Source: Methylocystis sp. MJC1 (GTDB lineage Bacteria > Pseudomonadota > Alphaproteobacteria > Rhizobiales > Beijerinckiaceae). Taken from it: a stretch of DNA of 64,000 nucleotides. Position numbers and translations under genes: made by a program. The stretch is from NCBI RefSeq assembly GCF_026427715.1, contig NZ_CP107558.1, forward strand, positions 781,001-845,000, in the 5' to 3' direction. The notes below the pieces were generated by a model. It saw only the letters and a program-made list of their open reading frames with translations, was not told the origin of the DNA and ran no database searches. Shown in pieces: positions 1 to 64,000 of the stretch (its first letter is position 1; the number at the start of each line of letters is the position of its first letter).

Positions 1-2298
<2,298 letters not shown>

Positions 2299-2305
2299 CT
2301 ACTGT

Positions 2306-2388
2306 CGTCATTGCGAGGAGCGGTGCGACGAAGCAATCCAGAGCCGTGTTGGCCGCTCTGGATTGCTTCGCTTCGCTCGCAATGACGG
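2306..2388. repeat. Family A palindromic repeat, full copy, between rpoB and rpoC
   Basis: Inverted repeat whose outer arms read CGTCATTGCGAG and CTCGCAATGACG, and inner arms GAAGCAATCCAG and CTGGATTGCTTC. Other full copies lie near 8456, 12917, 43200 and 45572, with miniature copies at 19326 and 58352. It would fold into a long hairpin in the rpoBC transcript. Confidence 0.9.
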
Positions 2389-2404
2389 GTGAGAGTCGCA
2401 CGGA

Positions 2405-6547
<4,143 letters not shown>

Positions 6548-6572
6548 GTCGCTTTTCGAGCCTCTTGTGATG

Positions 6573-6646
6573 GAAAGCGAATAGCGAATAGCGAGTTGCG
6601 AATAGACCTATTCGCGCTTCGCCATTCGCTATTCGCCTCGCTTTCG
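6573..6646. repeat. Inverted repeat built from GCGAATAGCG units (rplL-rpoB gap)
   Basis: The left half has tandem GCGAATAGCGAATAGCGA and the right half has the complement (CGCCATTCGCTATTCGCC), giving a hairpin of about 70 bp just upstream of rpoB. This repeat type differs in sequence from the CATTGCGAG family elsewhere in the window. No coding role seen. Confidence 0.75.
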
Positions 6647-6657
6647 TACCTTCGTCC

Positions 6658-6687
6658 AAAACCCTCTCCCGCCGGAGCGGGAGAGGG
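6658..6687 (-). terminator. Attenuator-like hairpin between rplL and rpoB
   Basis: A perfect 11-bp stem (CCCTCTCCCGC / GCGGGAGAGGG) with a 4-nt loop starts 17 nt after the rplL stop. In the direction of transcription it is followed by TTTT. Partial termination between rplL and rpoB is well known in enterobacteria; that this hairpin does the same is inference. Confidence 0.6.
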
Positions 6688-6703
6688 GAAACAGTTAACG
6701 AGC

Positions 6704-7078
6704 TTACTTGAGCTCGACCTTGGCGCCGACCTTCTCGAGGGTCGCCTTGATCTTCTCGGCCTCTTCCTTCGAAGCGCCTTCCTTGACGGGCTTCGGAGCG
6801 CCTTCGACGAGATCCTTGGCTTCCTTCAGGCCGAGGCCGGTGATCGCGCGGACCTCCTTGATGACCTCGATCTTCTTGTCGCCGGCCGAAGCCAGGATCA
6901 CGTTGAACTCGGTCTTCTCTTCAGCGGCCGGAGCGGCGGCGCCGGCCGGAGCAGCGGCGACGGCGACGGCGGCGGCGGCGGAGACGCCCCACTTCTCTTC
7001 GAGCAGCTTGGCGAGCTCAGCCGCCTCGAGGACGGTGAGAGCCGAGAGGTCTTCGACGATCTTTTCGAGATTAGCCAT
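6704..7078 (-). CDS. rplL: Large ribosomal subunit protein bL12 (L7/L12)
   Basis: Stalk protein of the 50S subunit that recruits translation factors; 124 aa. The N-terminal dimerisation helix ([20 protein letters not shown]), a flexible Ala/Pro-rich hinge at about residues 37-55, and the factor-binding C-terminal domain with [16 protein letters not shown] are all present. It sits 45 bp downstream of rplJ, as expected for the L10-L12 pair, and upstream of rpoB. Confidence 0.98.
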
Positions 7079-7123
7079 TTGTAGCGTCCTTTGAATTTGG
7101 TTCGATTTGGTTCTGCGAGCCTC

Positions 7124-7639
7124 TTAGGCCGCGTCCTTCTTGGCGTAGGCTCCGAACACGCGCGCGAGCTTGGCGGCTGGCGCGGTCGAGAGCTGGGCGA
7201 TCTTGGTCGCGGGCGCATTGATGAGGCCCACGAGCTTGGCGCGCAGCTCGTCGAGAGACGGCAGGGTCGCAAGCGACTTGACGCCGTCCGTATTCAGCAG
7301 CGTGGCGCCCATGGCGCCGCCCAAAATCACGAATTTGTCGTGATCCTTGGCGAATGCCACGGCGACCTTCGGCGCCGCCACCGGATCGTCCGAATAGGCG
7401 ATCAGGGTCGGCCCCTTGAGCAAGGGGCTGATGTCGGCGACGCTCGTGCCATCCAGAGCGATCTTGGCGAGGCGGTTCTTGGCGACCTGAACGGTTGCGC
7501 CCGCTTCGCGAGCCTGCTTGCGCAGCCTCTGCATCTGGGCGACGGTCAAGCCGGAGTAGTGCGCAACGACAACTGCGCCGGCCTTCGAAAAGACCTGCTG
7601 CAGCTCCGCTACGGCTTCTTTTTTCTCCGCTCTATCCAC
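7124..7639 (-). CDS. rplJ: Large ribosomal subunit protein uL10
   Basis: L10 anchors the L12 dimers to the 50S subunit; 171 aa, normal length. It begins [17 protein letters not shown] and contains the conserved [14 protein letters not shown] and VAKNRLAK segments; the C-terminal helix that binds L12 is present. It is the first gene of the operon in this window. No rplK/rplA genes precede it: the upstream neighbour is a small secreted-protein gene and pheT. A long leader and a good promoter precede it, consistent with L10 autoregulation. Confidence 0.98.
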
Positions 7640-8080
7640 GGTTGCTCTCTTCTAACAGGCGGGAAACCCCGCCAGTTGCGACATGCCGCCCGCGGGAAAG
7701 CAGGCGGCGCCGTAGATCCTGTCCCCGAAACGAAGCGCCAGCTGGCGAACCGCTCCGGTTGAAGGGGCGCGAACCAAATTCGAAGGACGGTGACGTTTCC
7801 GCCAGCGGCCAAAAAATTCCGGTTTCCCCGTCTGTGCAGGCCGCCTTCGGACGACAGATTGCTCTGAGGCCCTCCGGGCGATTGAGCCGCTTGGAGCTGT
7901 GGACAACTCCGCGCCGGCGCCGGCAGTCTCGGACAGGACATGGCCGGACAGGACGCGAGGCTACAGCCCCGGGTCCGCCGGCCTATCCACCGTCTTTCCC
8001 TGCATGCCATTGACAAAGCCGAGGTTCGGACGGAAGCTTCAAAACTGAAATCGGGGCCGATTGCGTGTCTAGCCCCGGAA
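7640..8080 (-). promoter_or_regulatory. Long 5' leader of the rplJ operon
   Basis: About 440 nt separate the proposed start of transcription from the rplJ start codon. In other bacteria the L10(L12)4 complex binds such a leader to repress translation. I cannot predict the fold here. The overlapping open frames on both strands have no recognisable protein features, so I see no gene in this stretch. Confidence 0.5.
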
Positions 8081-8085
8081 CGGCC

Positions 8086-8114
8086 TATTTAATGGGGCCG
8101 CGCGCGTTTGCCAA
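8086..8114 (-). promoter_or_regulatory. Sigma-70-type promoter for rplJ-rplL-rpoB-rpoC
   Basis: On the minus strand TTGGCA (8114-8109) and TAAATA (8091-8086) are separated by exactly 17 bp. They point towards rplJ and lie between it and the upstream small gene. The fit to the consensus and the position support a dedicated promoter for the L10/RNA polymerase operon. Confidence 0.6.
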
Positions 8115-8150
8115 GAGATAAATTTGGGGTTGTCCGGGCGGATGATGTGA

Positions 8151-8567
8151 TTACCGCCGCCCAGGCGCGAACTCCATGCGTATGCGCCCCGAGCGGGCGC
8201 GGAACATATTCCCGCCGTACCCCATTGCTCGGTTGGAGGCGCTGGCTTTCGCCGCGTGGCTCCTGCCAAGGGTTCCCTTTTCGCCTTCGGCCGCAATCCC
8301 TGGATAGCTCGCGCCATGTTGGCCCCGCATCGGCCCGAAAGAGGCGAGGCAGAGATTATAGGCGTTGGCGTCCTTGATCGCCTCGCAGTCGTCTATCTTG
8401 CGCGGACCGGCGAGGGCGGGAGACGCCAGGAAAAGGGCGAGGATAGCCAAGAGAACGTCGTTGCGAGCGAAGCGAAGCAATCCAGGGGTGGCGCGCCGGC
8501 TCTGGATTGCTTCGTCGCTGCGCGCCTCGCAATGACGGCGGGGATCTTCGTGCTCGCTGGACCTCAC
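8151..8567 (-). CDS. Small secreted protein of unknown function, 5' end overrun by a palindromic repeat
   Basis: From the apparent GTG start, which overlaps the pheT stop codon (GTGA), this frame encodes 138 aa. Residues 11-37 are translated family A repeat. Then comes a hydrophobic export signal ([16 protein letters not shown]), followed by a short domain with [20 protein letters not shown] and an Arg-rich end [11 protein letters not shown], which resembles small conserved hypothetical proteins of Hyphomicrobiales. The native start was probably near the TTG at 8450. The repeat therefore seems to have replaced the original start region while keeping the frame open, and whether the fused form is made and exported is unknown. 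Function not recognised. Confidence 0.55.
8456..8538. repeat. Family A palindromic repeat, full copy, inside the 5' end of a coding frame
   Basis: Outer arms CGTTGCGAGCGAAGCG / CGCCTCGCAATGACGG and inner arms AGCAATCCAG / CTGGATTGCT, the same family as at 2306. It lies between the pheT stop and the signal-peptide code of the downstream small gene. Confidence 0.9.
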
Positions 8568-10975
8568 CGCAGCGTCGCCCCAGTCTTCTTGCTCGCCTCG
8601 GCGACGATCTTCTGCGCGACGGCCTCGATCTCGGCGTCGGTCAGCGTCTTTTCGCGCGGCTGGAGCGTTACGGCGACGCCGACGGACTTCTTGCCCTCGG
8701 GCACGCCGACGCCCTCATAGACGTCGAAGACGCTGACATCCGTGATGAGCGTTTTGTCTGAGCCCGCCACAGCCTTGACGAGATTGCCCGCCGGCGCCGA
8801 GCGGTCGACGATGAAGGCGAAGTCGCGCGAGAGCGGCTGAAGATCGGAGAGGTCGAGCTTCGGCTTGATCTTGGTCGGCTTTGCCTTGGGGGCCGGCAGC
8901 ACGTCGAGAATGATCTCGAACGCTGCGATCGGTCCCTCGACGTCGAGCGCCTTCAGCGCGCGCGGATGCAATTCGCCGAAATAGCCGACGACGGCCTTGG
9001 GGCCGAATTGCAGCGTCGCAGAACGGCCCGGATGGAACCAGGCTGGCCCGCCGGGGACGACCTGCAGGCCGCCGGTCGCCACGCCAAGCGCGCCCAGGAG
9101 CGCCATTACATCGGCTTTGGCGTCGAAGGCGCCGGCGCGCTGCGCGGGTGCGGACCAGTGCCGGCCGGCACCAGCAAGACCGCGGCGAATGCCGGCGGCG
9201 GCGAGGCGTTGGCCCTTCTCCGAGGGGTCGATGAAGATTTGGCCGACCTCGAAGAGGTCCTGGTCGCCCAGCCCGCGCGCGGCGTTGCGATGGGCGGCGG
9301 CGACGAGCCCCGGCAGCAGGCTCGGGCGCATGTCGGAAAGATCGGCCGCGATCGGATTGGCCAGCGCCAGACCCGGCGTCCCGCCGCCGAAAACTTCCGC
9401 TTGCTCCTTGGAGACGAAGGACCAGGTGACGGCCTCGACGAGCCCCTGCGAGGCCAGCGCACGGCGGGCGTTGCGGGCGCGTTTCTGCATCAGCGTCAGC
9501 ACGGCGGCCGCGACGCCCTCTGCGCGCGGCAGTGGCGTCGAAGGCACATTATCGACGCCATAGATGCGGACGATCTCCTCGACGATATCCGCCTTGCCCT
9601 CGATGTCCGGCCGCCACGTCGGCGCGGTGATATTGGCGCGCTCCGTTCCGGTCTTTTCGACGGTGAAGCCCAGGCGCTCGAGAATGGCGGTCGCCTCCGC
9701 TTGCGTCACGTCGACGCCCGCGAGGCGCTGCGTCTCGCTCCAGGGGAAATCCACGACGCGCGCGTTGCGTGGGACCGCGCCGGCGATAACGAGCTGAGAA
9801 GCCTCGCCGCCGCAAAGCTGCAAGACGAGCTGCGTCGCGAGCTCTATTCCCGGGAGAGCGAAGTCGGCGTCCACGCCGCGCTCGAAACGGTAGCGCGCGT
9901 CGGTGACGATGCCGAGCTTGCGGCCTGTGTGGGCGATGTTCTGCGGGTCCCACAGCGCCGACTCGATCAGCACGTCGGTCGTGTCGGCGCTGCAGCCGGA
10001 AACCTCACCGCCCATGACGCCAGCGATGGATTCGACGCCATTGTCGTCCGCGATGACCACCATGGTCTCGTCGAGCGCATGCGTCTTGCCGTCGAGCGCG
10101 AGCAGCGTCTCACCGGCGCGCGCGCGCCGTACGGCAAGATTGCCCTTCACCTTATTGGCGTCGAAGACATGCAGCGGGCGAGCGCGGTCGAAGGTGAGAA
10201 AATTGGTGATGTCGACGAGCGCATTGATGGGACGCAGGCCAATCTCGCGCAGACGCTTTTGCAGCCACGACGGACTTGGGCCGTTCTTGACGCCCTTCAC
10301 CAGGCGCAGGCCGAAGAAGGGCGCGAGATGTCTGTCGTCTTCCGTGAAATCGAGCGTCACTCCGACGGGGCAGGGGAACTTGCCCTCGACAGGGAGAATG
10401 TCCTTCTCCTTCAGCACGCCGAGCCCCGCCGCCGCGAGGTCTCGTGCGACGCCATAGACGCCGGCGGCGTCGGGACGATTGGGCGTGAGGTTAATCTCTA
10501 TGACCGGATCGTCGAGCCCCGCCCATTGCGCGTAGATGGCTCCGACCGGGGCGTCCTCGGGCAGCTCGATGATGCCTTCGCTTTCCGTCGCAAGGTCGAG
10601 CTCCTCGAAGGAGCACATCATGCCGAGCGACTCGACCCCGCGAATGACGCCCTTGCCCAGCGTGATCTTTTTGCCTGGAATATATGTGCCCGGGGCCGAG
10701 AAGACCGTCTTGAGGCCGGCGCGCGCATTGGGCGCGCCGCAGACGACCTGCACCAGATCGCCAGCGCCTGTATCGACCTTGCAGACGCGAAGCCGGTCGG
10801 CGTTCGGGTGCTGCTCCTCCTCGGCGATTTGCGCGATGGTGAAGGCTTTCAGCTGCGCGGCGGGATCGTGCACATGCTCGACTTCGAGGCCGATGCGCGT
10901 GAGCGTCTCGACGATCTCGGCGAGCGTGGCGGAAGTGTCGAGATGCTCTTTGAGCCAGGAGAGGGTCAGTTTCAT
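8564..10975 (-). CDS. pheT: Phenylalanine-tRNA ligase beta subunit
   Basis: Beta subunit of the alpha2-beta2 phenylalanyl-tRNA synthetase, 803 aa, normal length. It begins [20 protein letters not shown]. The N-terminal tRNA-binding OB domain ([15 protein letters not shown] at about 57-71), the B3/B4 editing region, the B5 domain and the C-terminal anticodon-binding FDX-ACB domain (starting near [12 protein letters not shown]) appear in order. Its start overlaps the stop of the HEPN-like gene by 4 bp (ATGA), so the two are translationally coupled. It belongs to the pheS-x-y-pheT operon. Confidence 0.98.
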
Positions 10976-11466
10976 TGTGCCAAATTCCGGTTTTGCGTTC
11001 TGCTGGCCCGCCTAGGCTTGCTGATCAGATTGACCGAGAGCAATCGCTTGGTTGCTTCGTCGAGGGTGCGAATCTTTTCTACAGCGTCTCTGGCGCCTGC
11101 AACCAATCTACGCACTTCATCTCTGGAATGGCCGGACCATTCTGGGTCGTAATCGGCGCTCTCGCGCGCCTCTTGAAGTTCGAGTATCACGGGGCTGAGA
11201 TGCTTGACGATTGATCCGAAGGCTTTCTCGTCACGCGCCTGCTGAAAGACTCGGCGCACGGCTTCATGGTCGAGAGCTCGATGTATGACGCGGGACGCCT
11301 GCCAATCGATACGAGTTCCAATAAGCGTATCTGCGCACATCCATGCGAGCGTATTGAAGACCGCGTAATATGCCGACGACATAGCGCGCCGTAGGCTGGC
11401 TTGTCGTGGCTTTCCTTTGTCTCTTCCCGCGAGTTCTTCCGCAATGTCGAGGAGGTCGTCGATCAT
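10972..11466 (-). CDS. HEPN-like (UPF0332-type) protein inserted between pheS and pheT
   Basis: A 164-aa mostly helical protein. The segment [18 protein letters not shown] (about 26-43) matches the first helices of HEPN/UPF0332 proteins, and ESADYDPEW resembles the family's C-terminal conserved stretch. The catalytic R-x4-H RNase motif of classical HEPN toxins is not evident, so it may be a non-nucleolytic HEPN. It overlaps the small gene before it by 1 bp and pheT after it by 4 bp, so it is embedded in the pheST operon. Its codon use looks a little less GC-rich than its neighbours. A toxin/antitoxin-like or regulatory role is inference. Confidence 0.6.
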
Positions 11467-11780
11467 CAGTGAGAACGCGTCGAATGTGGCTCGAATGATT
11501 CGTCTTCCACAGAGACGTCCTCGGGATGCGTGAATTTCATGTAAGGGAAGCGAGAATCCCTGATTGCCAATAGCGCATCGCTCACGGCAACTCTTGCGTC
11601 GATTGACTTATCCGTCGACAGCGGCTGGTCGCTTCGCTTCATAACGACTTCCAGGAACAAAGCTTCTTCGTCAGCGTGATTGAGCTCCTCGCGAATCACC
11701 ACATGGTCTATCGCAGAGGGGCCGAGCGTTTGAATGAGAGCCCGTTCGATTGCGCATCTCGTCGAGGCTGAGACAGTCAT
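11466..11780 (-). CDS. Small protein of unknown function, partner of the HEPN-like gene
   Basis: 104 aa, acidic C-terminal half (HPEDVSVEDESFEP), no membrane segment and no domain that I recognise. It starts 19 bp after the pheS stop and its own stop overlaps the start of the HEPN-like gene. The tight coupling suggests the two products work together, and small partners next to HEPN proteins are often antitoxins or nucleotidyltransferases. No nucleotidyltransferase G-S...D-x-D motif is visible here, so the antitoxin idea is only a guess from position. Confidence 0.55.
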   Translation of the reverse strand: MTVSASTRCAIERALIQTLGPSAIDHVVIREELNHADEEALFLEVVMKRSDQPLSTDKSIDARVAVSDALLAIRDSRFPYMKFTHPEDVSVEDESFEPHSTRSH

Positions 11781-11799
11781 TCGACTTTTCCTCTTCTGC

Positions 11800-12879
11800 T
11801 CAACCGCTCAACCCGCCCGCGAGCGTCGGGAAGTCCAGTGGCCTGAACCCATAATGCTCCAGCCAGCGGGTGTCGGCGTCGAAGAAGGCGCGCAGGTCCG
11901 ACATGCCGTATTTCAGCATGGCCAGGCGGTCGATGCCCACGCCGAAGGCGAAGCCCTGGTATACGTCCGGGTCGTGCCCGCAGTTGCGCAGCACATTGGG
12001 ATGCACCATGCCGCAGCCCAGAATCTCCATCCAATCCTCGCCCTCGCCGAAGCGGATTTCGCCGCCCTGGCGCCGGCACTGCACGTCGACCTCCATCGAG
12101 GGCTCGGTGAAGGGAAAGAAGGAGGGGCGGAAACGCAGCTTCACGCCCTTCACCTCGAAGAAGCTCTTGAGGAACTCCTCCAGCACCCATTTGAGGTGCC
12201 CCAGATGCGTCGATTGGTCGATGACCAGCCCCTCGACCTGATGGAACATGGGCGTATGGGTCTGGTCGAAATCGCAGCGATAGACGCGCCCCGGGCAGAT
12301 GACGCGGATCGGCGGCTTTTGGGAGAGCATGGTGCGCACCTGCACCGGGCTCGTATGGGTGCGCAGCAGCTTTTTCTCGCCCGCCTCCGGAGAGAGGAAG
12401 AACGTGTCCTGCATCTCGCGGGCGGGATGGCCCTCGGGGAAGTTCAGCCTGGTGAAATTATAGTCGTCGCTTTCGATATCCGGCCCCTCGGCCACCGCGA
12501 AGCCCATATCCGCGAAAATGACCGAAAGCTCGTCCATCACCTGAGAAATCGGATGGATGCGACCGCGCTCCAGCGGGCTCCGCGCCGCGGGGAGCGTCAC
12601 GTCGAGCGTTTCGGCCTTGAGCCGCGCCTCCAGCGCCGCCTCGGCGAGCGCGGCGCGGCGGGCGGCGAGCGCCTCGGTCGCCTTGTCCTTCAGCGCATTG
12701 ATCTTGGCGCCTTCGGTCTTGCGCTCCTCGGGCGACATTTTGCCGAGCGTCGACAGCAGCGCCGAAATCGCCCCCTTCTTGCCGAGCGCGGCGAGACGCA
12801 CGGCCTCGAGCGCCGGCTCGTCAGCGGCCTCGGCGATCTGGCGGAGCGTGTCTTCTTCGAGTTTCACGATGTCGGTCAT
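11800..12879 (-). CDS. pheS: Phenylalanine-tRNA ligase alpha subunit
   Basis: Catalytic alpha subunit, 359 aa. The N-terminal coiled coil that grips the tRNA is followed by the class II core, with [10 protein letters not shown] and the motif 3 stretch [27 protein letters not shown] is the characteristic active-site loop. It begins [20 protein letters not shown]. It is the first gene of the operon, followed by two small genes and then pheT, whereas in most bacteria pheS and pheT are adjacent. Confidence 0.98.
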
Positions 12880-12916
12880 GTCGGCGCGTCTGTTTGCGGA
12901 ATAGGCGGTAAGCGCC

Positions 12917-12999
12917 CGTCATTGCGAGCGAAGCGAAGCAATCCAGGGCGGCGATGGCGACCCCTGGCTTGCTTGGCGGCTTTCCCCTCGCAATGACGG
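12917..12999. repeat. Family A palindromic repeat, full copy, upstream of pheS
   Basis: Arms CGTCATTGCGAGCG / CCTCGCAATGACGG with inner AGCAATCCAGG / CCTGGCTTGCT; the right inner arm has diverged slightly. It fills part of the 307-bp gap between the phosphate acyltransferase gene and pheS, where I see no gene. Confidence 0.88.
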
Positions 13000-13073
13000 C
13001 GGAAGCCAGAGCCTGCCCCGCTGCCTGAAAGATTTCACAGGCCTTCTGCCACGCGCGGGGGCTTCTGTCGAGG

Positions 13074-13190
13074 CTAGAGCGCATTCCGCAAAAGTTGACA
13101 GACTTTTGCGAAAAGAATGCGCTCCAGCTTTTTGAATCTGCGCGCTTTCTAATCGCTCGCATGATTCCATGCGAGCGGAAAGCGCGCTAG
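13074..13190. repeat. Family C composite palindrome (GCGCATTCC...GAATGCGC) at the end of the acyltransferase gene
   Basis: Two nested hairpins: GAGCGCATTCCGCAAAAGT against ACTTTTGCGAAAAGAATGCGCTC, then CGCTCGCATG against CATGCGAGCG inside GCGCGCTTTC / GAAAGCGCGC. Similar elements are common in Hyphomicrobiales genomes. The TAG stop of the gene at 13187 is the last part of this repeat. Confidence 0.75.
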
Positions 13191-14164
13191 GTCGTCGCCC
13201 TCGGCCGGTGGGCGAAAAGCTGGGCCAGGGCCGAGGAGGCGACGCGCGACTTCACGTCGTCGGCGCGGCTGGTCAAAACAATGGGAACACGGGCGCCCAG
13301 CACGATGCCCGCCGTGTCGGCGCCAGCCAGAAACACCAGCTGCTTGGCCAGAATATTCCCGGATTCCAGGTCGGGGGCGACGAGGATGTCCGGATCGCCC
13401 GCCACCTCGGAGACAATGTGCTTGGCATCGGCGGCGTCGCGGGAAATGGCGTTGTCGAAGGCGAGCGGGCCGTCGAGGATCGCGCCGGCGATCTGGCCGC
13501 GGTCCGCCATCTTGCACAATGCGCCGGCTTCCACGGTCGAAGGGATTTTCGGCTCGACCGTCTCGACCGCCGAGAGGATAGCGACCTTCGGGAGCGCTAT
13601 GCCGATGGCGTGGGCGAGGTCGACCGCATTGCGCACGATGTCGCGCTTGATGTCGAGCGTGGGGCCGATATTGATCGCCGCGTCGGTGACGAGCAGGAGC
13701 TTATGATAGGTCGGCGCGTCGATCACGAAGACATGGCTAATGCGCCGATCGGTGCGCAGCCCCGTGCCGTCGCGCACCACGGCCGCCATCAGCTCGTCGG
13801 TGTGCAGCGCGCCCTTCATGATGGCGTGAAGCTTGCCGCGCCGCACCAGCTCGACCGCCTGATCGGCCGCTGCGTGGCTATGCGGGGCCTCGACGATGTC
13901 GACGTCCTCGAGCGAGACGCCGGCCTCGCGCGCAGCCGCCTCCATTTTCTTGCAGGGGCCGATCAGCGTGGGCACGATCAGCCCCTTGTCACGCGCGGCC
14001 AGCGCGCCTTCGAGCGACGGCCGGTCACAGGGGTGAACCACCCCCATGCGGATCGGCGGCAGGGATTGAGCGCGCGTGACGAGCTCTTGCAGCAGCGCCC
14101 CGCGCGGCCGGGCAAAGACGGCGCTCCATGGCGGAGGGGCTTTGCCGCTGTCGCACTCGCTCAT
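13187..14164 (-). CDS. Phosphate acetyl/butyryltransferase family protein
   Basis: 325 aa, a stand-alone phosphate acyltransferase domain that would interconvert acyl-CoA and acyl-phosphate. Segments typical of the family are AIMKGALHTDELM, RRISHVFVIDAPTYHK and DGPLAFDNAISRDAA. The MaoC-type hydratase domain found in longer fused relatives is absent. No acetate or butyrate kinase gene lies nearby, so a link to an acetyl-phosphate or PHB-related pathway rests on the family alone. The start gives MSECDSGKAPP; a later internal start cannot be excluded. Confidence 0.85.
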   Translation of the reverse strand: MSECDSGKAPPPWSAVFARPRGALLQELVTRAQSLPPIRMGVVHPCDRPSLEGALAARDKGLIVPTLIGPCKKMEAAAREAGVSLEDVDIVEAPHSHAAADQAVELVRRGKLHAIMKGALHTDELMAAVVRDGTGLRTDRRISHVFVIDAPTYHKLLLVTDAAINIGPTLDIKRDIVRNAVDLAHAIGIALPKVAILSAVETVEPKIPSTVEAGALCKMADRGQIAGAILDGPLAFDNAISRDAADAKHIVSEVAGDPDILVAPDLESGNILAKQLVFLAGADTAGIVLGARVPIVLTSRADDVKSRVASSALAQLFAHRPRATT

Positions 14165-14177
14165 CTCTTTCGCCCTC

Positions 14178-14696
14178 TCAGATCGCCGGGTCGCGCGCCA
14201 GCCGCTCGGTGAAGAATTTCGCCGCCCGCGCGTAGGACTGGTCGTTGTCGCCGCGGAAGTCGAATCCTTGATGAAAGATAAGCTCGCCAGACGACACCCG
14301 CGTGATGGAGACGCCCAGGCTCAATATCAGCGTGCTCACCTTGTTGACGAGGCCGGTCATCACGAGGTCGGCCCCGGCCTCCTTACCGAGCGCTGCGGCG
14401 CAATTGCAGGTGCGAATATAGGTCTGGGCCAGGGTCCGATCGAGCGCCTCCTGCACGACTGCGCGGTCGACGATCTCATAGGTTCCCTGCGCCGCGAGCC
14501 CCGAGGCGATGGCGTTGCGCACATCCGTGAGCCGCCGCGCGTGATCGGCGCGCTGGTCGATGGGCTCGTTGGAGGTGTCGATAATCTCGAAATCGAGGAC
14601 GAGAAGACGTTTCCCGGTTTTGATCCCAGCTTGCGCCCGGGCGGCGAACGGAAGAAGCGCCGTCGCGGCGATGAGCCGCCGCCGGTCGAGCATCAT
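14178..14696 (-). CDS. Exported protein of unknown function (DUF3280/DUF2380-like)
   Basis: 172 aa with an N-terminal export signal DRRRLIAATALLPFAARAQA; the arginines before the hydrophobic stretch are compatible with Tat or Sec export. The mature part contains RLLVLDFEIIDTSNE, a repeat-like helical region and CNCAAALGKEAGADLVMTGLVNKVS, which resembles periplasmic DUF2380/DUF3280 proteins (assignment from memory, uncertain). Its start overlaps the stop of the YgjP-like gene by 4 bp, so the two are co-translated. Function unknown. Confidence 0.7.
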   Translation of the reverse strand: MMLDRRRLIAATALLPFAARAQAGIKTGKRLLVLDFEIIDTSNEPIDQRADHARRLTDVRNAIASGLAAQGTYEIVDRAVVQEALDRTLAQTYIRTCNCAAALGKEAGADLVMTGLVNKVSTLILSLGVSITRVSSGELIFHQGFDFRGDNDQSYARAAKFFTERLARDPAI

Positions 14697-15454
14697 CCTT
14701 TGGCTCCATATTTATGCAGATGCGCGCCATGCGCCGAGAGCCAAGCTTCGGCGCGATCCGTGTCGGAACAAAGGCGACGCGCGAGCGACCAGAATCGCGG
14801 CGAATGGTCGAGATGCACCAGATGCGCAACCTCATGGGCCGCGAGATAGTCGAGCACGAGAGGCGGCGCCATGATCAGCCGCCATGAAAAATTCAGCGAT
14901 CCCGTCGAGGAGCACGAACCCCATCGGCTCACCGGATCGCGCAGCCCGACGCCGCGAGGCGGCAGCTCCAGCGCCGACGTGTGCCGCGCGACGGCGTCTT
15001 CGAGGTCCCGCCGCGCCTCGCGCTTGAAGTGATCCTGCACGCGCCGGTGCACATGTTCGGCTTGGCCCGCAACGCAAATTGCGAGCTGCGTCTCGACATC
15101 GTCGCGCTCCTCCACCCACACCGTGCCGCGCCGCTCGGGCAAATGAATGATGGCGTGATCGACTCCGCGCAGCGGAATGAGAGAGCCATGCGCGAAAGGA
15201 ATCGTTGCCGGGAGCCGGTTCAATCGCGTGGCGATCCATCCGGCGTGGCGCTGGGCGAAAGCGCGCGCCTCGCGAATCGATGCGCGGCTCGGCATGGTGA
15301 GAACCGCGTCGCGCGCGGCGAATCGAACCCTTAGGGTAAAACGCCGCGCGGTGGTCGCGCGGCGCAAGGCGACGACGATGGTTTCGCCGGCGTGTTCAAG
15401 TGTAATGAGAGACGAACCCTTGCCGGAGGGGCCGTCGCGCAAAAGGCGAAGCAT
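14693..15454 (-). CDS. YgjP-like zinc metalloprotease domain protein (M48/DUF45)
   Basis: 253 aa. The zinc-binding HEVAHLVHLDHSPRFW near residue 220 gives the HExxH plus downstream His of the WLM/DUF45 superfamily, and VSRWGSCSSTGSLNFSWRL is the family's conserved block before it. No signal peptide or membrane segment is visible, so it is probably cytosolic. The N-terminal half is an Arg-rich beta region (ALRRATTARRFTLRVRF). The upstream end matches the family's usual length of about 240 aa. Substrate unknown. Confidence 0.85.
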   Translation of the reverse strand: MLRLLRDGPSGKGSSLITLEHAGETIVVALRRATTARRFTLRVRFAARDAVLTMPSRASIREARAFAQRHAGWIATRLNRLPATIPFAHGSLIPLRGVDHAIIHLPERRGTVWVEERDDVETQLAICVAGQAEHVHRRVQDHFKREARRDLEDAVARHTSALELPPRGVGLRDPVSRWGSCSSTGSLNFSWRLIMAPPLVLDYLAAHEVAHLVHLDHSPRFWSLARRLCSDTDRAEAWLSAHGAHLHKYGAKG

Positions 15455-15565
15455 GCGAACATGCTAGCGAAAGGCTGCGTGAGTCGCGAGTTCGAAAAAC
15501 GCAACTACCGCAAAAAATTTGCTTGGCGTAGACTTGCGAGTCGTCCTGCGCCACGGTGAGGCGCG

Positions 15566-16210
15566 TCACAGGTAACGCGCGAGTTCCTTCGCCGCTTCCT
15601 CGGGCTTCCGGTTGACGTTGAAGGAGGTCACGAAGCGGCCGTTCTTATCCATAAGATAGACGACCGTGGTATGATCCACGGCATAGTCTTCATCCTTGCC
15701 GGGCGCACGCTTCGCGTAGATGCGATAAGAGCGCAGCATCGGTTCGAGCTGTGCGCGGGGGCCCGTGAGGCCGGTGATGCGCGGATCGAAACTGGCGAGA
15801 TAGTCCTTCAACACCTCCTGGGTGTCGCGCTCCGGATCGACGGTGACGAATAGCCCGCCGACCTTCGCGTAGGAACCGAGCGCGCGCAAAATCTCGGACA
15901 TCTCGAAGAGCGTCGTATGGCACACGTCTGGACAATGCGTGTAGCCGAAGAAGATGAGATAGGGCTTGCCGAGCAAATCCTTCTCATTGATCTGCGCGCC
16001 CGTCTGCGACGTGAGCTGAAAAGGACCGCCGATGGCGGACGCCGGCGGCGCGGGAGGCGTGTTGCTCGTCACGGCGACAAAGACGCCGAAGACAAGGGCG
16101 AAAACAGCGCCAGCGCCGATGAGCAGGCCTTTCGAGACGCCCGGGCCGCTCGCCGCCTTTTTATCGCCGCGCTTGTTCCTGCCGTTCCCTCTCACCGACC
16201 CTCTGGACAT
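15566..16210 (-). CDS. SCO1/SenC-type copper chaperone
   Basis: 214 aa, membrane-anchored thioredoxin-fold protein that delivers copper to the CuA site of cytochrome oxidase or acts as a thiol reductase. A basic N-terminus and one membrane helix (about 27-48, GLLIGAGAVFALVFGVFVAV) precede the periplasmic domain. The copper/thiol motif CPDVCH lies at about 93-98, and the partner histidine is in AVDHTTVVYLMD. No cytochrome oxidase gene is in the window. In a copper-rich methylotroph it could also serve copper homeostasis, which is inference. Confidence 0.92.
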   Translation of the reverse strand: MSRGSVRGNGRNKRGDKKAASGPGVSKGLLIGAGAVFALVFGVFVAVTSNTPPAPPASAIGGPFQLTSQTGAQINEKDLLGKPYLIFFGYTHCPDVCHTTLFEMSEILRALGSYAKVGGLFVTVDPERDTQEVLKDYLASFDPRITGLTGPRAQLEPMLRSYRIYAKRAPGKDEDYAVDHTTVVYLMDKNGRFVTSFNVNRKPEEAAKELARYL

Positions 16211-16684
16211 GCGTGCCTTCCCTGCGTCTTTTTGGCCGTCTCTTGCGGCGGTTTCTTCTGATTTTGAACTCTTGCGCCAGTCGACAAAAACGATATGCGC
16301 TCTTCCACGTTATGCGTGTCACTGCATGGATCGAAGCCGCGCGCCGAGAGCGCCGTCTTCGGCCTCCCCGCGAGGCGTCGCGGCAGTCTCTCCTGCGATG
16401 ACGGCAGGATGGCCTTGAGTCCAAACAGCGCCGCTGGCTCTTCTTCTCCAGATTGACCGCGGCTGCAAGCTAGAGGGTTGCCGGCCGCGGCTTCGGGCGC
16501 TTGCCGCATGCGCCCGGTCGTGCAACGGCGAACCTCTCCGATAACGAATTTAGCTCGCCGGCGCGCATTCGCCAAGCCACGGCTTTTGATCGTCGGCGGT
16601 TATGCTGCATTGCGGCGCGGATGCGGGAAGCTCGGGAATGATGTAGCCTCTTTCGCCATTGATTCCCAGTGAAAGCGGCGCCTC
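16211..16684. other. 474-bp gap without a supported gene
   Basis: Divergent intergenic region between the SCO gene (minus) and the HerA-like gene (plus). Short open frames in it lack start signals and recognisable domains. No repeat of the families seen elsewhere and no convincing promoter was found by eye. Confidence 0.6.
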
Positions 16685-18196
16685 ATGACCGGAACGAGTG
16701 AAAGCTGTCCCACCGCCGTCCCCGGCAAGATTCTCGTGGGCGCGACACATGGGCAGCATGCTCGAGCCTATCGCTATCTGACACTGTCGCTCGGTAATCG
16801 CCATGGCCTCATTTCCGGCGCGACCGGCGGTGGCAAAACGGTGTCGTTGCAGCTCCTCGCCGAAGGCTTCTCCAACGCGGGAACCGCGGTCTTCCTCGCC
16901 GATGTAAAGGGCGACCTCTCGGGCCTCTCCCAGCCCGGCGACTCCAAGCCTGCTTTCGTCAAGCGCGCCGAGGAAATCGGCCTCGACTATCAGCCGGATC
17001 GCTTTCCTGTCGTCTATTGGGACGTCTTCGGCGAGCAAGGGCACATGGTGCGCGCCACCGTCTCGGAAATGGGCCCGCTGCTTATTTCGCGCCTGCTCGA
17101 CCTCAACGACACGCAGGAAGGCGTCATCAACATCGTCTTCAAGGTCGCGGACGAGCAGGGGCTTTTGCTCCTCGATCTGAAGGATCTTCGCGCCGCGCTC
17201 GCCCATGTCGCCGACAACGCAGCCGAATTCAAGGTGAAATACGGCAATATCGCACCGGCGAGCGTCGGCGCGATTCAGCGCCAGCTTCTCGTGCTGGAGA
17301 CGCAGGGCGGCGACAAGTTCTTTGGCGAGCCGCCGCTGGAGATTACCGATTTCATCCGGACGGATCGCGACGGACGCGGCGTGGTGAACATTCTCGCCGC
17401 TGACAAGCTGATGCGCGCGCCGAAGCTCTACGCCACTTTCCTTTTGTGGATGCTCTCGGAGCTTTTCGAGACGCTTCCCGAGGTCGGCGATCAGGACAAA
17501 CCCAAGCTCGTCTTCTTCTTCGACGAAGCGCATCTCCTTTTCGACGATGCGCCAAAGGCGCTGCTCTCGGCGATCGAGCAGGTGGTCAGGCTCATCCGCT
17601 CGAAGGGCGTCGGCGTCTATTTCATCACGCAGAATCCGCTCGACGTGCCGGATACCGTGCTGGGCCAACTCGGCAATCGCATTCAGCACGCGCTGCGCGC
17701 CTTCACGCCGCGCGACCAGAAAGCGGTGCGCGCGGCGGCCGAGACCTTCCGCAAGAACCCGTCCTTCGACACGGCGGACGCCATTATGCATCTTGGCGTC
17801 GGCGAGGCGCTCGTCTCCATGCTGGGCGACAAGGGCGCGCCGGAGATCGTCGACCGCGTGCTAATCGCGCCGCCCGCCGCCCGCGTCGGGCCCGTGACGC
17901 CGCAAGAGCGCGCCGCCGTCATGGGCGAGAGCAAATTCTCCGGCAAATATGACACGCCCATCGACCGCGACTCGGCCTACGAGACCCTGCAAGGGGGCGG
18001 ACAAAACGCCGCAGGCGGCGGCTTGATCGGGACCATCGGCGGCGTGTTGGGCAAGCTTTTCGGTTCGGCCAAGGGACAGAAGCTCTCGCCCGCCGAGGCC
18101 GCGCTGCGCTCGGCGGTCCAAAGCGCGGCGCGCACAGCGGGAAATCGCATCGCCAAGGAAATCTTGCGCGGCGTCCTGGGCGGCATCACTAAATAG
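16685..18196 (+). CDS. HerA-like DNA-pumping ATPase (DUF853/YjgR family)
   Basis: 503 aa, FtsK/HerA superfamily ATPase. Walker A GATGGGKT lies at residues 45-52 and the Walker B stretch [12 protein letters not shown] at about 274-285. STOP-type sensor residues follow in [20 protein letters not shown]. The C-terminal 90 residues are Gly/Ala-rich and probably flexible. YjgR/DUF853 proteins are widespread; their function is poorly defined and DNA translocation is inferred from the fold. The ATG at 16685 gives [11 protein letters not shown] clean terminator follows. Confidence 0.9.
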
Positions 18197-18227
18197 AATC
18201 TTAAGCTTCGCGAAGTGTCGGAACCTC

Positions 18228-18256
18228 CCCGGCGACGCTTTCGCCGGGCCTTTATT
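18228..18256 (+). terminator. Intrinsic terminator after the HerA-like gene
   Basis: An 8-bp GC-rich stem CCCGGCGA / TCGCCGGG with a 5-nt loop, followed by CCTTTATT. It lies 31 nt after the stop codon and separates the gene from rpoH. Confidence 0.7.
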
Positions 18257-18410
18257 ACGGAATCTTAATCCCGACTTTAGCGAGTTGTCACGTAGCAGTC
18301 ATTTTCCTGCCCGGCGTTTCCGGCCTATACTATCCTTGTTGCGATCGGCGAATGCGCGATCGACCATCGCGGGCTTGCCGCCCCGGGAGCCCGTCAGGGG
18401 AGGGACGAAT

Positions 18411-19295
18411 ATGGCGAATGCTTTGCCCATCGTCGCGGAAGGCGGGCTCGCCCGCTACCTTGCCGAAATCCGCCGGTTCCCCATGCTGGAGCCGCAGCAG
18501 GAATATATGCTCGCCAAGCGTTGGCGCGAACATGAAGACCCGAAGGCTGCTCAGAAGCTTGTCACCTCGCATCTGCGCCTCGTGGCCAAGATCGCCATGG
18601 GCTATCGCGGCTACGGCCTGCCGATCGGCGAGATCGTCTCCGAAGGCAATGTCGGCCTGATGCAGGCCGTCAAGCGCTTCGAGCCGGATCGCGGCTTCCG
18701 CCTCGCCACATATGCGATGTGGTGGATCCGCGCGTCCATTCAAGAATATATCCTGCGCTCATGGTCGCTCGTCAAAATGGGCACCACCGCCAGCCAGAAG
18801 AAGCTCTTCTTCAACCTCCGCAAGGCCAAGAGCCGCATCTCCGCCTTCGAGGAGGGCGATCTGCGGCCCGAGAATGTCGAGAAGATTGCGACGCGCCTCG
18901 GGGTCTCGCAGCAGGACGTGATCGAGATGAACCGCCGTATGGGCGGCGACGCCTCGCTCAACGCGCCGCTGCGGGAGGAAGGGGAAGGCGAATGGCAGGA
19001 TTGGCTCGTCGACGACAGCGACGACCAGGAGCGCGTCCTCGCCGCGCAGGAGGAGAGCAGCAATCGCTTGAAGGCGCTGCGCGGCGCGCTCGACGTGCTC
19101 AATCCGCGCGAACGCCGCATCTTCGAGGCGCGCCGCCTCGCCGACGATCCGGTGACGCTCGAGCAACTTTCCGAGGAGTTCGGCGTCTCCCGCGAGCGCG
19201 TGCGGCAGATCGAAGTCCGCGCCTTCGAGAAGGTGCAGGCGGCGGTGAAGTCCGGCGTGGCGCGGATCGAAGAAACCCACGCAGCGGCGATGTGA
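18411..19295 (+). CDS. rpoH: RNA polymerase heat-shock sigma factor (sigma-32)
   Basis: 294 aa. The ATG at 18411 is chosen because it follows a strong AGGGGAGGG site; an upstream TTG would add 42 residues that do not resemble the family. Region 2 contains YAMWWIRASIQEYILRSW. The RpoH box QKKLFFNLRK, diagnostic of sigma-32, follows. Region 4 carries the helix-turn-helix VTLEQLSEEFGVSRERVRQI. The window also carries dnaK and dnaJ, its likely targets. A TATACT hexamer at 18326 may be a -10 element. Confidence 0.96.
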   Translation: MANALPIVAEGGLARYLAEIRRFPMLEPQQEYMLAKRWREHEDPKAAQKLVTSHLRLVAKIAMGYRGYGLPIGEIVSEGNVGLMQAVKRFEPDRGFRLATYAMWWIRASIQEYILRSWSLVKMGTTASQKKLFFNLRKAKSRISAFEEGDLRPENVEKIATRLGVSQQDVIEMNRRMGGDASLNAPLREEGEGEWQDWLVDDSDDQERVLAAQEESSNRLKALRGALDVLNPRERRIFEARRLADDPVTLEQLSEEFGVSRERVRQIEVRAFEKVQAAVKSGVARIEETHAAAM

Positions 19296-19325
19296 GGGGG
19301 CGCGAGCCCCTTCACCCGCGCTCTC

Positions 19326-19355
19326 CGTCACTGCGAGCGGAGCGAAGCAATGACG
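19326..19355. repeat. Miniature family A repeat
   Basis: A 30-bp remnant CGTCACTGCGAGCG...GAAGCAATGACG of the palindromic family, between the convergent rpoH and M48 protease genes. Confidence 0.65.
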
Positions 19356-19364
19356 TAAGCGGCG

Positions 19365-20441
19365 CTAGCCGCAAATCCCCTTCAGCGCCGCCCACTCTTC
19401 GTCGCTTAAAAGCGGCGTCGCCGTCTCGCCCTTGTCGGCCGCCTCGAGCGCCTCCAGCCGATCCGCGCTGAGCGGGTGGTCGTGAAGAATGCTCAGGGGC
19501 CCGCCGTCGTCCTCCCCCGTGATCCGCACCAGCAATTCACCCATGGGTTTCGCGGGCCGGCCGAGCGCGCCGAGGGTCTTGGCGGCGAAGGCGTCGGCCT
19601 GGGCCTCGTTTTCGCGCGAATGGGCGGCGTTGAACAAGGAATTGCCGACGACGACCATGGCCGAGGCCTCGGTCACGTCGCCGAAGACCAGGCCGACAAG
19701 CATGGCCGTGCCGCCTGTCTCTATGATGCGGCGCAGATGGTCGCGGTGTTCCAGATGGCCGAGCTCATGGGCGAGCACGCCGATGACTTCGTCCTGCGAC
19801 CAGGCTTTATCCAACAAGCCCGAGAGCAAGTAGATCTTGCCGCCGGGCAAGGCGAAAGCGTTCGGGGTCTTTGACGAAAGGACCTCGATCGTCGCGGGCA
19901 GGCGCAGATGGGCGGCGGCCTCGAGGCGGCGCGAGACTTTCTGCAAGGCCTCCATGCCCTTGGGCGTTTGGCAGCTTTTGCCCGGGAAGGTCTTGCGCGC
20001 TTCTTCGTCGGCGCCCGCGCCGAGCTTCTTTTCCCACGCCACGGGAATGGCGGGGGCGATGAGATCGGCCGTGCGCGGCACGCCGCCCCAGAGGAAGGCG
20101 CCCAGCATCACGCTTGCGGCGAGGCCATAGATGAGCCTCTTGCGCCCCTCGGGATTGGGCGTCTCCCTCTCGCCCAAGAGCAGGAGGCAGTGGCGCACGA
20201 CGTCGGTCTGCGTTTGCGGATCGTCCACTTCGAGCCGGGCGCCCTTCGGCCCGCCGAGCGCCATGAGGCGCATGACGCCGCCGGGCGGCGGCACGCGGCG
20301 CACGTCCGCATAGGGCCAAGCCGCGAGCAGGACGCCGTCTTCCGTGATTTCGAGCGCGGGGCCGAAGACGAGCTGGACGGCGCGGCGTCTTTCAATAGAG
20401 CCGTCGAAATAGCTGGCGTTGCCGGTCGCTTCCGTCGTCAC
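19365..20441 (-). CDS. M48 family membrane-bound metallopeptidase
   Basis: 358 aa from a GTG at 20441, chosen because GAGGAGG lies 5 bp upstream; an upstream ATG would add 15 residues. An N-terminal domain of about 100 residues precedes one membrane segment (LIYGLAASVMLGAFLWGGV). The zinc protease core follows: HELGHLEHRDH with the third ligand in ENEAQADAFA. A second hydrophobic stretch lies between them. Family members (HtpX, Oma1, BepA) degrade damaged membrane or envelope proteins. It is convergent with rpoH, which hints at but does not prove a stress role. Confidence 0.9.
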   Translation of the reverse strand: MTTEATGNASYFDGSIERRRAVQLVFGPALEITEDGVLLAAWPYADVRRVPPPGGVMRLMALGGPKGARLEVDDPQTQTDVVRHCLLLLGERETPNPEGRKRLIYGLAASVMLGAFLWGGVPRTADLIAPAIPVAWEKKLGAGADEEARKTFPGKSCQTPKGMEALQKVSRRLEAAAHLRLPATIEVLSSKTPNAFALPGGKIYLLSGLLDKAWSQDEVIGVLAHELGHLEHRDHLRRIIETGGTAMLVGLVFGDVTEASAMVVVGNSLFNAAHSRENEAQADAFAAKTLGALGRPAKPMGELLVRITGEDDGGPLSILHDHPLSADRLEALEAADKGETATPLLSDEEWAALKGICG

Positions 20442-20531
20442 GCGCCCTCCTCGACCAAAGGCTAGCACCGTAAGAGCCAAAGACAAAACGCGGCGCTATA
20501 TGGAGAAGCGAAGCGCTGCAGGAGATTGGTG

Positions 20532-21221
20532 ATGTCGCATTGGCTCATTGCCGGCGCGAGCCGGGGCATTGGTTTGGAGCTGGCGCGCCAGCTCGCGCTG
20601 AGGGGTGAGCGCGTGAGCGCGAGCGTGCGGAGTGAAAACGGCCGCGCGGCCTTACAGGAGGCGCTGGAGCCACTGGGCGACAGGGGGCAAATTCTCATCT
20701 TCGACACGCGCGACGACGCACAAATCCGCGAGGCCGCCGCGGAGGTGAGCGAGCCGATCGACGCGCTTGTCGCCAACGCCGGCGCCTATGGGCCGCAGCG
20801 CCAATCGGCGCTCGATATGGATTTCGACGGCGTGCTCGATCTCGTCAACGTCAATACGCTCGGGCCTTTGCGCGTCGCTCAGGCGTTTTTGCCGCTCATC
20901 AAGCAGGCCGAGCGGCCGCGCATCGCGATGATCTCGAGCGTCTTGGGCTCGATGGCGCTGGAAGGGACCTTCAACGTCGGATACCGCATCTCGAAAGCCG
21001 GGCTCAACAAGATCGTCCAATGTCTCGCCGACGATCTGAAGCCCGAAGGCATTCCAGTCATTTCCATGCATCCGGGCTGGGTGCGCACCGATATGGGCGG
21101 GCCCAACGCGCCGGTCAGCGCCGAGGACAGCGCCGCGGGCATTATTGGCGTCATCGAGCGGCTGACGCTCGCGGATACGCGCAGATTCGTCGATTACAAG
21201 GGCGCGGAAATCGACTGGTGA
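20532..21221 (+). CDS. Short-chain dehydrogenase/reductase (SDR)
   Basis: 229 aa. The cofactor-binding loop GASRGIG lies at about 8-14, NAG at 84-86 (LVANAGAYGP), the catalytic Ser in MISSVLGSM and the Tyr-Lys pair in YRISKAG. The C-terminus has PGWVRTDMGG, typical of the sniffer/CsgA-like subgroup. AGGAG lies 7 bp before the chosen ATG; TTG and GTG just upstream are less likely. Substrate unknown. It is monocistronic. Confidence 0.9.
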   Translation: MSHWLIAGASRGIGLELARQLALRGERVSASVRSENGRAALQEALEPLGDRGQILIFDTRDDAQIREAAAEVSEPIDALVANAGAYGPQRQSALDMDFDGVLDLVNVNTLGPLRVAQAFLPLIKQAERPRIAMISSVLGSMALEGTFNVGYRISKAGLNKIVQCLADDLKPEGIPVISMHPGWVRTDMGGPNAPVSAEDSAAGIIGVIERLTLADTRRFVDYKGAEIDW

Positions 21222-21234
21222 GCGCGGGCCGATA

Positions 21235-21360
21235 CGCCCCCTCCCCACCCACCCGGCAGGGGTTGGGGCGACAATCTTGGGCGTGATCTCGGCCGGACCC
21301 CACCCGACCTCGCTTTCGCGGGGCCACCCCCCCCCCCGTAAAGGGGAGGGATGGGGGCGC
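21235..21360. repeat. GC-rich inverted repeats with an 11-C tract, downstream of shc
   Basis: Two hairpin-forming blocks (CCCCTCCCCACCC / GGGGTTGGGG and CCCC...TAAAGGGGAGGG) fill the convergent gap between the SDR gene and shc. A run of 11 C residues lies at about 21327-21337. The element may end transcription from both sides. No gene seen. Confidence 0.6.
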
Positions 21361-21390
21361 CGAGATTGCCGATCGCCGGGGAAACCGCCT

Positions 21391-23355
21391 TTACAGCCCC
21401 ACCTGCACCAGCTTGCTGTTCGTTTGCAGCAGGTTGCGGTAGCGCGCCAACGCCCAGAGCGGGAAGAATCTGCGATAGCCGTGGTAGCGCAGGTAGAAGA
21501 CGCGCGGGAAGCCGGTCGCCGTGAAGCGCGGCTCGTTCCAGAGTCCGTCCTGAGCCTGCGTCGCCTGCAGATAGGCGACGCCGCGTGCGACCGCCGGATG
21601 ATCGACCTCGCCCGCCGCCATCAGGCCGAGCAGCGCCCAGGCGGTTTGCGAAGAGGTCGAGGGCGCGGGCTCATAGCCCTTGTAGTCGAGCTTGTAGCTC
21701 GCGAGATCCTCGCCCCAGCCGCCGTCCGCGTTCTGGATCGAGACGAGCCAGTCCACCGCTCGGTGATAGGATTCGTGCTCATGCGGCAGGCCGACGGCGT
21801 TGAGCGCGCAGAGCGCCGACCAGGCGCCGTAGATGTAATTGGCGCCCCAGCGGCCGAACCAGGAACCGTCCTTTTCCTGCTCTTTCAGCAGATAGTCGAC
21901 GCCGCGCCGCAGGCATTCGCTCGATTCCACCGTGTCGCCGAGTTGCGCCAGCATGGAAATGCAGCGCGCCGAGACGTCCACCGTCGGCGGATCGAGCAGC
22001 GCGCCATGGTCGGCGAAGGGGATGTGGTTGAGATAATGATAGACGTTGTCGGCGTCGAAGGCGCCCCAGCCGCCGTTCTTCGACTGCATGCCGACGACCC
22101 ATTCCTTGGCGCGCGCGATGCGCTCGGCATAGGGCTTTTTCTCTTCGGCGCTGGTGAGGCGGTCCATGGCGGTAGCGACGACGGCCGTGTCGTCCACGTC
22201 CGGATAATGCGCATTGGCGTATTGGAACGCCCAGCCGCCGGGCCGCAAACCGGGCCGCTGAACCGCCCAGTCGCCCTTCATATCCAGCACCTGCAGGGGC
22301 GCGAGCCAATCGCAGGCGGCCCGCGCCTTCTCGCGCGCGTCCGCGTCGCCGGTCTCCAGCAGCGCATGCGCCACGAGCGAGGTGTCCCACACCGGCGAGA
22401 CGCAGGGCTGGCAATAGGCTTCCGTTTCATTGACGACGAGCAGCCGCTCGATCGACTCGCGTGCGTGCTTCACGCGCTGGTCGGTCTCGGGGACGCCGAG
22501 CGCGTCATACATCAGCAGGCTGTTGACCATCGCCGGGAAGATGGCGCCGAGACCATCGACGCCGTTCAAGCGCTCGGTCGTCCAGCGTTCGGCGAGCTGA
22601 ACGGAGTAGTCGCGCGAACGCTTCGGCATATGAGGCTCGAGCAGGCGCAGCAGCTTGTCGATCTCGCCGAAAATATGCGCCCAGGGCCAGGTCTGATGCT
22701 CGCCCTTCGGCCAGACCTTCACCTCTTCCGGCGGCGTCGTGAAGAGCTCCTGGATATGGACGTTCTTCGGGTTCTTCGCGCACGGCTTATAGGTCATCAG
22801 CACCAGGAGCGGCACGAGAACCGTGCGGCCCCAGTAGGAAATCTTGTCGAGATGGAAGGGAAACCACCTCGGCAGCAGCATGATCTCGACCGGCATCACC
22901 GGCACGCCGCGCCAGGGGATCTGGCCGTAAAGCGCGAGCAGCGAGCGCGTGAAGACATTGGAGTTCGCCGCGCCGCCATGGGCGAGGATCGCCGCGCGGG
23001 CGCGCGCCATGTGCGGGGCGTCGATGTCGTCGCCGATCATCTTGAGCGCGAAATAGGCCTTCACGCTGGCCGAGATGTTGAATGCGCCGTCCTGGAACAG
23101 CGGCCAGCCGCCGTGATCGCCCTGCATGCGGCGCAGATAGACCGCGATCTTGCGCTCCAATTCGGCGTCGACCGGCTCGGCGCGGAAATGGCGCATCAGC
23201 ACATATTCGGCGGGGATGGTGGTGTCCGCCTCCAGCTCGAAGCACCAATGGCCGTCCGCCTTGCCGAGGTCTAAAAGCGCGGCTTTGGCGCTCTGAATGC
23301 TCGCTTCGAGCGCATCTGCGGTCGGCGCGTCACTGGCGCGAAGGGCTGCGGTCAT
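21391..23355 (-). CDS. shc: Squalene-hopene cyclase
   Basis: 654 aa monotopic membrane enzyme that cyclises squalene to hopene/diplopterol, the committed hopanoid step. The catalytic DVDDTA (DxDD acid motif) is present, together with several QW repeats such as QNADGGWGED and QSKNGGWGAF and the C-terminal GFPRVFYLRYHGYR. It is separated by 14-18 kb from hpnBCDE, which make its substrate. It starts 30 bp after the XRE gene stop, so the two may share a transcript. The ATG gives MTAALRASDAPTADALEASI. Confidence 0.97.
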   Translation of the reverse strand: MTAALRASDAPTADALEASIQSAKAALLDLGKADGHWCFELEADTTIPAEYVLMRHFRAEPVDAELERKIAVYLRRMQGDHGGWPLFQDGAFNISASVKAYFALKMIGDDIDAPHMARARAAILAHGGAANSNVFTRSLLALYGQIPWRGVPVMPVEIMLLPRWFPFHLDKISYWGRTVLVPLLVLMTYKPCAKNPKNVHIQELFTTPPEEVKVWPKGEHQTWPWAHIFGEIDKLLRLLEPHMPKRSRDYSVQLAERWTTERLNGVDGLGAIFPAMVNSLLMYDALGVPETDQRVKHARESIERLLVVNETEAYCQPCVSPVWDTSLVAHALLETGDADAREKARAACDWLAPLQVLDMKGDWAVQRPGLRPGGWAFQYANAHYPDVDDTAVVATAMDRLTSAEEKKPYAERIARAKEWVVGMQSKNGGWGAFDADNVYHYLNHIPFADHGALLDPPTVDVSARCISMLAQLGDTVESSECLRRGVDYLLKEQEKDGSWFGRWGANYIYGAWSALCALNAVGLPHEHESYHRAVDWLVSIQNADGGWGEDLASYKLDYKGYEPAPSTSSQTAWALLGLMAAGEVDHPAVARGVAYLQATQAQDGLWNEPRFTATGFPRVFYLRYHGYRRFFPLWALARYRNLLQTNSKLVQVGL

Positions 23356-23385
23356 GGTTTGTCCTTTTTGCTCAATTTCATAGCG

Positions 23386-23697
23386 CTATGCGATGCGAAG
23401 CGTGGCGGTTTCCGCCGCGTCGCCCTCGCCATGCGGCGTGACGACGATTTCGACGTCCTGGCCCAGCGCGACCAGGAAGCGCAGGAGCCGCTCCAGGGAG
23501 AACTGCCGGAAGTCGCCGCGCAGCATCTTGGAGACGTCGGGCTGCCTGACGCCGAAAAGCCGCGCCGCCTCGACCTGTTTGAGGCCGCGCGCCTTCAGAA
23601 GCGCCTCGATCTTACGGACCAGCTGCGCCTTGAGGATGTGATCCTCCGCATGTCTCGGCGTCGGCTGGCTTTCACTCATCTTATCAAGCCTGTTCAT
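23386..23697 (-). CDS. XRE-family helix-turn-helix regulator
   Basis: 103 aa. The HTH spans about residues 39-58 (KQVEAARLFGVRQPDVSKML), followed by RGDFRQFSLERLLRFLVALG, typical of HigA2/HTH_37-type antitoxin-like regulators. No HigB/RelE toxin lies beside it. It is 30 bp upstream of shc on the same strand and may control it, or simply share its promoter. Its start could be ATG at 23697 or the internal ATG at 23679 (MSESQPTPRHAED). A palindrome-rich AT-richer promoter lies just upstream, suggesting autoregulation. Confidence 0.85.
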   Translation of the reverse strand: MNRLDKMSESQPTPRHAEDHILKAQLVRKIEALLKARGLKQVEAARLFGVRQPDVSKMLRGDFRQFSLERLLRFLVALGQDVEIVVTPHGEGDAAETATLRIA

Positions 23698-23716
23698 TCG
23701 CCCGGCCCGCGAGCGT

Positions 23717-23749
23717 GGTTCAACTATAGTGATTTAACCATATGGTCAA
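23717..23749. promoter_or_regulatory. Palindromic operator/promoter region between the XRE and Rieske genes
   Basis: The imperfect palindrome GGTTCAACTATAGTGATTTAACC (23717-23739) overlaps the perfect 10-bp palindrome ACCATATGGT. On the minus strand TTGACC and TATAGT form a promoter-like pair with a short 15-bp spacer. It is a plausible binding site for the adjacent XRE protein; binding is inferred. Confidence 0.4.
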
Positions 23750-23840
23750 GGCGGGGCGCGATGGCGCATCGCTTGCTAACCGAACGGCAACCCGCCTCTT
23801 TCGACCGAGGCGCTCGGCATTGTTCGAAAGGGGCAGGCCT

Positions 23841-24212
23841 ATGGACGAGCTTTTTGTGATTTGTCGGACAGTCGAAATCGACGACGCCCAGGCCCACGGC
23901 TTCGTGCTGATGAAAGCCGAGGAGAGCGGGGAGACATCGCCCTGGCCGATCGTGGTCACGCGCAAGGGCAACAACTTCTACGGATTCGAAAACGCCTGCC
24001 CGCATGAGGGCCTCCGGCTCGACGCGCAGCCGGGCCAGTTCATGGACGAAGAGGGCAATTTCATCGAATGCGGCCGCCATCATGCGCAATTCGATATCGA
24101 CACGGGCGAATGTTTCATCGGTCCCTGCCAGGGGCGGCGCCTGACTCCCGTCAAGCTCGTTGTCGATGACGGCGACGTCTGCGTGACCGGCGTGATGCTT
24201 GCAGACGAGTGA
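23841..24212 (+). CDS. Small Rieske [2Fe-2S] ferredoxin-like protein
   Basis: 123 aa from the ATG at 23841, preceded by AAAGGGG. The cluster ligands are Cys53-x-His55 (ACPHEGLRL) and Cys77-x2-His80 (CGRHHAQFD), the arrangement of Rieske ferredoxins of ring-hydroxylating oxygenases. There is no signal peptide or membrane anchor, so it is a soluble cytoplasmic electron carrier. It is followed after 16 bp by a gene of unknown function with a good ribosome site, so the pair is an operon. No oxygenase subunit or reductase lies nearby. Its partner is unknown. Confidence 0.9.
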   Translation: MDELFVICRTVEIDDAQAHGFVLMKAEESGETSPWPIVVTRKGNNFYGFENACPHEGLRLDAQPGQFMDEEGNFIECGRHHAQFDIDTGECFIGPCQGRRLTPVKLVVDDGDVCVTGVMLADE

Positions 24213-24228
24213 GAAAGGGGACGCTTTC

Positions 24229-24981
24229 ATGACGGATATGGCCGAGCTGCAAAGGCGCAAGAAGCTCATCAATCTAGCGATCGTCTATGTCGATCCCGAC
24301 GCTTTCATCGCCAATTATGTCCCCTGGCTGGAGATCACGACCTTCATCACGGCGCTGCGCGCGGGCGACGTTCAAGCCCCGGCCGATGGCGTGACGCCGA
24401 CCCTCACGCCGCAGCAGATGAAGGGCGGCGTCGCGGCCAGCTATGGCAACGACGCCGTCTTCGCCTTTTGCATGACCGCAGCGCTGAAAGGCGACAAGGC
24501 GGCGGTGGACAAGGTGGAGGCCGCCTTGGCCGAAAGCCTGGGCAAGGATTTCCCGGGCTCGGTCGCTTTCTGGAACTTCCGTTCGGCGAACGACTCGCCG
24601 ATGAGCCTCGAAGACCATGTCGGCGCAGCGGCCTATAAAATGCTCGGGGGCGATATTCCGCCGCCGCCCATGCGCGCGCGGGAGAACTGGAACGCGGGGC
24701 TGCGCTTCTTCGAAAAGGCGCGGCAATCCAATTTCGTGCAGGAGATCATGTATCCGCTTGCCGTGTGGACGCGAACCAAATGGAGCGAGACGCTGGAGAA
24801 GGGCGTCTCCTTTCTCGCACATATCGAGGACAGCGTTCCCGTGTTGCAGGAGGCGCTCGCCGACTCGCGTAACGATCAGGCTTTTATCGCCAACATGCTG
24901 CTGAAAATGGCGCCGGCGATCGAGCAGGATTTGAGCGACGATACTCAGGGGTTTTTAAGATCGCTGGCGCGTCGCGCGTAA
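24229..24981 (+). CDS. Protein of unknown function paired with the Rieske protein
   Basis: 250 aa from the ATG at 24229 (AAAGGGG 9 bp upstream). It is mostly helical, with no export signal, membrane segment or metal motif that I recognise. Notable segments are LINLAIVYVDPDAFIANYVPW near the start, GDIPPPPMRARENWNAGL in the middle, and a helical C-terminus with HIEDSVPVLQEALADSRND. Tight spacing to the Rieske gene suggests a shared process, perhaps as substrate-binding partner or accessory of an oxygenation reaction, which is a guess. A terminator-like palindrome follows. Confidence 0.75.
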   Translation: MTDMAELQRRKKLINLAIVYVDPDAFIANYVPWLEITTFITALRAGDVQAPADGVTPTLTPQQMKGGVAASYGNDAVFAFCMTAALKGDKAAVDKVEAALAESLGKDFPGSVAFWNFRSANDSPMSLEDHVGAAAYKMLGGDIPPPPMRARENWNAGLRFFEKARQSNFVQEIMYPLAVWTRTKWSETLEKGVSFLAHIEDSVPVLQEALADSRNDQAFIANMLLKMAPAIEQDLSDDTQGFLRSLARRA

Positions 24982-25043
24982 CGCGACAGCACTCACACGC
25001 GCGGAGCGTTGCTCCGCGCTCAGATTGCTGACAGAGTGGCGTT

Positions 25044-25107
25044 GAAGCCCCTCGTGCTTCGAGACGCCTGCTGCGCAGGTTCCTCAGCATGAGGGGCTTC
25101 TTTATTT
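25044..25107 (+). terminator. Hairpin terminator within a repeat, after the Rieske operon
   Basis: Arms GAAGCCCCTC (25044-25053) and GAGGGGCTTC (25091-25100) enclose a smaller GC hairpin and are followed by TTTATTT. It probably ends the Rieske operon. Confidence 0.6.
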
Positions 25108-25130
25108 ACGTAAAACACTTAGGCCTCATC

Positions 25131-25180
25131 CTGAGGAGCGAGCGAAGCTCGCGTCTCGAAGGACGAGGCCGCCTCGCAGG
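25131..25180. repeat. Family D intergenic repeat (CTCATCCTGAGGAGC... type)
   Basis: CATCCTGAGGAGCGAGCGAAGC followed by GCTTCG-like and GTCTCGAAGGACGAGG arms, a common intergenic palindrome in alphaproteobacteria. Parts of the same theme (CCTCGTGCTTCGAGACGCC, GGTTCCTCAGCATGAGG) occur in the terminator just before it. Confidence 0.7.
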
Positions 25181-25242
25181 TTTGTTGACAAACTACGCGC
25201 TGCGCCTGGCTCCGGCTTTTTTGTTTCTATGGGAATTTTTAA

Positions 25243-25593
25243 ATGGCGAGCGCTCCCTGCCCATTCTGCTATCGAGCTTCGCAGCCGATTCTTTGCGAAA
25301 ACGATCTCGCTTTCGCCATTCAAGACAAATATCCGGTTCGTCCGCTCCACAGCCTGATCTTGCCGAAGCGGCACGCTCTCGATGTCTTCGACACGACGCT
25401 GGACGAGCGTGAGTGCATGCATCGTCTTGCCGACGCGTTGCGCGGCAAGATCATGCGCGCCGACCCCAGTGTCGCCGGCTTCAATTTCGGCTCGAATATT
25501 GGCGCGGCGGCGGGGCAGAAAATCTTCCACGCCCATTTACATCTCATTCCGCGCAGAGCCGGCGATACGCCGCCGCCTCCTGCTCGGGGGTGA
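25243..25593 (+). CDS. HIT family nucleotide hydrolase/transferase
   Basis: 116 aa. It has the histidine triad HAHLHLIPRR at about 95-104, preceded by NFGSNIGAAAGQKIFH. The N-terminal CPFC pair recalls zinc-binding HIT proteins. Members hydrolyse nucleotide phosphoramidates or dinucleoside polyphosphates. The protein is slightly short, but the family core is complete. It is not clearly linked to its neighbours. Confidence 0.93.
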   Translation: MASAPCPFCYRASQPILCENDLAFAIQDKYPVRPLHSLILPKRHALDVFDTTLDERECMHRLADALRGKIMRADPSVAGFNFGSNIGAAAGQKIFHAHLHLIPRRAGDTPPPPARG

Positions 25594-25719
25594 CGGAGAC
25601 TTTAACGTCCCCGCTTCGCTCGGCGAAGGCCACGCCCGGCGCTGGCCAGCCGCGCTCGGGCGACAGGCTTGGCGTTCCGGCCCGCCATCGCCATAATCCC
25701 TCCAGGGAGACGGGCAGAT

Positions 25720-26469
25720 ATGACAGAAGCCGGAAAAGGCGAAGCGCCCGCGACGGCGGCGGTTCTCATCATCGGCGATGAGATCCTGTCCGGCCGCACG
25801 CAGGATGTGAATACGCGCTATATCGCCAATTATCTGGCGCAGATCGGCGTCGATCTGCGCGAGGCGCGCGTGGTCCCGGATGACGAGCCGGAGATCGTCG
25901 CGGCACTCAACGCCCTGCGCGCGCGCTATACTTACGTTTTCACAACGGGCGGCATCGGCCCGACCCACGACGACATCACCGCCGACGCCGTGGCGAAAGC
26001 CTTCGGCGTAGAGGTTGTGGAACATCCAGACGCCATCGCTTTGCTGCGCGAGCGCTTTACCGAAGAAGAGCTCAATTCCGCCCGCCGCCGCATGGCGCGG
26101 GTTCCCGAAGGGGCGGCGCTGGTGCGGAACGCGGCTTCCAAGGCGCCCGGCTTCTGGATCGACAATGTAATCGTCATGGCCGGCGTGCCGGTCATCATGC
26201 AGTCGATGATGGACACGGTCGGGCCGCTGCTCAGGTCGGGCCCGCCCATCCAGGTTGAAACCGTAGAAGCGGGCGCGATCCCGGAGGGGACCTACGCATT
26301 GAAGCTCGAAGCAATCGCCCAGGCGTATGAGGGGGTGAGCATCGGCTCCTATCCCCATTTCTCCAGCGCCGGAATTCGTAACCAGATCGTGCTGCGCAGC
26401 CGCGAGGCCGCCAGCCTCGAGCTGGCGGCGCGGGCCGTACGCGCAATGCTTGCGGAGCTTGCGCTATGA
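25720..26469 (+). CDS. MoaB/Mog-domain protein (CinA N-terminal type)
   Basis: 249 aa from the ATG at 25720. The molybdopterin-binding fold is marked by [20 protein letters not shown] near the start and [13 protein letters not shown] at about 84-96. It corresponds to the N-terminal domain of CinA; the C-terminal nicotinamide-nucleotide amidase domain is absent, as in many alphaproteobacterial stand-alone versions. Such proteins may hydrolyse ADP-ribose-type compounds. Its stop overlaps the gpt start by 4 bp (ATGA), so the two are co-translated. Confidence 0.9.
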
Positions 26470-26990
26470 GTCCGGAAAAATGGATGCAGACGGAGAGCGG
26501 CCCTGAAAAAATCTTTCCGGTCTCCTGGGACATGTTCCACAGGGACGTCCGCGCGCTCGCCTGGCGGCTTGCGGCAATCGGCGGTTTCTCGGCGATCGTC
26601 GCGGTGACCCGCGGCGGGCTGGTGCCGGCCGGCATCATCGCACGCGAATTAGGGATTCGCGTCATCGAGACCATTTGCGTCGCCAGCTATCACGAGGAGA
26701 CCGAGCGCGATGCGCTCGAGGTCTTGAAACCGCTCACGGAAACCATTCTGGCGCGCCCGAGCGAGGAGGTGCTCGTCATCGACGATCTCGTCGACACCGG
26801 GGCGACCGCCAAGGCCGTGCGCGAAATGCTCCCCAAAGCGCATTTCGCCACCGTCTACGCCAAGCCGCAGGGCCTGCCGATGGTGGACACTTTCGTCACC
26901 GAAGTCTCGCAGGACACATGGATTTATTTTCCCTGGGACACGGGGCTCTCCTTCCAGGCGCCGATCCACAAGCCGGCGCGGGGGCGGTGA
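26466..26990 (+). CDS. gpt: Xanthine (xanthine-guanine) phosphoribosyltransferase
   Basis: 174 aa. The PRPP-binding loop is [16 protein letters not shown] (about 99-114), with the purine-pocket segment [11 protein letters not shown] near the end. It salvages xanthine, guanine or hypoxanthine with PRPP to the nucleotide. The protein starts [20 protein letters not shown]. It is translationally coupled to the MoaB/CinA-like gene. Immediately downstream is the promoter of tRNA-Leu. Confidence 0.95.
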
Positions 26991-27004
26991 GACTAAAATG
27001 AGGC

Positions 27005-27034
27005 TTGGCGCCGTCGCCGGACCCGCCCTATAAC
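27005..27034 (+). promoter_or_regulatory. Promoter of the tRNA-Leu gene
   Basis: TTGGCG and TATAAC separated by 18 bp. The expected start of transcription is about 13 nt before the mature tRNA 5' end. Confidence 0.55.
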
Positions 27035-27053
27035 GCGCCTTACACTCCAGATC

Positions 27054-27360
27054 GCGGGCGTGGCGAAACTGGTAGACGCAACGGACTTGAAGAAATTTGA
27101 GTGCTCCACCCGGGAAACCGACGGAGTAGAACCGCTCAAAGTCGGGGAAACCTCGAAAGTGGCGATCCCGAGCCAAGCCCGCCCTTTGGGGCGGGAAGGT
27201 GTAGAGACTAGACGGGCGGCGCCTAAGGCGCTTTCGCGCTATGGCGAAGGGATAGTCCAGACCCCAAACCCGCGCGCGCGGGGCGGCGAAAGCCGTAGCG
27301 GGTATGAAAATCCGTAGGGCCGCAAGGCCTGTGCCGGTTCGATTCCGGCCGCCCGCACCA
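27054..27360 (+). tRNA. tRNA-Leu(UAA), interrupted by a group I intron
   Basis: The exons (27054-27088 and 27307-27360) assemble into a class II tRNA. The acceptor stem GCGGGCG pairs with CGCCCGC, the anticodon stem ACGGA with TCCGT, and the loop CTTAAAA gives anticodon UAA. The long variable arm is GGGCC-GCAA-GGCCT and the T arm GCCGG-TTCGATT-CCGGC, with an encoded CCA end. Without removing the 218-nt insert no tRNA forms. This is the tRNA reading UUA codons (and UUG by wobble), rare codons in this GC-rich genome. Confidence 0.95.
27089..27306 (+). ncRNA. Group I self-splicing intron in the anticodon loop of tRNA-Leu(UAA)
   Basis: It lies between U34 and A35 of the anticodon, the same site as the classical cyanobacterial tRNA-Leu introns. 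The 5' exon ends in U and the intron ends in G. The exon ACTT can pair with GAGT in the intron to form P1 with a U-G pair at the splice site. Core elements include GTGTAGAGACTAGACGG and AAGGGATAGTCCAGACC, the usual P7/P3 signature. At 218 nt it is small, and no homing endonuclease frame is present. Confidence 0.9.
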
Positions 27361-27558
27361 GACAACCCAGGGGACGGGCCTCGATCGAGGCCGATAAATT
27401 GACGCCCCTTCACTCAAACTTAGCTATGCGAAACCCTGATGTCCGGTGTGTCGGGCAATCCCGTTCGGCTGCCCGATCCGGTTAAATCATTGCAAAGGAA
27501 CAGAATTTATACAGCCAAGTTGGACTTGCGATCAGTCGAGCTTGGGGGCTATCGGATC

Positions 27559-28809
27559 ATGAATCGAGCGAAACGCTATTTTTCTCGCCTGGCTGGAAGC
27601 TTCAGACGGTCGCGTTCGGGCTCGGTCGCGATGATCTTCGCGCTGGCGGCCGTGCCGGTCATTGCCTCGATCGGCGCCGCCTTGGACCTCGCCTCGGCGT
27701 CCATGTTGAAGTCGCGTCTGCAACATGCGGTGGACGAGGGGGCTCTCGTGGCGGCGAGGAATGCGAGCCTCACGCAGGCCGCGCGCCAGCAGCTCGCTCA
27801 GTCGTCGGTCATGACGAATATGGGCCCCTCCGCGAGCGGCATGAGTTTGACGGTCGCTGAAACAGAGCCATCCTCTGGTCTCTATCAGGTCAATGGGACG
27901 CTCACCGTCCCGACGACAATCATGAGGATCATGAATATCAGCTCGACCACGGTCAGCGCGAAGGCCACCGCGAGTCTCGGGACAGCGGGGGCGTCGAGCT
28001 CGACCAGCGTTTGCCTTTTAGCGCTCAGCACCATCGCGAGCCCCGGATTGCTGGCGAATTCCAGTGTCGTCATAAACGCGCCGACCTGCGAGATCGACGT
28101 CGCCTCCACCGGCTGGCCCGCCGCCACCTTCAACGGCGGCGACAGCTTCTCCGTTTCCAAGCTCTGCGTCGCGGGCACGCAAATTCTCAACAACGCCGGA
28201 TCGATCCCGGCGCTGAGCACGGGTTGCCCGGTTGCGTCCGACCCATTTGCGGGCAAGCTGCCGGCCGTTTCCGTCGGCGCCTGCGCCGTCAGCAATCAGA
28301 ACTATTCGGGCAATGTGACGCTCAGCCCCGGCGTCTATTGCGGCGGATTCAATTTCAACGGCAGCGGAACGGTCACCTTCAATCCTGGCCTCTATGTGTT
28401 CAAAGGCGCCAGCTGGAACATGAACAGCGGCTGGACGATGAACGGCAATGGCGTGACCTTCTATTTCGCCGATTCGTCTTACATGCAGATCAACAGCGGG
28501 GTGACCGCGAATTTGACCGCCCCGACCTCGGGAACCTATGCAAATATCCTGGTGTACGAGCCCACCGGACTTCCGCAGTCGTCGTTCACCATTAATGGAC
28601 AGGCGGGCCATAGCTTCCAGGGGCTCGTTTATCTGCCGAGCCGCAACATCACTTTCAACAGCATGTCCAACGTGACTTCCGACGCCCTGACGATCGTGGT
28701 CAACTCGGTCATACTGGATACGCTCAATTGGAGCTTAAAGAGCTCGGCCTATTCGATAGCAGGCGCCGGCGCCTCCACCGGCAACGCCGTGCCGCGCCTC
28801 GTCAATTGA
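27559..28809 (+). CDS. TadG-like pilus assembly protein with a beta-helix-like C-terminal region
   Basis: 416 aa from the ATG at 27559; an earlier start would add 40 residues without family features. The N-terminus is the TadE/TadG signature: basic residues, then SGSVAMIFALAAVPVIAS (membrane helix, about 21-42), then SMLKSRLQHAVDEGALVAA. The remaining 300 residues are rich in Asn, Ser, Gly and Thr, with irregular repeats such as NVTLSPGVYCGGFNFNGSG and NPGLYVFKGASWNMNSGW. This suggests an extracellular right-handed beta-helix. No other tad/flp genes lie in the window, so it is an orphan. Confidence 0.8.
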   Translation: MNRAKRYFSRLAGSFRRSRSGSVAMIFALAAVPVIASIGAALDLASASMLKSRLQHAVDEGALVAARNASLTQAARQQLAQSSVMTNMGPSASGMSLTVAETEPSSGLYQVNGTLTVPTTIMRIMNISSTTVSAKATASLGTAGASSSTSVCLLALSTIASPGLLANSSVVINAPTCEIDVASTGWPAATFNGGDSFSVSKLCVAGTQILNNAGSIPALSTGCPVASDPFAGKLPAVSVGACAVSNQNYSGNVTLSPGVYCGGFNFNGSGTVTFNPGLYVFKGASWNMNSGWTMNGNGVTFYFADSSYMQINSGVTANLTAPTSGTYANILVYEPTGLPQSSFTINGQAGHSFQGLVYLPSRNITFNSMSNVTSDALTIVVNSVILDTLNWSLKSSAYSIAGAGASTGNAVPRLVN

Positions 28810-29007
28810 CGTTTGAGCGCGCCTGGGGCTGGCTTCCGCGCAACGGAGGCCGGCCAGCGCGAAAGTAAAAATATTTTTGGCCAATAGTTCAGATCGGCTT
28901 TCGGCTTACGTTCAATAACCTCCTATTTACGATGAACCTTTGCGCCCTGGTAAGCTTAACGACCGACCTTCGCGAAGCCGTGTGTATGGAGGCTCGCGTC
29001 GCGTCGA

Positions 29008-29814
29008 ATGTCAAAATTACTTGGAAAATTCTGTCTGGCGGCCCTTGTTGTCGCGTCCTCTGCAAAAGCTGAAAATCTCGCCGATCCGAAGCCGGTCTCG
29101 GGTTGGATCGTCACCGTGAGCGCGCATGGCGGATTCTCGCAGACATGGGAGGGATCGAAAAACCTGTCGCCTTTCCTCCTGCCGGGCTTGTCGATGCGGC
29201 GGCCCGGCGCGTCGGTTGGCTTTGCCGCCCCGGACGAAGCGCCCGGCTTTGCGCTTTATGACAACGGCTTTTTGAAAGCGGGCGTTTCCGGCCGGCTGCG
29301 CGGCCCGCGCCGACAGTCCTCATGGGGCGAGCTCCATGGCGTCCACGACATCGACTGGACGATCGAAGCGGGCGGCTTCGCGGAGTTCTGGACCTTCCAG
29401 AAGCTGCGCGCGCGGGCCGAGCTGCGGCATGGCTTCCTCGGCCATCACGGCACGATTGCCGAGCTTTATCTCGATTGGGTGGAACAGCACGGGGCCTGGA
29501 CCTTTTCCATCGGTCCGCGCATGACGATCGGCGATCACGCTTACCTGAACAAGCTCTTCGGCGTCACCTGGCTGGATGCGCTCGGCAATGGCTCCGTAGC
29601 GCCCTATTCGGCGGCGTGGGGCGTGAAATCCATCGGCGCCATGGCCGCCGTTAAATATGACTGGTCGCAGGATTGGTCGACGACGGCCTTTGTTCGCTAC
29701 AACCGTCTTGCGGGGAGCGCCGCCGCCAGCCCATTGGTCAAGAATCTGGGATCGCCCGATCAATGGATGCTCGGCCTGAGCGTCTCCTACAGCTTCTATG
29801 TGGATGTCTTTTAA
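29008..29814 (+). CDS. MipA/OmpV-family outer membrane protein
   Basis: 268 aa. The Sec signal MSKLLGKFCLAALVVASSAKA is followed by a beta-barrel-like sequence with alternating aromatic residues. It ends in SVSYSFYVDVF, an outer-membrane C-terminal signature with a terminal Phe. Segments GWIVTVSAHGGFSQTWEGS, GRLRGPRRQSSWGELHG and SAAWGVKSIGAMAAVKYDWS match MipA/OmpV scaffolding porin-like proteins. It is monocistronic by spacing. Role beyond envelope structure unknown. Confidence 0.85.
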   Translation: MSKLLGKFCLAALVVASSAKAENLADPKPVSGWIVTVSAHGGFSQTWEGSKNLSPFLLPGLSMRRPGASVGFAAPDEAPGFALYDNGFLKAGVSGRLRGPRRQSSWGELHGVHDIDWTIEAGGFAEFWTFQKLRARAELRHGFLGHHGTIAELYLDWVEQHGAWTFSIGPRMTIGDHAYLNKLFGVTWLDALGNGSVAPYSAAWGVKSIGAMAAVKYDWSQDWSTTAFVRYNRLAGSAAASPLVKNLGSPDQWMLGLSVSYSFYVDVF

Positions 29815-29949
29815 GGGGTGCTGGTCCGAGGCTGGAAGGGTTAACAAATGCGGCGCTGATCTGGCGGCGCCCTTAATCTTTGTTAAGCATTCGCCGACAA
29901 GACTGGCGTCGCGCGCGATGGTCGCGTCGCCACGATTCGACGAGCACCG

Positions 29950-31515
29950 ATGATCGACGCAGCGAAGCGATTATTGCCGGACGCGGCTTTCGCAAGCGTT
30001 GGGGGCGCCGATAAAGACGCGCGTTCAGCCAAGGATTCTCGGCTCGATATGATGCTCGTCTCCGGCGGCGACGAGCGCATCTGGCCCGACCCCGTCACGC
30101 GCCGCAATCGCTACGGCGTTCCGGCGGCGCCCGCGCCGGAAGAGCTTTGGTTTTCATCGTCGACCGCGAGCGCCGCGAGCCCTCGCGGCTATGACGCCGC
30201 CCGCGAGGCTTTCGAATCCGTCTCGCGGCCGGGCGTCGATCTCTTGGGCTGGTTCGACAAGATCAGGGCGCGGATCGTCGCGCAATTCGGGGAGCCCGGC
30301 GTTGAGGTCGTTCTCACGGCTTCGGGCACCGAGGCGGAGCTTGCAGCGCTGGCTGTCGCCAAGGCGCTGCTGCGCCGCCCCATCGCCAACATTGTCGTCG
30401 CGCCGGATGAAACCGGCAGCGGCGTGGCTTTGGCCGCGACGGGCGCGCATTTCGCGGGGACGGCGGCTTTCGAGCCGAAAGTCGAAAAAGGCGCCCCGCT
30501 CGCCGGCTGGGAAAATGACGATGTGGTGATGCGCCGCCTCGACATTCGCGACCCGTCGGGGCGTCCCCGCGCCGCTGCGGAGATCGACCGTGCAGCGGGC
30601 CTCGCTGTCGCCGAGGCCTTGCGCACGGGCCGGGGAGCGCTGCTGCATCTGCTCGACGCCTCGAAGACCGGCCGCAGCGGGCCGAGCCGCGCCGCCGCGC
30701 GCGACATTCTGGCCAGCGCGCGCGAGCGGGCGATCATCCTCGTCGACGCCTGCCAGCTTCGTTGCTCCTTCGACGAGATCAAGGCCGATCTCGCGGCCGG
30801 CTTTCTCGTGATGATCACAGGCTCGAAATTCGTGGGCGGCCCGCCGTTCTGCGGCGCCTTGCTCATTCCCGCCGACAAGGCCGAAAAGCTCCGCAAGATG
30901 ACCCTGCCGCCGGGGCTCGCCGCCTATGCGGCGCAATCCGACTGGCCGCAATCATTCGGCCGCGCCTTCGAGGCGGAGAATTTCGCTCCCGCCAATCTCG
31001 GCCTCGGGCTGCGATGGACCGCCGCGCTCGCAGAGATCGAGGCTTACGCGAAAATATCCTCGAGCCTGCGCGACGAGATCAAGATGCGCTTCGCCGAGGC
31101 GGCGCGCCGCGGCGTCGCCGGCAATGCGGATTTGGATTTCCTCGACGGCGAGAACTGGCGCCTCGGGGGCAAGCCCGCGACGCTCTTTCCGATCCTCACC
31201 AATCAGGGAGACCCGGCCCAGGCGCGCCTGATCTACGACTCTCTGCGCGCGACGAGCGGCGCATTTGTGGATGCCGAATATTCGCGCGTCTGTCATGTGG
31301 GCCAGCCAGTGCTGATCGGCGGTCGCGCGGCCTTGCGTCTATGCCTTGGCATGCCGCAGGTGACAGCCGTCGCGCAACGTGTGGGGCAGGGCCTCGACCT
31401 CGACGCCGCTTTCCTGCCGCTGCGTCGCGACATGGAATTCCTGTTCCGCAAATGGGGCGCGCTGGCCAGGCGCATCGCCGCCAATGGCGGTCCGACGCTC
31501 GCAGCGTCCAACTGA
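29950..31515 (+). CDS. PLP-dependent aminotransferase-fold enzyme of unknown substrate
   Basis: 521 aa. Fold-type I PLP features are visible: the phosphate-binding loop ASGTEAE (124-130), the cofactor-contacting Asp266 in LVDACQLR and the candidate Schiff-base lysine Lys293 in GSKFVGGPP. The layout resembles cysteine-desulfurase- or decarboxylase-like enzymes, but the long N-terminal and C-terminal extensions are unusual. It is followed after 50 bp by an ATP-grasp gene on the same strand, so an amine- or amino-acid-activating pair is likely (inference). Start ATG at 29950, giving MIDAAKRLLPDA. Confidence 0.75.
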   Translation: MIDAAKRLLPDAAFASVGGADKDARSAKDSRLDMMLVSGGDERIWPDPVTRRNRYGVPAAPAPEELWFSSSTASAASPRGYDAAREAFESVSRPGVDLLGWFDKIRARIVAQFGEPGVEVVLTASGTEAELAALAVAKALLRRPIANIVVAPDETGSGVALAATGAHFAGTAAFEPKVEKGAPLAGWENDDVVMRRLDIRDPSGRPRAAAEIDRAAGLAVAEALRTGRGALLHLLDASKTGRSGPSRAAARDILASARERAIILVDACQLRCSFDEIKADLAAGFLVMITGSKFVGGPPFCGALLIPADKAEKLRKMTLPPGLAAYAAQSDWPQSFGRAFEAENFAPANLGLGLRWTAALAEIEAYAKISSSLRDEIKMRFAEAARRGVAGNADLDFLDGENWRLGGKPATLFPILTNQGDPAQARLIYDSLRATSGAFVDAEYSRVCHVGQPVLIGGRAALRLCLGMPQVTAVAQRVGQGLDLDAAFLPLRRDMEFLFRKWGALARRIAANGGPTLAASN

Positions 31516-31565
31516 TCGACCACGCCATGCGGCGTGATGCCGTCGCGTGAAACGGAGCACAGGCC

Positions 31566-32771
31566 GTGGCCTTTTCTTTTCTGTCTCGCAAACCGAAAGT
31601 CGAGCAGCCCGCGCAGGCCGCGAGCTTCGACACCGCGCATGAGCGCGCGCAGGTCCCGATGGCCGAGAGCCTGCAGCGCGCCGCCGCAATGACCGGCTGT
31701 TCGCCTATGCAATTGACGCGCGAATATTCGCGTCTCGCCTTCGGGCCGGGGAAGGTCACCTTCGAAGATTACGTGAAATACCGGCTCTTCGACGACGCCT
31801 GGCTGGCGGGGGCGGATAAGGCCGATTTCGTCGGCGCGCGGCGCAACCGCGATCTTGTGGTCGAGATCAACTACCGGCACGATTGGCACGGCCTGCTCAC
31901 CAATAAGCTCGCGTCGCAGAGCTATCTCGCCGCTTACGGCCTGCCGACCATCGCCCCGCTGGCGATCTACGCGCCGGGTCTGGCGATTGCTTCCGACAGG
32001 CTCCTGCCGTCGCGCGAGGCGCTGCGCGGCTTCCTTCTGGACGCGCGCCATTATCCGATTTTCGGCAAGCCCGTCGAAAGCTTCCAGAGCCTCGGCGCGC
32101 TCGCTCTGCTCGGCTGCGACGCCGCGAACGGCGAGCTGATCGCTGTCGGCGACAAGCGCCTGAAGATCGATGAAGCGCTCGATGACATCGAGCGGCATTA
32201 TGCGGCGGGCTATCTCTTCCAGAAGATGGTGAAGCCGCATCAGGGCCTCATCCCCAAAATCGGCGAGCGCCTCGCGACTGTGCGCGTGCTGACGATCGCG
32301 ACGCCCGAGGGCCCGAAAGCGTTTCGCGCCGGCTGGAAAATCCCGGCCGCCGGCAATGTGGCGGATAATTTCTGGCGCGCGGGCAATATGCTCGCCGGTC
32401 TCGATTTCGAGACAGGCCGCTTGTTGCACGCGACGACTGGCGTCGGCTTCGAGATGAAGGACGTGACCCGCCATCCCGACACGGGCGCCGAGCTGATCGG
32501 CCTGCAGGTTCCCGACTGGCAAAAGATGAAGGCGGTCGCGGTCGAAGGCGCGAAGGTTTTGCGCCATTTCGGCATTGTCGGCTGGGATATCGCCGCGACT
32601 GACGATGGGCCGATGATTGTCGAAGCCAATGAGACGCCGGATTTCAGCCTCGTGCAGATTGCCGATCGGCGGGGGATATTGTGCAAGGAATTCAACGATC
32701 TCCTTGCGCGGCAGCAGGCGGCGGACGCGGCCTATGTAAAGCGCATGAAGGAGATGCAGGCGCGGATTTGA
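31566..32771 (+). CDS. Sugar-transfer-associated ATP-grasp-type ligase
   Basis: 401 aa from a GTG start. An N-terminal helical part ends near TREYSRLAFGPGKVTFEDYV. The ATP-grasp fold follows, with LRGFLLDARHYPIFGKPV for the nucleotide-binding lysine region, GYLFQKMVKPHQG, and the metal-binding end GWDIAATDDGPMIVEANETP. This arrangement resembles the ATPgrasp_ST family. ATP-grasp enzymes join a carboxylate to an amine or thiol via acyl-phosphate. The preceding PLP enzyme is the natural candidate partner. Substrate and product are unknown. Confidence 0.8.
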   Translation: MAFSFLSRKPKVEQPAQAASFDTAHERAQVPMAESLQRAAAMTGCSPMQLTREYSRLAFGPGKVTFEDYVKYRLFDDAWLAGADKADFVGARRNRDLVVEINYRHDWHGLLTNKLASQSYLAAYGLPTIAPLAIYAPGLAIASDRLLPSREALRGFLLDARHYPIFGKPVESFQSLGALALLGCDAANGELIAVGDKRLKIDEALDDIERHYAAGYLFQKMVKPHQGLIPKIGERLATVRVLTIATPEGPKAFRAGWKIPAAGNVADNFWRAGNMLAGLDFETGRLLHATTGVGFEMKDVTRHPDTGAELIGLQVPDWQKMKAVAVEGAKVLRHFGIVGWDIAATDDGPMIVEANETPDFSLVQIADRRGILCKEFNDLLARQQAADAAYVKRMKEMQARI

Positions 32772-32910
32772 GTGAGTGAAGCGGGCGGCCATGCGCCTAG
32801 AGCGGCTCAACGCCGGCCAGTTCCATCGTGGGCGATTATGCGACAGAAAAAGGGACTGGCCGAAGCCAGCCCCAAAACCTGTTACGCCGATCGCCGCCTA
32901 AGTGATCTCG

Positions 32911-33174
32911 TTAGCGCGCCAATCGTTGGTAAAGCCGCCAGCCGAAGTAAATTACGCGAAAAACCCGATAGGCTCTTATCGAAAGAGCAGGCCGTAATGA
33001 CGTGGCCAGTTCCTTGATCGCCCATTGGACGGCGGCTTCTTCGCCATCTTTCTCAAGGAGTTCCTGGTAACAGACCAAGAATTCCGGGAGCCAGTAGGCA
33101 GCATAACGACCGCCGGCCAGCAAGTTATATAAACTTGTCATCCACTTACGTGGGTGACGGTTCTTCATACTCAT
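32911..33174 (-). CDS. Small basic protein of unknown function, downstream of the PadR gene
   Basis: 87 aa, rich in aromatic and basic residues (SLYNLLAGGRYAAYWLPEF, VFRVIYFGWRLYQRLAR). It may bind the membrane surface through amphipathic helices; no clear transmembrane span. It overlaps the end of the PadR gene by 29 bp, so they are co-translated. Small membrane-associated partners next to PadR genes are common, but I do not recognise this one. Confidence 0.6.
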   Translation of the reverse strand: MSMKNRHPRKWMTSLYNLLAGGRYAAYWLPEFLVCYQELLEKDGEEAAVQWAIKELATSLRPALSIRAYRVFRVIYFGWRLYQRLAR

Positions 33175-33538
33175 TCTCGAATATCCTCGTTGCCGAAGAC
33201 ATCCGGCTAAAGGTCGCCGCCGTTACTTTCAAAGCCTGTGTGCCGGACGCTTGGATGTTGAAGATGCGTCGGCGACGACCACCACGAACAGGCTCTGGTT
33301 TGCTTTCTTGAGATTTTACATATCCCTTGTCTTCGAGCCTCTCTAATGTCCCGAAAACTTGTGCAATCGAGACCTGTCGACCAAGTTGTTTCGTTAGACG
33401 TCGACTTATCTCTGCAGGATATGCATCATCTCCAATCTGTGAGACAGTCAGAAGTGCTTCATATTCAAAATGTTGAAGAAGTTTAATTCTGTCTGTCTCT
33501 TTATCGTCTACGACGCTTGCACTTGTATAGGCATGCAT
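33146..33538 (-). CDS. PadR-family transcriptional regulator
   Basis: 130 aa from the ATG at 33538, chosen for the strong AAGGAGGAAAG site; an upstream ATG would add 33 unrelated residues. The winged helix spans LLQHFEYEALLTVSQIGDDA through the helix-turn-helix EISRRLTKQLGRQVSIAQVF and GTLERLEDKGYVKSQES, followed by a short C-terminal dimerisation part. PadR proteins repress stress or efflux genes. The coding region is less GC-rich than its surroundings, a sign of later acquisition. It is co-translated with the small basic protein. Confidence 0.88.
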   Translation of the reverse strand: MHAYTSASVVDDKETDRIKLLQHFEYEALLTVSQIGDDAYPAEISRRLTKQLGRQVSIAQVFGTLERLEDKGYVKSQESKPEPVRGGRRRRIFNIQASGTQALKVTAATFSRMSSATRIFENEYEEPSPT

Positions 33539-33603
33539 CTTTCCTCCTTCATTCAAATTAAGTCTTGCCAGACGCTGCTCGGACCGCCCGAGGAGCATCG
33601 GCC

Positions 33604-33642
33604 ATAACGTTCTACTCGATAACGTTAGCGCCGTCAACGTAA
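33604..33642. promoter_or_regulatory. Repeated ATAACGTT boxes upstream of padR
   Basis: ATAACGTT (33604-33611), ATAACGTTA (33619-33627) and a weaker CAACGTAA (33635-33642) lie 66-104 bp upstream of the PadR start in an otherwise GC-rich gap. They are candidate operator sites for PadR or for the HTH protein encoded just upstream; unproven. Confidence 0.35.
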
Positions 33643-33715
33643 TGGTGGGGCGAGGAAACGGCTGCTAAGCCGAGCGTACCAGCCGCGCCTGCCTAAACAG
33701 CTAGGCTCATGTCCG

Positions 33716-34204
33716 TTAAGCGGCTGTCTCGGCTGCCTTTTGCCGTTTGTCTCGAAACTCCTTGGCTTTTCGGAACTCCGGTTCGAGTTCGATGAGACGT
33801 TCTCGCAGGCCATCCAGCCGATAGGCGCTAGAAATCTGCTTTTGCTTGCCGCGGTATCGGTGCTCTCGCTTGATGAGACCGGCCTTTTCGAGGCCGTCGA
33901 GGTAGCGCAAAACCATGCGCTCGCTCTTGCCCATACGCCGCGCGATTGTCTCGATTTTTGGATGAGGTGCCTTGTCTGCATCCCACCAATGCTGGACGAG
34001 ATGCAATAAGACGTTGAACTGCGTCGGCGAGATCTTCAAGCGTGCCTGTGCGTAAAGCAGCAGGTTCGGTAGCTGAGTGAAGCCATAGGAGCCGACAACC
34101 TGCCGGCTAAAACGATCTTCGAGTTTTCGCTTCTCCTTCTCTTTCGAGGAGGGAGGCGTCGGCATCTTCACAACAGATGCTGTGGGCTTTGGCGCTGTCG
34201 TCAT
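33716..34204 (-). CDS. Helix-turn-helix (HTH_36-type) protein resembling plasmid replication/mobile-element proteins
   Basis: 162 aa from the ATG at 34204. A Lys/Glu-rich N-terminus is followed by GFTQLPNLLLYAQARLKISP and the winged helix TIARRMGKSERMVLRYLDGL with EKAGLIKREHRYRG. This is the HTH_36 layout found in plasmid and integrative-element replication or regulatory proteins. Upstream of its start are iteron-like repeats. The region is less GC-rich than flanking genes. It could be a replication initiator remnant or a regulator; which one cannot be told from sequence alone. Confidence 0.7.
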   Translation of the reverse strand: MTTAPKPTASVVKMPTPPSSKEKEKRKLEDRFSRQVVGSYGFTQLPNLLLYAQARLKISPTQFNVLLHLVQHWWDADKAPHPKIETIARRMGKSERMVLRYLDGLEKAGLIKREHRYRGKQKQISSAYRLDGLRERLIELEPEFRKAKEFRDKRQKAAETAA

Positions 34205-34276
34205 AGGGGATGATATGCCGATGATTTGATGCCTTTGGGCACAAGACATTCATAGCCCCGTGTGGGCCGCCATTTC

Positions 34277-34414
34277 TGACGGGCATCCCTACGTGATGCT
34301 ACGTGCTGTCCACGATACGTGCTATCCGAAGATGCGCCTTCATCGGCCGCCACTCCTGACGCCCATGATAGCGTCAAAAATGACAGGCCTATATCTGTCA
34401 TAATTGACGGGCAT
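34277..34414. repeat. Iteron-like TGACGGGCAT boxes upstream of the HTH_36 gene
   Basis: TGACGGGCAT occurs at 34277-34286 and 34405-34414, and TGACGCCCAT at 34357-34366. The inverted pair TGACAG...CTGTCA spans 34381-34400. Three TACGTG motifs lie between the first two boxes. Together they resemble plasmid iterons or operator sites for the adjacent HTH protein. The rest of the 547-bp gap (34205-34751) holds no supported gene. Confidence 0.5.
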
Positions 34415-34751
34415 ATTTTTGCAAGTTCCGGTAGGCCCAGCATGGCTGACCGCCGATGCGCAGGCCGCGACGCTGCTCTACGTCTCTCAACAGGAGGCGG
34501 ACGATAGAATTCCGAGCGCTGCGATTCACATTTTAAACCCCCCTGGTTTTTTTGAGGGAAAGTCGGGCTACCGTGCGTCGGCCTTTGCGCTTGGCAAGCC
34601 CCCCTAGGCGGAAGTTGAAATTCAACCTGACCGACGACCCGCGTTGTCTTTATCCAGCCCGTCTTCTATTCTTACGCCCACGGCCCCCGCAGCGGGGCCG
34701 TTTGCGCGCCGCAAAACCAAAAAATAACAGCCGCATTCGGGGAAACCGCCC

Positions 34752-35363
34752 TTGCAGAACGCCAAAGCCTCGCTCGCCGACAGCGCCCGTTTCATCAAGC
34801 AATGGATCGAGAATCCGCGGCTCATCGGCGCCGTCCAGCCCTCGGGGCCGGCGCTCGCCAAAACCATGGCGAGCTTTGTCGATCTTTCCCGCGAGGGTCC
34901 GATCGTGGAGCTTGGACCGGGTACCGGCCCCGTCACCAAGGCGCTGCTGGCGCGCGGCATTCCCGCCGAGCGGCTGGTGCTGGTCGAATATGAGTCGCGC
35001 TTCTGCCATATGCTCGCCGAGCGCTATCCCGGCGTGAAGATCGTGCAGGGCGACGCCTATGGGCTGAAGAAGACGCTCACGGACAAGATCGACGGGCAGG
35101 TGGCGACGGTGGTCTCCAGCCTTCCGCTTCTCGTGCGCCCGGAACGCGACCGCGTCGAGTTGCTGCATCAGGCCTTCGAGCTGATGGGCGACGACGGATT
35201 GTTCATCCAGTTCACCTATGGCCTCGCCATCTCGCCGATGCCGATCCATGCGCATGGGCTCAAGGGCGCCTATATCGGAAAGGGATCGGCGCCCGTTCTG
35301 TTGAACATTCCCCCGGCCCGCGTCTGGCGCTATCGCAAGGCCGGTCACGCCGGGAAGCCCTAA
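34752..35363 (+). CDS. PmtA-like phospholipid N-methyltransferase
   Basis: 203 aa from a TTG start (34752). The SAM-binding motif is PIVELGPGTGPVTKALL (about 50-66), preceded by SARFIKQWIENPRLIGAVQP, characteristic of the PmtA family, which methylates phosphatidylethanolamine towards phosphatidylcholine. The end has AHGLKGAYIGKGSAPVLLNI and RVWRYRK. A peripheral membrane enzyme is expected. It is followed after 48 bp by pyrF. The same fold also occurs in rRNA methyltransferases, but the N-terminal motif favours PmtA. Confidence 0.78.
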   Translation: MQNAKASLADSARFIKQWIENPRLIGAVQPSGPALAKTMASFVDLSREGPIVELGPGTGPVTKALLARGIPAERLVLVEYESRFCHMLAERYPGVKIVQGDAYGLKKTLTDKIDGQVATVVSSLPLLVRPERDRVELLHQAFELMGDDGLFIQFTYGLAISPMPIHAHGLKGAYIGKGSAPVLLNIPPARVWRYRKAGHAGKP

Positions 35364-35411
35364 TTACCCTCCCCTAAAGGCGGGCAGAGAGTCCGCCGGA
35401 GAAAGTGCAAA

Positions 35412-36104
35412 GTGCCGAAGGAAGCCGCCAGAGACCGCCTCATCGTCGCCCTCGACTTCGAAACCGTCGAGGATGCGCGCGCCCTGATCGCGACGCTCGG
35501 CGAGACTGTCTCTTTCTACAAGATCGGCATGGAGCTCGCCTATGGCGGCGGGCTGGCGCTGGCGCATGAGCTCAAGGACGCCGGCAAGCGCGTCTTCATC
35601 GATCTGAAGCTCCATGATATCGGCGCCACCGTCGAGCGCGCAACGCGGCAGATCGCGCGCATGGGCGTGGATTTCCTGACCATCCACGCCTATCCGCAGA
35701 CCATGGCGGCGGCGCGCGCGGGGGCGGACGATCTCGAGCTCCTCGCCGTGACGGCGCTGACCTCCTATGACGACGCCGATCTCAAGGAGGCGGGCTACGC
35801 CTATGGCGTCGCCGATCTCGTGGCCCGTCGCGCCGGGCAGGCCAAGGCCGCGGGGGTCGACGGGCTGATCCTCTCGCCCCTGGAGCTTGCGACGATACGG
35901 CCGCTCGTCGGTCCGGATATGCTGCTCGTCACCCCTGGCGTGCGTCCCGCCGGCGCCGATGTCGGCGACCAAAAGCGAATCACCACGCCCGCCCAGGCGA
36001 TTGCGGGAAGCGCCAATCATCTCGTCGTCGGCCGGCCGATCATCCGCGCCGCTGACCCGCGCGCGGCGGCGCAAGCGATCGTGGTGGAGATCGAGGGCGC
36101 CTAA
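35412..36104 (+). CDS. pyrF: Orotidine 5'-phosphate decarboxylase
   Basis: 230 aa from a GTG at 35412. It carries the catalytic lysine/aspartate array [17 protein letters not shown] and the phosphate-binding end [17 protein letters not shown] with VVGRPI. It converts OMP to UMP, the last step of pyrimidine synthesis. The length is normal. It is followed by a palindromic repeat that may act as terminator. Confidence 0.97.
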
Positions 36105-36114
36105 TACCTTTTCC

Positions 36115-36212
36115 GCTTGCGGGCTGGAAGCCCGACCGGGAATCCAGAGCCGCGAGAGCATTGGTTTTGCTCTGGATTCCCGATCGCTCGCTTCGCGAGC
36201 GTCGGGAATGAC
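36115..36212. repeat. Family B palindromic repeat (GGGAATCCAGAG...CTCTGGATTCCC)
   Basis: Main arms CCGGGAATCCAGAGC / GCTCTGGATTCCCG, flanked by small hairpins (GCTTGCGGGCTGGAAGC side and GCTCGCTTCGCGAGC). A second copy lies at 45464-45568. It occupies the convergent gap between pyrF and the next gene. Confidence 0.8.
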
Positions 36213-36225
36213 AGTCGTTCAGCGC

Positions 36226-36717
36226 TCAAGCGAAAAACGCCCAAAGGGCGAGGGCGACGGTCTGATTGACAGCCGCCGCCAAAGCGAGGAACTTGCCCAA
36301 CGTCGCCCGCCGCAGCTTCTGCACCTCGGCGGGCGAGGCCGATCGCGCCGCCATGCGGGCGAGCAGCAGGCGGTCTTCCACGAAATCCGCCGTGCTGAAA
36401 GCGACGGGCGCCACACAAAGAACCCAACGGCCGTCGTCGACGCATTGCAGCGATTGGGCGGCCGCAAGCGACCCCGCCGCAAGCGCCGCGCCGAGACAGG
36501 CGAGCAGCGCAAAATCGTAGGGCGCGAGCACGCTTCTATAGCCGTCGACGGAAGCCGAGCCGCTGGTGACCCATGCGATGAATTCCTCGTCGCGGTAGAA
36601 GACCGAGGTCTCCCAGCGCCGCGCCAGAACCGTCTCGCCATGCTTTTGGGCCTCGCGATTCGCGGCCCAATGCGCGGCGCCGGCGGCGAGAAGAAAGAAA
36701 ACAGCAAGATAGAACAA
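36226..36717 (-). CDS. Membrane protein of unknown function
   Basis: 163 aa from a TTG at 36717, chosen because AAGGAG lies 8 bp upstream; the open frame continues to an ATG at 36813 without family features. The N-terminal membrane helix MLFYLAVFFLLAAGAAHWAA is followed by a soluble stretch with RRWETSVFYRDEEFIAWV, a second hydrophobic region (FALLACLGAALAAGSLAA) and a C-terminal helix KFLALAAAVNQTVALALWAF. The topology is three or four helices. No domain recognised. It is divergent from chaB. Confidence 0.6.
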   Translation of the reverse strand: MFYLAVFFLLAAGAAHWAANREAQKHGETVLARRWETSVFYRDEEFIAWVTSGSASVDGYRSVLAPYDFALLACLGAALAAGSLAAAQSLQCVDDGRWVLCVAPVAFSTADFVEDRLLLARMAARSASPAEVQKLRRATLGKFLALAAAVNQTVALALWAFFA

Positions 36718-36815
36718 GACGGCCTCTCCTTCTGACGCGCGCGCGTCAAATCCAGCAGGCTCCCTATTTTTAGGTTTGAGCCGGGCGAAGACAAATTCCA
36801 CGGTCGGAGACAAGC

Positions 36816-37028
36816 TTGCCTTATCGGACGAATGACGATCTGCCCGAAAACCTTCAGCGGCTTCTGCCGCCGCATGCGCAGGATATTTTCCGCGAGGCCT
36901 TCAACCATGCTTTCGCCGATCACGAAGGCGATCCCCGTCAGGAGGAGGCGGCCCACAGGATCGCCTGGGCGGCCGTGAAGCGCAGCTATGTGAAGACGGA
37001 AGAAGGCTGGCGGCGGCGGGAGGATTGA
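36816..37028 (+). CDS. chaB: ChaB family protein
   Basis: 70 aa from a TTG start. It begins MPYRTNDDLPENLQRLLPPHAQDI and contains FREAFNHAF and EEAAHRIAWAAVKRSYVK, the ChaB signature. ChaB is named for a link to the ChaA cation exchanger in enterobacteria, but no chaA is nearby and the function is uncertain. It lies 49 bp before hpnB on the same strand and could be co-transcribed with the hopanoid genes. Confidence 0.88.
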   Translation: MPYRTNDDLPENLQRLLPPHAQDIFREAFNHAFADHEGDPRQEEAAHRIAWAAVKRSYVKTEEGWRRRED

Positions 37029-37077
37029 AGCGCCGCTCTGGCCAGCCGGCGCCCGTGATGGTAGAAACCGCCGCGCC

Positions 37078-38235
37078 ATGGTTTTGACCCTCCTCGCTCT
37101 CGCCGGGCTCGCCGCCTGGCTCTATCTCCTGATTTTTAATTCGGGTTTCTGGCGGCTCACCGAGCACGACCGGAGATTCGCGCCAGAGGGCGCGGTTGTT
37201 CCCGAGGGCGCCCATGTCATCGCCATCGTCCCGGCGCGCGACGAGGCGGAGGTGATCGCGACCAGCGTCGCCTCTCTGCTGCAGCAGGATTTCCCGGGCC
37301 GTTTCGAGATCGTTCTGGTCGACGACGAGAGCACAGATGGCACGGCGGGCATCGCCCGGGCCAAGGCCGCCGAGCTTGGTGCCGCCGAGCGCCTGACCAT
37401 CCTCCAATCAGGCGGCTTCTCGGACGGCTGGACCGGCAAGATCGCCGCCATGCACCGGGGCTTCACCTATGTGCACGGCCTCGAAAAGCAGCCTGACTTC
37501 GTGCTTTTCTGCGACGCCGACATCGCCTTCTCGCCGCCTGTCCTTTCCCGCCTCGTCGCCGGCGCGGCGGCCCGGGGGACGGTGCTGTCCTCGTTGATGG
37601 TGAAGCTGCGCTGCGAGAGCGCGGCCGAGAAATGGTTCGTCCCGGCCTTCGTCTTCTTCTTCCAGATGCTCTACCCCTTCCGCGCCGTGAACGACCCCAA
37701 GAGCAAGGTCGCGGGCGCGGCCGGCGGCGTGATGCTGGTGCGGCCCGAGGCTTTGGCCGAGGCGGGCGGCTTGCCAGCGATCCGCGAGGCGCTGATCGAC
37801 GATTGCGCGCTCGGCGCGCTGATGAAGGGCCAGGGACCGATCTGGCTCAGTCTCACCGACGACGTCCACAGCCTGCGGCCTTACCCGCGTCTTGCGGACA
37901 TCGAAAAAATGGTGACGCGCTCGGCCTATGCCCAGCTTGACTATTCGCCGCTCAAACTCGCCGGCGCGCTGCTCGGCATGATCGTCGTCTATCTTGCGCC
38001 GCCGTTGCTCGCCATCTTCGGCGCCCCGCCGGCGCGGGAGATCGGGCTCGTGGCCTGGATGATCATGGCGCAGGCTTATATGCCGAGCTTACGCTTCTAC
38101 GGCCTGTCGCGGGCGCGCGCCTTCGCTTTGCCGTTAATCGCGGCGTGTTATACGTGGTTTACAGCCGTTTCGGCCTGGCGTCACATGCGCGGCCGCGGCG
38201 GCGAGTGGAAGGGTCGTTTCCAGGCGCCCGCCTGA
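37078..38235 (+). CDS. hpnB: Hopene-associated glycosyltransferase HpnB
   Basis: 385 aa, family 2 glycosyltransferase with an N-terminal membrane helix (LTLLALAGLAAWLYLLIF). GT2 motifs are VPARDEAEVI, LVDDESTDGT and the DxD-like FCDADIAF. There are several membrane helices at the C-terminus (AGALLGMIVVYLAPPLLAIF and following). HpnB is regularly found with hpnC-E; it is not needed for the hopene skeleton and may modify the side chain. It is the first gene of hpnBCDE, with 12 bp to hpnC. Confidence 0.95.
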   Translation: MVLTLLALAGLAAWLYLLIFNSGFWRLTEHDRRFAPEGAVVPEGAHVIAIVPARDEAEVIATSVASLLQQDFPGRFEIVLVDDESTDGTAGIARAKAAELGAAERLTILQSGGFSDGWTGKIAAMHRGFTYVHGLEKQPDFVLFCDADIAFSPPVLSRLVAGAAARGTVLSSLMVKLRCESAAEKWFVPAFVFFFQMLYPFRAVNDPKSKVAGAAGGVMLVRPEALAEAGGLPAIREALIDDCALGALMKGQGPIWLSLTDDVHSLRPYPRLADIEKMVTRSAYAQLDYSPLKLAGALLGMIVVYLAPPLLAIFGAPPAREIGLVAWMIMAQAYMPSLRFYGLSRARAFALPLIAACYTWFTAVSAWRHMRGRGGEWKGRFQAPA

Positions 38236-38247
38236 GCGAGAGGCATT

Positions 38248-39126
38248 ATGATCGACATTGCCGATACAAGCTCCGGCAAGACGCACCGCGACGAGAATTT
38301 TCCCGTCGCCTCGGTGCTCATCGCGCCGCGCAATCGCGTGCCGATCCTGGCGTTTTATAATTTCGTGCGCGCGGCGGACGACATCTCCGATCACGAGACG
38401 CTGGAGCCCCAGCAGAAGCTCGACCTGCTCGACCGCCTCGACGCCGCGCTGATGGGGAAGGGCCCGGACGAGCCCGTCGCCGCGAGGCTTCGTGAGCAAT
38501 GCCGCGAGCGCGATCTCGATCCGCAGCACGCCCGCGACCTCATCACCGCCTTCAAGCGCGACGTCACTTATCTGCGCTATCGCGATTGGGACGACCTCAT
38601 GTTCTACTGCCGCTATTCGGCGATGCCGGTCGGCCGCTTCGTCTGCGACGTGCATGGCGAAGACCCCGCCCGCGTCTGGGACGCCAATGACGCGCTTTGC
38701 GCCGCTTTGCAGGTGATCAACCATTTGCAGGATTGCGCGAAGGATTATCGGGAGCGCGGCCGCGTCTACATCACCGCCGAGGCGCTCGCCGCCCATGGCG
38801 GCGCGGTCGAGATGCTGAACGAGGCGCGCGCGCCCGCGCCGTTCGTCGCCGCCATCCGCGAACTCAACGAGAAGACAGCCGGGCTGCTCGATCAGTCGCG
38901 CATTTTCGCCGACCTCATCGACGACACGCGGCTCGCGATGGAAGTCGGCGCGATTCAAACGCTCGCCGAACGGCTCGTCGCGCGGTTGCGGGTCGCCGAT
39001 CCGCTGTGCGAGAAGGTGCATGAAGGCAAGCTCGGCTTTGCGCTCGCGGGCGCGATGGGCGCAGCCGGGACCTTGATCCGGCGCATGTCACGCCCGCGCC
39101 GCAAAACGGCGGACGCCACCCAATGA
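38248..39126 (+). CDS. hpnC: Squalene synthase HpnC
   Basis: 292 aa, trans-isoprenyl diphosphate synthase fold. Two Asp-rich motifs are present: AADDISDHE and QDCAKDYRERGR. With HpnD and HpnE it turns two farnesyl diphosphates into squalene; HpnC converts the presqualene diphosphate made by HpnD to hydroxysqualene. The spacing to hpnD is a 4-bp overlap (ATGA). Confidence 0.97.
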   Translation: MIDIADTSSGKTHRDENFPVASVLIAPRNRVPILAFYNFVRAADDISDHETLEPQQKLDLLDRLDAALMGKGPDEPVAARLREQCRERDLDPQHARDLITAFKRDVTYLRYRDWDDLMFYCRYSAMPVGRFVCDVHGEDPARVWDANDALCAALQVINHLQDCAKDYRERGRVYITAEALAAHGGAVEMLNEARAPAPFVAAIRELNEKTAGLLDQSRIFADLIDDTRLAMEVGAIQTLAERLVARLRVADPLCEKVHEGKLGFALAGAMGAAGTLIRRMSRPRRKTADATQ

Positions 39127-39989
39127 CCATGGACAGCTTGAACGATATCGCACCCTTGAAGACGCAGCCCATCGCGGTCAAAAGCTCCTTTTATCTCGCC
39201 ATGCGCGTTCTGGAGCCGGCGCGTCGCGACGCCATGTTTGCGATCTACGCCTTCTGCCGCGCCGTGGACGACATTGCCGACGACGAAGGCGATCGCTCGG
39301 CGCGCCGCGAGGCGCTCGATCACTGGCGCTACGATCTCGATGAGCTTTATGCCGGCCGCATCCGCCCGCGCAGCGCCTTCCTCGCCGACCCTGTCCGTCG
39401 TTACCGGCTCGACCGCGCGGATTTCGAGGCGATCATCGACGGGATGGCGATGGATGTCGAAGAAGACATTTGCGCGCCCGATTGGGAGACGCTCGAGCTT
39501 TATTGCGACCGCGTCGCCAGCGCCGTGGGGCGGCTGTCGGTGCGCGCTTTCGGCCTTGTCGAGGGAGATGAAGCCCAATTGCCCACCGGGCCCAAGCTTC
39601 TCGCCTATCATCTCGGCCGCGCGTTGCAGCTCACCAATATTCTGCGCGACCTCGACGAGGACGCCGCACGCGGTCGGCTCTATCTTCCGCGCGAGGCGTT
39701 GGACGAGGCCGGCGTCACGACGCAGGCGCCGCACGCCGCGCTTGCGAGCCCGGCGCTCGACGAGGTCTGCGCGCCGGTGATGCATCGCGCGCGCGAACAT
39801 TTCGAGCAGGCGGATCTCGTGATGGCGGGCCTGCCCAAAGCAGCGGTGAAGGCGCCTTATCTGATGGCCGCCGGCTATCGCTCCATCCTCGACGGCCTCA
39901 CCACGCGCGGCTTTGCGCCGCCGCGCGCGCCCGTGCGCATGTCGAAGTTCAAGCTCGTCGGCGCTCTGGTTCGGCACGCCTTTCTGTGA
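39123..39989 (+). CDS. hpnD: Presqualene diphosphate synthase HpnD
   Basis: 288 aa. The paired Asp motifs are AVDDIADDEGD and LRDLDEDAARGRLYLP; the second is the classic squalene/phytoene synthase signature. It condenses two farnesyl diphosphates to presqualene diphosphate. It starts MTMDSLNDIAPLK with a 4-bp overlap with hpnC, and its stop overlaps the GTG of hpnE, so all three are translationally coupled and probably made in equal amounts. Confidence 0.97.
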   Translation: MTMDSLNDIAPLKTQPIAVKSSFYLAMRVLEPARRDAMFAIYAFCRAVDDIADDEGDRSARREALDHWRYDLDELYAGRIRPRSAFLADPVRRYRLDRADFEAIIDGMAMDVEEDICAPDWETLELYCDRVASAVGRLSVRAFGLVEGDEAQLPTGPKLLAYHLGRALQLTNILRDLDEDAARGRLYLPREALDEAGVTTQAPHAALASPALDEVCAPVMHRAREHFEQADLVMAGLPKAAVKAPYLMAAGYRSILDGLTTRGFAPPRAPVRMSKFKLVGALVRHAFL

Positions 39990-41227
39990 GCGGCGCGGTT
40001 CACATCATTGGCGCGGGGCTCGCCGGCCTCTCCTGCGCCGTGCGCCTTGCGGACGAGGGCAAGAGCGTCAGGCTGTATGAAGCCGCGCGCATGGCGGGCG
40101 GGCGCTGCCGCTCCTATTTCGATGCGACGCTTGGCCTGACGATCGACAACGGCAACCATCTGCTCTTGTCGGGCAATACGGCCGCGCGCGATTATGGGGC
40201 GCGCATCGGCGCAGCCGACGCGCTTGTTGGCCCTGAACAGTGCCAATTCGACTTCCTGGATTTCGAGACGGGCCAGCGCTGGAAGCTGCGCCCCAACGAC
40301 TCGAAGCTTCCCTGGTGGGTGTTCTTCGCCGACCGCCGCGTGCCGGGCACGGGACCGCTCGATTATCTCGACGCTGGCAGGCTGCTCTTCGCCAAGCAAG
40401 GCGCGACCATCGGCGCGACCATGCGCTGCGACGGCCTGCTCTGGGAAAAGCTTTGGCGCCCGGTGATGCTCTCGGCGCTCAATATCGAGCCGAGCGAAGC
40501 CTCGGCCACGCTCGCCGGCGCCGTGCTGCGCGAGACGCTCGCAGCGGGCGGCGCGGCCTGCCGGCCGCTCGTCGCCAAGGGCGGGCTCGGACACGCTTTC
40601 ATCGAGCCGGCGCTGCGCAAGCTGCAATCGCAGGGCGTTGAGCCGCGCTTTGGGGCGCGGCTGCGGGAGATTGTTTTCGACGGCGCCCACGCCCGCGCGC
40701 TGCGCTTCGCGGAGGAGGAGATTGCGCTCGGCGATGAAGATCGCGTCGTGTTGGCGGTTCCGGCCTGGATTGCTGAGGAGCTGATCCCGGGGCTCGTCGC
40801 GCCCGACGATCACCGCGCGATTCTGAACGTCCATTTCAAGGTCGCGCCGCCGCCAGGCCAGCCCTTGCTGCTCGGCATGGTCGGAGCGCTTTCCGAGTGG
40901 CTCTTCGCCTTCGAGGACCGGCTCTCGGTCACGATCAGCGGCGCCGACCGGCTGATGGACGCGCCGCGCGAGGATTTGGCCGAGAAGATCTGGACCGAAG
41001 TGGCGACCGCGACCGGCCTGCCGCGCGAGCTGCCGGCCTGGCAGATCGTGAAGGAAAAGCGCGCGACCTTCGCCGCAACGCCGGCGCAGGAGGCGCGCCG
41101 TCCGGGGACGGGGACGCAATGGCGCAATCTGTTCCTCGCGGGCGATTGGACCGCGACGGGGCTGCCGGCGACGATCGAGGGCACGATAAGATCGGGCTAC
41201 AAGGCTGCGGCGCTGGCCGGGGTGTGA
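39986..41227 (+). CDS. hpnE: Hydroxysqualene dehydroxylase HpnE
   Basis: 413 aa FAD-dependent amine-oxidase-like enzyme that reduces hydroxysqualene to squalene. The GTG start is immediately followed by the dinucleotide-binding fold HIIGAGLAGLSCAVRLADEG and YEAARMAGGRCRS. The C-terminal flavin motif FLAGDWTATGLPATIEGTIR is present. Squalene made here is cyclised by Shc, encoded elsewhere in the window. It is the last gene of the operon, followed by repeats. Confidence 0.97.
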   Translation: MSGAVHIIGAGLAGLSCAVRLADEGKSVRLYEAARMAGGRCRSYFDATLGLTIDNGNHLLLSGNTAARDYGARIGAADALVGPEQCQFDFLDFETGQRWKLRPNDSKLPWWVFFADRRVPGTGPLDYLDAGRLLFAKQGATIGATMRCDGLLWEKLWRPVMLSALNIEPSEASATLAGAVLRETLAAGGAACRPLVAKGGLGHAFIEPALRKLQSQGVEPRFGARLREIVFDGAHARALRFAEEEIALGDEDRVVLAVPAWIAEELIPGLVAPDDHRAILNVHFKVAPPPGQPLLLGMVGALSEWLFAFEDRLSVTISGADRLMDAPREDLAEKIWTEVATATGLPRELPAWQIVKEKRATFAATPAQEARRPGTGTQWRNLFLAGDWTATGLPATIEGTIRSGYKAAALAGV

Positions 41228-41285
41228 GCGTATCCCTCCCCTTTACGGGCTACCGGTACGGACACATTCTTCATGTCGCTGCCCA

Positions 41286-41492
41286 CGTCATGGCCGGGCT
41301 TGTCCCGGCCACCCACGCCGCGCAACGACGGCTAACGCTGGGCATAAGTCGTCATGGAATGTTTGCGTGGGCGTGAGGAAAGGAAACTCGGAGCCTCCAA
41401 AGCCCTGCATAACTTTATCCATAGCGGTCACGCGTCACGCTGAGCGGTGCCCCTGGGCGTGGGTGTGGCCGGGACAAACCCGGCCATGACGG
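41286..41492. repeat. Inverted repeats of the GTCATGGCCGGG type between hpnE and map
   Basis: CGTCATGGCCGGGCTTGTCC (from 41286) and its complement-like partner GGGACAAACCCGGCCATGAC (to about 41491) lie about 170 bp apart, each with a short internal hairpin. They fill most of the 376-bp gap between hpnE and map. No gene seen there; the map promoter must lie in or after this element. Confidence 0.75.
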
Positions 41493-41603
41493 CCCCCGAG
41501 ATTGTGTGACTCCTTTGGCCCTTCGCGCCGTCCTTGCTTTGCGCGCCCAAATCACTACCTTGTCGATAACCATCGACCCCCGAAAACACGAAAACGAGCG
41601 CGT

Positions 41604-42443
41604 ATGACCTTCATCGAGTCCCATCTCGCCCCCGCCGGCCGCAAGAGCGGTCAGATCAAGCTGCATGGGCCGGAAGATTTCGAGGGCATGCGCAAGGCTG
41701 GCCGGCTGACCGCCGAGGGCCTCGATATGCTCGTCCCTCATGTGAAGCCGGGCGTCACCACGCAATATCTCGACGACCTCGTCTTCGATTTCGCCGTCTC
41801 CAACGGCGCCTATCCCGCGCCGCTCGACTATCGCGGCTATCGCAAGTCGATCTGCACCTCGATCAACCATGTCGTCTGCCACGGCGTGCCGGACAACAAG
41901 CCGCTGCGCGAGGGCGACATCGTCAATATCGACCTGACCTTCCTCATCGACGGGTGGCACGGCGACGCCAGCCGCATGTTTGCAGTGGGGGAAATCCCCC
42001 GCAAGGCGCAGCGTCTGATCGACGTCACCTATGAATCGCTACTGCGCGGCATTGCGGTCGTGAAGCCCGGCGCCACGACCGGCGACATTGGCGCCGCCAT
42101 CCAGAAATATGCCGAAAGCGAGCGCTGCTCCGTCGTGCGCGACTTCTGCGGCCATGGGCTCGGCCGCGTCTTCCACGACGAGCCGAATATTCTGCATTAC
42201 GGCGAGCCGGGGCAGGGGGTGGAGCTGCGTCCGGGCATGTTCTTCACCATCGAGCCGATGATCAATCTCGGCCGCCCCCAGGTGAAAATTCTTTCAGACG
42301 GCTGGACGGCGGTGACGCGCGACCGCTCGCTCTCGGCCCAATTTGAACATTCGATTGGCGTCACCGAAACGGGAGCGGAAATTTTCACGCTCTCCCCCAA
42401 AGGTCTCGACAATCCCACGGCCGCGCCTCGCGCGGGCTCATGA
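41604..42443 (+). CDS. map: Methionine aminopeptidase (type I)
   Basis: 279 aa from the ATG at 41604; earlier in-frame starts lie within the repeat region. It removes the initiator methionine. All five metal ligands are visible: two Asp in [17 protein letters not shown], His in [13 protein letters not shown], Glu in FFTIEPMI and Glu in [13 protein letters not shown] context. It is followed by radC with a 4-bp overlap, an arrangement common in Hyphomicrobiales. Confidence 0.96.
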
Positions 42444-43171
42444 AGCAGCCGAAGGGCAAGCCGGCAGAGGACGCGACGGCAGGCCTGGAGGAGGCGCAAG
42501 CCCCCCATTTCCACGGCCATCGCCAACGCTTACGCGATCGCTTCATGGAGGGCGGCGACGCCGCCCTCGCAGACTACGAGCTGATGGAGCTGCTGCTTTT
42601 TCGCGCCATTCCGCGACGCGACGTGAAGCCGCTCGCCAAGGCGGTCATCGAGCGCTTCGGCTCCTTTGCGGAGGCGGTCGCGGCGCGGCCCGAGCGTCTG
42701 CGCGAGATCGACGGTCTCTCCGAGGGCGCGATCGCCGAATTGAAGATCACCGAGGCCGCGGCGCGGCGGTTGGCTCGGGGCGCGCTGGAGAAGCGCACCG
42801 TGCTCTCCTCTTTCCCCGCCGTGACGGATTACTGCCGCACCGCCATGGCCTATGCCGAGCGCGAGGAGTTTCGCATCCTCTTCCTCGATAAGCGCAATGC
42901 GCTCATCGCCGATGAAGTGCAGGGCGTCGGCACGGTGGACCACACGCCGGTCTATCCGCGCGAAGTGGTGCGCCGCGCGTTGGAGCTCGGCGCAAGCGCG
43001 CTGATCCTCGCGCACAACCACCCCTCCGGCGACCCCACGCCCTCGACGGCGGATATTCGCATGACCAAGGACATCGTGGTTATCGCGCAGCCGTTCGGCA
43101 TCGCCGTGCACGATCATCTGATTGTCGGACGCAATGGGCAGACGAGCTTCAGGGGGCTGAAGCTGATTTGA
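42440..43171 (+). CDS. radC: RadC family JAB-domain protein
   Basis: 243 aa. An N-terminal HhH-like region ([20 protein letters not shown]) is followed by the JAMM/MPN+ metalloprotease core [17 protein letters not shown], which gives the H-x-H...D metal set, and a Glu upstream in [13 protein letters not shown]. Its historical link to DNA repair is doubtful, and a peptidase or nuclease role is unproven. It is co-translated with map. Confidence 0.94.
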
Positions 43172-43199
43172 CGATCAATGCCGCCTTGAAAAGTCCCGC

Positions 43200-43281
43200 C
43201 GTCATTGCGAGGAGCGCAGCGACGAAGCAATCCAGAGCCGCAATGACGCCCTGGATTGCTTCGCTTCGCTCGCAATGACGG
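43200..43281. repeat. Family A palindromic repeat, full copy, overlapping the MFS gene start
   Basis: Arms CGTCATTGCGAGGAGCG / CGCTCGCAATGACGG and inner GAAGCAATCCAGAG / CTGGATTGCTTCG. The ATG of the downstream transporter is the ATG inside GCAATGACGG, the terminal part of the repeat. Confidence 0.9.
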
Positions 43282-44687
43282 AGTTCGACCGTTTGCCCGC
43301 CTTCGTCATCACCCCGCTGATCATCGCCACCGCGCTCTTCATGGAGCAGCTCGACGGCACGGTGCTCGCGACCGCTCTGCCGGCGATGGCGGCGGATCTG
43401 CGCGAAGATCCCGTCGCGCTGAAACTCGCGCTCACCGCCTATCTCCTGTCGCTTGCGGTCTTCATCCCGCTATCCGGCTGGGCGGCGGATAAATTCGGCG
43501 CTCGGCGCGTGTTTCGCGCGGCGATCGGCGTGTTCACGCTTGGCTCCATCCTCTGCGGCTTCTCGGACTCGCTCGCGGCGATCGTCGCAGCGCGCGTGGT
43601 GCAGGGCCTGGGCGGCGCCATGATGGTGCCGGTTGGGCGGCTTGTTTTGCTGCGCACGGCGCCGCGTCAGGAGATCGTGCGCGCCATGGCCTGGTTGACC
43701 ATTCCGGCCCTTGTCGGTCCGCTGATCGGCCCGCCGCTCGGCGGTTTCCTCTCCACCTATTTTCACTGGCGCTACATCTTCTGGATCAATGTGCCGATCG
43801 GCCTCATCGGCGCCGCGCTGACGACGCGCTTCATCCCCGATCTCTACGAAGAGAATGTCCGGCCGCTCGACGTGACGGGCGCCGCGCTCTCGGGCGTGGG
43901 CCTCTCCTTCATCGTCTTCGGCTTCACGATTCTCGGGCGCGGCTTCGCGCCGCCTGTCGTGGTGGCGGCGATCGTCGCCATCGGCGCCGCTTCGCTCTAC
44001 GCCTATTTCATTCATGCGCAGCGCGCGGAACATCCGATCATCGATCTTGCGCTGCTGCGCATCCCGACCTTTCGGGCGGCGATCTATGGCGGCTTCCTCT
44101 TTCGTATCGGCCTCGGCGCGGTTCCTTTTCTGCTGCCGCTGCTGTTGCAGGTAGGCTTCGAACTCAGCGCCTATGAGTCGGGCCTGCTGACTTTCGTTGC
44201 CGCCGCCGGCGCCATGGTCATGAAGACGACGGCGCAGCCGATCTTGAAGCGCTTCGGCTTCCGCCGCGTGCTGATGGTGAATGCGCTGATCTGCGCGGGA
44301 TTCCTCGCCGCGAACGGCTCCTTCACGCAAGCGACGCCGCATGGGCTGATCATGGCCATGCTGCTTGTCGGCGGCTTCTTCCGCTCGCTGGAATTCACCG
44401 CGCTGAATGCGATCTGCTACGCCGACATTCCGCCGGAATCGATGAGCAACGCAACGAGCTTCGCGGCGGTGGGGCAGCAATTGTCGCTCTCGACCGGCGT
44501 CGCCATCGGCGCGGCGGCGCTGGAGATCGCGCGGGCGCTGCATGGCGGCGGGGCGTTGGTGGCGCTCGATTTCCCGCCGGCGTTTTTTGTGGTGGCGTCG
44601 ATCTCGGCTTTGTCGATCGTGAACTTTGTGCGCCTTGCGCCAAATGCGGGCGACGAACTGACGGGGCGGAAGGCTTTGCGCGCCTGA
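43275..44687 (+). CDS. MFS drug exporter, DHA2 (EmrB/QacA) family
   Basis: 470 aa with 14 predicted hydrophobic helices. The motif D1-type stretch is ATALFMEQLDGTVLATALP near the start, and motif A is GWAADKFGARRVF. WRYIFWINVPIGLIG is characteristic of DHA2 exporters. The first ATG lies in a palindromic repeat and has no clear ribosome site; a TTG or the internal ATG at 43341 are alternatives, but the latter would cut the first helix. No membrane-fusion partner is adjacent. Substrate unknown. Confidence 0.88.
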   Translation: MTEFDRLPAFVITPLIIATALFMEQLDGTVLATALPAMAADLREDPVALKLALTAYLLSLAVFIPLSGWAADKFGARRVFRAAIGVFTLGSILCGFSDSLAAIVAARVVQGLGGAMMVPVGRLVLLRTAPRQEIVRAMAWLTIPALVGPLIGPPLGGFLSTYFHWRYIFWINVPIGLIGAALTTRFIPDLYEENVRPLDVTGAALSGVGLSFIVFGFTILGRGFAPPVVVAAIVAIGAASLYAYFIHAQRAEHPIIDLALLRIPTFRAAIYGGFLFRIGLGAVPFLLPLLLQVGFELSAYESGLLTFVAAAGAMVMKTTAQPILKRFGFRRVLMVNALICAGFLAANGSFTQATPHGLIMAMLLVGGFFRSLEFTALNAICYADIPPESMSNATSFAAVGQQLSLSTGVAIGAAALEIARALHGGGALVALDFPPAFFVVASISALSIVNFVRLAPNAGDELTGRKALRA

Positions 44688-44734
44688 AGGCGCGCGGTCC
44701 AAAGCGGCCCCGGACCGCGCGCCTTCAGGCGCGC
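44678..44734. terminator. Perfect 23-bp inverted repeat covering both stop codons of convergent genes
   Basis: The arms 44678-44700 and 44712-44734 are exact reverse complements around an 11-nt loop. The left arm contains the MFS stop codon (44685-44687) and the right arm the rlmE stop codon (44725-44727). No T-run follows; it probably ends or stabilises both transcripts. Confidence 0.8.
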
Positions 44735-45453
44735 ATATCTTCCGGCTCTTCTCGCTTGCCCCTGAACCCCGTGGCCAGCACGTAAAGCTCCGCCGAATCC
44801 GCCCGGCTCGCGGCGGGCTTCACATGGCGCACGGCCGCAAAATCGCGCTTCAGGCGCGTGAGCAGTTGCCCCTCCGTGCCGCCCTGCAGCACTTTGGCGA
44901 CGAAAAATCCGCCCGGCGCCAGCACGTCCATGGCGAAATCGGCGGCGAGTTCGGCCAGCGCGACGATGCGCAGATGGTCGGTCTGCTTATGCCCCGTGGC
45001 GTTCGCCGCCATGTCGGACATGACGCCGTCGGCCTCGCCGCCGAGCATTTCCTTGATGAAATCCGGCGCGTCTTCGTCGTTGAAGTCCTTCACGGCGAAT
45101 TGCACGCCAGCGATCGGCTCCATGTCGAGGAGATCGACGCCGACGACTTTGCCTCTGCCGTCCTTGGCCTTCACGCGGTCGGCGGCGATCTGCGACCAGC
45201 CGCCGGGCGCGGCGCCGAGATCGACGATACGGGCGCTGGGTTTGAGGAGATGGTAGCGGTCGTCCATCTCGATGAGCTTATAGGCGGCGCGCGAGCGATA
45301 GCCGTCGCGCTTGGCGCGCGCCACATAGGGGTCGTTGAGCTGGCGCTCCAGCCAGAGGGTGGAGGAGAGCGACCGCTTGCGCGCGGTCTTCACCCGCGTC
45401 TTCAGCGAGCGCCCGCCCTCGCGCCCCGATCCCTTGCCTTCGGCCATTTCCAT
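44725..45453 (-). CDS. rlmE: 23S rRNA 2'-O-methyltransferase RlmE (FtsJ)
   Basis: 242 aa. It methylates U2552 of 23S rRNA in the A-site loop. The SAM motif is [17 protein letters not shown]. The catalytic K-D-K-E set is visible in [33 protein letters not shown] and [11 protein letters not shown]. The N-terminus is a basic extension ([19 protein letters not shown]), common in alphaproteobacterial forms. The C-terminal MRA-stop is encoded by one arm of an inverted repeat. Confidence 0.96.
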
Positions 45454-45463
45454 TCGCTCCGCG

Positions 45464-45568
45464 TGTCATTCCCGGCGCGCGAAGCGCGACCGGGAACCCA
45501 GAGGCAAGTAGCACAGTCTTGCGAGTTCTGCTTTGGATTCCCCGATCAGGCCTTCGGCCTGTCGGGAA
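45464..45568. repeat. Family B palindromic repeat, second copy
   Basis: TCATTCCCGGCGCGCGAAGC...CCGGGAACCCAGAG on the left and CTTTGGATTCCCCGATCAGG with GGCCTTCGGCC on the right. Related to the copy at 36115, it sits directly before a family A copy in the 230-bp gap between the ABC transporter gene and rlmE. Confidence 0.78.
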
Positions 45569-45571
45569 ATT

Positions 45572-45654
45572 CGTCATTGCGAGCGAAGCGAAGCAATCCA
45601 GGGCCCCATCGCGGCGCTGGATTGCTTCGTCGCTTACGCTCCTCGCAATGACGG
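45572..45654. repeat. Family A palindromic repeat, full copy
   Basis: Arms CGTCATTGCGAGCG / CTCCTCGCAATGACGG, inner GAAGCAATCCAGG / CTGGATTGCTTCG. Adjacent to the family B copy, 30 bp downstream of the ABC transporter gene end. Confidence 0.9.
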
Positions 45655-45683
45655 CGAGCGTCGTGCTGTCGCCGTCCGCCCTG

Positions 45684-47777
45684 TTACGCCATCACCTTGT
45701 CGCGCGGCGCGAAGAGGCCGTCGGCGCTGGCCTCCATCTCGATCTGGCGGTCATGGTAATCGAGCAGCGTCGAGCGGTGGCCGATCGAGACGATCGTCGT
45801 CTGCGGCAGGCGCTCGCGCAGCATGCGGTAGATGTCGCCTTCGAGCTTCTCGTCGAGCGCCGAGGTCGCCTCGTCGAGGAACAGCCAGTCGGGCTTGGCG
45901 AGAAGCGCGCGGGCGATCGCGACGCGCTGCTGCTCGCCGCCCGAAAGCCGCTGGCCCCAATTATTGCTTTCGTCCAGCCGTTCGACGAAGGGCGCCAGCC
46001 GCGCGGCGCGGAGCGCCTCTTCGATGTCGCCCCGCGCGTAATCCTCGAGGTCAGCCGGATAGACGACCGCCTGGGCGAGCGTGCCCATCGGGATATAGGG
46101 GCGCTGCGGCGCGAGCATCACCCGCGCGCCTTGCGGCACGACGACCGAGCCCGCGGCATGCGGCCAGATGCCGGCGATGGCGCGGAACAGCGTCGATTTG
46201 CCCGAGCCAGAAGGACCTGTCAGCAGCGCCGCCTGACGCGGCTCGAAGGCGAGCGCGTCGATATGGACGATGCGGCGACCGTCCGGCAGCGACAAAGTGA
46301 GGTCGTCGAGCGAGAGCCGATTGGAGGGCGCGCGGGAAACGACGTGGGCGCGGGTAGCCTCGGCGGAATCGATCGCGGCGTCGAAAGAGGCGAGACGATC
46401 CAACACGGATTTGTACTGCGCGAGCGAGGTGTAATAGGTGATGAAGAAGGTGAGCGCGCTTTCCACCCGCCCGAAGGCGCTCGCCGTCTGCGTCATCACG
46501 CCGAGCTGGATCTTCCCTGCGAAATAGAAGGGCGCGGTGATCACATAGGGAATGATGGGCGAAAGCTGGCCATAGGAAGCGGTGAAGCTCACCAGTTGCT
46601 TGCGCTTGCGCACGATCGCCAGATAGTTGAACACGATTCCGCGGAAACGCTGCACCAGCGAGCCCTGCTCGGCGTGCTCGCCCGAGAGAAGCGCGACCTG
46701 CTCGCTATATTCGCGCAAGCGCGCGAGTGAGAAGCGGAAGTCGGCCTCGCGGCGTTGCTGCTCGAAGAAGAGCCCCGTCAGCGACCGGCCGATGAGATGC
46801 GTCACCACCGTGCCCAGCGAAGCATAGGCGAGCGCAACCCAGAACAGGAAGCCGGGAACGCGAATATCCGTGCCGGGCAGCGCATAGGCGCCCGAAAGCT
46901 CCCACAGGACGAAGGAGAAGGAGACGAGCGAGCTCATCGTCGAGATGAGCAGGATCGAATAGGAGTAGATGCCGTAGCCTTCCTCACCGCCGTCGATGAA
47001 GCGGTTCACGTCCTCGGCGATGCGCTGATCGGGGTTGTCGGCGTCGCCGCCGGCCAGCGTCATGCCGTAATGCGTATGCGAGCTGAGCCAGCGCTGGATG
47101 TAATGCTCCGTGAGCCAGCGGCGCCAGCGGATGACCAGCATGGACTTCAGCACATATTCGATCACGGCGATGGCGACGTAAAAGAACGCCCATGGCGTGA
47201 AGACGTAGAGAAGCTGGCGCCAGAACTCCGCCGAGTTCCTCTCTTGAATGGCGTTGTACCAGTCGCGGTTGAAGAAGGAGAGGCGCACGGAAATGCCGAC
47301 CTGTCCCTGATTGATCAGCACGAGAACGACGATCATGGCCATGGCGATCGCCGCCTCGCGGGCCGCAAAGCGCGGGAGGGGCCAGACGCGGGCTTCTCCG
47401 CGATCGGGCGCGTCGAAATAGAGATCGGCGATGCGCGTCATCTCCTGGACGACGGCGATGTTGGAGACGGCGTAGACGATGATGGAGAACACCGCGACGG
47501 TGACGGCCATGCTCTCGGGCGGGGCGAAATCCGCAAGGCTCTGAGGCCAGAGCTCTTCTGACTGGAGAAGCTTTGTGAGGCCGAAGACGATTGTTTCGGT
47601 CGAGAAGATCGCCGCGAAAATCTTCATGAAGGTCGACATCTCGGCCCCGCGCCAGGTGGTGAAGGCGCAGAGTCCGGCGGCGACGGCGAGGATGAAGAGA
47701 TCGGCGTCCGCCCTATGCGCGCCGATCAGCGCGGCAAGAACGGCGAAGGCGGCGACGGCCGCGCTCAGTGTTCGCAT
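45684..47777 (-). CDS. SbmA/BacA-like ABC transporter, fused permease-ATPase
   Basis: 697 aa. The N-terminal half has about seven hydrophobic segments and the ABC_membrane_2 hallmarks RWRRWLTEHYIQRWLSS and DNPDQRIAEDVNRFI. The C-terminal ATPase has Walker A GPSGSGKST, signature LSGGEQQ and Walker B WLFLDEATSALDE. BacA/YddA relatives import peptides or affect very-long-chain fatty acids in lipid A; which applies here is unknown. It is monocistronic between repeats and the IHF-like gene. Confidence 0.92.
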   Translation of the reverse strand: MRTLSAAVAAFAVLAALIGAHRADADLFILAVAAGLCAFTTWRGAEMSTFMKIFAAIFSTETIVFGLTKLLQSEELWPQSLADFAPPESMAVTVAVFSIIVYAVSNIAVVQEMTRIADLYFDAPDRGEARVWPLPRFAAREAAIAMAMIVVLVLINQGQVGISVRLSFFNRDWYNAIQERNSAEFWRQLLYVFTPWAFFYVAIAVIEYVLKSMLVIRWRRWLTEHYIQRWLSSHTHYGMTLAGGDADNPDQRIAEDVNRFIDGGEEGYGIYSYSILLISTMSSLVSFSFVLWELSGAYALPGTDIRVPGFLFWVALAYASLGTVVTHLIGRSLTGLFFEQQRREADFRFSLARLREYSEQVALLSGEHAEQGSLVQRFRGIVFNYLAIVRKRKQLVSFTASYGQLSPIIPYVITAPFYFAGKIQLGVMTQTASAFGRVESALTFFITYYTSLAQYKSVLDRLASFDAAIDSAEATRAHVVSRAPSNRLSLDDLTLSLPDGRRIVHIDALAFEPRQAALLTGPSGSGKSTLFRAIAGIWPHAAGSVVVPQGARVMLAPQRPYIPMGTLAQAVVYPADLEDYARGDIEEALRAARLAPFVERLDESNNWGQRLSGGEQQRVAIARALLAKPDWLFLDEATSALDEKLEGDIYRMLRERLPQTTIVSIGHRSTLLDYHDRQIEMEASADGLFAPRDKVMA

Positions 47778-47867
47778 CTTTGGCCCTTTGAAGGAATGGC
47801 GGCGTCAGCGCGCGCAGGCGCGGACGCAAAAACGCTCCCCTCACCTATGCACGGCCGGCGCGACTTC

Positions 47868-48203
47868 TCAATCTTCCTCTATGGGAATGATGGCGTCGCC
47901 GTTCACATGCGCGACAAGCACGGGAGACGCCTTGAAAGTGAGCACGCGGCGCGGCGTAATTGTGGCCTCGACGCCAGTTTTTGGATTGCGCCCGACACGC
48001 TCCCGCTTGGAGCGCACGTTGAACGTGCCGAATGAACGCAGTTTGACGGGCTCGCCGCGCAGCAAAGCGTCGCCGATTTCCTCGAATGTGGCGTCGAGAA
48101 TTTTGCGCGCCTCAGCCCGAGACAGAGTGGGGCAGCAGCTATAGACGGCCTCGCGCAAAGAGGCGCGTGTCAACGTGTTGCCGGGGTCGATTTTTCTTAC
48201 CAT
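47868..48203 (-). CDS. Integration host factor alpha-like DNA-bending protein
   Basis: 111 aa of the HU/IHF family. The DNA-intercalating arm region RVGRNPKTGVEATITPRRVL is intact, with KLRSFGTFNVRSK before it. It differs from canonical IhfA in its N-terminal extension (MVRKIDPGNTLTRASLREAV) and in the CCPTLSRAEARKILDATFEE helix, so it may be a second, divergent IHF/HU paralogue rather than the main ihfA. It lies 90 bp upstream of the ABC transporter gene on the same strand. Confidence 0.8.
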   Translation of the reverse strand: MVRKIDPGNTLTRASLREAVYSCCPTLSRAEARKILDATFEEIGDALLRGEPVKLRSFGTFNVRSKRERVGRNPKTGVEATITPRRVLTFKASPVLVAHVNGDAIIPIEED

Positions 48204-48421
48204 GCGGGACGAACACGAAAGGGAGCGTCGGTCACATCATTACGGATCGGCGTAGACACGCTATTCCTCTAATTTCAGGCCAACGCGAGAAACTGATTAG
48301 TTTTCGCAAGCAGAACAGCTTACGAGGCCATATAGTAATCAAAAATCAGAGGGATGCAAGGCCGTGGCGCCGCTTCGCCACAATTATGGGGCAACAGCGG
48401 CGCACACTCGAGCCGGTTCGG

Positions 48422-49246
48422 CTAAACGGCGAGCTTCACCCTATGCTGCGCGACGGGGATCATCGCCCGGACTTTGCGGATGCGATCCACGTCGACATGG
48501 GTGGAGACGAGGCCTGGCCCGTCCGACGCCTTGGCGACGACATGGCCCCAGGGGTCGGCGATCAGCGAGTTTCCGTAGGTGAAGCGCGTTTCGTGGCCCG
48601 CCTTATGAGCGCCGGTTTGCCCCGGCGCGCAGAAATAGGTCTGCGTTTCGATGGCGCGGGCGCGGCAAAGCACTTCCCAATGATCCTTGCCGGTGACGAG
48701 GGTGAAAGCCGACGGCAGTGCGATGAGGTCGGCCCCTTTCTCGGCGAGGGCCTGGAACAGATAGGGGAAGCGCAGATCGTAACAGATGGCGCAACCGACA
48801 GTGACGCCCTCGCAATCATAGGTCACGACCTCGTCGCCGGGCTTGAAGGCGGCGCTTTCGTGGTATTTTGCGCCATCCGGGGCCGTAATGTCGAACATGT
48901 GGATTTTGCGGTAACGCGCGACTTCCTTGCCATCGCGATTAAATGCGACGCTCGTGTTGTGGAGCCGCTCCTCGCCCGGAATCCGTTCGAGGATCGAGCC
49001 GGCGTGGATGAAGACCTGATGCTCGCGCGCCAGAGTCCGGCACATTTCATAGGCCGGCCCGCCCGGCAGATCTTCCGCAGCGGCCATTTTCTCGGCGCGC
49101 GAGCCGCCGATGAAATCGAAAACCTCGGGCAGGCAGATCCAGTCCGGCTTTTCCTGGGAGACGGCCCGCTCGATGAGGGCGCGGGCGGCGGCGAGATTGG
49201 CGGTCTTGTCGCCAATCGAATTCATCTGAACCAGTGTGACCTTCAT
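48422..49246 (-). CDS. Nitrilase-superfamily amidohydrolase (Nit2-like)
   Basis: 274 aa from the ATG at 49246, which gives the family start MKVTLVQMNSIGDKTANLAA. The catalytic triad is Glu in CLPEVFDF, Lys in YRKIHMFD and Cys in GCAICYDLRFP. Nit2-type enzymes deaminate omega-amides or deaminated glutathione. The metabolite-repair assignment is from family resemblance only. Monocistronic. A 218-bp gap precedes the IHF-like gene, where no gene was seen. Confidence 0.92.
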   Translation of the reverse strand: MKVTLVQMNSIGDKTANLAAARALIERAVSQEKPDWICLPEVFDFIGGSRAEKMAAAEDLPGGPAYEMCRTLAREHQVFIHAGSILERIPGEERLHNTSVAFNRDGKEVARYRKIHMFDITAPDGAKYHESAAFKPGDEVVTYDCEGVTVGCAICYDLRFPYLFQALAEKGADLIALPSAFTLVTGKDHWEVLCRARAIETQTYFCAPGQTGAHKAGHETRFTYGNSLIADPWGHVVAKASDGPGLVSTHVDVDRIRKVRAMIPVAQHRVKLAV

Positions 49247-49351
49247 ATGCGCTCTGCTGTTTTCCTGAAGCCGCAAGACTGACGTCTCTTCTCCCGGGGC
49301 GAGACATTCTATACAAGCGGCGCGGGTGGCGTATAGGCTAAATCCTCGCCG

Positions 49352-49966
49352 TCAGGAGCCCACGCCCGCGCGCAAAGCCGTGAGGCAGAAATCGATCATC
49401 TGCGCGCTCGTGGGATGCGGGCGATGGGCGAATTCGACCATCAGGTGGGGGTGGCAAAAGCGCACGCAGGCGGTGCGAACGAGCGCGCTGGCGAGCCTGG
49501 CGTCGCCCTTGGCGAATTCGCCGCTTTCCATGCCCGAGGCGATGATGCGTTCGAATATCCCGTCCAGCCGGTCGATATGGTCGTCGATCAAGGGCCAGTG
49601 TTCGTTCAGCGCCGCCTCGACCATCTCGTGCAGCTTGCGATCGGCCAAATAGCGTTCGGCGTTCATCGCTTCGCTCGCCAGCACCAGCGTCTTCAACCGC
49701 TCGGCGGCGGTGCCAGGCCCCGACGCGAGGCGCTCGGCGGCGGCCTCCACTTCGCCCATCAACTGGCGGGCGACGGCCATATGGATTTCCGACTTGGAGC
49801 CGAAGAAACGATAGACATTCGCGGGAGACATACGCAGCTCGCGCGCAATATCCGCCACCGTCGTCTTCTGGAAGCCGATCTCGCGGAACAGCCGCTCGGC
49901 CGTCGCGACGATCCGCGCGCGCTGTTCGTTCTCACGTGCGTTGGGGACGTCTTCTACCGCGCTCAT
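49352..49966 (-). CDS. TetR-family regulator of the RND efflux operon
   Basis: 204 aa from the ATG at 49966, overlapping the RND gene stop by 4 bp. The N-terminal HTH is ATAERLFREIGFQKTTVADI, ARELRMSPANVYRFFGSKSE. The C-terminal helices form the ligand pocket. It is the last gene of the adaptor-pump-regulator operon rather than divergent from it, so regulator and pump are made together, giving likely negative feedback. Confidence 0.93.
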   Translation of the reverse strand: MSAVEDVPNARENEQRARIVATAERLFREIGFQKTTVADIARELRMSPANVYRFFGSKSEIHMAVARQLMGEVEAAAERLASGPGTAAERLKTLVLASEAMNAERYLADRKLHEMVEAALNEHWPLIDDHIDRLDGIFERIIASGMESGEFAKGDARLASALVRTACVRFCHPHLMVEFAHRPHPTSAQMIDFCLTALRAGVGS

Positions 49967-52900
49967 TCTGCGGCCTCGCCGATGAAGTCCGCTGGCAGGG
50001 TCGCGTCGTCGTGCGCCGCGAGCGCGGCGCCCTCGTTGAGATGCTTGCGGAACCAGAACGCATAGAGCGCCGGCAGGAACAGCACGGTGAGGAAGGTCGC
50101 GACGAACAGGCCGCCCATGATGGTCAGCGCCATCGGCCCCCAAAAGGCGGAATGCGAGAGCGGGATTATCGCGAGAATCGCGGCAAGCGCAGTCAGCGCC
50201 ACCGGACGCACGCGCCGCACCGTGGCGCCGATGATCGCCTCGCGATAATTGGCTCCGCTTTCGAGATCCTGCCGGACCTGATCGACGAGGATGATGGAAT
50301 TACGCATGTCCATGCCTGAAAGCGCGATAAGGCCAAGCAGCGCCACAAAGCCGAAGGGCGCATGCGCCAGATTCAACGCGAGAGAGGCGCCGATAAGGCC
50401 GAGCGGGGCGCTCATCATCACAAGCGCGACGCGCGTGAAGTTCTGGAGCTGGAACATCACGATTGTGAGCATGGCGAAAATGACGATCGGGAAGACGGCG
50501 AAGATAGAGGTGTTGCCTTTGGCCGACTCCTCGATGGCGCCGCCCATCTCCATCCGGTAGCCCTGCGGCAGTCGCTCGCGGATATCGGCGAGCTTGGGCC
50601 AAAGACGCGTCGAGACGTCAGGCGCCTGCACGCCGTCCTTGACGCCCGAGCGGACCGTGATCGTCATGTTCCGATTGCGCCGCCAGAAGATCGGCTCCTC
50701 GTGCTCATAGACGATCTTGGCGACCTGCGAGACTGTCACCGGCTTGCCGTCGCGCGAATAAACGACCATATCGCCGAGCCGCCCAAGGTCGCCGCGCTCG
50801 CCCGGTTCGGCGCGCGCTACGACATCGATCTGGTCGATGCCGTCGCGCAGCGTCGTCACGGTGACGCCGGAGATGACCATGCGCAGGCGATTGGAGATGT
50901 CCTGAGGCGTCACGCCGAGAAGGCGGGCGCGATCCTGATCGATGACGAGACGCACGCTCGGCGTCTGCTCGTTCCAGGAGAGATGCGGATCGTCGACGCC
51001 CTCGTCCGTCGCCATCACGTCGCGCACCTGATAGGCAACGGCGCGCACCTTCTCGGGGTCGTCGCCGATGATGCGGAACTGCACCGGAAAGCCTGTCGGC
51101 GGGCCGTAGCTGAAGCGTTCGACGCGCGCGCGCGCTTGCGGCACGGCGCCATTGGCGATCGCCGCGTCGAGCTTTTTCTTGAGCCGTTCGCGGGCCGCAA
51201 TATCCTTGGAGACGATGACGATCTCGGAATAAGCTTCGTTTGGCAGTTGCGGATTGAGCCCGAGCCAGAAGCGCGGCGGCCCTTGGCCGATATAGCTTGT
51301 GTAGAACGCCGCGTCTGGATCGTCCTTGATGAGCGCCTCGGCCTGCCGCGCCGCCTCCGAAGAGGCGCTGATCGAGGAGCCCTCCGGCAGCCGCAACTGG
51401 AAGAAGAGCTCCAGCCGCTCGGCATAGGGAAAGAACTGTTTCTGCACCACGATCATGCCGGCAATCGACAGAGCGAAGATCCCCGCCGTCGAGGCGATCA
51501 CGAGAAGACGGTTATCCACCGCCCATGTGACGAGCCGCCTCAGACGCTTGTAGAAAGGCGTCCTGTAGATTTCGTCCGGATCGTGCAGCGCATGCGTCTT
51601 GCTGAAATCGGGCAGGAGCTTCACGCCGAGAAAGGGCGTGAACATCACGGCGACGAGCCATGACGCCATAAGGGCGATGAGCAGCACCCAGAACATGGAG
51701 CTCGTATATTCGCCGACAGCGGAATTTGCGAAGCCCACGGGCAGAAATCCAGCCGCGGTGATGAGCGTGCCGGTGAGCATGGGAAAGGCGGTCGACTCCC
51801 AGGCGAAGGTCGCGGCTTTGATGCGGTTGTAGCCTTGCTCCATCTTCACCATCATCATCTCGACCGCGATGATGGCGTCGTCGACGAGAAGGCCGAGCGC
51901 GATGATGAGCGCGCCGAGCGAGATGCGCTGCAGGTCGACGCCCATCAGATTCATGAAGGTGAAAACGAAGGCGAGAACCAGCGGCACCGAGAGCGCCACG
52001 ACAATGCCCGTGCGAAATCCCAACGAGACGAAGCTGACCCCGAGAACGATGACGAGCGCTTCGAGGAAGGATCGGGTGAACTCGCCAACCGCGTCCTCGA
52101 CGACCTTTGGCTGATCGGCGACCTGGTCGATGTCGATTCCGATCGGAACCTTTGCGCGCACCTCGTCGACGGCGGCGGTCACAGCCTTGCCGAATTTGAA
52201 GACATTGCCGCCCTTCGCCATGACGGCGCCGACGACCATTGCAGGCTTGCCCTTGTAGCGGGAAAGGAAGGACGGCGGGTCCTCGAAGCCGGCGTAGACA
52301 TTGGCGATGTCGCCGAGGCGGATGACTTTTCCATTGGCTGGAACAGGAATGGCGGCGATCGCGTCGGCGCCTTTCAACTCTTCTGTGACCTTGATGCGGA
52401 CGCGATTGGAAGAGGTTTCATAAACGCCGGCGTCATTCACGGCGTTCTGCTTGGCGAGCGAGTCGAAAATGGCCTGCGGCTCGACGCCCAGATTGGCGAT
52501 CTTGGCTTCGCTGAACTCCACGAAGATACGGCGCAACTGCTCGCCATAGACGTCGACCTTCACGACGTCTGGCGTCTCGATCAGCCGCTGGCGCAGAACT
52601 TCGACGACCTTGTCCAGCATATTGTAATCGGCGCCGTCGCCGGTGACCGCGTAAAGCACGGCGTCGACGTCGCCATATTCGTCGTTGACCAGCGGGCCCT
52701 GGACGCCTGCCGGCAGATCGCCCTTGATGTCGCCGAGCTTCTTGCGCAGCTGATAGAAGAGCTGGGGGATTTCCTTGGGCGGCGTATTATCCTTGAAGGT
52801 GACCTGCATCGCCAGGAAGCCTGGCTTCGTGTAGGTGTCGATCTTCTCGAGATAGGGCAGCGTCTGAAGCTTCTTTTCGCAAAGATCCGCAACCTGGTCG

Positions 52901-53085
52901 CGCATCTCGCTCGCCGTCGACCCTGGCCAGAGCGCGGTGACATTCGCCACCTTGATGGTGAAGGACGGGTCCTCCGCGCGCCCGAGGCGCAGATAGGAAT
53001 AGCCGCCGGCGACGCCGATCGCCAGCATCAGGAAGAGCATCAGCGCCGGCCGCGACACCGCCCATTTCGATAGGTTGAAGCCCAT
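49963..53085 (-). CDS. RND-type efflux pump inner-membrane transporter (HAE1/AcrB-like)
   Basis: 1040 aa, the usual length. The N-terminal helix is followed by the porter domain. The TM4 proton-relay pair is in LGLLVDDAIIAVEMM, and TM10 has LIALSGMDMRNSIILVDQVR. SKWAVSRPALMLFLMLAIG at the start is typical. It exports lipophilic compounds using the proton gradient, together with the adaptor encoded 12 bp upstream and an outer-membrane channel that is not in this operon. Confidence 0.96.
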   Translation of the reverse strand: MGFNLSKWAVSRPALMLFLMLAIGVAGGYSYLRLGRAEDPSFTIKVANVTALWPGSTASEMRDQVADLCEKKLQTLPYLEKIDTYTKPGFLAMQVTFKDNTPPKEIPQLFYQLRKKLGDIKGDLPAGVQGPLVNDEYGDVDAVLYAVTGDGADYNMLDKVVEVLRQRLIETPDVVKVDVYGEQLRRIFVEFSEAKIANLGVEPQAIFDSLAKQNAVNDAGVYETSSNRVRIKVTEELKGADAIAAIPVPANGKVIRLGDIANVYAGFEDPPSFLSRYKGKPAMVVGAVMAKGGNVFKFGKAVTAAVDEVRAKVPIGIDIDQVADQPKVVEDAVGEFTRSFLEALVIVLGVSFVSLGFRTGIVVALSVPLVLAFVFTFMNLMGVDLQRISLGALIIALGLLVDDAIIAVEMMMVKMEQGYNRIKAATFAWESTAFPMLTGTLITAAGFLPVGFANSAVGEYTSSMFWVLLIALMASWLVAVMFTPFLGVKLLPDFSKTHALHDPDEIYRTPFYKRLRRLVTWAVDNRLLVIASTAGIFALSIAGMIVVQKQFFPYAERLELFFQLRLPEGSSISASSEAARQAEALIKDDPDAAFYTSYIGQGPPRFWLGLNPQLPNEAYSEIVIVSKDIAARERLKKKLDAAIANGAVPQARARVERFSYGPPTGFPVQFRIIGDDPEKVRAVAYQVRDVMATDEGVDDPHLSWNEQTPSVRLVIDQDRARLLGVTPQDISNRLRMVISGVTVTTLRDGIDQIDVVARAEPGERGDLGRLGDMVVYSRDGKPVTVSQVAKIVYEHEEPIFWRRNRNMTITVRSGVKDGVQAPDVSTRLWPKLADIRERLPQGYRMEMGGAIEESAKGNTSIFAVFPIVIFAMLTIVMFQLQNFTRVALVMMSAPLGLIGASLALNLAHAPFGFVALLGLIALSGMDMRNSIILVDQVRQDLESGANYREAIIGATVRRVRPVALTALAAILAIIPLSHSAFWGPMALTIMGGLFVATFLTVLFLPALYAFWFRKHLNEGAALAAHDDATLPADFIGEAAE

Positions 53086-53097
53086 GGCGCCTGTCTC

Positions 53098-54192
53098 CTA
53101 CAGCGACTGGCGCGTCATGACACGCACCTTTCGCCCGGCTTCCAGCTTGTGCACGCCGAGCACGACGATTTGATCGCTTTCGGAAAGGCCCGAGACAAGC
53201 GCCGCGTCCGACGCGTAACGGACGAGCTTGACCGGAGCGAGCGTTAGGCGGCTGTCGGCGCCGACCTTCCAAACCGATGGCCCGTCGCCCTGATTGTAGA
53301 GAGCCGAGAGCGGCACGCTCATCACCGTCTGGGCGCCCGGCGCCGAGATGGCGAGCGTCGCGCTCATGCCGAGCTGCACCGCCTGGTCCGGGTCGAGAAT
53401 CGAATAGCGCGCGGCGAAGGTGCGCGTCGCGGCGTCGGCGGCCGGGCTCAGCTCGCGAAGCTTCGCCTGATAGGTCTTTCCCTTGTTGGACCAAAGCGTC
53501 AGAGTCGCCGTCCCTTTGTCGGCCAGCGGGACGAAATCCTCCGGCAGCGAGACCGCCGCCTCGAGCTCTCCGGAATGGGCGAGCTTGATCGCCGTCTGCC
53601 CGGCAATCATGACTTGACCCGGCTCGATGAGCGTTTGCGTCACCACGCCGTCGCCGTCGGCGCGAAGGGTGGCGTAGTCGATCGAGTTGCGCGACAGCTC
53701 CAGCGCGCGCTCGGCCCGTTGCTGGCGCCCGCGCGCCTCCTGGGCGGCGGCGCGAATGCGATCGAGCGCCGCGTCGGTCGTCCAGCCGTTCTTGCGTAAG
53801 GCGAGCGCGCGTTTCTCGTCGCCGAGCGCCTGCGCCAGGACCATTTTCGCGGCGGAAAATTCCGCCTCCGCCTGCTCGGCCTGGAGCTTCAGATCGTTTT
53901 CGTCCAGCGCTGCGAGCGGGGCGCCGGCCCTCACCTTTTGGCCTGCCTGGACGAATCGCTTCACAACCTTGCCCGTGACGCGGAAACCGAGGTCCGATTC
54001 GACGCGCGGGCGGATGGTCGCGACAAATTCCCGCGGCTGCGACTGCGCCGCGAGTCGCGGCTGGGAGACAAGCACAGGCCGGTCATTGGACGCGTCGCCG
54101 GGCTGGTCGCGCCGTTGCTCGCAAGCGGCGAGCCCAAGCGCGGCCAAAAGAGCAGCGACGCCCAAGGAAATTGATGAAGCAAGCTTGGTCAT
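53098..54192 (-). CDS. RND efflux periplasmic adaptor (membrane-fusion lipoprotein)
   Basis: 364 aa from the ATG at 54192; a farther ATG would add 21 residues before the signal. A lipoprotein signal ends in the lipobox LGLAAC (Cys about 24). Biotinyl-lipoyl and coiled-coil segments follow (RFVQAGQKVRAGAPLAALDE, ADGDGVVTQTLIEPGQVM), then the beta-barrel and membrane-proximal domains. It links the RND pump to an outer-membrane channel. First gene of the operon, divergent from dnaK. Confidence 0.94.
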   Translation of the reverse strand: MTKLASSISLGVAALLAALGLAACEQRRDQPGDASNDRPVLVSQPRLAAQSQPREFVATIRPRVESDLGFRVTGKVVKRFVQAGQKVRAGAPLAALDENDLKLQAEQAEAEFSAAKMVLAQALGDEKRALALRKNGWTTDAALDRIRAAAQEARGRQQRAERALELSRNSIDYATLRADGDGVVTQTLIEPGQVMIAGQTAIKLAHSGELEAAVSLPEDFVPLADKGTATLTLWSNKGKTYQAKLRELSPAADAATRTFAARYSILDPDQAVQLGMSATLAISAPGAQTVMSVPLSALYNQGDGPSVWKVGADSRLTLAPVKLVRYASDAALVSGLSESDQIVVLGVHKLEAGRKVRVMTRQSL

Positions 54193-54333
54193 TGTATGAG
54201 GAGCGCCTCCGCGCGCCTGGAGGAGTAATGACTGACGATTTTTAATATTTATCACTCGTCACCAGCAGTCAAGCCCCGACCTAAGGCATTCGGTCGGAAT
54301 CTTGCAAGGCCCCGGCCGCCAATTCCATGCCCG

Positions 54334-54366
54334 CTTGTCGCGGAGGAATCCTTCTTCTATATGCGG
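54334..54366 (+). promoter_or_regulatory. Candidate sigma-32 promoter of dnaK
   Basis: CTTG (54334-54337), an 18-bp spacer and TCTATATGCGG agree with the alphaproteobacterial RpoH consensus CTTG-N17/18-CYTATNT apart from one base. It lies about 150 bp before the dnaK start. Confidence 0.5.
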
Positions 54367-54512
54367 CCAACCCTTGCGGCAGGCTTGGGCGAACACAATC
54401 TTGGGGAACGATAGCGCTTCTGGATCGCGCGGCGGGCTCATGGCGAGCCGCCGTCCAAGAGCGTCGAAGGGACCGCTTCGGGGTCCAAATTCGAAAGCGA
54501 AAGGAACGACAT

Positions 54513-56411
<1,899 letters not shown>

Positions 56412-56454
56412 GCGCGCTCTGGCCCCGAGCGGCCGAATGCGCTAGCCAACGGAA

Positions 56455-56482
56455 GCCCGGCGTGAGAGCGCCGGGTTTCGTT
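56455..56482 (+). terminator. Intrinsic terminator after dnaK
   Basis: Stem CCCGGCG / CGCCGGG with a 6-nt loop (TGAGAG), followed by TTTCGTT, 44 nt after the dnaK stop. It would largely uncouple dnaK from the genes that follow. Confidence 0.65.
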
Positions 56483-56512
56483 GCATCCAAGCGAGGCCAG
56501 GGAAGGCCCCAA

Positions 56513-56803
56513 ATGAGACCCTCCGCGGCGCTTGAATTACATCGCGAAGCTGTCCGGGCGGCGGTGCATCGCTACCGCACGGCCAATCCGCGCGTGTTCG
56601 GCTCCGTTCTGCATGGGGAGGATCACGAGGGCAGCGACATCGACATTCTGGTCGATGCGCTCCCGGGAGCGACCCTGTTCGATCTTGGCGGCCTGCAAAT
56701 GGACCTGCAGGGCATTCTGGGCGTGCGAGTCGATCTGCTGACGCCGCAGGAGCTGCTTAAGCGCATTCGCGCCCAGGTGATCTCCGAGGCGGAGCCGATA
56801 TGA
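56513..56803 (+). CDS. mntA: MntA-type minimal nucleotidyltransferase (antitoxin)
   Basis: 96 aa from the ATG at 56513. The active-site signature is FGSVLHGEDHEGSDIDILVD (GS followed by DxD), followed by LFDLGGLQMDLQGILGVRVD. MntA proteins neutralise HepT by adding AMP residues to its active-site tyrosine. The downstream hepT-like frame begins within the mntA stop codon (ATGA), the usual coupling. The presence of a complete antitoxin beside a damaged toxin is consistent with toxin decay. Confidence 0.88.
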   Translation: MRPSAALELHREAVRAAVHRYRTANPRVFGSVLHGEDHEGSDIDILVDALPGATLFDLGGLQMDLQGILGVRVDLLTPQELLKRIRAQVISEAEPI

Positions 56804-57186
56804 GGGACCGGAACGTCTTCTTCGTCCTCGACCAAATATTAGAGGCGAGTCGGCGAGCCACGTCCTTTGTAGAGGGAAGAACAGGATTTTCTCGCCGATG
56901 CCCGAACGCAGCAGGCGGTCGCCATGAGCCTTGTCATCATTGGCGAGGCGGCGACGCGGCTCGGACGAGATCAGGGGAGTTTGTCGCGGCGCATCCTAAC
57001 CTGCCGTTGAATGACATGGTTGGATTGCGCAATCGGATCGCCCACGGCTATACCGAGCTGAACTTTCGCGTCAATTGGCAAACAGTGCTGTCAGGCGCGC
57101 CGGAATTGCTTTGTCGCCTCGATACCATTTATGAGGCTGCTGGAGAGCAATTAGGCGGCGCGCCGAACGGACCAACCGAAGACTAA
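56800..57186 (+). pseudogene. hepT: HepT-like HEPN toxin with two compensating frameshifts
   Basis: The frame starts MRDRNVFFVLDQILEAS, as in HepT, and ends with LPLNDMVGLRNRIAHGY, which holds the catalytic R-x4-H. Between about 56878 and 56973 the HepT sequence (QDFLADARTQQAVAMSL, VIIGEAATRLGRD) lies in another frame. One base is apparently gained near 56878 and one lost near 56972, so the 128-codon frame reopens but about 31 residues in the middle are replaced by unrelated sequence. That region normally carries a core helix. The protein is probably inactive, unless these are sequencing errors. Confidence 0.75.
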
Positions 57187-57187
57187 A

Positions 57188-58309
57188 ATGTCCAAACGCG
57201 ATTATTACGAAGTCCTCGGCATCTCGAAGACCGCGACGGAAGTCGAGATGAAGATCGCTTTTCGCAAGATGGCGATGCAATGCCATCCTGACCGCCATCC
57301 GGGCGACGCGGAGGCTGAGGCGCGCTTCAAGGAATTGAACGAGGCCTATCAGACCCTCACCGATCCGCAGAAGCGCTCGGCCTATGACCGCTTCGGCCAC
57401 GCCGCATTCGAGCAGGGCGGCATGGGGGGCTTCGGCGCGTCGGAAGGCTTCGGCGCCTCCATGGCCGATATCTTCGAGGATCTCTTCGGCGACGTGATGG
57501 GCCGACGCGGCGGCCGCTCCGGCGGGCGCGAGCGCGGCTCCGACCTGCGCTACAATATGGAGATCACGCTGGATGAGGCCTATCACGGCAAAACCGCCTC
57601 GCTCCAGATCCCGACCTCGGCCACCTGCGAGGCCTGCGCCGGCACGGGCGCCAAGAAGGGCTCCAAGCCCAAAACCTGCACCACTTGCGCCGGCCACGGC
57701 CGCGTGCGCGCGCAGCAGGGCTTTTTCGCCATCGAACGCACTTGCCCGACCTGCCAGGGACGCGGCGAGATCATCGAGAATCCTTGCCCCTCCTGCTCGG
57801 GCTCGGGCCGCAAGACGGTGGAGCGCTCGCTTTCAGTCAATGTGCCGCCGGGCGTCGAGGACGGGACCCGCATTCGCCTTGCCGGCGAGGGCGAGGCCGG
57901 TATGCGCGGCGGACCGCCCGGCGATCTTTACATCTTCCTCTCGGTGAAGCCGCACCCCTTCTTCCAGCGCGACGGAGCCGACCTTTATTGCCGCGTGCCG
58001 ATCTCGATGGTCCGCGCGGCGCTGGGCGGCGAAATCCAGGTCCATGCGCTCGACGGCTCGGAGGTCAAGATCAAGGTGCCGGAGGGAGCCCAATCCGGCC
58101 GGCAGATCAAGGCCAAGGGCAAGGGCATGCCGGTGCTACGCGGGCGCGACAACGGCGATTTGCATGTGCAGCTCAGCGTCGAGACCCCGCAGAAGCTCAC
58201 CAAGCGGCAAAAAGAGCTGCTGGCGGAGTTCGAGAAGGAATCCTCGCACGAGACGCATCCCGAGGAGCATGGATTCTTCGCGCGAATGAAGGATTTGTTC
58301 GGAGGGTAG
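57188..58309 (+). CDS. dnaJ: Chaperone DnaJ (Hsp40)
   Basis: 373 aa. The J domain has HPD (CHPDRHPGD), followed by a Gly/Phe-rich linker and four zinc-finger repeats [24 protein letters not shown] and CPSCSGSG, then the C-terminal substrate-binding domains. It starts 2 bp after the hepT-like stop. It stimulates DnaK ATP hydrolysis. A strong terminator follows. Confidence 0.98.
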
Positions 58310-58321
58310 GGGGCGAGACGC

Positions 58322-58350
58322 GGCATGCCAGCTTAGACATGCCCTTTTTT
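58322..58350 (+). terminator. Intrinsic terminator after dnaJ
   Basis: GGCATG / CATGCC stem followed by CTTTTTT, starting 12 nt after the dnaJ stop codon. The stem is short but the T-run is the best in the window. Confidence 0.7.
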
Positions 58351-58351
58351 A

Positions 58352-58382
58352 CGTCATTGCTTCGCTTCGCTCGCAATGACGG
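58352..58382. repeat. Miniature family A repeat
   Basis: CGTCATTGCTTCGCTTCGCT...CGCAATGACGG, a 31-bp derivative of the family with the inner part missing, in the convergent gap between dnaJ and the permease gene. Confidence 0.7.
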
Positions 58383-58402
58383 TTTTCGCGCCGAACATTC
58401 GA

Positions 58403-59818
58403 TTAAATGCGCGGAGAGTCTTCCGCGCAAGCCAGCCGGCTATGGCGTCGGCTGTAGAGAAAATAAATCGCCAGCCCGATCGCCATCCAAATGAGAAAGC
58501 GCTCCCAGGCGATGATCGGTAGCCTGGATAAGAGCCACAGCGAGAAGGCGACGCCGGCCAGCGGCGTGAAGGGCACGAAAGGCGTACGGAAGCTTCTCGG
58601 CGCATCGGGCCGGGTCTTGCGCAGCACAATGACGGCGATGCAAATGACCACGAAGGCCGATAGCGTGCCGATATTCACGAGCTCGGCCACTTCCTTGATC
58701 GGATAAAGCGCGGCGACGATCGCCGTCAGCGCGCCGGCGATGAGCGTCGGCCGATAGGGCGTGCGAAAGCGCGGATGCAGGACCGCGAACCATTGCGGCA
58801 GCAGGCCGTCGCGGCTCATCGCGAACCAGATGCGCGCGCAGCCAAGCAGAAACGCCAGCATCACGCTCGTAATGCCGGCGACAGCCGCAATCGAGACGAT
58901 GAAGGCCACCCAGGGCAGGCCGATCGAGGCGAAAGCGGCGACGACGGGCGCCGGCGTGTCCAGCGTGTCGAAGCGTGCAATGCCGGTGAGCACCAGCGAC
59001 ATGGCGACATAGAGCGTGAGCGATATAGCGAGCGACAGCAGCACGGCGCGGGGCAGGTCGCGTTGCGGATGGCGCGCTTCCTCCGCCGCCGTCGTCAGCG
59101 TGTCGTAACCAAAGACCGCGAAGAACACGACCGCCGCGCCCTCGGCGACCCCCGAGAAGCCGAAGGGCATGAAGGGCCGCCAATTCTCGACGCGCACATA
59201 GGGCAGGCCGGCCGCGATGACGAAGAGCACGGCCGCGATCTTCAAAACCACCATCGCCGTGTTGAAGCGCGCGCCCCATTCGATGCGCAAAGTCAGCAGT
59301 GCGGCGACCCCGAGCGCGCCGAGCGCCGCGAGAAGATCGACGACATGACCGGGGCCTGTCCCAACCGCGCCGGCCGCCCAATCGGGAAGGGGAATGCCGA
59401 GCTGGGCGAGCAGCGCCTGAAAATAGCCCGACCAGCCGATGGAGACGACGGCGACGACCAGCGCATATTCGAGCAGAAGATCCCAGCCAATGATCCAGGC
59501 GACAAGCTCGCCGAGCACGGCGTAGGAATAAGTGTAGGCGCTGCCCGCGACAGGAATCAGACCCGCAAATTCCGCGTAGGACAGCGCGGCGGCGCCGCTG
59601 GCGACGCCGGCGATCAGAAACGACAAGGCGACGGCCGGGCCGGCCTGTGTCGCGGCGACGACGCCGGTCAGCACGAAAATGCCGACGCCGATCAATCCGC
59701 CGAGCCCGATGCTGGTGAGCTGCCACACGCCCAGCACGCGGGGGAAGCCGCCCGCGCGGTCGGCTTCCGATCGAAGGCGCTCGATGGATTTGGCGCGCGC
59801 CAGCTCGCGCAGGCTCAT
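58403..59818 (-). CDS. APC-family amino acid permease (cationic amino acid transporter type)
   Basis: 471 aa from the ATG at 59818, with AAGGGGGC 6 bp upstream; an ATG five codons earlier is less likely. It has 12 or more hydrophobic segments. GLGGLIGVGIFVLTGVVAAT near the start and FFAVFGYDTLTTAAEEARHP in the middle are hallmarks of the CAT/YfnA subgroup. It imports amino acids with protons or sodium; the substrate cannot be read from sequence. Confidence 0.92.
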   Translation of the reverse strand: MSLRELARAKSIERLRSEADRAGGFPRVLGVWQLTSIGLGGLIGVGIFVLTGVVAATQAGPAVALSFLIAGVASGAAALSYAEFAGLIPVAGSAYTYSYAVLGELVAWIIGWDLLLEYALVVAVVSIGWSGYFQALLAQLGIPLPDWAAGAVGTGPGHVVDLLAALGALGVAALLTLRIEWGARFNTAMVVLKIAAVLFVIAAGLPYVRVENWRPFMPFGFSGVAEGAAVVFFAVFGYDTLTTAAEEARHPQRDLPRAVLLSLAISLTLYVAMSLVLTGIARFDTLDTPAPVVAAFASIGLPWVAFIVSIAAVAGITSVMLAFLLGCARIWFAMSRDGLLPQWFAVLHPRFRTPYRPTLIAGALTAIVAALYPIKEVAELVNIGTLSAFVVICIAVIVLRKTRPDAPRSFRTPFVPFTPLAGVAFSLWLLSRLPIIAWERFLIWMAIGLAIYFLYSRRHSRLACAEDSPRI

Positions 59819-59913
59819 GCTTGCCCCCTTCATACCCGAGGCTTCACATAAGCGATCGCGCGAGCGCTGTCATGTTCGACAAAAGAGCGGGCAAAGTCGC
59901 CCTTTTGCGCGGC

Positions 59914-60252
59914 TTATTTCTCCGCCGCCTCGAGATGCGTCAGCGCTTCTTCCGCGTGCTTCGTCGCGGCTTCAGCCTTTTTCTCCTTGCCCGTCTCGAT
60001 GGCCTTTTCGAGATGGGTGATGCCCTGCTTGATATGCGGGTTTGCCTTTTCCTTCTCTGCCGCCTCGGCGTGCTTCAGCGCTTGTTCGGCGTGGGTCGCG
60101 AGGACGTCGGGATGGCCCATCTTGCCATGCTCGATTGCCTGTTTTGTATGCGCGATCGCTTCCGAAAGATGGCTTTCGGCGAAGGCCAGCCGTGGCGCGA
60201 AGGCCAATCCGAGCGCCAGGGAAAGCGCGACAGCGAAAACTCTGCGGTCCAT
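59914..60252 (-). CDS. SmbP-like small metal-binding protein
   Basis: 112 aa from the ATG at 60252. A Sec signal (VFAVALSLALGLAFAPRLAFA) precedes a mature part made of repeated helices with regularly placed His and Glu: HLSEAIAHTKQAIEHGK, HAEQALKHAEAAEKEK, HIKQGITHLEKAIETGK, HAEEALTHLEAAEK. It closely recalls the periplasmic SmbP of Nitrosomonas, which binds copper and other metals. In this organism a copper-buffering role in the periplasm is plausible but inferred. Monocistronic. Confidence 0.85.
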   Translation of the reverse strand: MDRRVFAVALSLALGLAFAPRLAFAESHLSEAIAHTKQAIEHGKMGHPDVLATHAEQALKHAEAAEKEKANPHIKQGITHLEKAIETGKEKKAEAATKHAEEALTHLEAAEK

Positions 60253-60349
60253 GGAACCTCTCCTCAAATAGACGCCGCACAGGCCCATATGGAGCGGCTA
60301 TGTCGCTCTTCCAGCGTCGCAGCGGCGCGGCCCAGGGTCGCTGCGGGCT

Positions 60350-60751
60350 TTATTGCCTGTCAGCCGCGTAAAGCGTGCAGCTTTCGCCGAATGCGCCGAG
60401 GCCCTCCTCCAGAAGAGAGGCGAGGAGGGGGATGCCCAGGAGATAGGCTGAAGGGGAGCCCTGGCGCCGGTCGCGCGCCTGGCGCAACGCCTCGTTCCAA
60501 TCCGCCGCTGCGAAGTCGCCGCGCCCGACCCAGGCCAAAGCCACAAGCTCCGCCTGTTCGTCCTCGTCCATGGAGTCGATGAAGGAAGCGATTTCGTTGC
60601 GCACAGAGTCGAATGCGTCCTCGGTCATGACGCTGACGAAATTGTCGTCGGTCGCATTGGAGGCGTCGGCCTCCATGCCTTCGTCCTCGCTTTCGAGTTC
60701 GCGCGCTTTGACGACGATAAAGCAAACCTTGTCGGTGCTGATGGTGGGCAT
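60350..60751 (-). CDS. DUF3775-like protein
   Basis: 133 aa from the ATG at 60751 (AGAGGA upstream); an earlier TTG would add 74 residues without features. It begins MPTISTDKVCFIVVKARELE. The family segment DEDEQAELVALAWVGRGDFA, followed by WNEALRQARDRR and YLLGIPLLASLLEEGLGAFG, matches DUF3775 (from memory). It is acidic, soluble and of unknown function. The upstream region shares a 31-bp element with the ald promoter on the opposite strand. Confidence 0.78.
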   Translation of the reverse strand: MPTISTDKVCFIVVKARELESEDEGMEADASNATDDNFVSVMTEDAFDSVRNEIASFIDSMDEDEQAELVALAWVGRGDFAAADWNEALRQARDRRQGSPSAYLLGIPLLASLLEEGLGAFGESCTLYAADRQ

Positions 60752-60798
60752 GGCCGTTCCTCTCCGTGTCATCTGATCCGGCGGCTGAACCGCGACCT

Positions 60799-60829
60799 TT
60801 GTCCGCGAGCGGCGCCCCTTGCATATATT
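60799..60829 (+). promoter_or_regulatory. Promoter-like element, near-copy of the ald promoter
   Basis: TTGTCC, a 17-bp spacer and CATATATT; 27 of 31 positions match the element at 62498, including most of the spacer. On this strand it points to the acyltransferase-like operon at 61102, though the leader would be about 265 nt. Confidence 0.4.
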
Positions 60830-60959
60830 CATCGCGGATAATTTCGGCCGGTCTCGGCGCAATATTTTTGGCGGCGATTCAAAGTGACGTCCGAAAAGGA
60901 CGCCCCGCCGCGGATGCGGAAACCACGCGCCTGCGATAGTGAAGACCGTGCTATGCAGA

Positions 60960-61092
60960 AGTAATTCATGCAAAACAAATAATTAACTACTGGAATATTG
61001 TTATTAAAATAAAGTATTATATAGTTTTATGTGTGCGCCAATTTTCTGACACTATTGATTTATACTACTATGTAGTGAGTAAAAAGTAGGAG
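60960..61092 (+). promoter_or_regulatory. AT-rich promoter region of the acyltransferase/diiron operon
   Basis: About 130 bp of markedly AT-rich DNA in a GC-rich genome. A TATACT hexamer at 61061-61066 overlaps the perfect 13-bp palindrome ACTACTATGTAGT (61064-61076), and AGGAG lies at 61088-61092. The palindrome is a candidate operator over the -10 region. No gene is seen in 60752-61101. Confidence 0.5.
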
Positions 61093-61101
61093 TAAATTGA
61101 A

Positions 61102-61794
61102 ATGATGTCTAACGAAAGTTTGCGAATGTTACGCATTGTTTCTCTTCCCGGCTCGAATCCGTCGCCCAGTCAATTGAGCGACTATAAGAGCGCCTACGCC
61201 ATGTGGAAGATGGTCTGGTCCGAGACATTCAGGGAATTGGATGGGTTGGACAGAATGTTCGCCGACGATTTCTCCCGGCAGGACGAAATCCTCTGCGTTT
61301 TTCGCGGGCCCGTGTGTTTGGCGCTGGGCCTTATGCGCTGGAGAGATATCGAGCTCCCGAGCGTGCGTGAGGATTCTTACTTTCAAATGTGGCCGACGGA
61401 AGCGATCGATAAGCTGTCCGCCAATGGGAAAGACATCGTCATCTGCTGCAATTTGACCGTCCATCCCATGGCCCGGAGCAACGCGCTCGGCCTGCCGATG
61501 AAAGACGTCATGATGGGCCTTCTGATTCAGCGCTTTCTAGAATCGGGCGCCGACGCCATGACCGGCGCCATGCGCGCTGATCGCGGCATGCACACGACGA
61601 CTTATCGGCTCGGCGCGACCGCCGTGGCGACCGGTTTGGTTCACCACAATTCGCCGGTCGATCTCGTCGCGTTCTTCCCTGAGAATATGACCGGCGGGGA
61701 GGCGGAGGTTGCGAGCGCAGTCCGATATCTCTGGGGCGTCAAGCGGCAACATCCCATCCAAAGGGCTCAATACAAGGGGGCGAAAAATGCGTGA
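61102..61794 (+). CDS. GNAT-fold acyltransferase, distantly like acyl-homoserine-lactone or N-acyl-amino-acid synthases
   Basis: 230 aa. ATG at 61102 with AGGAG 9 bp upstream; the second codon is also ATG. The layout suggests the autoinducer-synthase branch of GNAT: a helical N-terminus (DYKSAYAMWKMVWSETF), an acidic loop (DRMFADDFSRQDE), beta strands ILCVFRGPVCLALGLMRWRD, then LTVHPMARSNALGLPMKDVM in the acyl-CoA/ACP-binding position and a long helix LLIQRFLESGADAMTGAM. The invariant Arg/Trp/Asp pattern of LuxI is not clearly conserved, so AHL synthesis should not be assumed. It overlaps the diiron gene by 8 bp. Preceded by AT-rich DNA, a possible sign of transfer. Confidence 0.5.
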   Translation: MMSNESLRMLRIVSLPGSNPSPSQLSDYKSAYAMWKMVWSETFRELDGLDRMFADDFSRQDEILCVFRGPVCLALGLMRWRDIELPSVREDSYFQMWPTEAIDKLSANGKDIVICCNLTVHPMARSNALGLPMKDVMMGLLIQRFLESGADAMTGAMRADRGMHTTTYRLGATAVATGLVHHNSPVDLVAFFPENMTGGEAEVASAVRYLWGVKRQHPIQRAQYKGAKNA

Positions 61795-62419
61795 AGCGCT
61801 CAATGTTCTTTTGAACAACGTGAAAAAGGAAATGTCGGCTTGCCCTTGGGAAAATCCGTACGCCTACGCCGATTTTCTCGCGCAGACTTATTACTACGTC
61901 TGCCACTCCACGAGGCTTCTGGGCCTTGCGGCAGGCCTTTGCCGGGTCGACAGAGACCTGCTTCATCGCCGCTTCGTTCAGCATATCGGCGAGGAAAAAT
62001 TGCATGAGCGCCTGGCGTTGAACGACCTGCGCGGTCTGGGGCTGAAGCTCGAGGACTTTCCCGAACGTTCGATTACAAAGGCGTTTTACGAGGCGCAGTA
62101 TTACAAGATCGAGCGCCTCGATCCCACGGCGCTCTTTGGTTACATCCTTCTTCTGGAAGGCGTCGCCGTGTCTCTTTGCCCTGAAATTTATCAGCGCATC
62201 GCGCGGGCGCATGGCAAGCAGTGCGCAAACTTCTTGAGGGTTCATGTCGAGGAGGACGTCGATCATTTGCCGAAAGCCTTCGCCCAGATCGAGGGCCTGT
62301 CGGCGAGTCAGAAAAACGATATCATGATAAATATGGCTCAGACCGCTGATCTTTACGGCAAGATCATCGCGCAGGCGGCTCAAAGCCCGAGCGTCGATGC
62401 GCGCGCAAGGGCGGCTTAG
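61787..62419 (+). CDS. Haem-oxygenase-like diiron oxidase/oxygenase (HDO superfamily)
   Basis: 210 aa from the ATG at 61787 (AAGGGGG upstream); it overlaps the acyltransferase-like gene by 8 bp, so both are translated together. All-helical. The candidate metal ligands follow the HDO pattern: Glu70-x2-His73 in EEKLHERLALNDL, Glu124 in LLLEGVAVSL, and His153-x3-Asp157-x2-His160 in HVEEDVDH. HDOs carry out N-oxygenation, desaturation, decarboxylation or C-C cleavage of amino acids and fatty acids. TenA/PqqC-type non-metal relatives lack these residues. Substrate unknown; the partner gene suggests an acylated amine or amino acid. Confidence 0.78.
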   Translation: MREALNVLLNNVKKEMSACPWENPYAYADFLAQTYYYVCHSTRLLGLAAGLCRVDRDLLHRRFVQHIGEEKLHERLALNDLRGLGLKLEDFPERSITKAFYEAQYYKIERLDPTALFGYILLLEGVAVSLCPEIYQRIARAHGKQCANFLRVHVEEDVDHLPKAFAQIEGLSASQKNDIMINMAQTADLYGKIIAQAAQSPSVDARARAA

Positions 62420-62497
62420 CAATATCGGGCTGATAAGCGCGACGCTCGCGTCCCACATGGGCGCGAGCGTCCTAACTGCGCGGCTTTACCGGAGCCC

Positions 62498-62528
62498 TTG
62501 TCCCGGACCGGCGCCCTTTGCATATATT
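62498..62528 (+). promoter_or_regulatory. Promoter of the alanine dehydrogenase gene
   Basis: TTGTCC and CATATATT with a 17-bp spacer, ending 27 bp before the ald start codon, leaving room for a short leader with GGAGG/GGAG ribosome sites. A near-identical element lies at 60799. Confidence 0.55.
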
Positions 62529-62554
62529 GTTGGAGGAATTTTTCGGAGCGGCGG

Positions 62555-63670
62555 ATGCGTGTCGGCGCGCCAAAGGAAATCAAGGACAATGAATATCGCG
62601 TCGGCCTGACGCCCTCTTCCGTCGCGGAATTGGTCCATGCCGGCCATGCCGTGCTGGTCGAGAAAGGCTCCGGCGAGGGCGCAGGCCTGACGGATGACGA
62701 TTATGCGCGCGCCGGCGCCCGACTCGTCGAAGGGCCGGCGGAAATTTTTGCGAGCGCCGATCTCATCGTGAAGGTCAAGGAGCCCCAGCCGAGCGAAATC
62801 GGGCTGCTGCGGCCGGGACAGGTCCTCTTCACCTATCTTCATCTCGCCGCCGACGCCACGCTCACGCGGGCCTTGATGCAAAGCGGCGCAATCTGCATCG
62901 CCTATGAAACGGTGACGTCGCCGGGCGGCGGTCTGCCGCTTCTGGCGCCGATGTCGGAAATCGCCGGCCGCCTCGCCCCGCAGGCGGGCGCGCGCTTTCT
63001 CGAAAAAGGCGAGGGCGGGAGAGGCGTGCTGCTCGCCGGCGCGCCGGGCGTTCCATCGGCGGAGGTTCTCATTCTCGGCGCCGGCAATGTCGGCTTGCAG
63101 GCGGCGGCGATTGCGCTGGGCATGGGCGCGAGCGTGCTCATCGCCGATCGCAACGTCGACGCCTTGCGCCGTCTCGAAGCGAGATTCGGTTCGGCGGTGC
63201 GGAGCATCTATTCCACCCGCACATCCGTCGCCGAAACGATCAAGCACGCCGATCTCGTCATCTGCGCCGCGCTGACGCCGGGCGCCCGCGCGCCCATTCT
63301 CGTCACGCGCGACATGCTGCACACGATGACGCGCGGCTCCGTCATCGTCGACGTCGCCATAGATCAGGGCGGCTGCTGCGAGACCTCGCGCCCGACGAGC
63401 CATTCCGACCCGGTCTATATCGTCGACGGCGTCGTGCATTATTGCGTGACCAATATGCCGGGCGTTGTGCCGCGCACCTCGACCTTCGCGCTCAATAACG
63501 CCACTTTGCCTTTCGTTCTCGCAATCGCGAACAAGGGCTGGCGGGCGGCGCTTGCGGACGATCCCCATCTCCGCGCGGGGCTCGAAATCCTGGACGGGCG
63601 CGTCGTCTCGGCCCCGGTCGCGGCCGCGCATGAGCTGCCGCTGGCGTCGTTACCCGATCTTTCCTATTGA
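62555..63670 (+). CDS. ald: Alanine dehydrogenase
   Basis: 371 aa from the ATG at 62555 (GGAG 6 bp upstream); an earlier start would add 19 residues that lie within the promoter. It begins [20 protein letters not shown]. Catalytic Lys lies in [10 protein letters not shown] and His in [10 protein letters not shown]; the NAD fold is [13 protein letters not shown] and the catalytic Asp is in [10 protein letters not shown]. It interconverts L-alanine with pyruvate and ammonia. Some methanotrophs use it to assimilate ammonium, consistent with the organism guess. Confidence 0.96.
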
Positions 63671-63902
63671 GCGATAGGCCCGGTCCCGCGACATCGTGGC
63701 GGGATGGCGGCGTTGCGACTTCTATGTGATTGTAACAGACCGAGGATATCCTTTCTTCGGCTCCCGAGGGGGCGCGGCGTCGGCGGCTTGTCACTTTTTT
63801 GGCCGCCGAAACGGCGATAGACCAAGGGGCGCCCGATCGTTATGGGCATAGCGCCCAGGCCGCCTCAAGCAGCCGCCCGCGGGAAAATTTTGAGGAGAAA
63901 GC
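63671..63902. other. Intergenic region after ald
   Basis: 232 bp. A GC-rich hairpin (TCCCGC / GCGGGA) at about 63684-63705 may end the ald transcript, although no T-run follows. Otherwise nothing recognised. Confidence 0.4.
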
Positions 63903-64000
63903 ATGACGGTCACGCGCGACGAAGAGCCTGCGGTCAAGGGGCGGAAGGCTCCGCCAGGGATCGAGGCGACGTCGGAGTCGGCTGAGCACAAGAAGAAAAA
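63903..64000 (+). CDS. Start of an unidentified gene cut by the right edge
   Basis: The ATG at 63903 has GAGGAGAAAGC immediately upstream, a strong ribosome site. The 32 visible codons (MTVTRDEEPAVKGRKAPPGI and on to EHKKK) are charged, Lys-rich and look like a disordered N-terminus. No family can be named from so little. Confidence 0.5.
   Translation, partial: MTVTRDEEPAVKGRKAPPGIEATSESAEHKKK

Follow-up and report, generated by a model that had tools for sequence, protein, structure and literature searches.

A conserved two-gene module in Methylocystis pairs a LuxI-like acyltransferase branch with a predicted haem-oxygenase-like dimetal oxidase

The window, by which we mean the whole 64,000-nucleotide stretch analysed here, is a piece of a 4.54-Mb genome and carries two overlapping genes on the + strand. 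The upstream gene (61102..61794, ATG start and TGA stop) encodes a 230-aa GNAT-fold, LuxI-like acyltransferase, here called AT, and the downstream gene (61787..62419, ATG start and TAG stop) encodes a 210-aa predicted haem-oxygenase-like dimetal oxidase (HDO) of family PF14518. As the initial annotation had described, both open reading frames are present and overlap by 8 bp (ATGCGTGA, 61787..61794, + strand), and HDO lies 3′ of AT with identical overlap geometry in all five genomes that carry AT. The ORF on the 5′ side of the operon is on the opposite strand, and that on the 3′ side is on the + strand and encodes what we take to be an alanine dehydrogenase-like protein. The nearest named relatives at this locus belong to Methylocystis, with an AT in Methylocystis sp. 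Sn-Cys at 89% identity. The GC content of the operon is 0.566 versus 0.637 for the window, and values equally low occur in 26 of 627 sampled windows of operon size. AT–HDO is a real, conserved and uncharacterised two-enzyme module, in which a new acyltransferase branch of the LuxI-like fold accompanies a known kind of oxidase.

The operon is preceded by an A+T-rich leader and presumed promoter of 141 bp (60961..61101, + strand), whose GC content of 0.248 is equalled in one of 3193 windows of 141 bp sampled across the 64 kb. The corresponding values are 0.27–0.30 in three sister copies and 0.48 in a Methylosinus-like copy. Inspection by eye revealed a ribosome-binding-site-like AGGAG at 61088-61092 (+ strand) and a short dyad, ACTAC-TAT-GTAGT, at 61064-61076. 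The earlier description of this region as an AT-rich promoter with an operator-like palindrome stands as regards base composition but not as regards the palindrome: the dyad is absent from the sister genomes, and no palindrome with 6-bp arms is present in the last 120 bp of the window leader (mean over shuffles, 0.76). Matches to −35/−10-like elements are likewise at chance level, with 2 observed in the leader versus 1.1 (sd 0.9) expected. Two of the other four leader copies have three such palindromes each, a number equalled in 23 and 7 of 500 shuffles, respectively, and the window leader also contains one loose inverted repeat (61039-61056 / 61082-61099, 72% complementary). A possible operator is the block GCCAATTTTCTGAC (61037..61050, + strand), kept at −65 to −67 as GYCAAYWTTNTGMC; this pattern, defined post hoc from an alignment that had already been viewed, occurs in all four Methylocystis-group copies, two of which are near identical, and the Methylosinus-like copy is without it.

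HDO has the haem-oxygenase-like fold and passes the PF14518 model, and its score against the TenA/THI-4 model PF03070 is 14.3 bits, below the cut-off of 22. The six residues initially read as the full HDO ligand pattern, Glu70, His73, Glu124, His153, Asp157 and His160, are all in place; this 3 His/3 carboxylate set, named as ligands by motif, is invariant in 47 of 47 aligned AT-type HDOs and is also found in every one of the 82 HDO loci surveyed. In its family, fold and conserved ligand residues, the protein fits an HDO. A further three residues, His66, Gln104 and Asn182, are invariant in the same 47 proteins and rare (8, 6 and 7 occurrences, respectively) in the 82 wider loci, which are mostly of the T_hemolysin type. 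HDO shares the fold, the ligand pattern and PF14518 with the HDO superfamily (CADD, UndA, HrmI and others) and with 3dde, a Shewanella protein of unknown function, at 11–16% identity to 3dde, CADD, UndA and HrmI alike. Searched against PDB sequences, a profile of the HDO clade matched 3dde alone at E below 0.001, with no characterised HDO at that level, and CADD, TenA proteins and HrmI match HDO with about equal quality.

Structure comparison places AT in the GNAT/LuxI fold, on which the initial annotation had staked its reading of the first gene, with BjaI scoring about 1 Z unit above general GNATs. This placement rests on structure and profile–profile comparison. AT gave no match to Pfam or NCBIfam models at E up to 10, nor to PHROGs or PADLOC at E up to 0.1, and searches of PDB sequences returned either nothing or chance-level matches. 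Among 18 AT relatives we observed three single weak matches, to DUF4170 (0.048), AAA_8 (0.15) and DUF3306 (0.27). As for the families suggested earlier, PF00765 (LuxI) is matched neither by AT at a Pfam E of 10 nor by any of 19 AT family members, and PF21926 (FeeM, 2g0b) is matched neither by AT nor by its relatives in Pfam, with a profile–profile E of 0.07. PF12261 (T_hemolysin) is similarly unmatched by AT and its relatives, at a profile–profile E of 0.33. Neither Pfam nor NCBIfam has a model for this LuxI-like branch.

The initial annotation had also proposed that AT has the layout of an N-acyl synthase and lacks the LuxI residue pattern, and the alignment bears this out. Each of the LuxI residues Arg24, Asp45, Asp48, Arg69, Glu100 and Arg103 (numbered as in the host LuxI) is present in 18 or 19 of 19 LuxI sequences. 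In the window AT, the equivalent positions, taken by eye from the alignment, are Trp35, Asp55, Ser58, Arg79, Ile114 and Asn117, so that Asp55 and Arg79 are the only LuxI residues kept. Across 66 AT sequences, Trp35 is found in 66, Asp55 in 59, Ser/Thr58 in 59, Arg79 in 30, Ile/Val114 in 62 and Gln/Asn117 in 57, leaving Asp55 as the only part of the LuxI signature common across the family. We considered AT as an AHL synthase and rejected this assignment because most of the signature residues are lost. AT differs from the acyl-CoA branch of LuxI proteins (BjaI, RpaI) in this loss, in the lack of a PF00765 match and in having no luxR neighbour.

Conservation of the pair, another finding on which the initial reading had been made to depend, extends beyond the five genomes. 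On the Bdellovibrio plasmid pBdHM1, a divergent AT (E 3.4e-9 in a three-locus search) precedes HDO, and the two are annotated as hypothetical. L198, a 4.7-kb metagenomic contig in a viral collection, carries HDO followed by AT (E 1.6e-40), the two genes sharing the overlap ATGA. In addition, six AT relatives each share with a listed HDO relative a longest contig of the same size (24835, 3241, 107282, 5133, 4601 and 6387), which is circumstantial evidence of linkage. The distribution is patchy: among 398 sampled Pseudomonadota genomes, AT was found in the host genome (G000) only, a plasmid search with AT gave no match, two pattern searches of IMG/VR gave 13 and 6 matches with no AT relative among either set, and a Bacteriovorax AT relative (P0175) had no match in phages or plasmids. 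Scanning IMG/VR for HDO yielded two loci, of which L198 has the AT relative. The other, L197:4989-5606 (IMGVR_UViG_3300020202_000059), is an AT-type HDO on a 35-kb viral-collection contig with no AT found alongside; it matched none of 50,697 phage records. In a tree of 50 HDO sequences, an AT-type clade of 30 rows (support 98/96) contains all ten HDOs labelled as AT-paired, six of them labelled by same-size contig and P0029 by identity, in addition to those of the window, L195 and L198. The FeeM-paired HDO of L063 falls inside this clade, its exact position being less sure, and that of L066 falls outside.

Within the genus, the AT–HDO pair occupies one shared site in four genomes, the host included, of the 39 searched. 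By a manual count from match rows, this site is empty in 24 of the 39, with flank matches lying within ~140 bp of each other, and the operon therefore looks acquired. The fifth AT–HDO genome (G079) is from another genus of the same family, and its flanks differ; the genus is probably Methylosinus, the name borne by the relative P0007, which shows the same identity. An imperfect 67-bp direct repeat surrounds the operon as a possible insertion footprint, with an upstream copy at 60781..60847 and a downstream copy before the next gene at 62480..62546 (74.6% identical, pairwise E 2.6e-10). Both copies are also present in L002 and L003, and among eight empty-site loci the repeat is matched once over 46 bp in three (L203, L205, L210) and over 15–20 bp only in the other five. 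The flanking repeats and empty sites fit a single gain of the operon in which the intergenic region was duplicated, though it may instead have been lost elsewhere.

Relatives of HDO have acyltransferase-type neighbours of their own. At E 1e-10, the AT-type HDO profile matched 78 of 398 sampled Pseudomonadota genomes, and we surveyed the surroundings (3.2 to 10.5 kb each) of the 76 loci that remain after setting aside G000 and G346. An acyltransferase-type gene of another family is present in 66 of these 76 (62 T_hemolysin, 2 FeeM and 2 Acetyltransf_5), counts that depend on partner profiles built from such loci after Pfam had named 8 proteins. The remaining ten have no recognised acyltransferase-type gene, and four of these stop at a contig edge. 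The T_hemolysin gene is on the HDO strand in 62 of 62 loci, 58 of which also have an AMP-forming ligase and an SDR, and the FeeM gene is directly upstream of HDO in L063 and convergent with it in L066. In the reverse direction, an HDO of this type lies within ~1.5 kb in none of 30 FeeM loci and none of 20 LuxI loci of relatives, a result that makes the FeeM side of the pattern weaker. A search of 74 genomes of the family of G210 for close relatives of the FeeM-paired HDO found 1, namely G210 itself. The link of HDO to T_hemolysin is thus strong, and those to FeeM and Acetyltransf_5 are few. The acyltransferase-type genes in 66 of 76 HDO loci strengthen the original suggestion of a small acylated metabolite.

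Operons of the form T_hemolysin–AMP-binding ligase–HDO–SDR occur commonly in Pseudomonadota (L063-L142 in the survey; L194 and L196), with annotated examples on Pantoea and Citrobacter plasmids. The product of their first gene is related to LuxI by profile (E 2.9e-5), so that the name "thermostable hemolysin" is a doubtful guide to its function. Like AT–HDO, these operons (62 of 76 loci) combine a LuxI-related protein with a PF14518-type oxidase; they differ in that the first protein is of another family and in the addition of the SDR and the ligase, which is of the acyl-activating type. Within the open-licence PMC literature, we found no paper on a pairing of GNAT, LuxI, FeeM or T_hemolysin proteins with HDO, nor one on the T_hemolysin operon with HDO.

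Because the HDO family accompanies acyltransferase-type proteins of several families, HDO most likely acts on what these partners make or use. Our favoured reading, which we consider somewhat probable, is that AT attaches an acyl group to the nitrogen of an amino acid or amine and that HDO then oxidises the head group of the product, making the operon a module for an oxidised N-acylated small molecule. Since related oxidases have comparable neighbours in many other bacteria, such products may form an undescribed family of oxidised fatty-acyl small molecules. An N-acyl amino acid unites the two substrate types while retaining its carboxylate, and N-acylation followed by head-group oxidation is favoured for this reason. 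The gene structure, joint conservation, folds, ligand residues and recurrence of the oxidase family beside other acyltransferase-type families are observed here; we infer N-acylation by AT, and with it the substrates, product, order and chemistry described. As a GNAT of the LuxI/FeeM type, AT would take a fatty-acyl group, or a short branched or aryl one, from acyl-CoA or acyl-ACP and attach it to the amino group of an amino acid or a comparable amine. HDO would hold two metal ions through Glu70, His73, Glu124, His153, Asp157 and His160 and activate O2, and may then oxidise the amino-acid part of the AT product by desaturation, decarboxylation or N-oxygenation. The substrate carboxylate is a likely metal ligand in HDO and would be that of the N-acyl amino acid. 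A role for the product in signalling or protection is a guess. A published precedent is lipothrenin, in which an N-acyl amino acid is reported to be oxidised at a late stage by a diiron enzyme, albeit an AurF-like one in another setting (PMC10616846).

As to the order of the two steps, acylation first seems somewhat the likelier. The converse, in which HDO turns a free amino acid into an alkene or an N-oxygenated or cleaved amine that AT then acylates to trap or activate it, is in our view rather unlikely. Amino acids are often the substrates of characterised HDOs (PMC13108848), and the HDO–AT gene order of L198 would suit such a sequence, but the other six AT–HDO loci (the five genomes and L195) have the order AT–HDO, and the family title of FeeM (PF21926) refers to acylation of amino acids. 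We think it unlikely that HDO instead oxidises the fatty-acyl chain, by UndA-like decarboxylation or by desaturation, before or after coupling by AT, given that CADD, TenA proteins and HrmI match HDO about as well and that the two-gene form has no recognised acyl-activating gene.

Two further explanations do without a shared product. It appears distinctly improbable that AT acts as an ordinary acetyltransferase of small molecules or proteins, merely co-regulated with an HDO that protects against stress as has been proposed for DtpC of Acinetobacter: general GNATs lie just ~1 Z unit under BjaI, and desiccation tolerance is reported to be supported by an HDO encoded in a katE operon, yet there the partner is a catalase rather than a GNAT (PMC13232832), and 66 of 76 HDO relatives have an acyltransferase-type gene nearby. 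A GNAT toxin–antitoxin or phage-defence pair would match the two small overlapping genes, low GC content, patchy distribution and plasmid occurrence. It is nonetheless very hard to credit, since PADLOC gave no match, the gene order is reversible (L198), and the second gene encodes a 210-aa metalloenzyme-type protein with intact ligand residues rather than a DNA-binding antitoxin.

The C-terminal tails of both proteins are, we presume, similar to ssrA-type degrons. Of 80 AT sequences, 67 have Ala as the final residue, as do 44 of 54, 14 of 18 and 4 of 8 at 70%, 50% and 40% non-redundancy, respectively, with L-[KR]-[IL]-[AV]-A as the commonest tail residues; the narrower ending [AVIL]A occurs in 52 of 80, 33 of 54, 7 of 18 and 3 of 8. 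A terminal Ala is also seen in 64 of the 120 closest HDOs, and a terminal Ala-Ala in 44. For comparison, C-terminal Ala is found in 29 of 79 HDOs, 2 of 68 SDRs, 10 of 67 AMP ligases and 22 of 65 T_hemolysins of the surveyed loci, in 5 of 19 LuxI and 5 of 10 FeeM proteins, and in 6 of the 44 window ORFs that are 200 aa or longer, one of which (1/44) ends in [AVIL]A. In the window, the HDO C-terminus (62408-62416) ends in RAA and the AT C-terminus (61777-61791) in KNA, which makes this AT a weak example of the tail. The Ala tails resemble candidate ssrA-like degrons, a claim tempered by the FeeM proteins, half of which end in Ala.

More broadly, and as a tentative proposal that is on balance doubtful, the operon may exemplify a mostly unrecognised bacterial logic in which LuxI/GNAT-type synthases of up to four families (AT, "thermostable hemolysin" proteins and occasionally FeeM and Acetyltransf_5) would act together with a diiron oxidase of PF14518 in the synthesis of oxidised N-acyl metabolites, including some signals. 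An ssrA-like Ala-Ala/Val-Ala tail on the AT-branch synthase, and often on the oxidase, would then confine synthesis to short pulses via ClpXP-type proteolysis. If the reading of the operon as a biosynthetic module is right, a two-gene cassette small enough for E. coli would yield oxidised N-acyl natural products of a new class, and this would suggest a testable function for the common Pseudomonadota operon headed by a "thermostable hemolysin" gene. With an AT family that lacks a Pfam model and an oxidase clade whose profile matched no characterised HDO in PDB sequences, the substrate specificity of the two enzyme classes could be tested directly.

No LuxR-type receptor had been noted in the window initially, and the two autoinducer-binding domains of the genome indeed lie outside it. 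One belongs to a LuxR-type domain that adjoins an ordinary LuxI (G000:C1:1646663-1648006), and the second is a LuxR-type domain with an in-frame TGA (G000:C4:96770-97186). The host therefore has an AHL system separate from the AT–HDO operon. Elsewhere in the window, we observe a short interspersed repeat of ~80-107 bp (43196-43281, 45572-45676, 8461-8541, 2298-2403 and 12916-13002), all copies of which match one place (~9827-9943) in L002.
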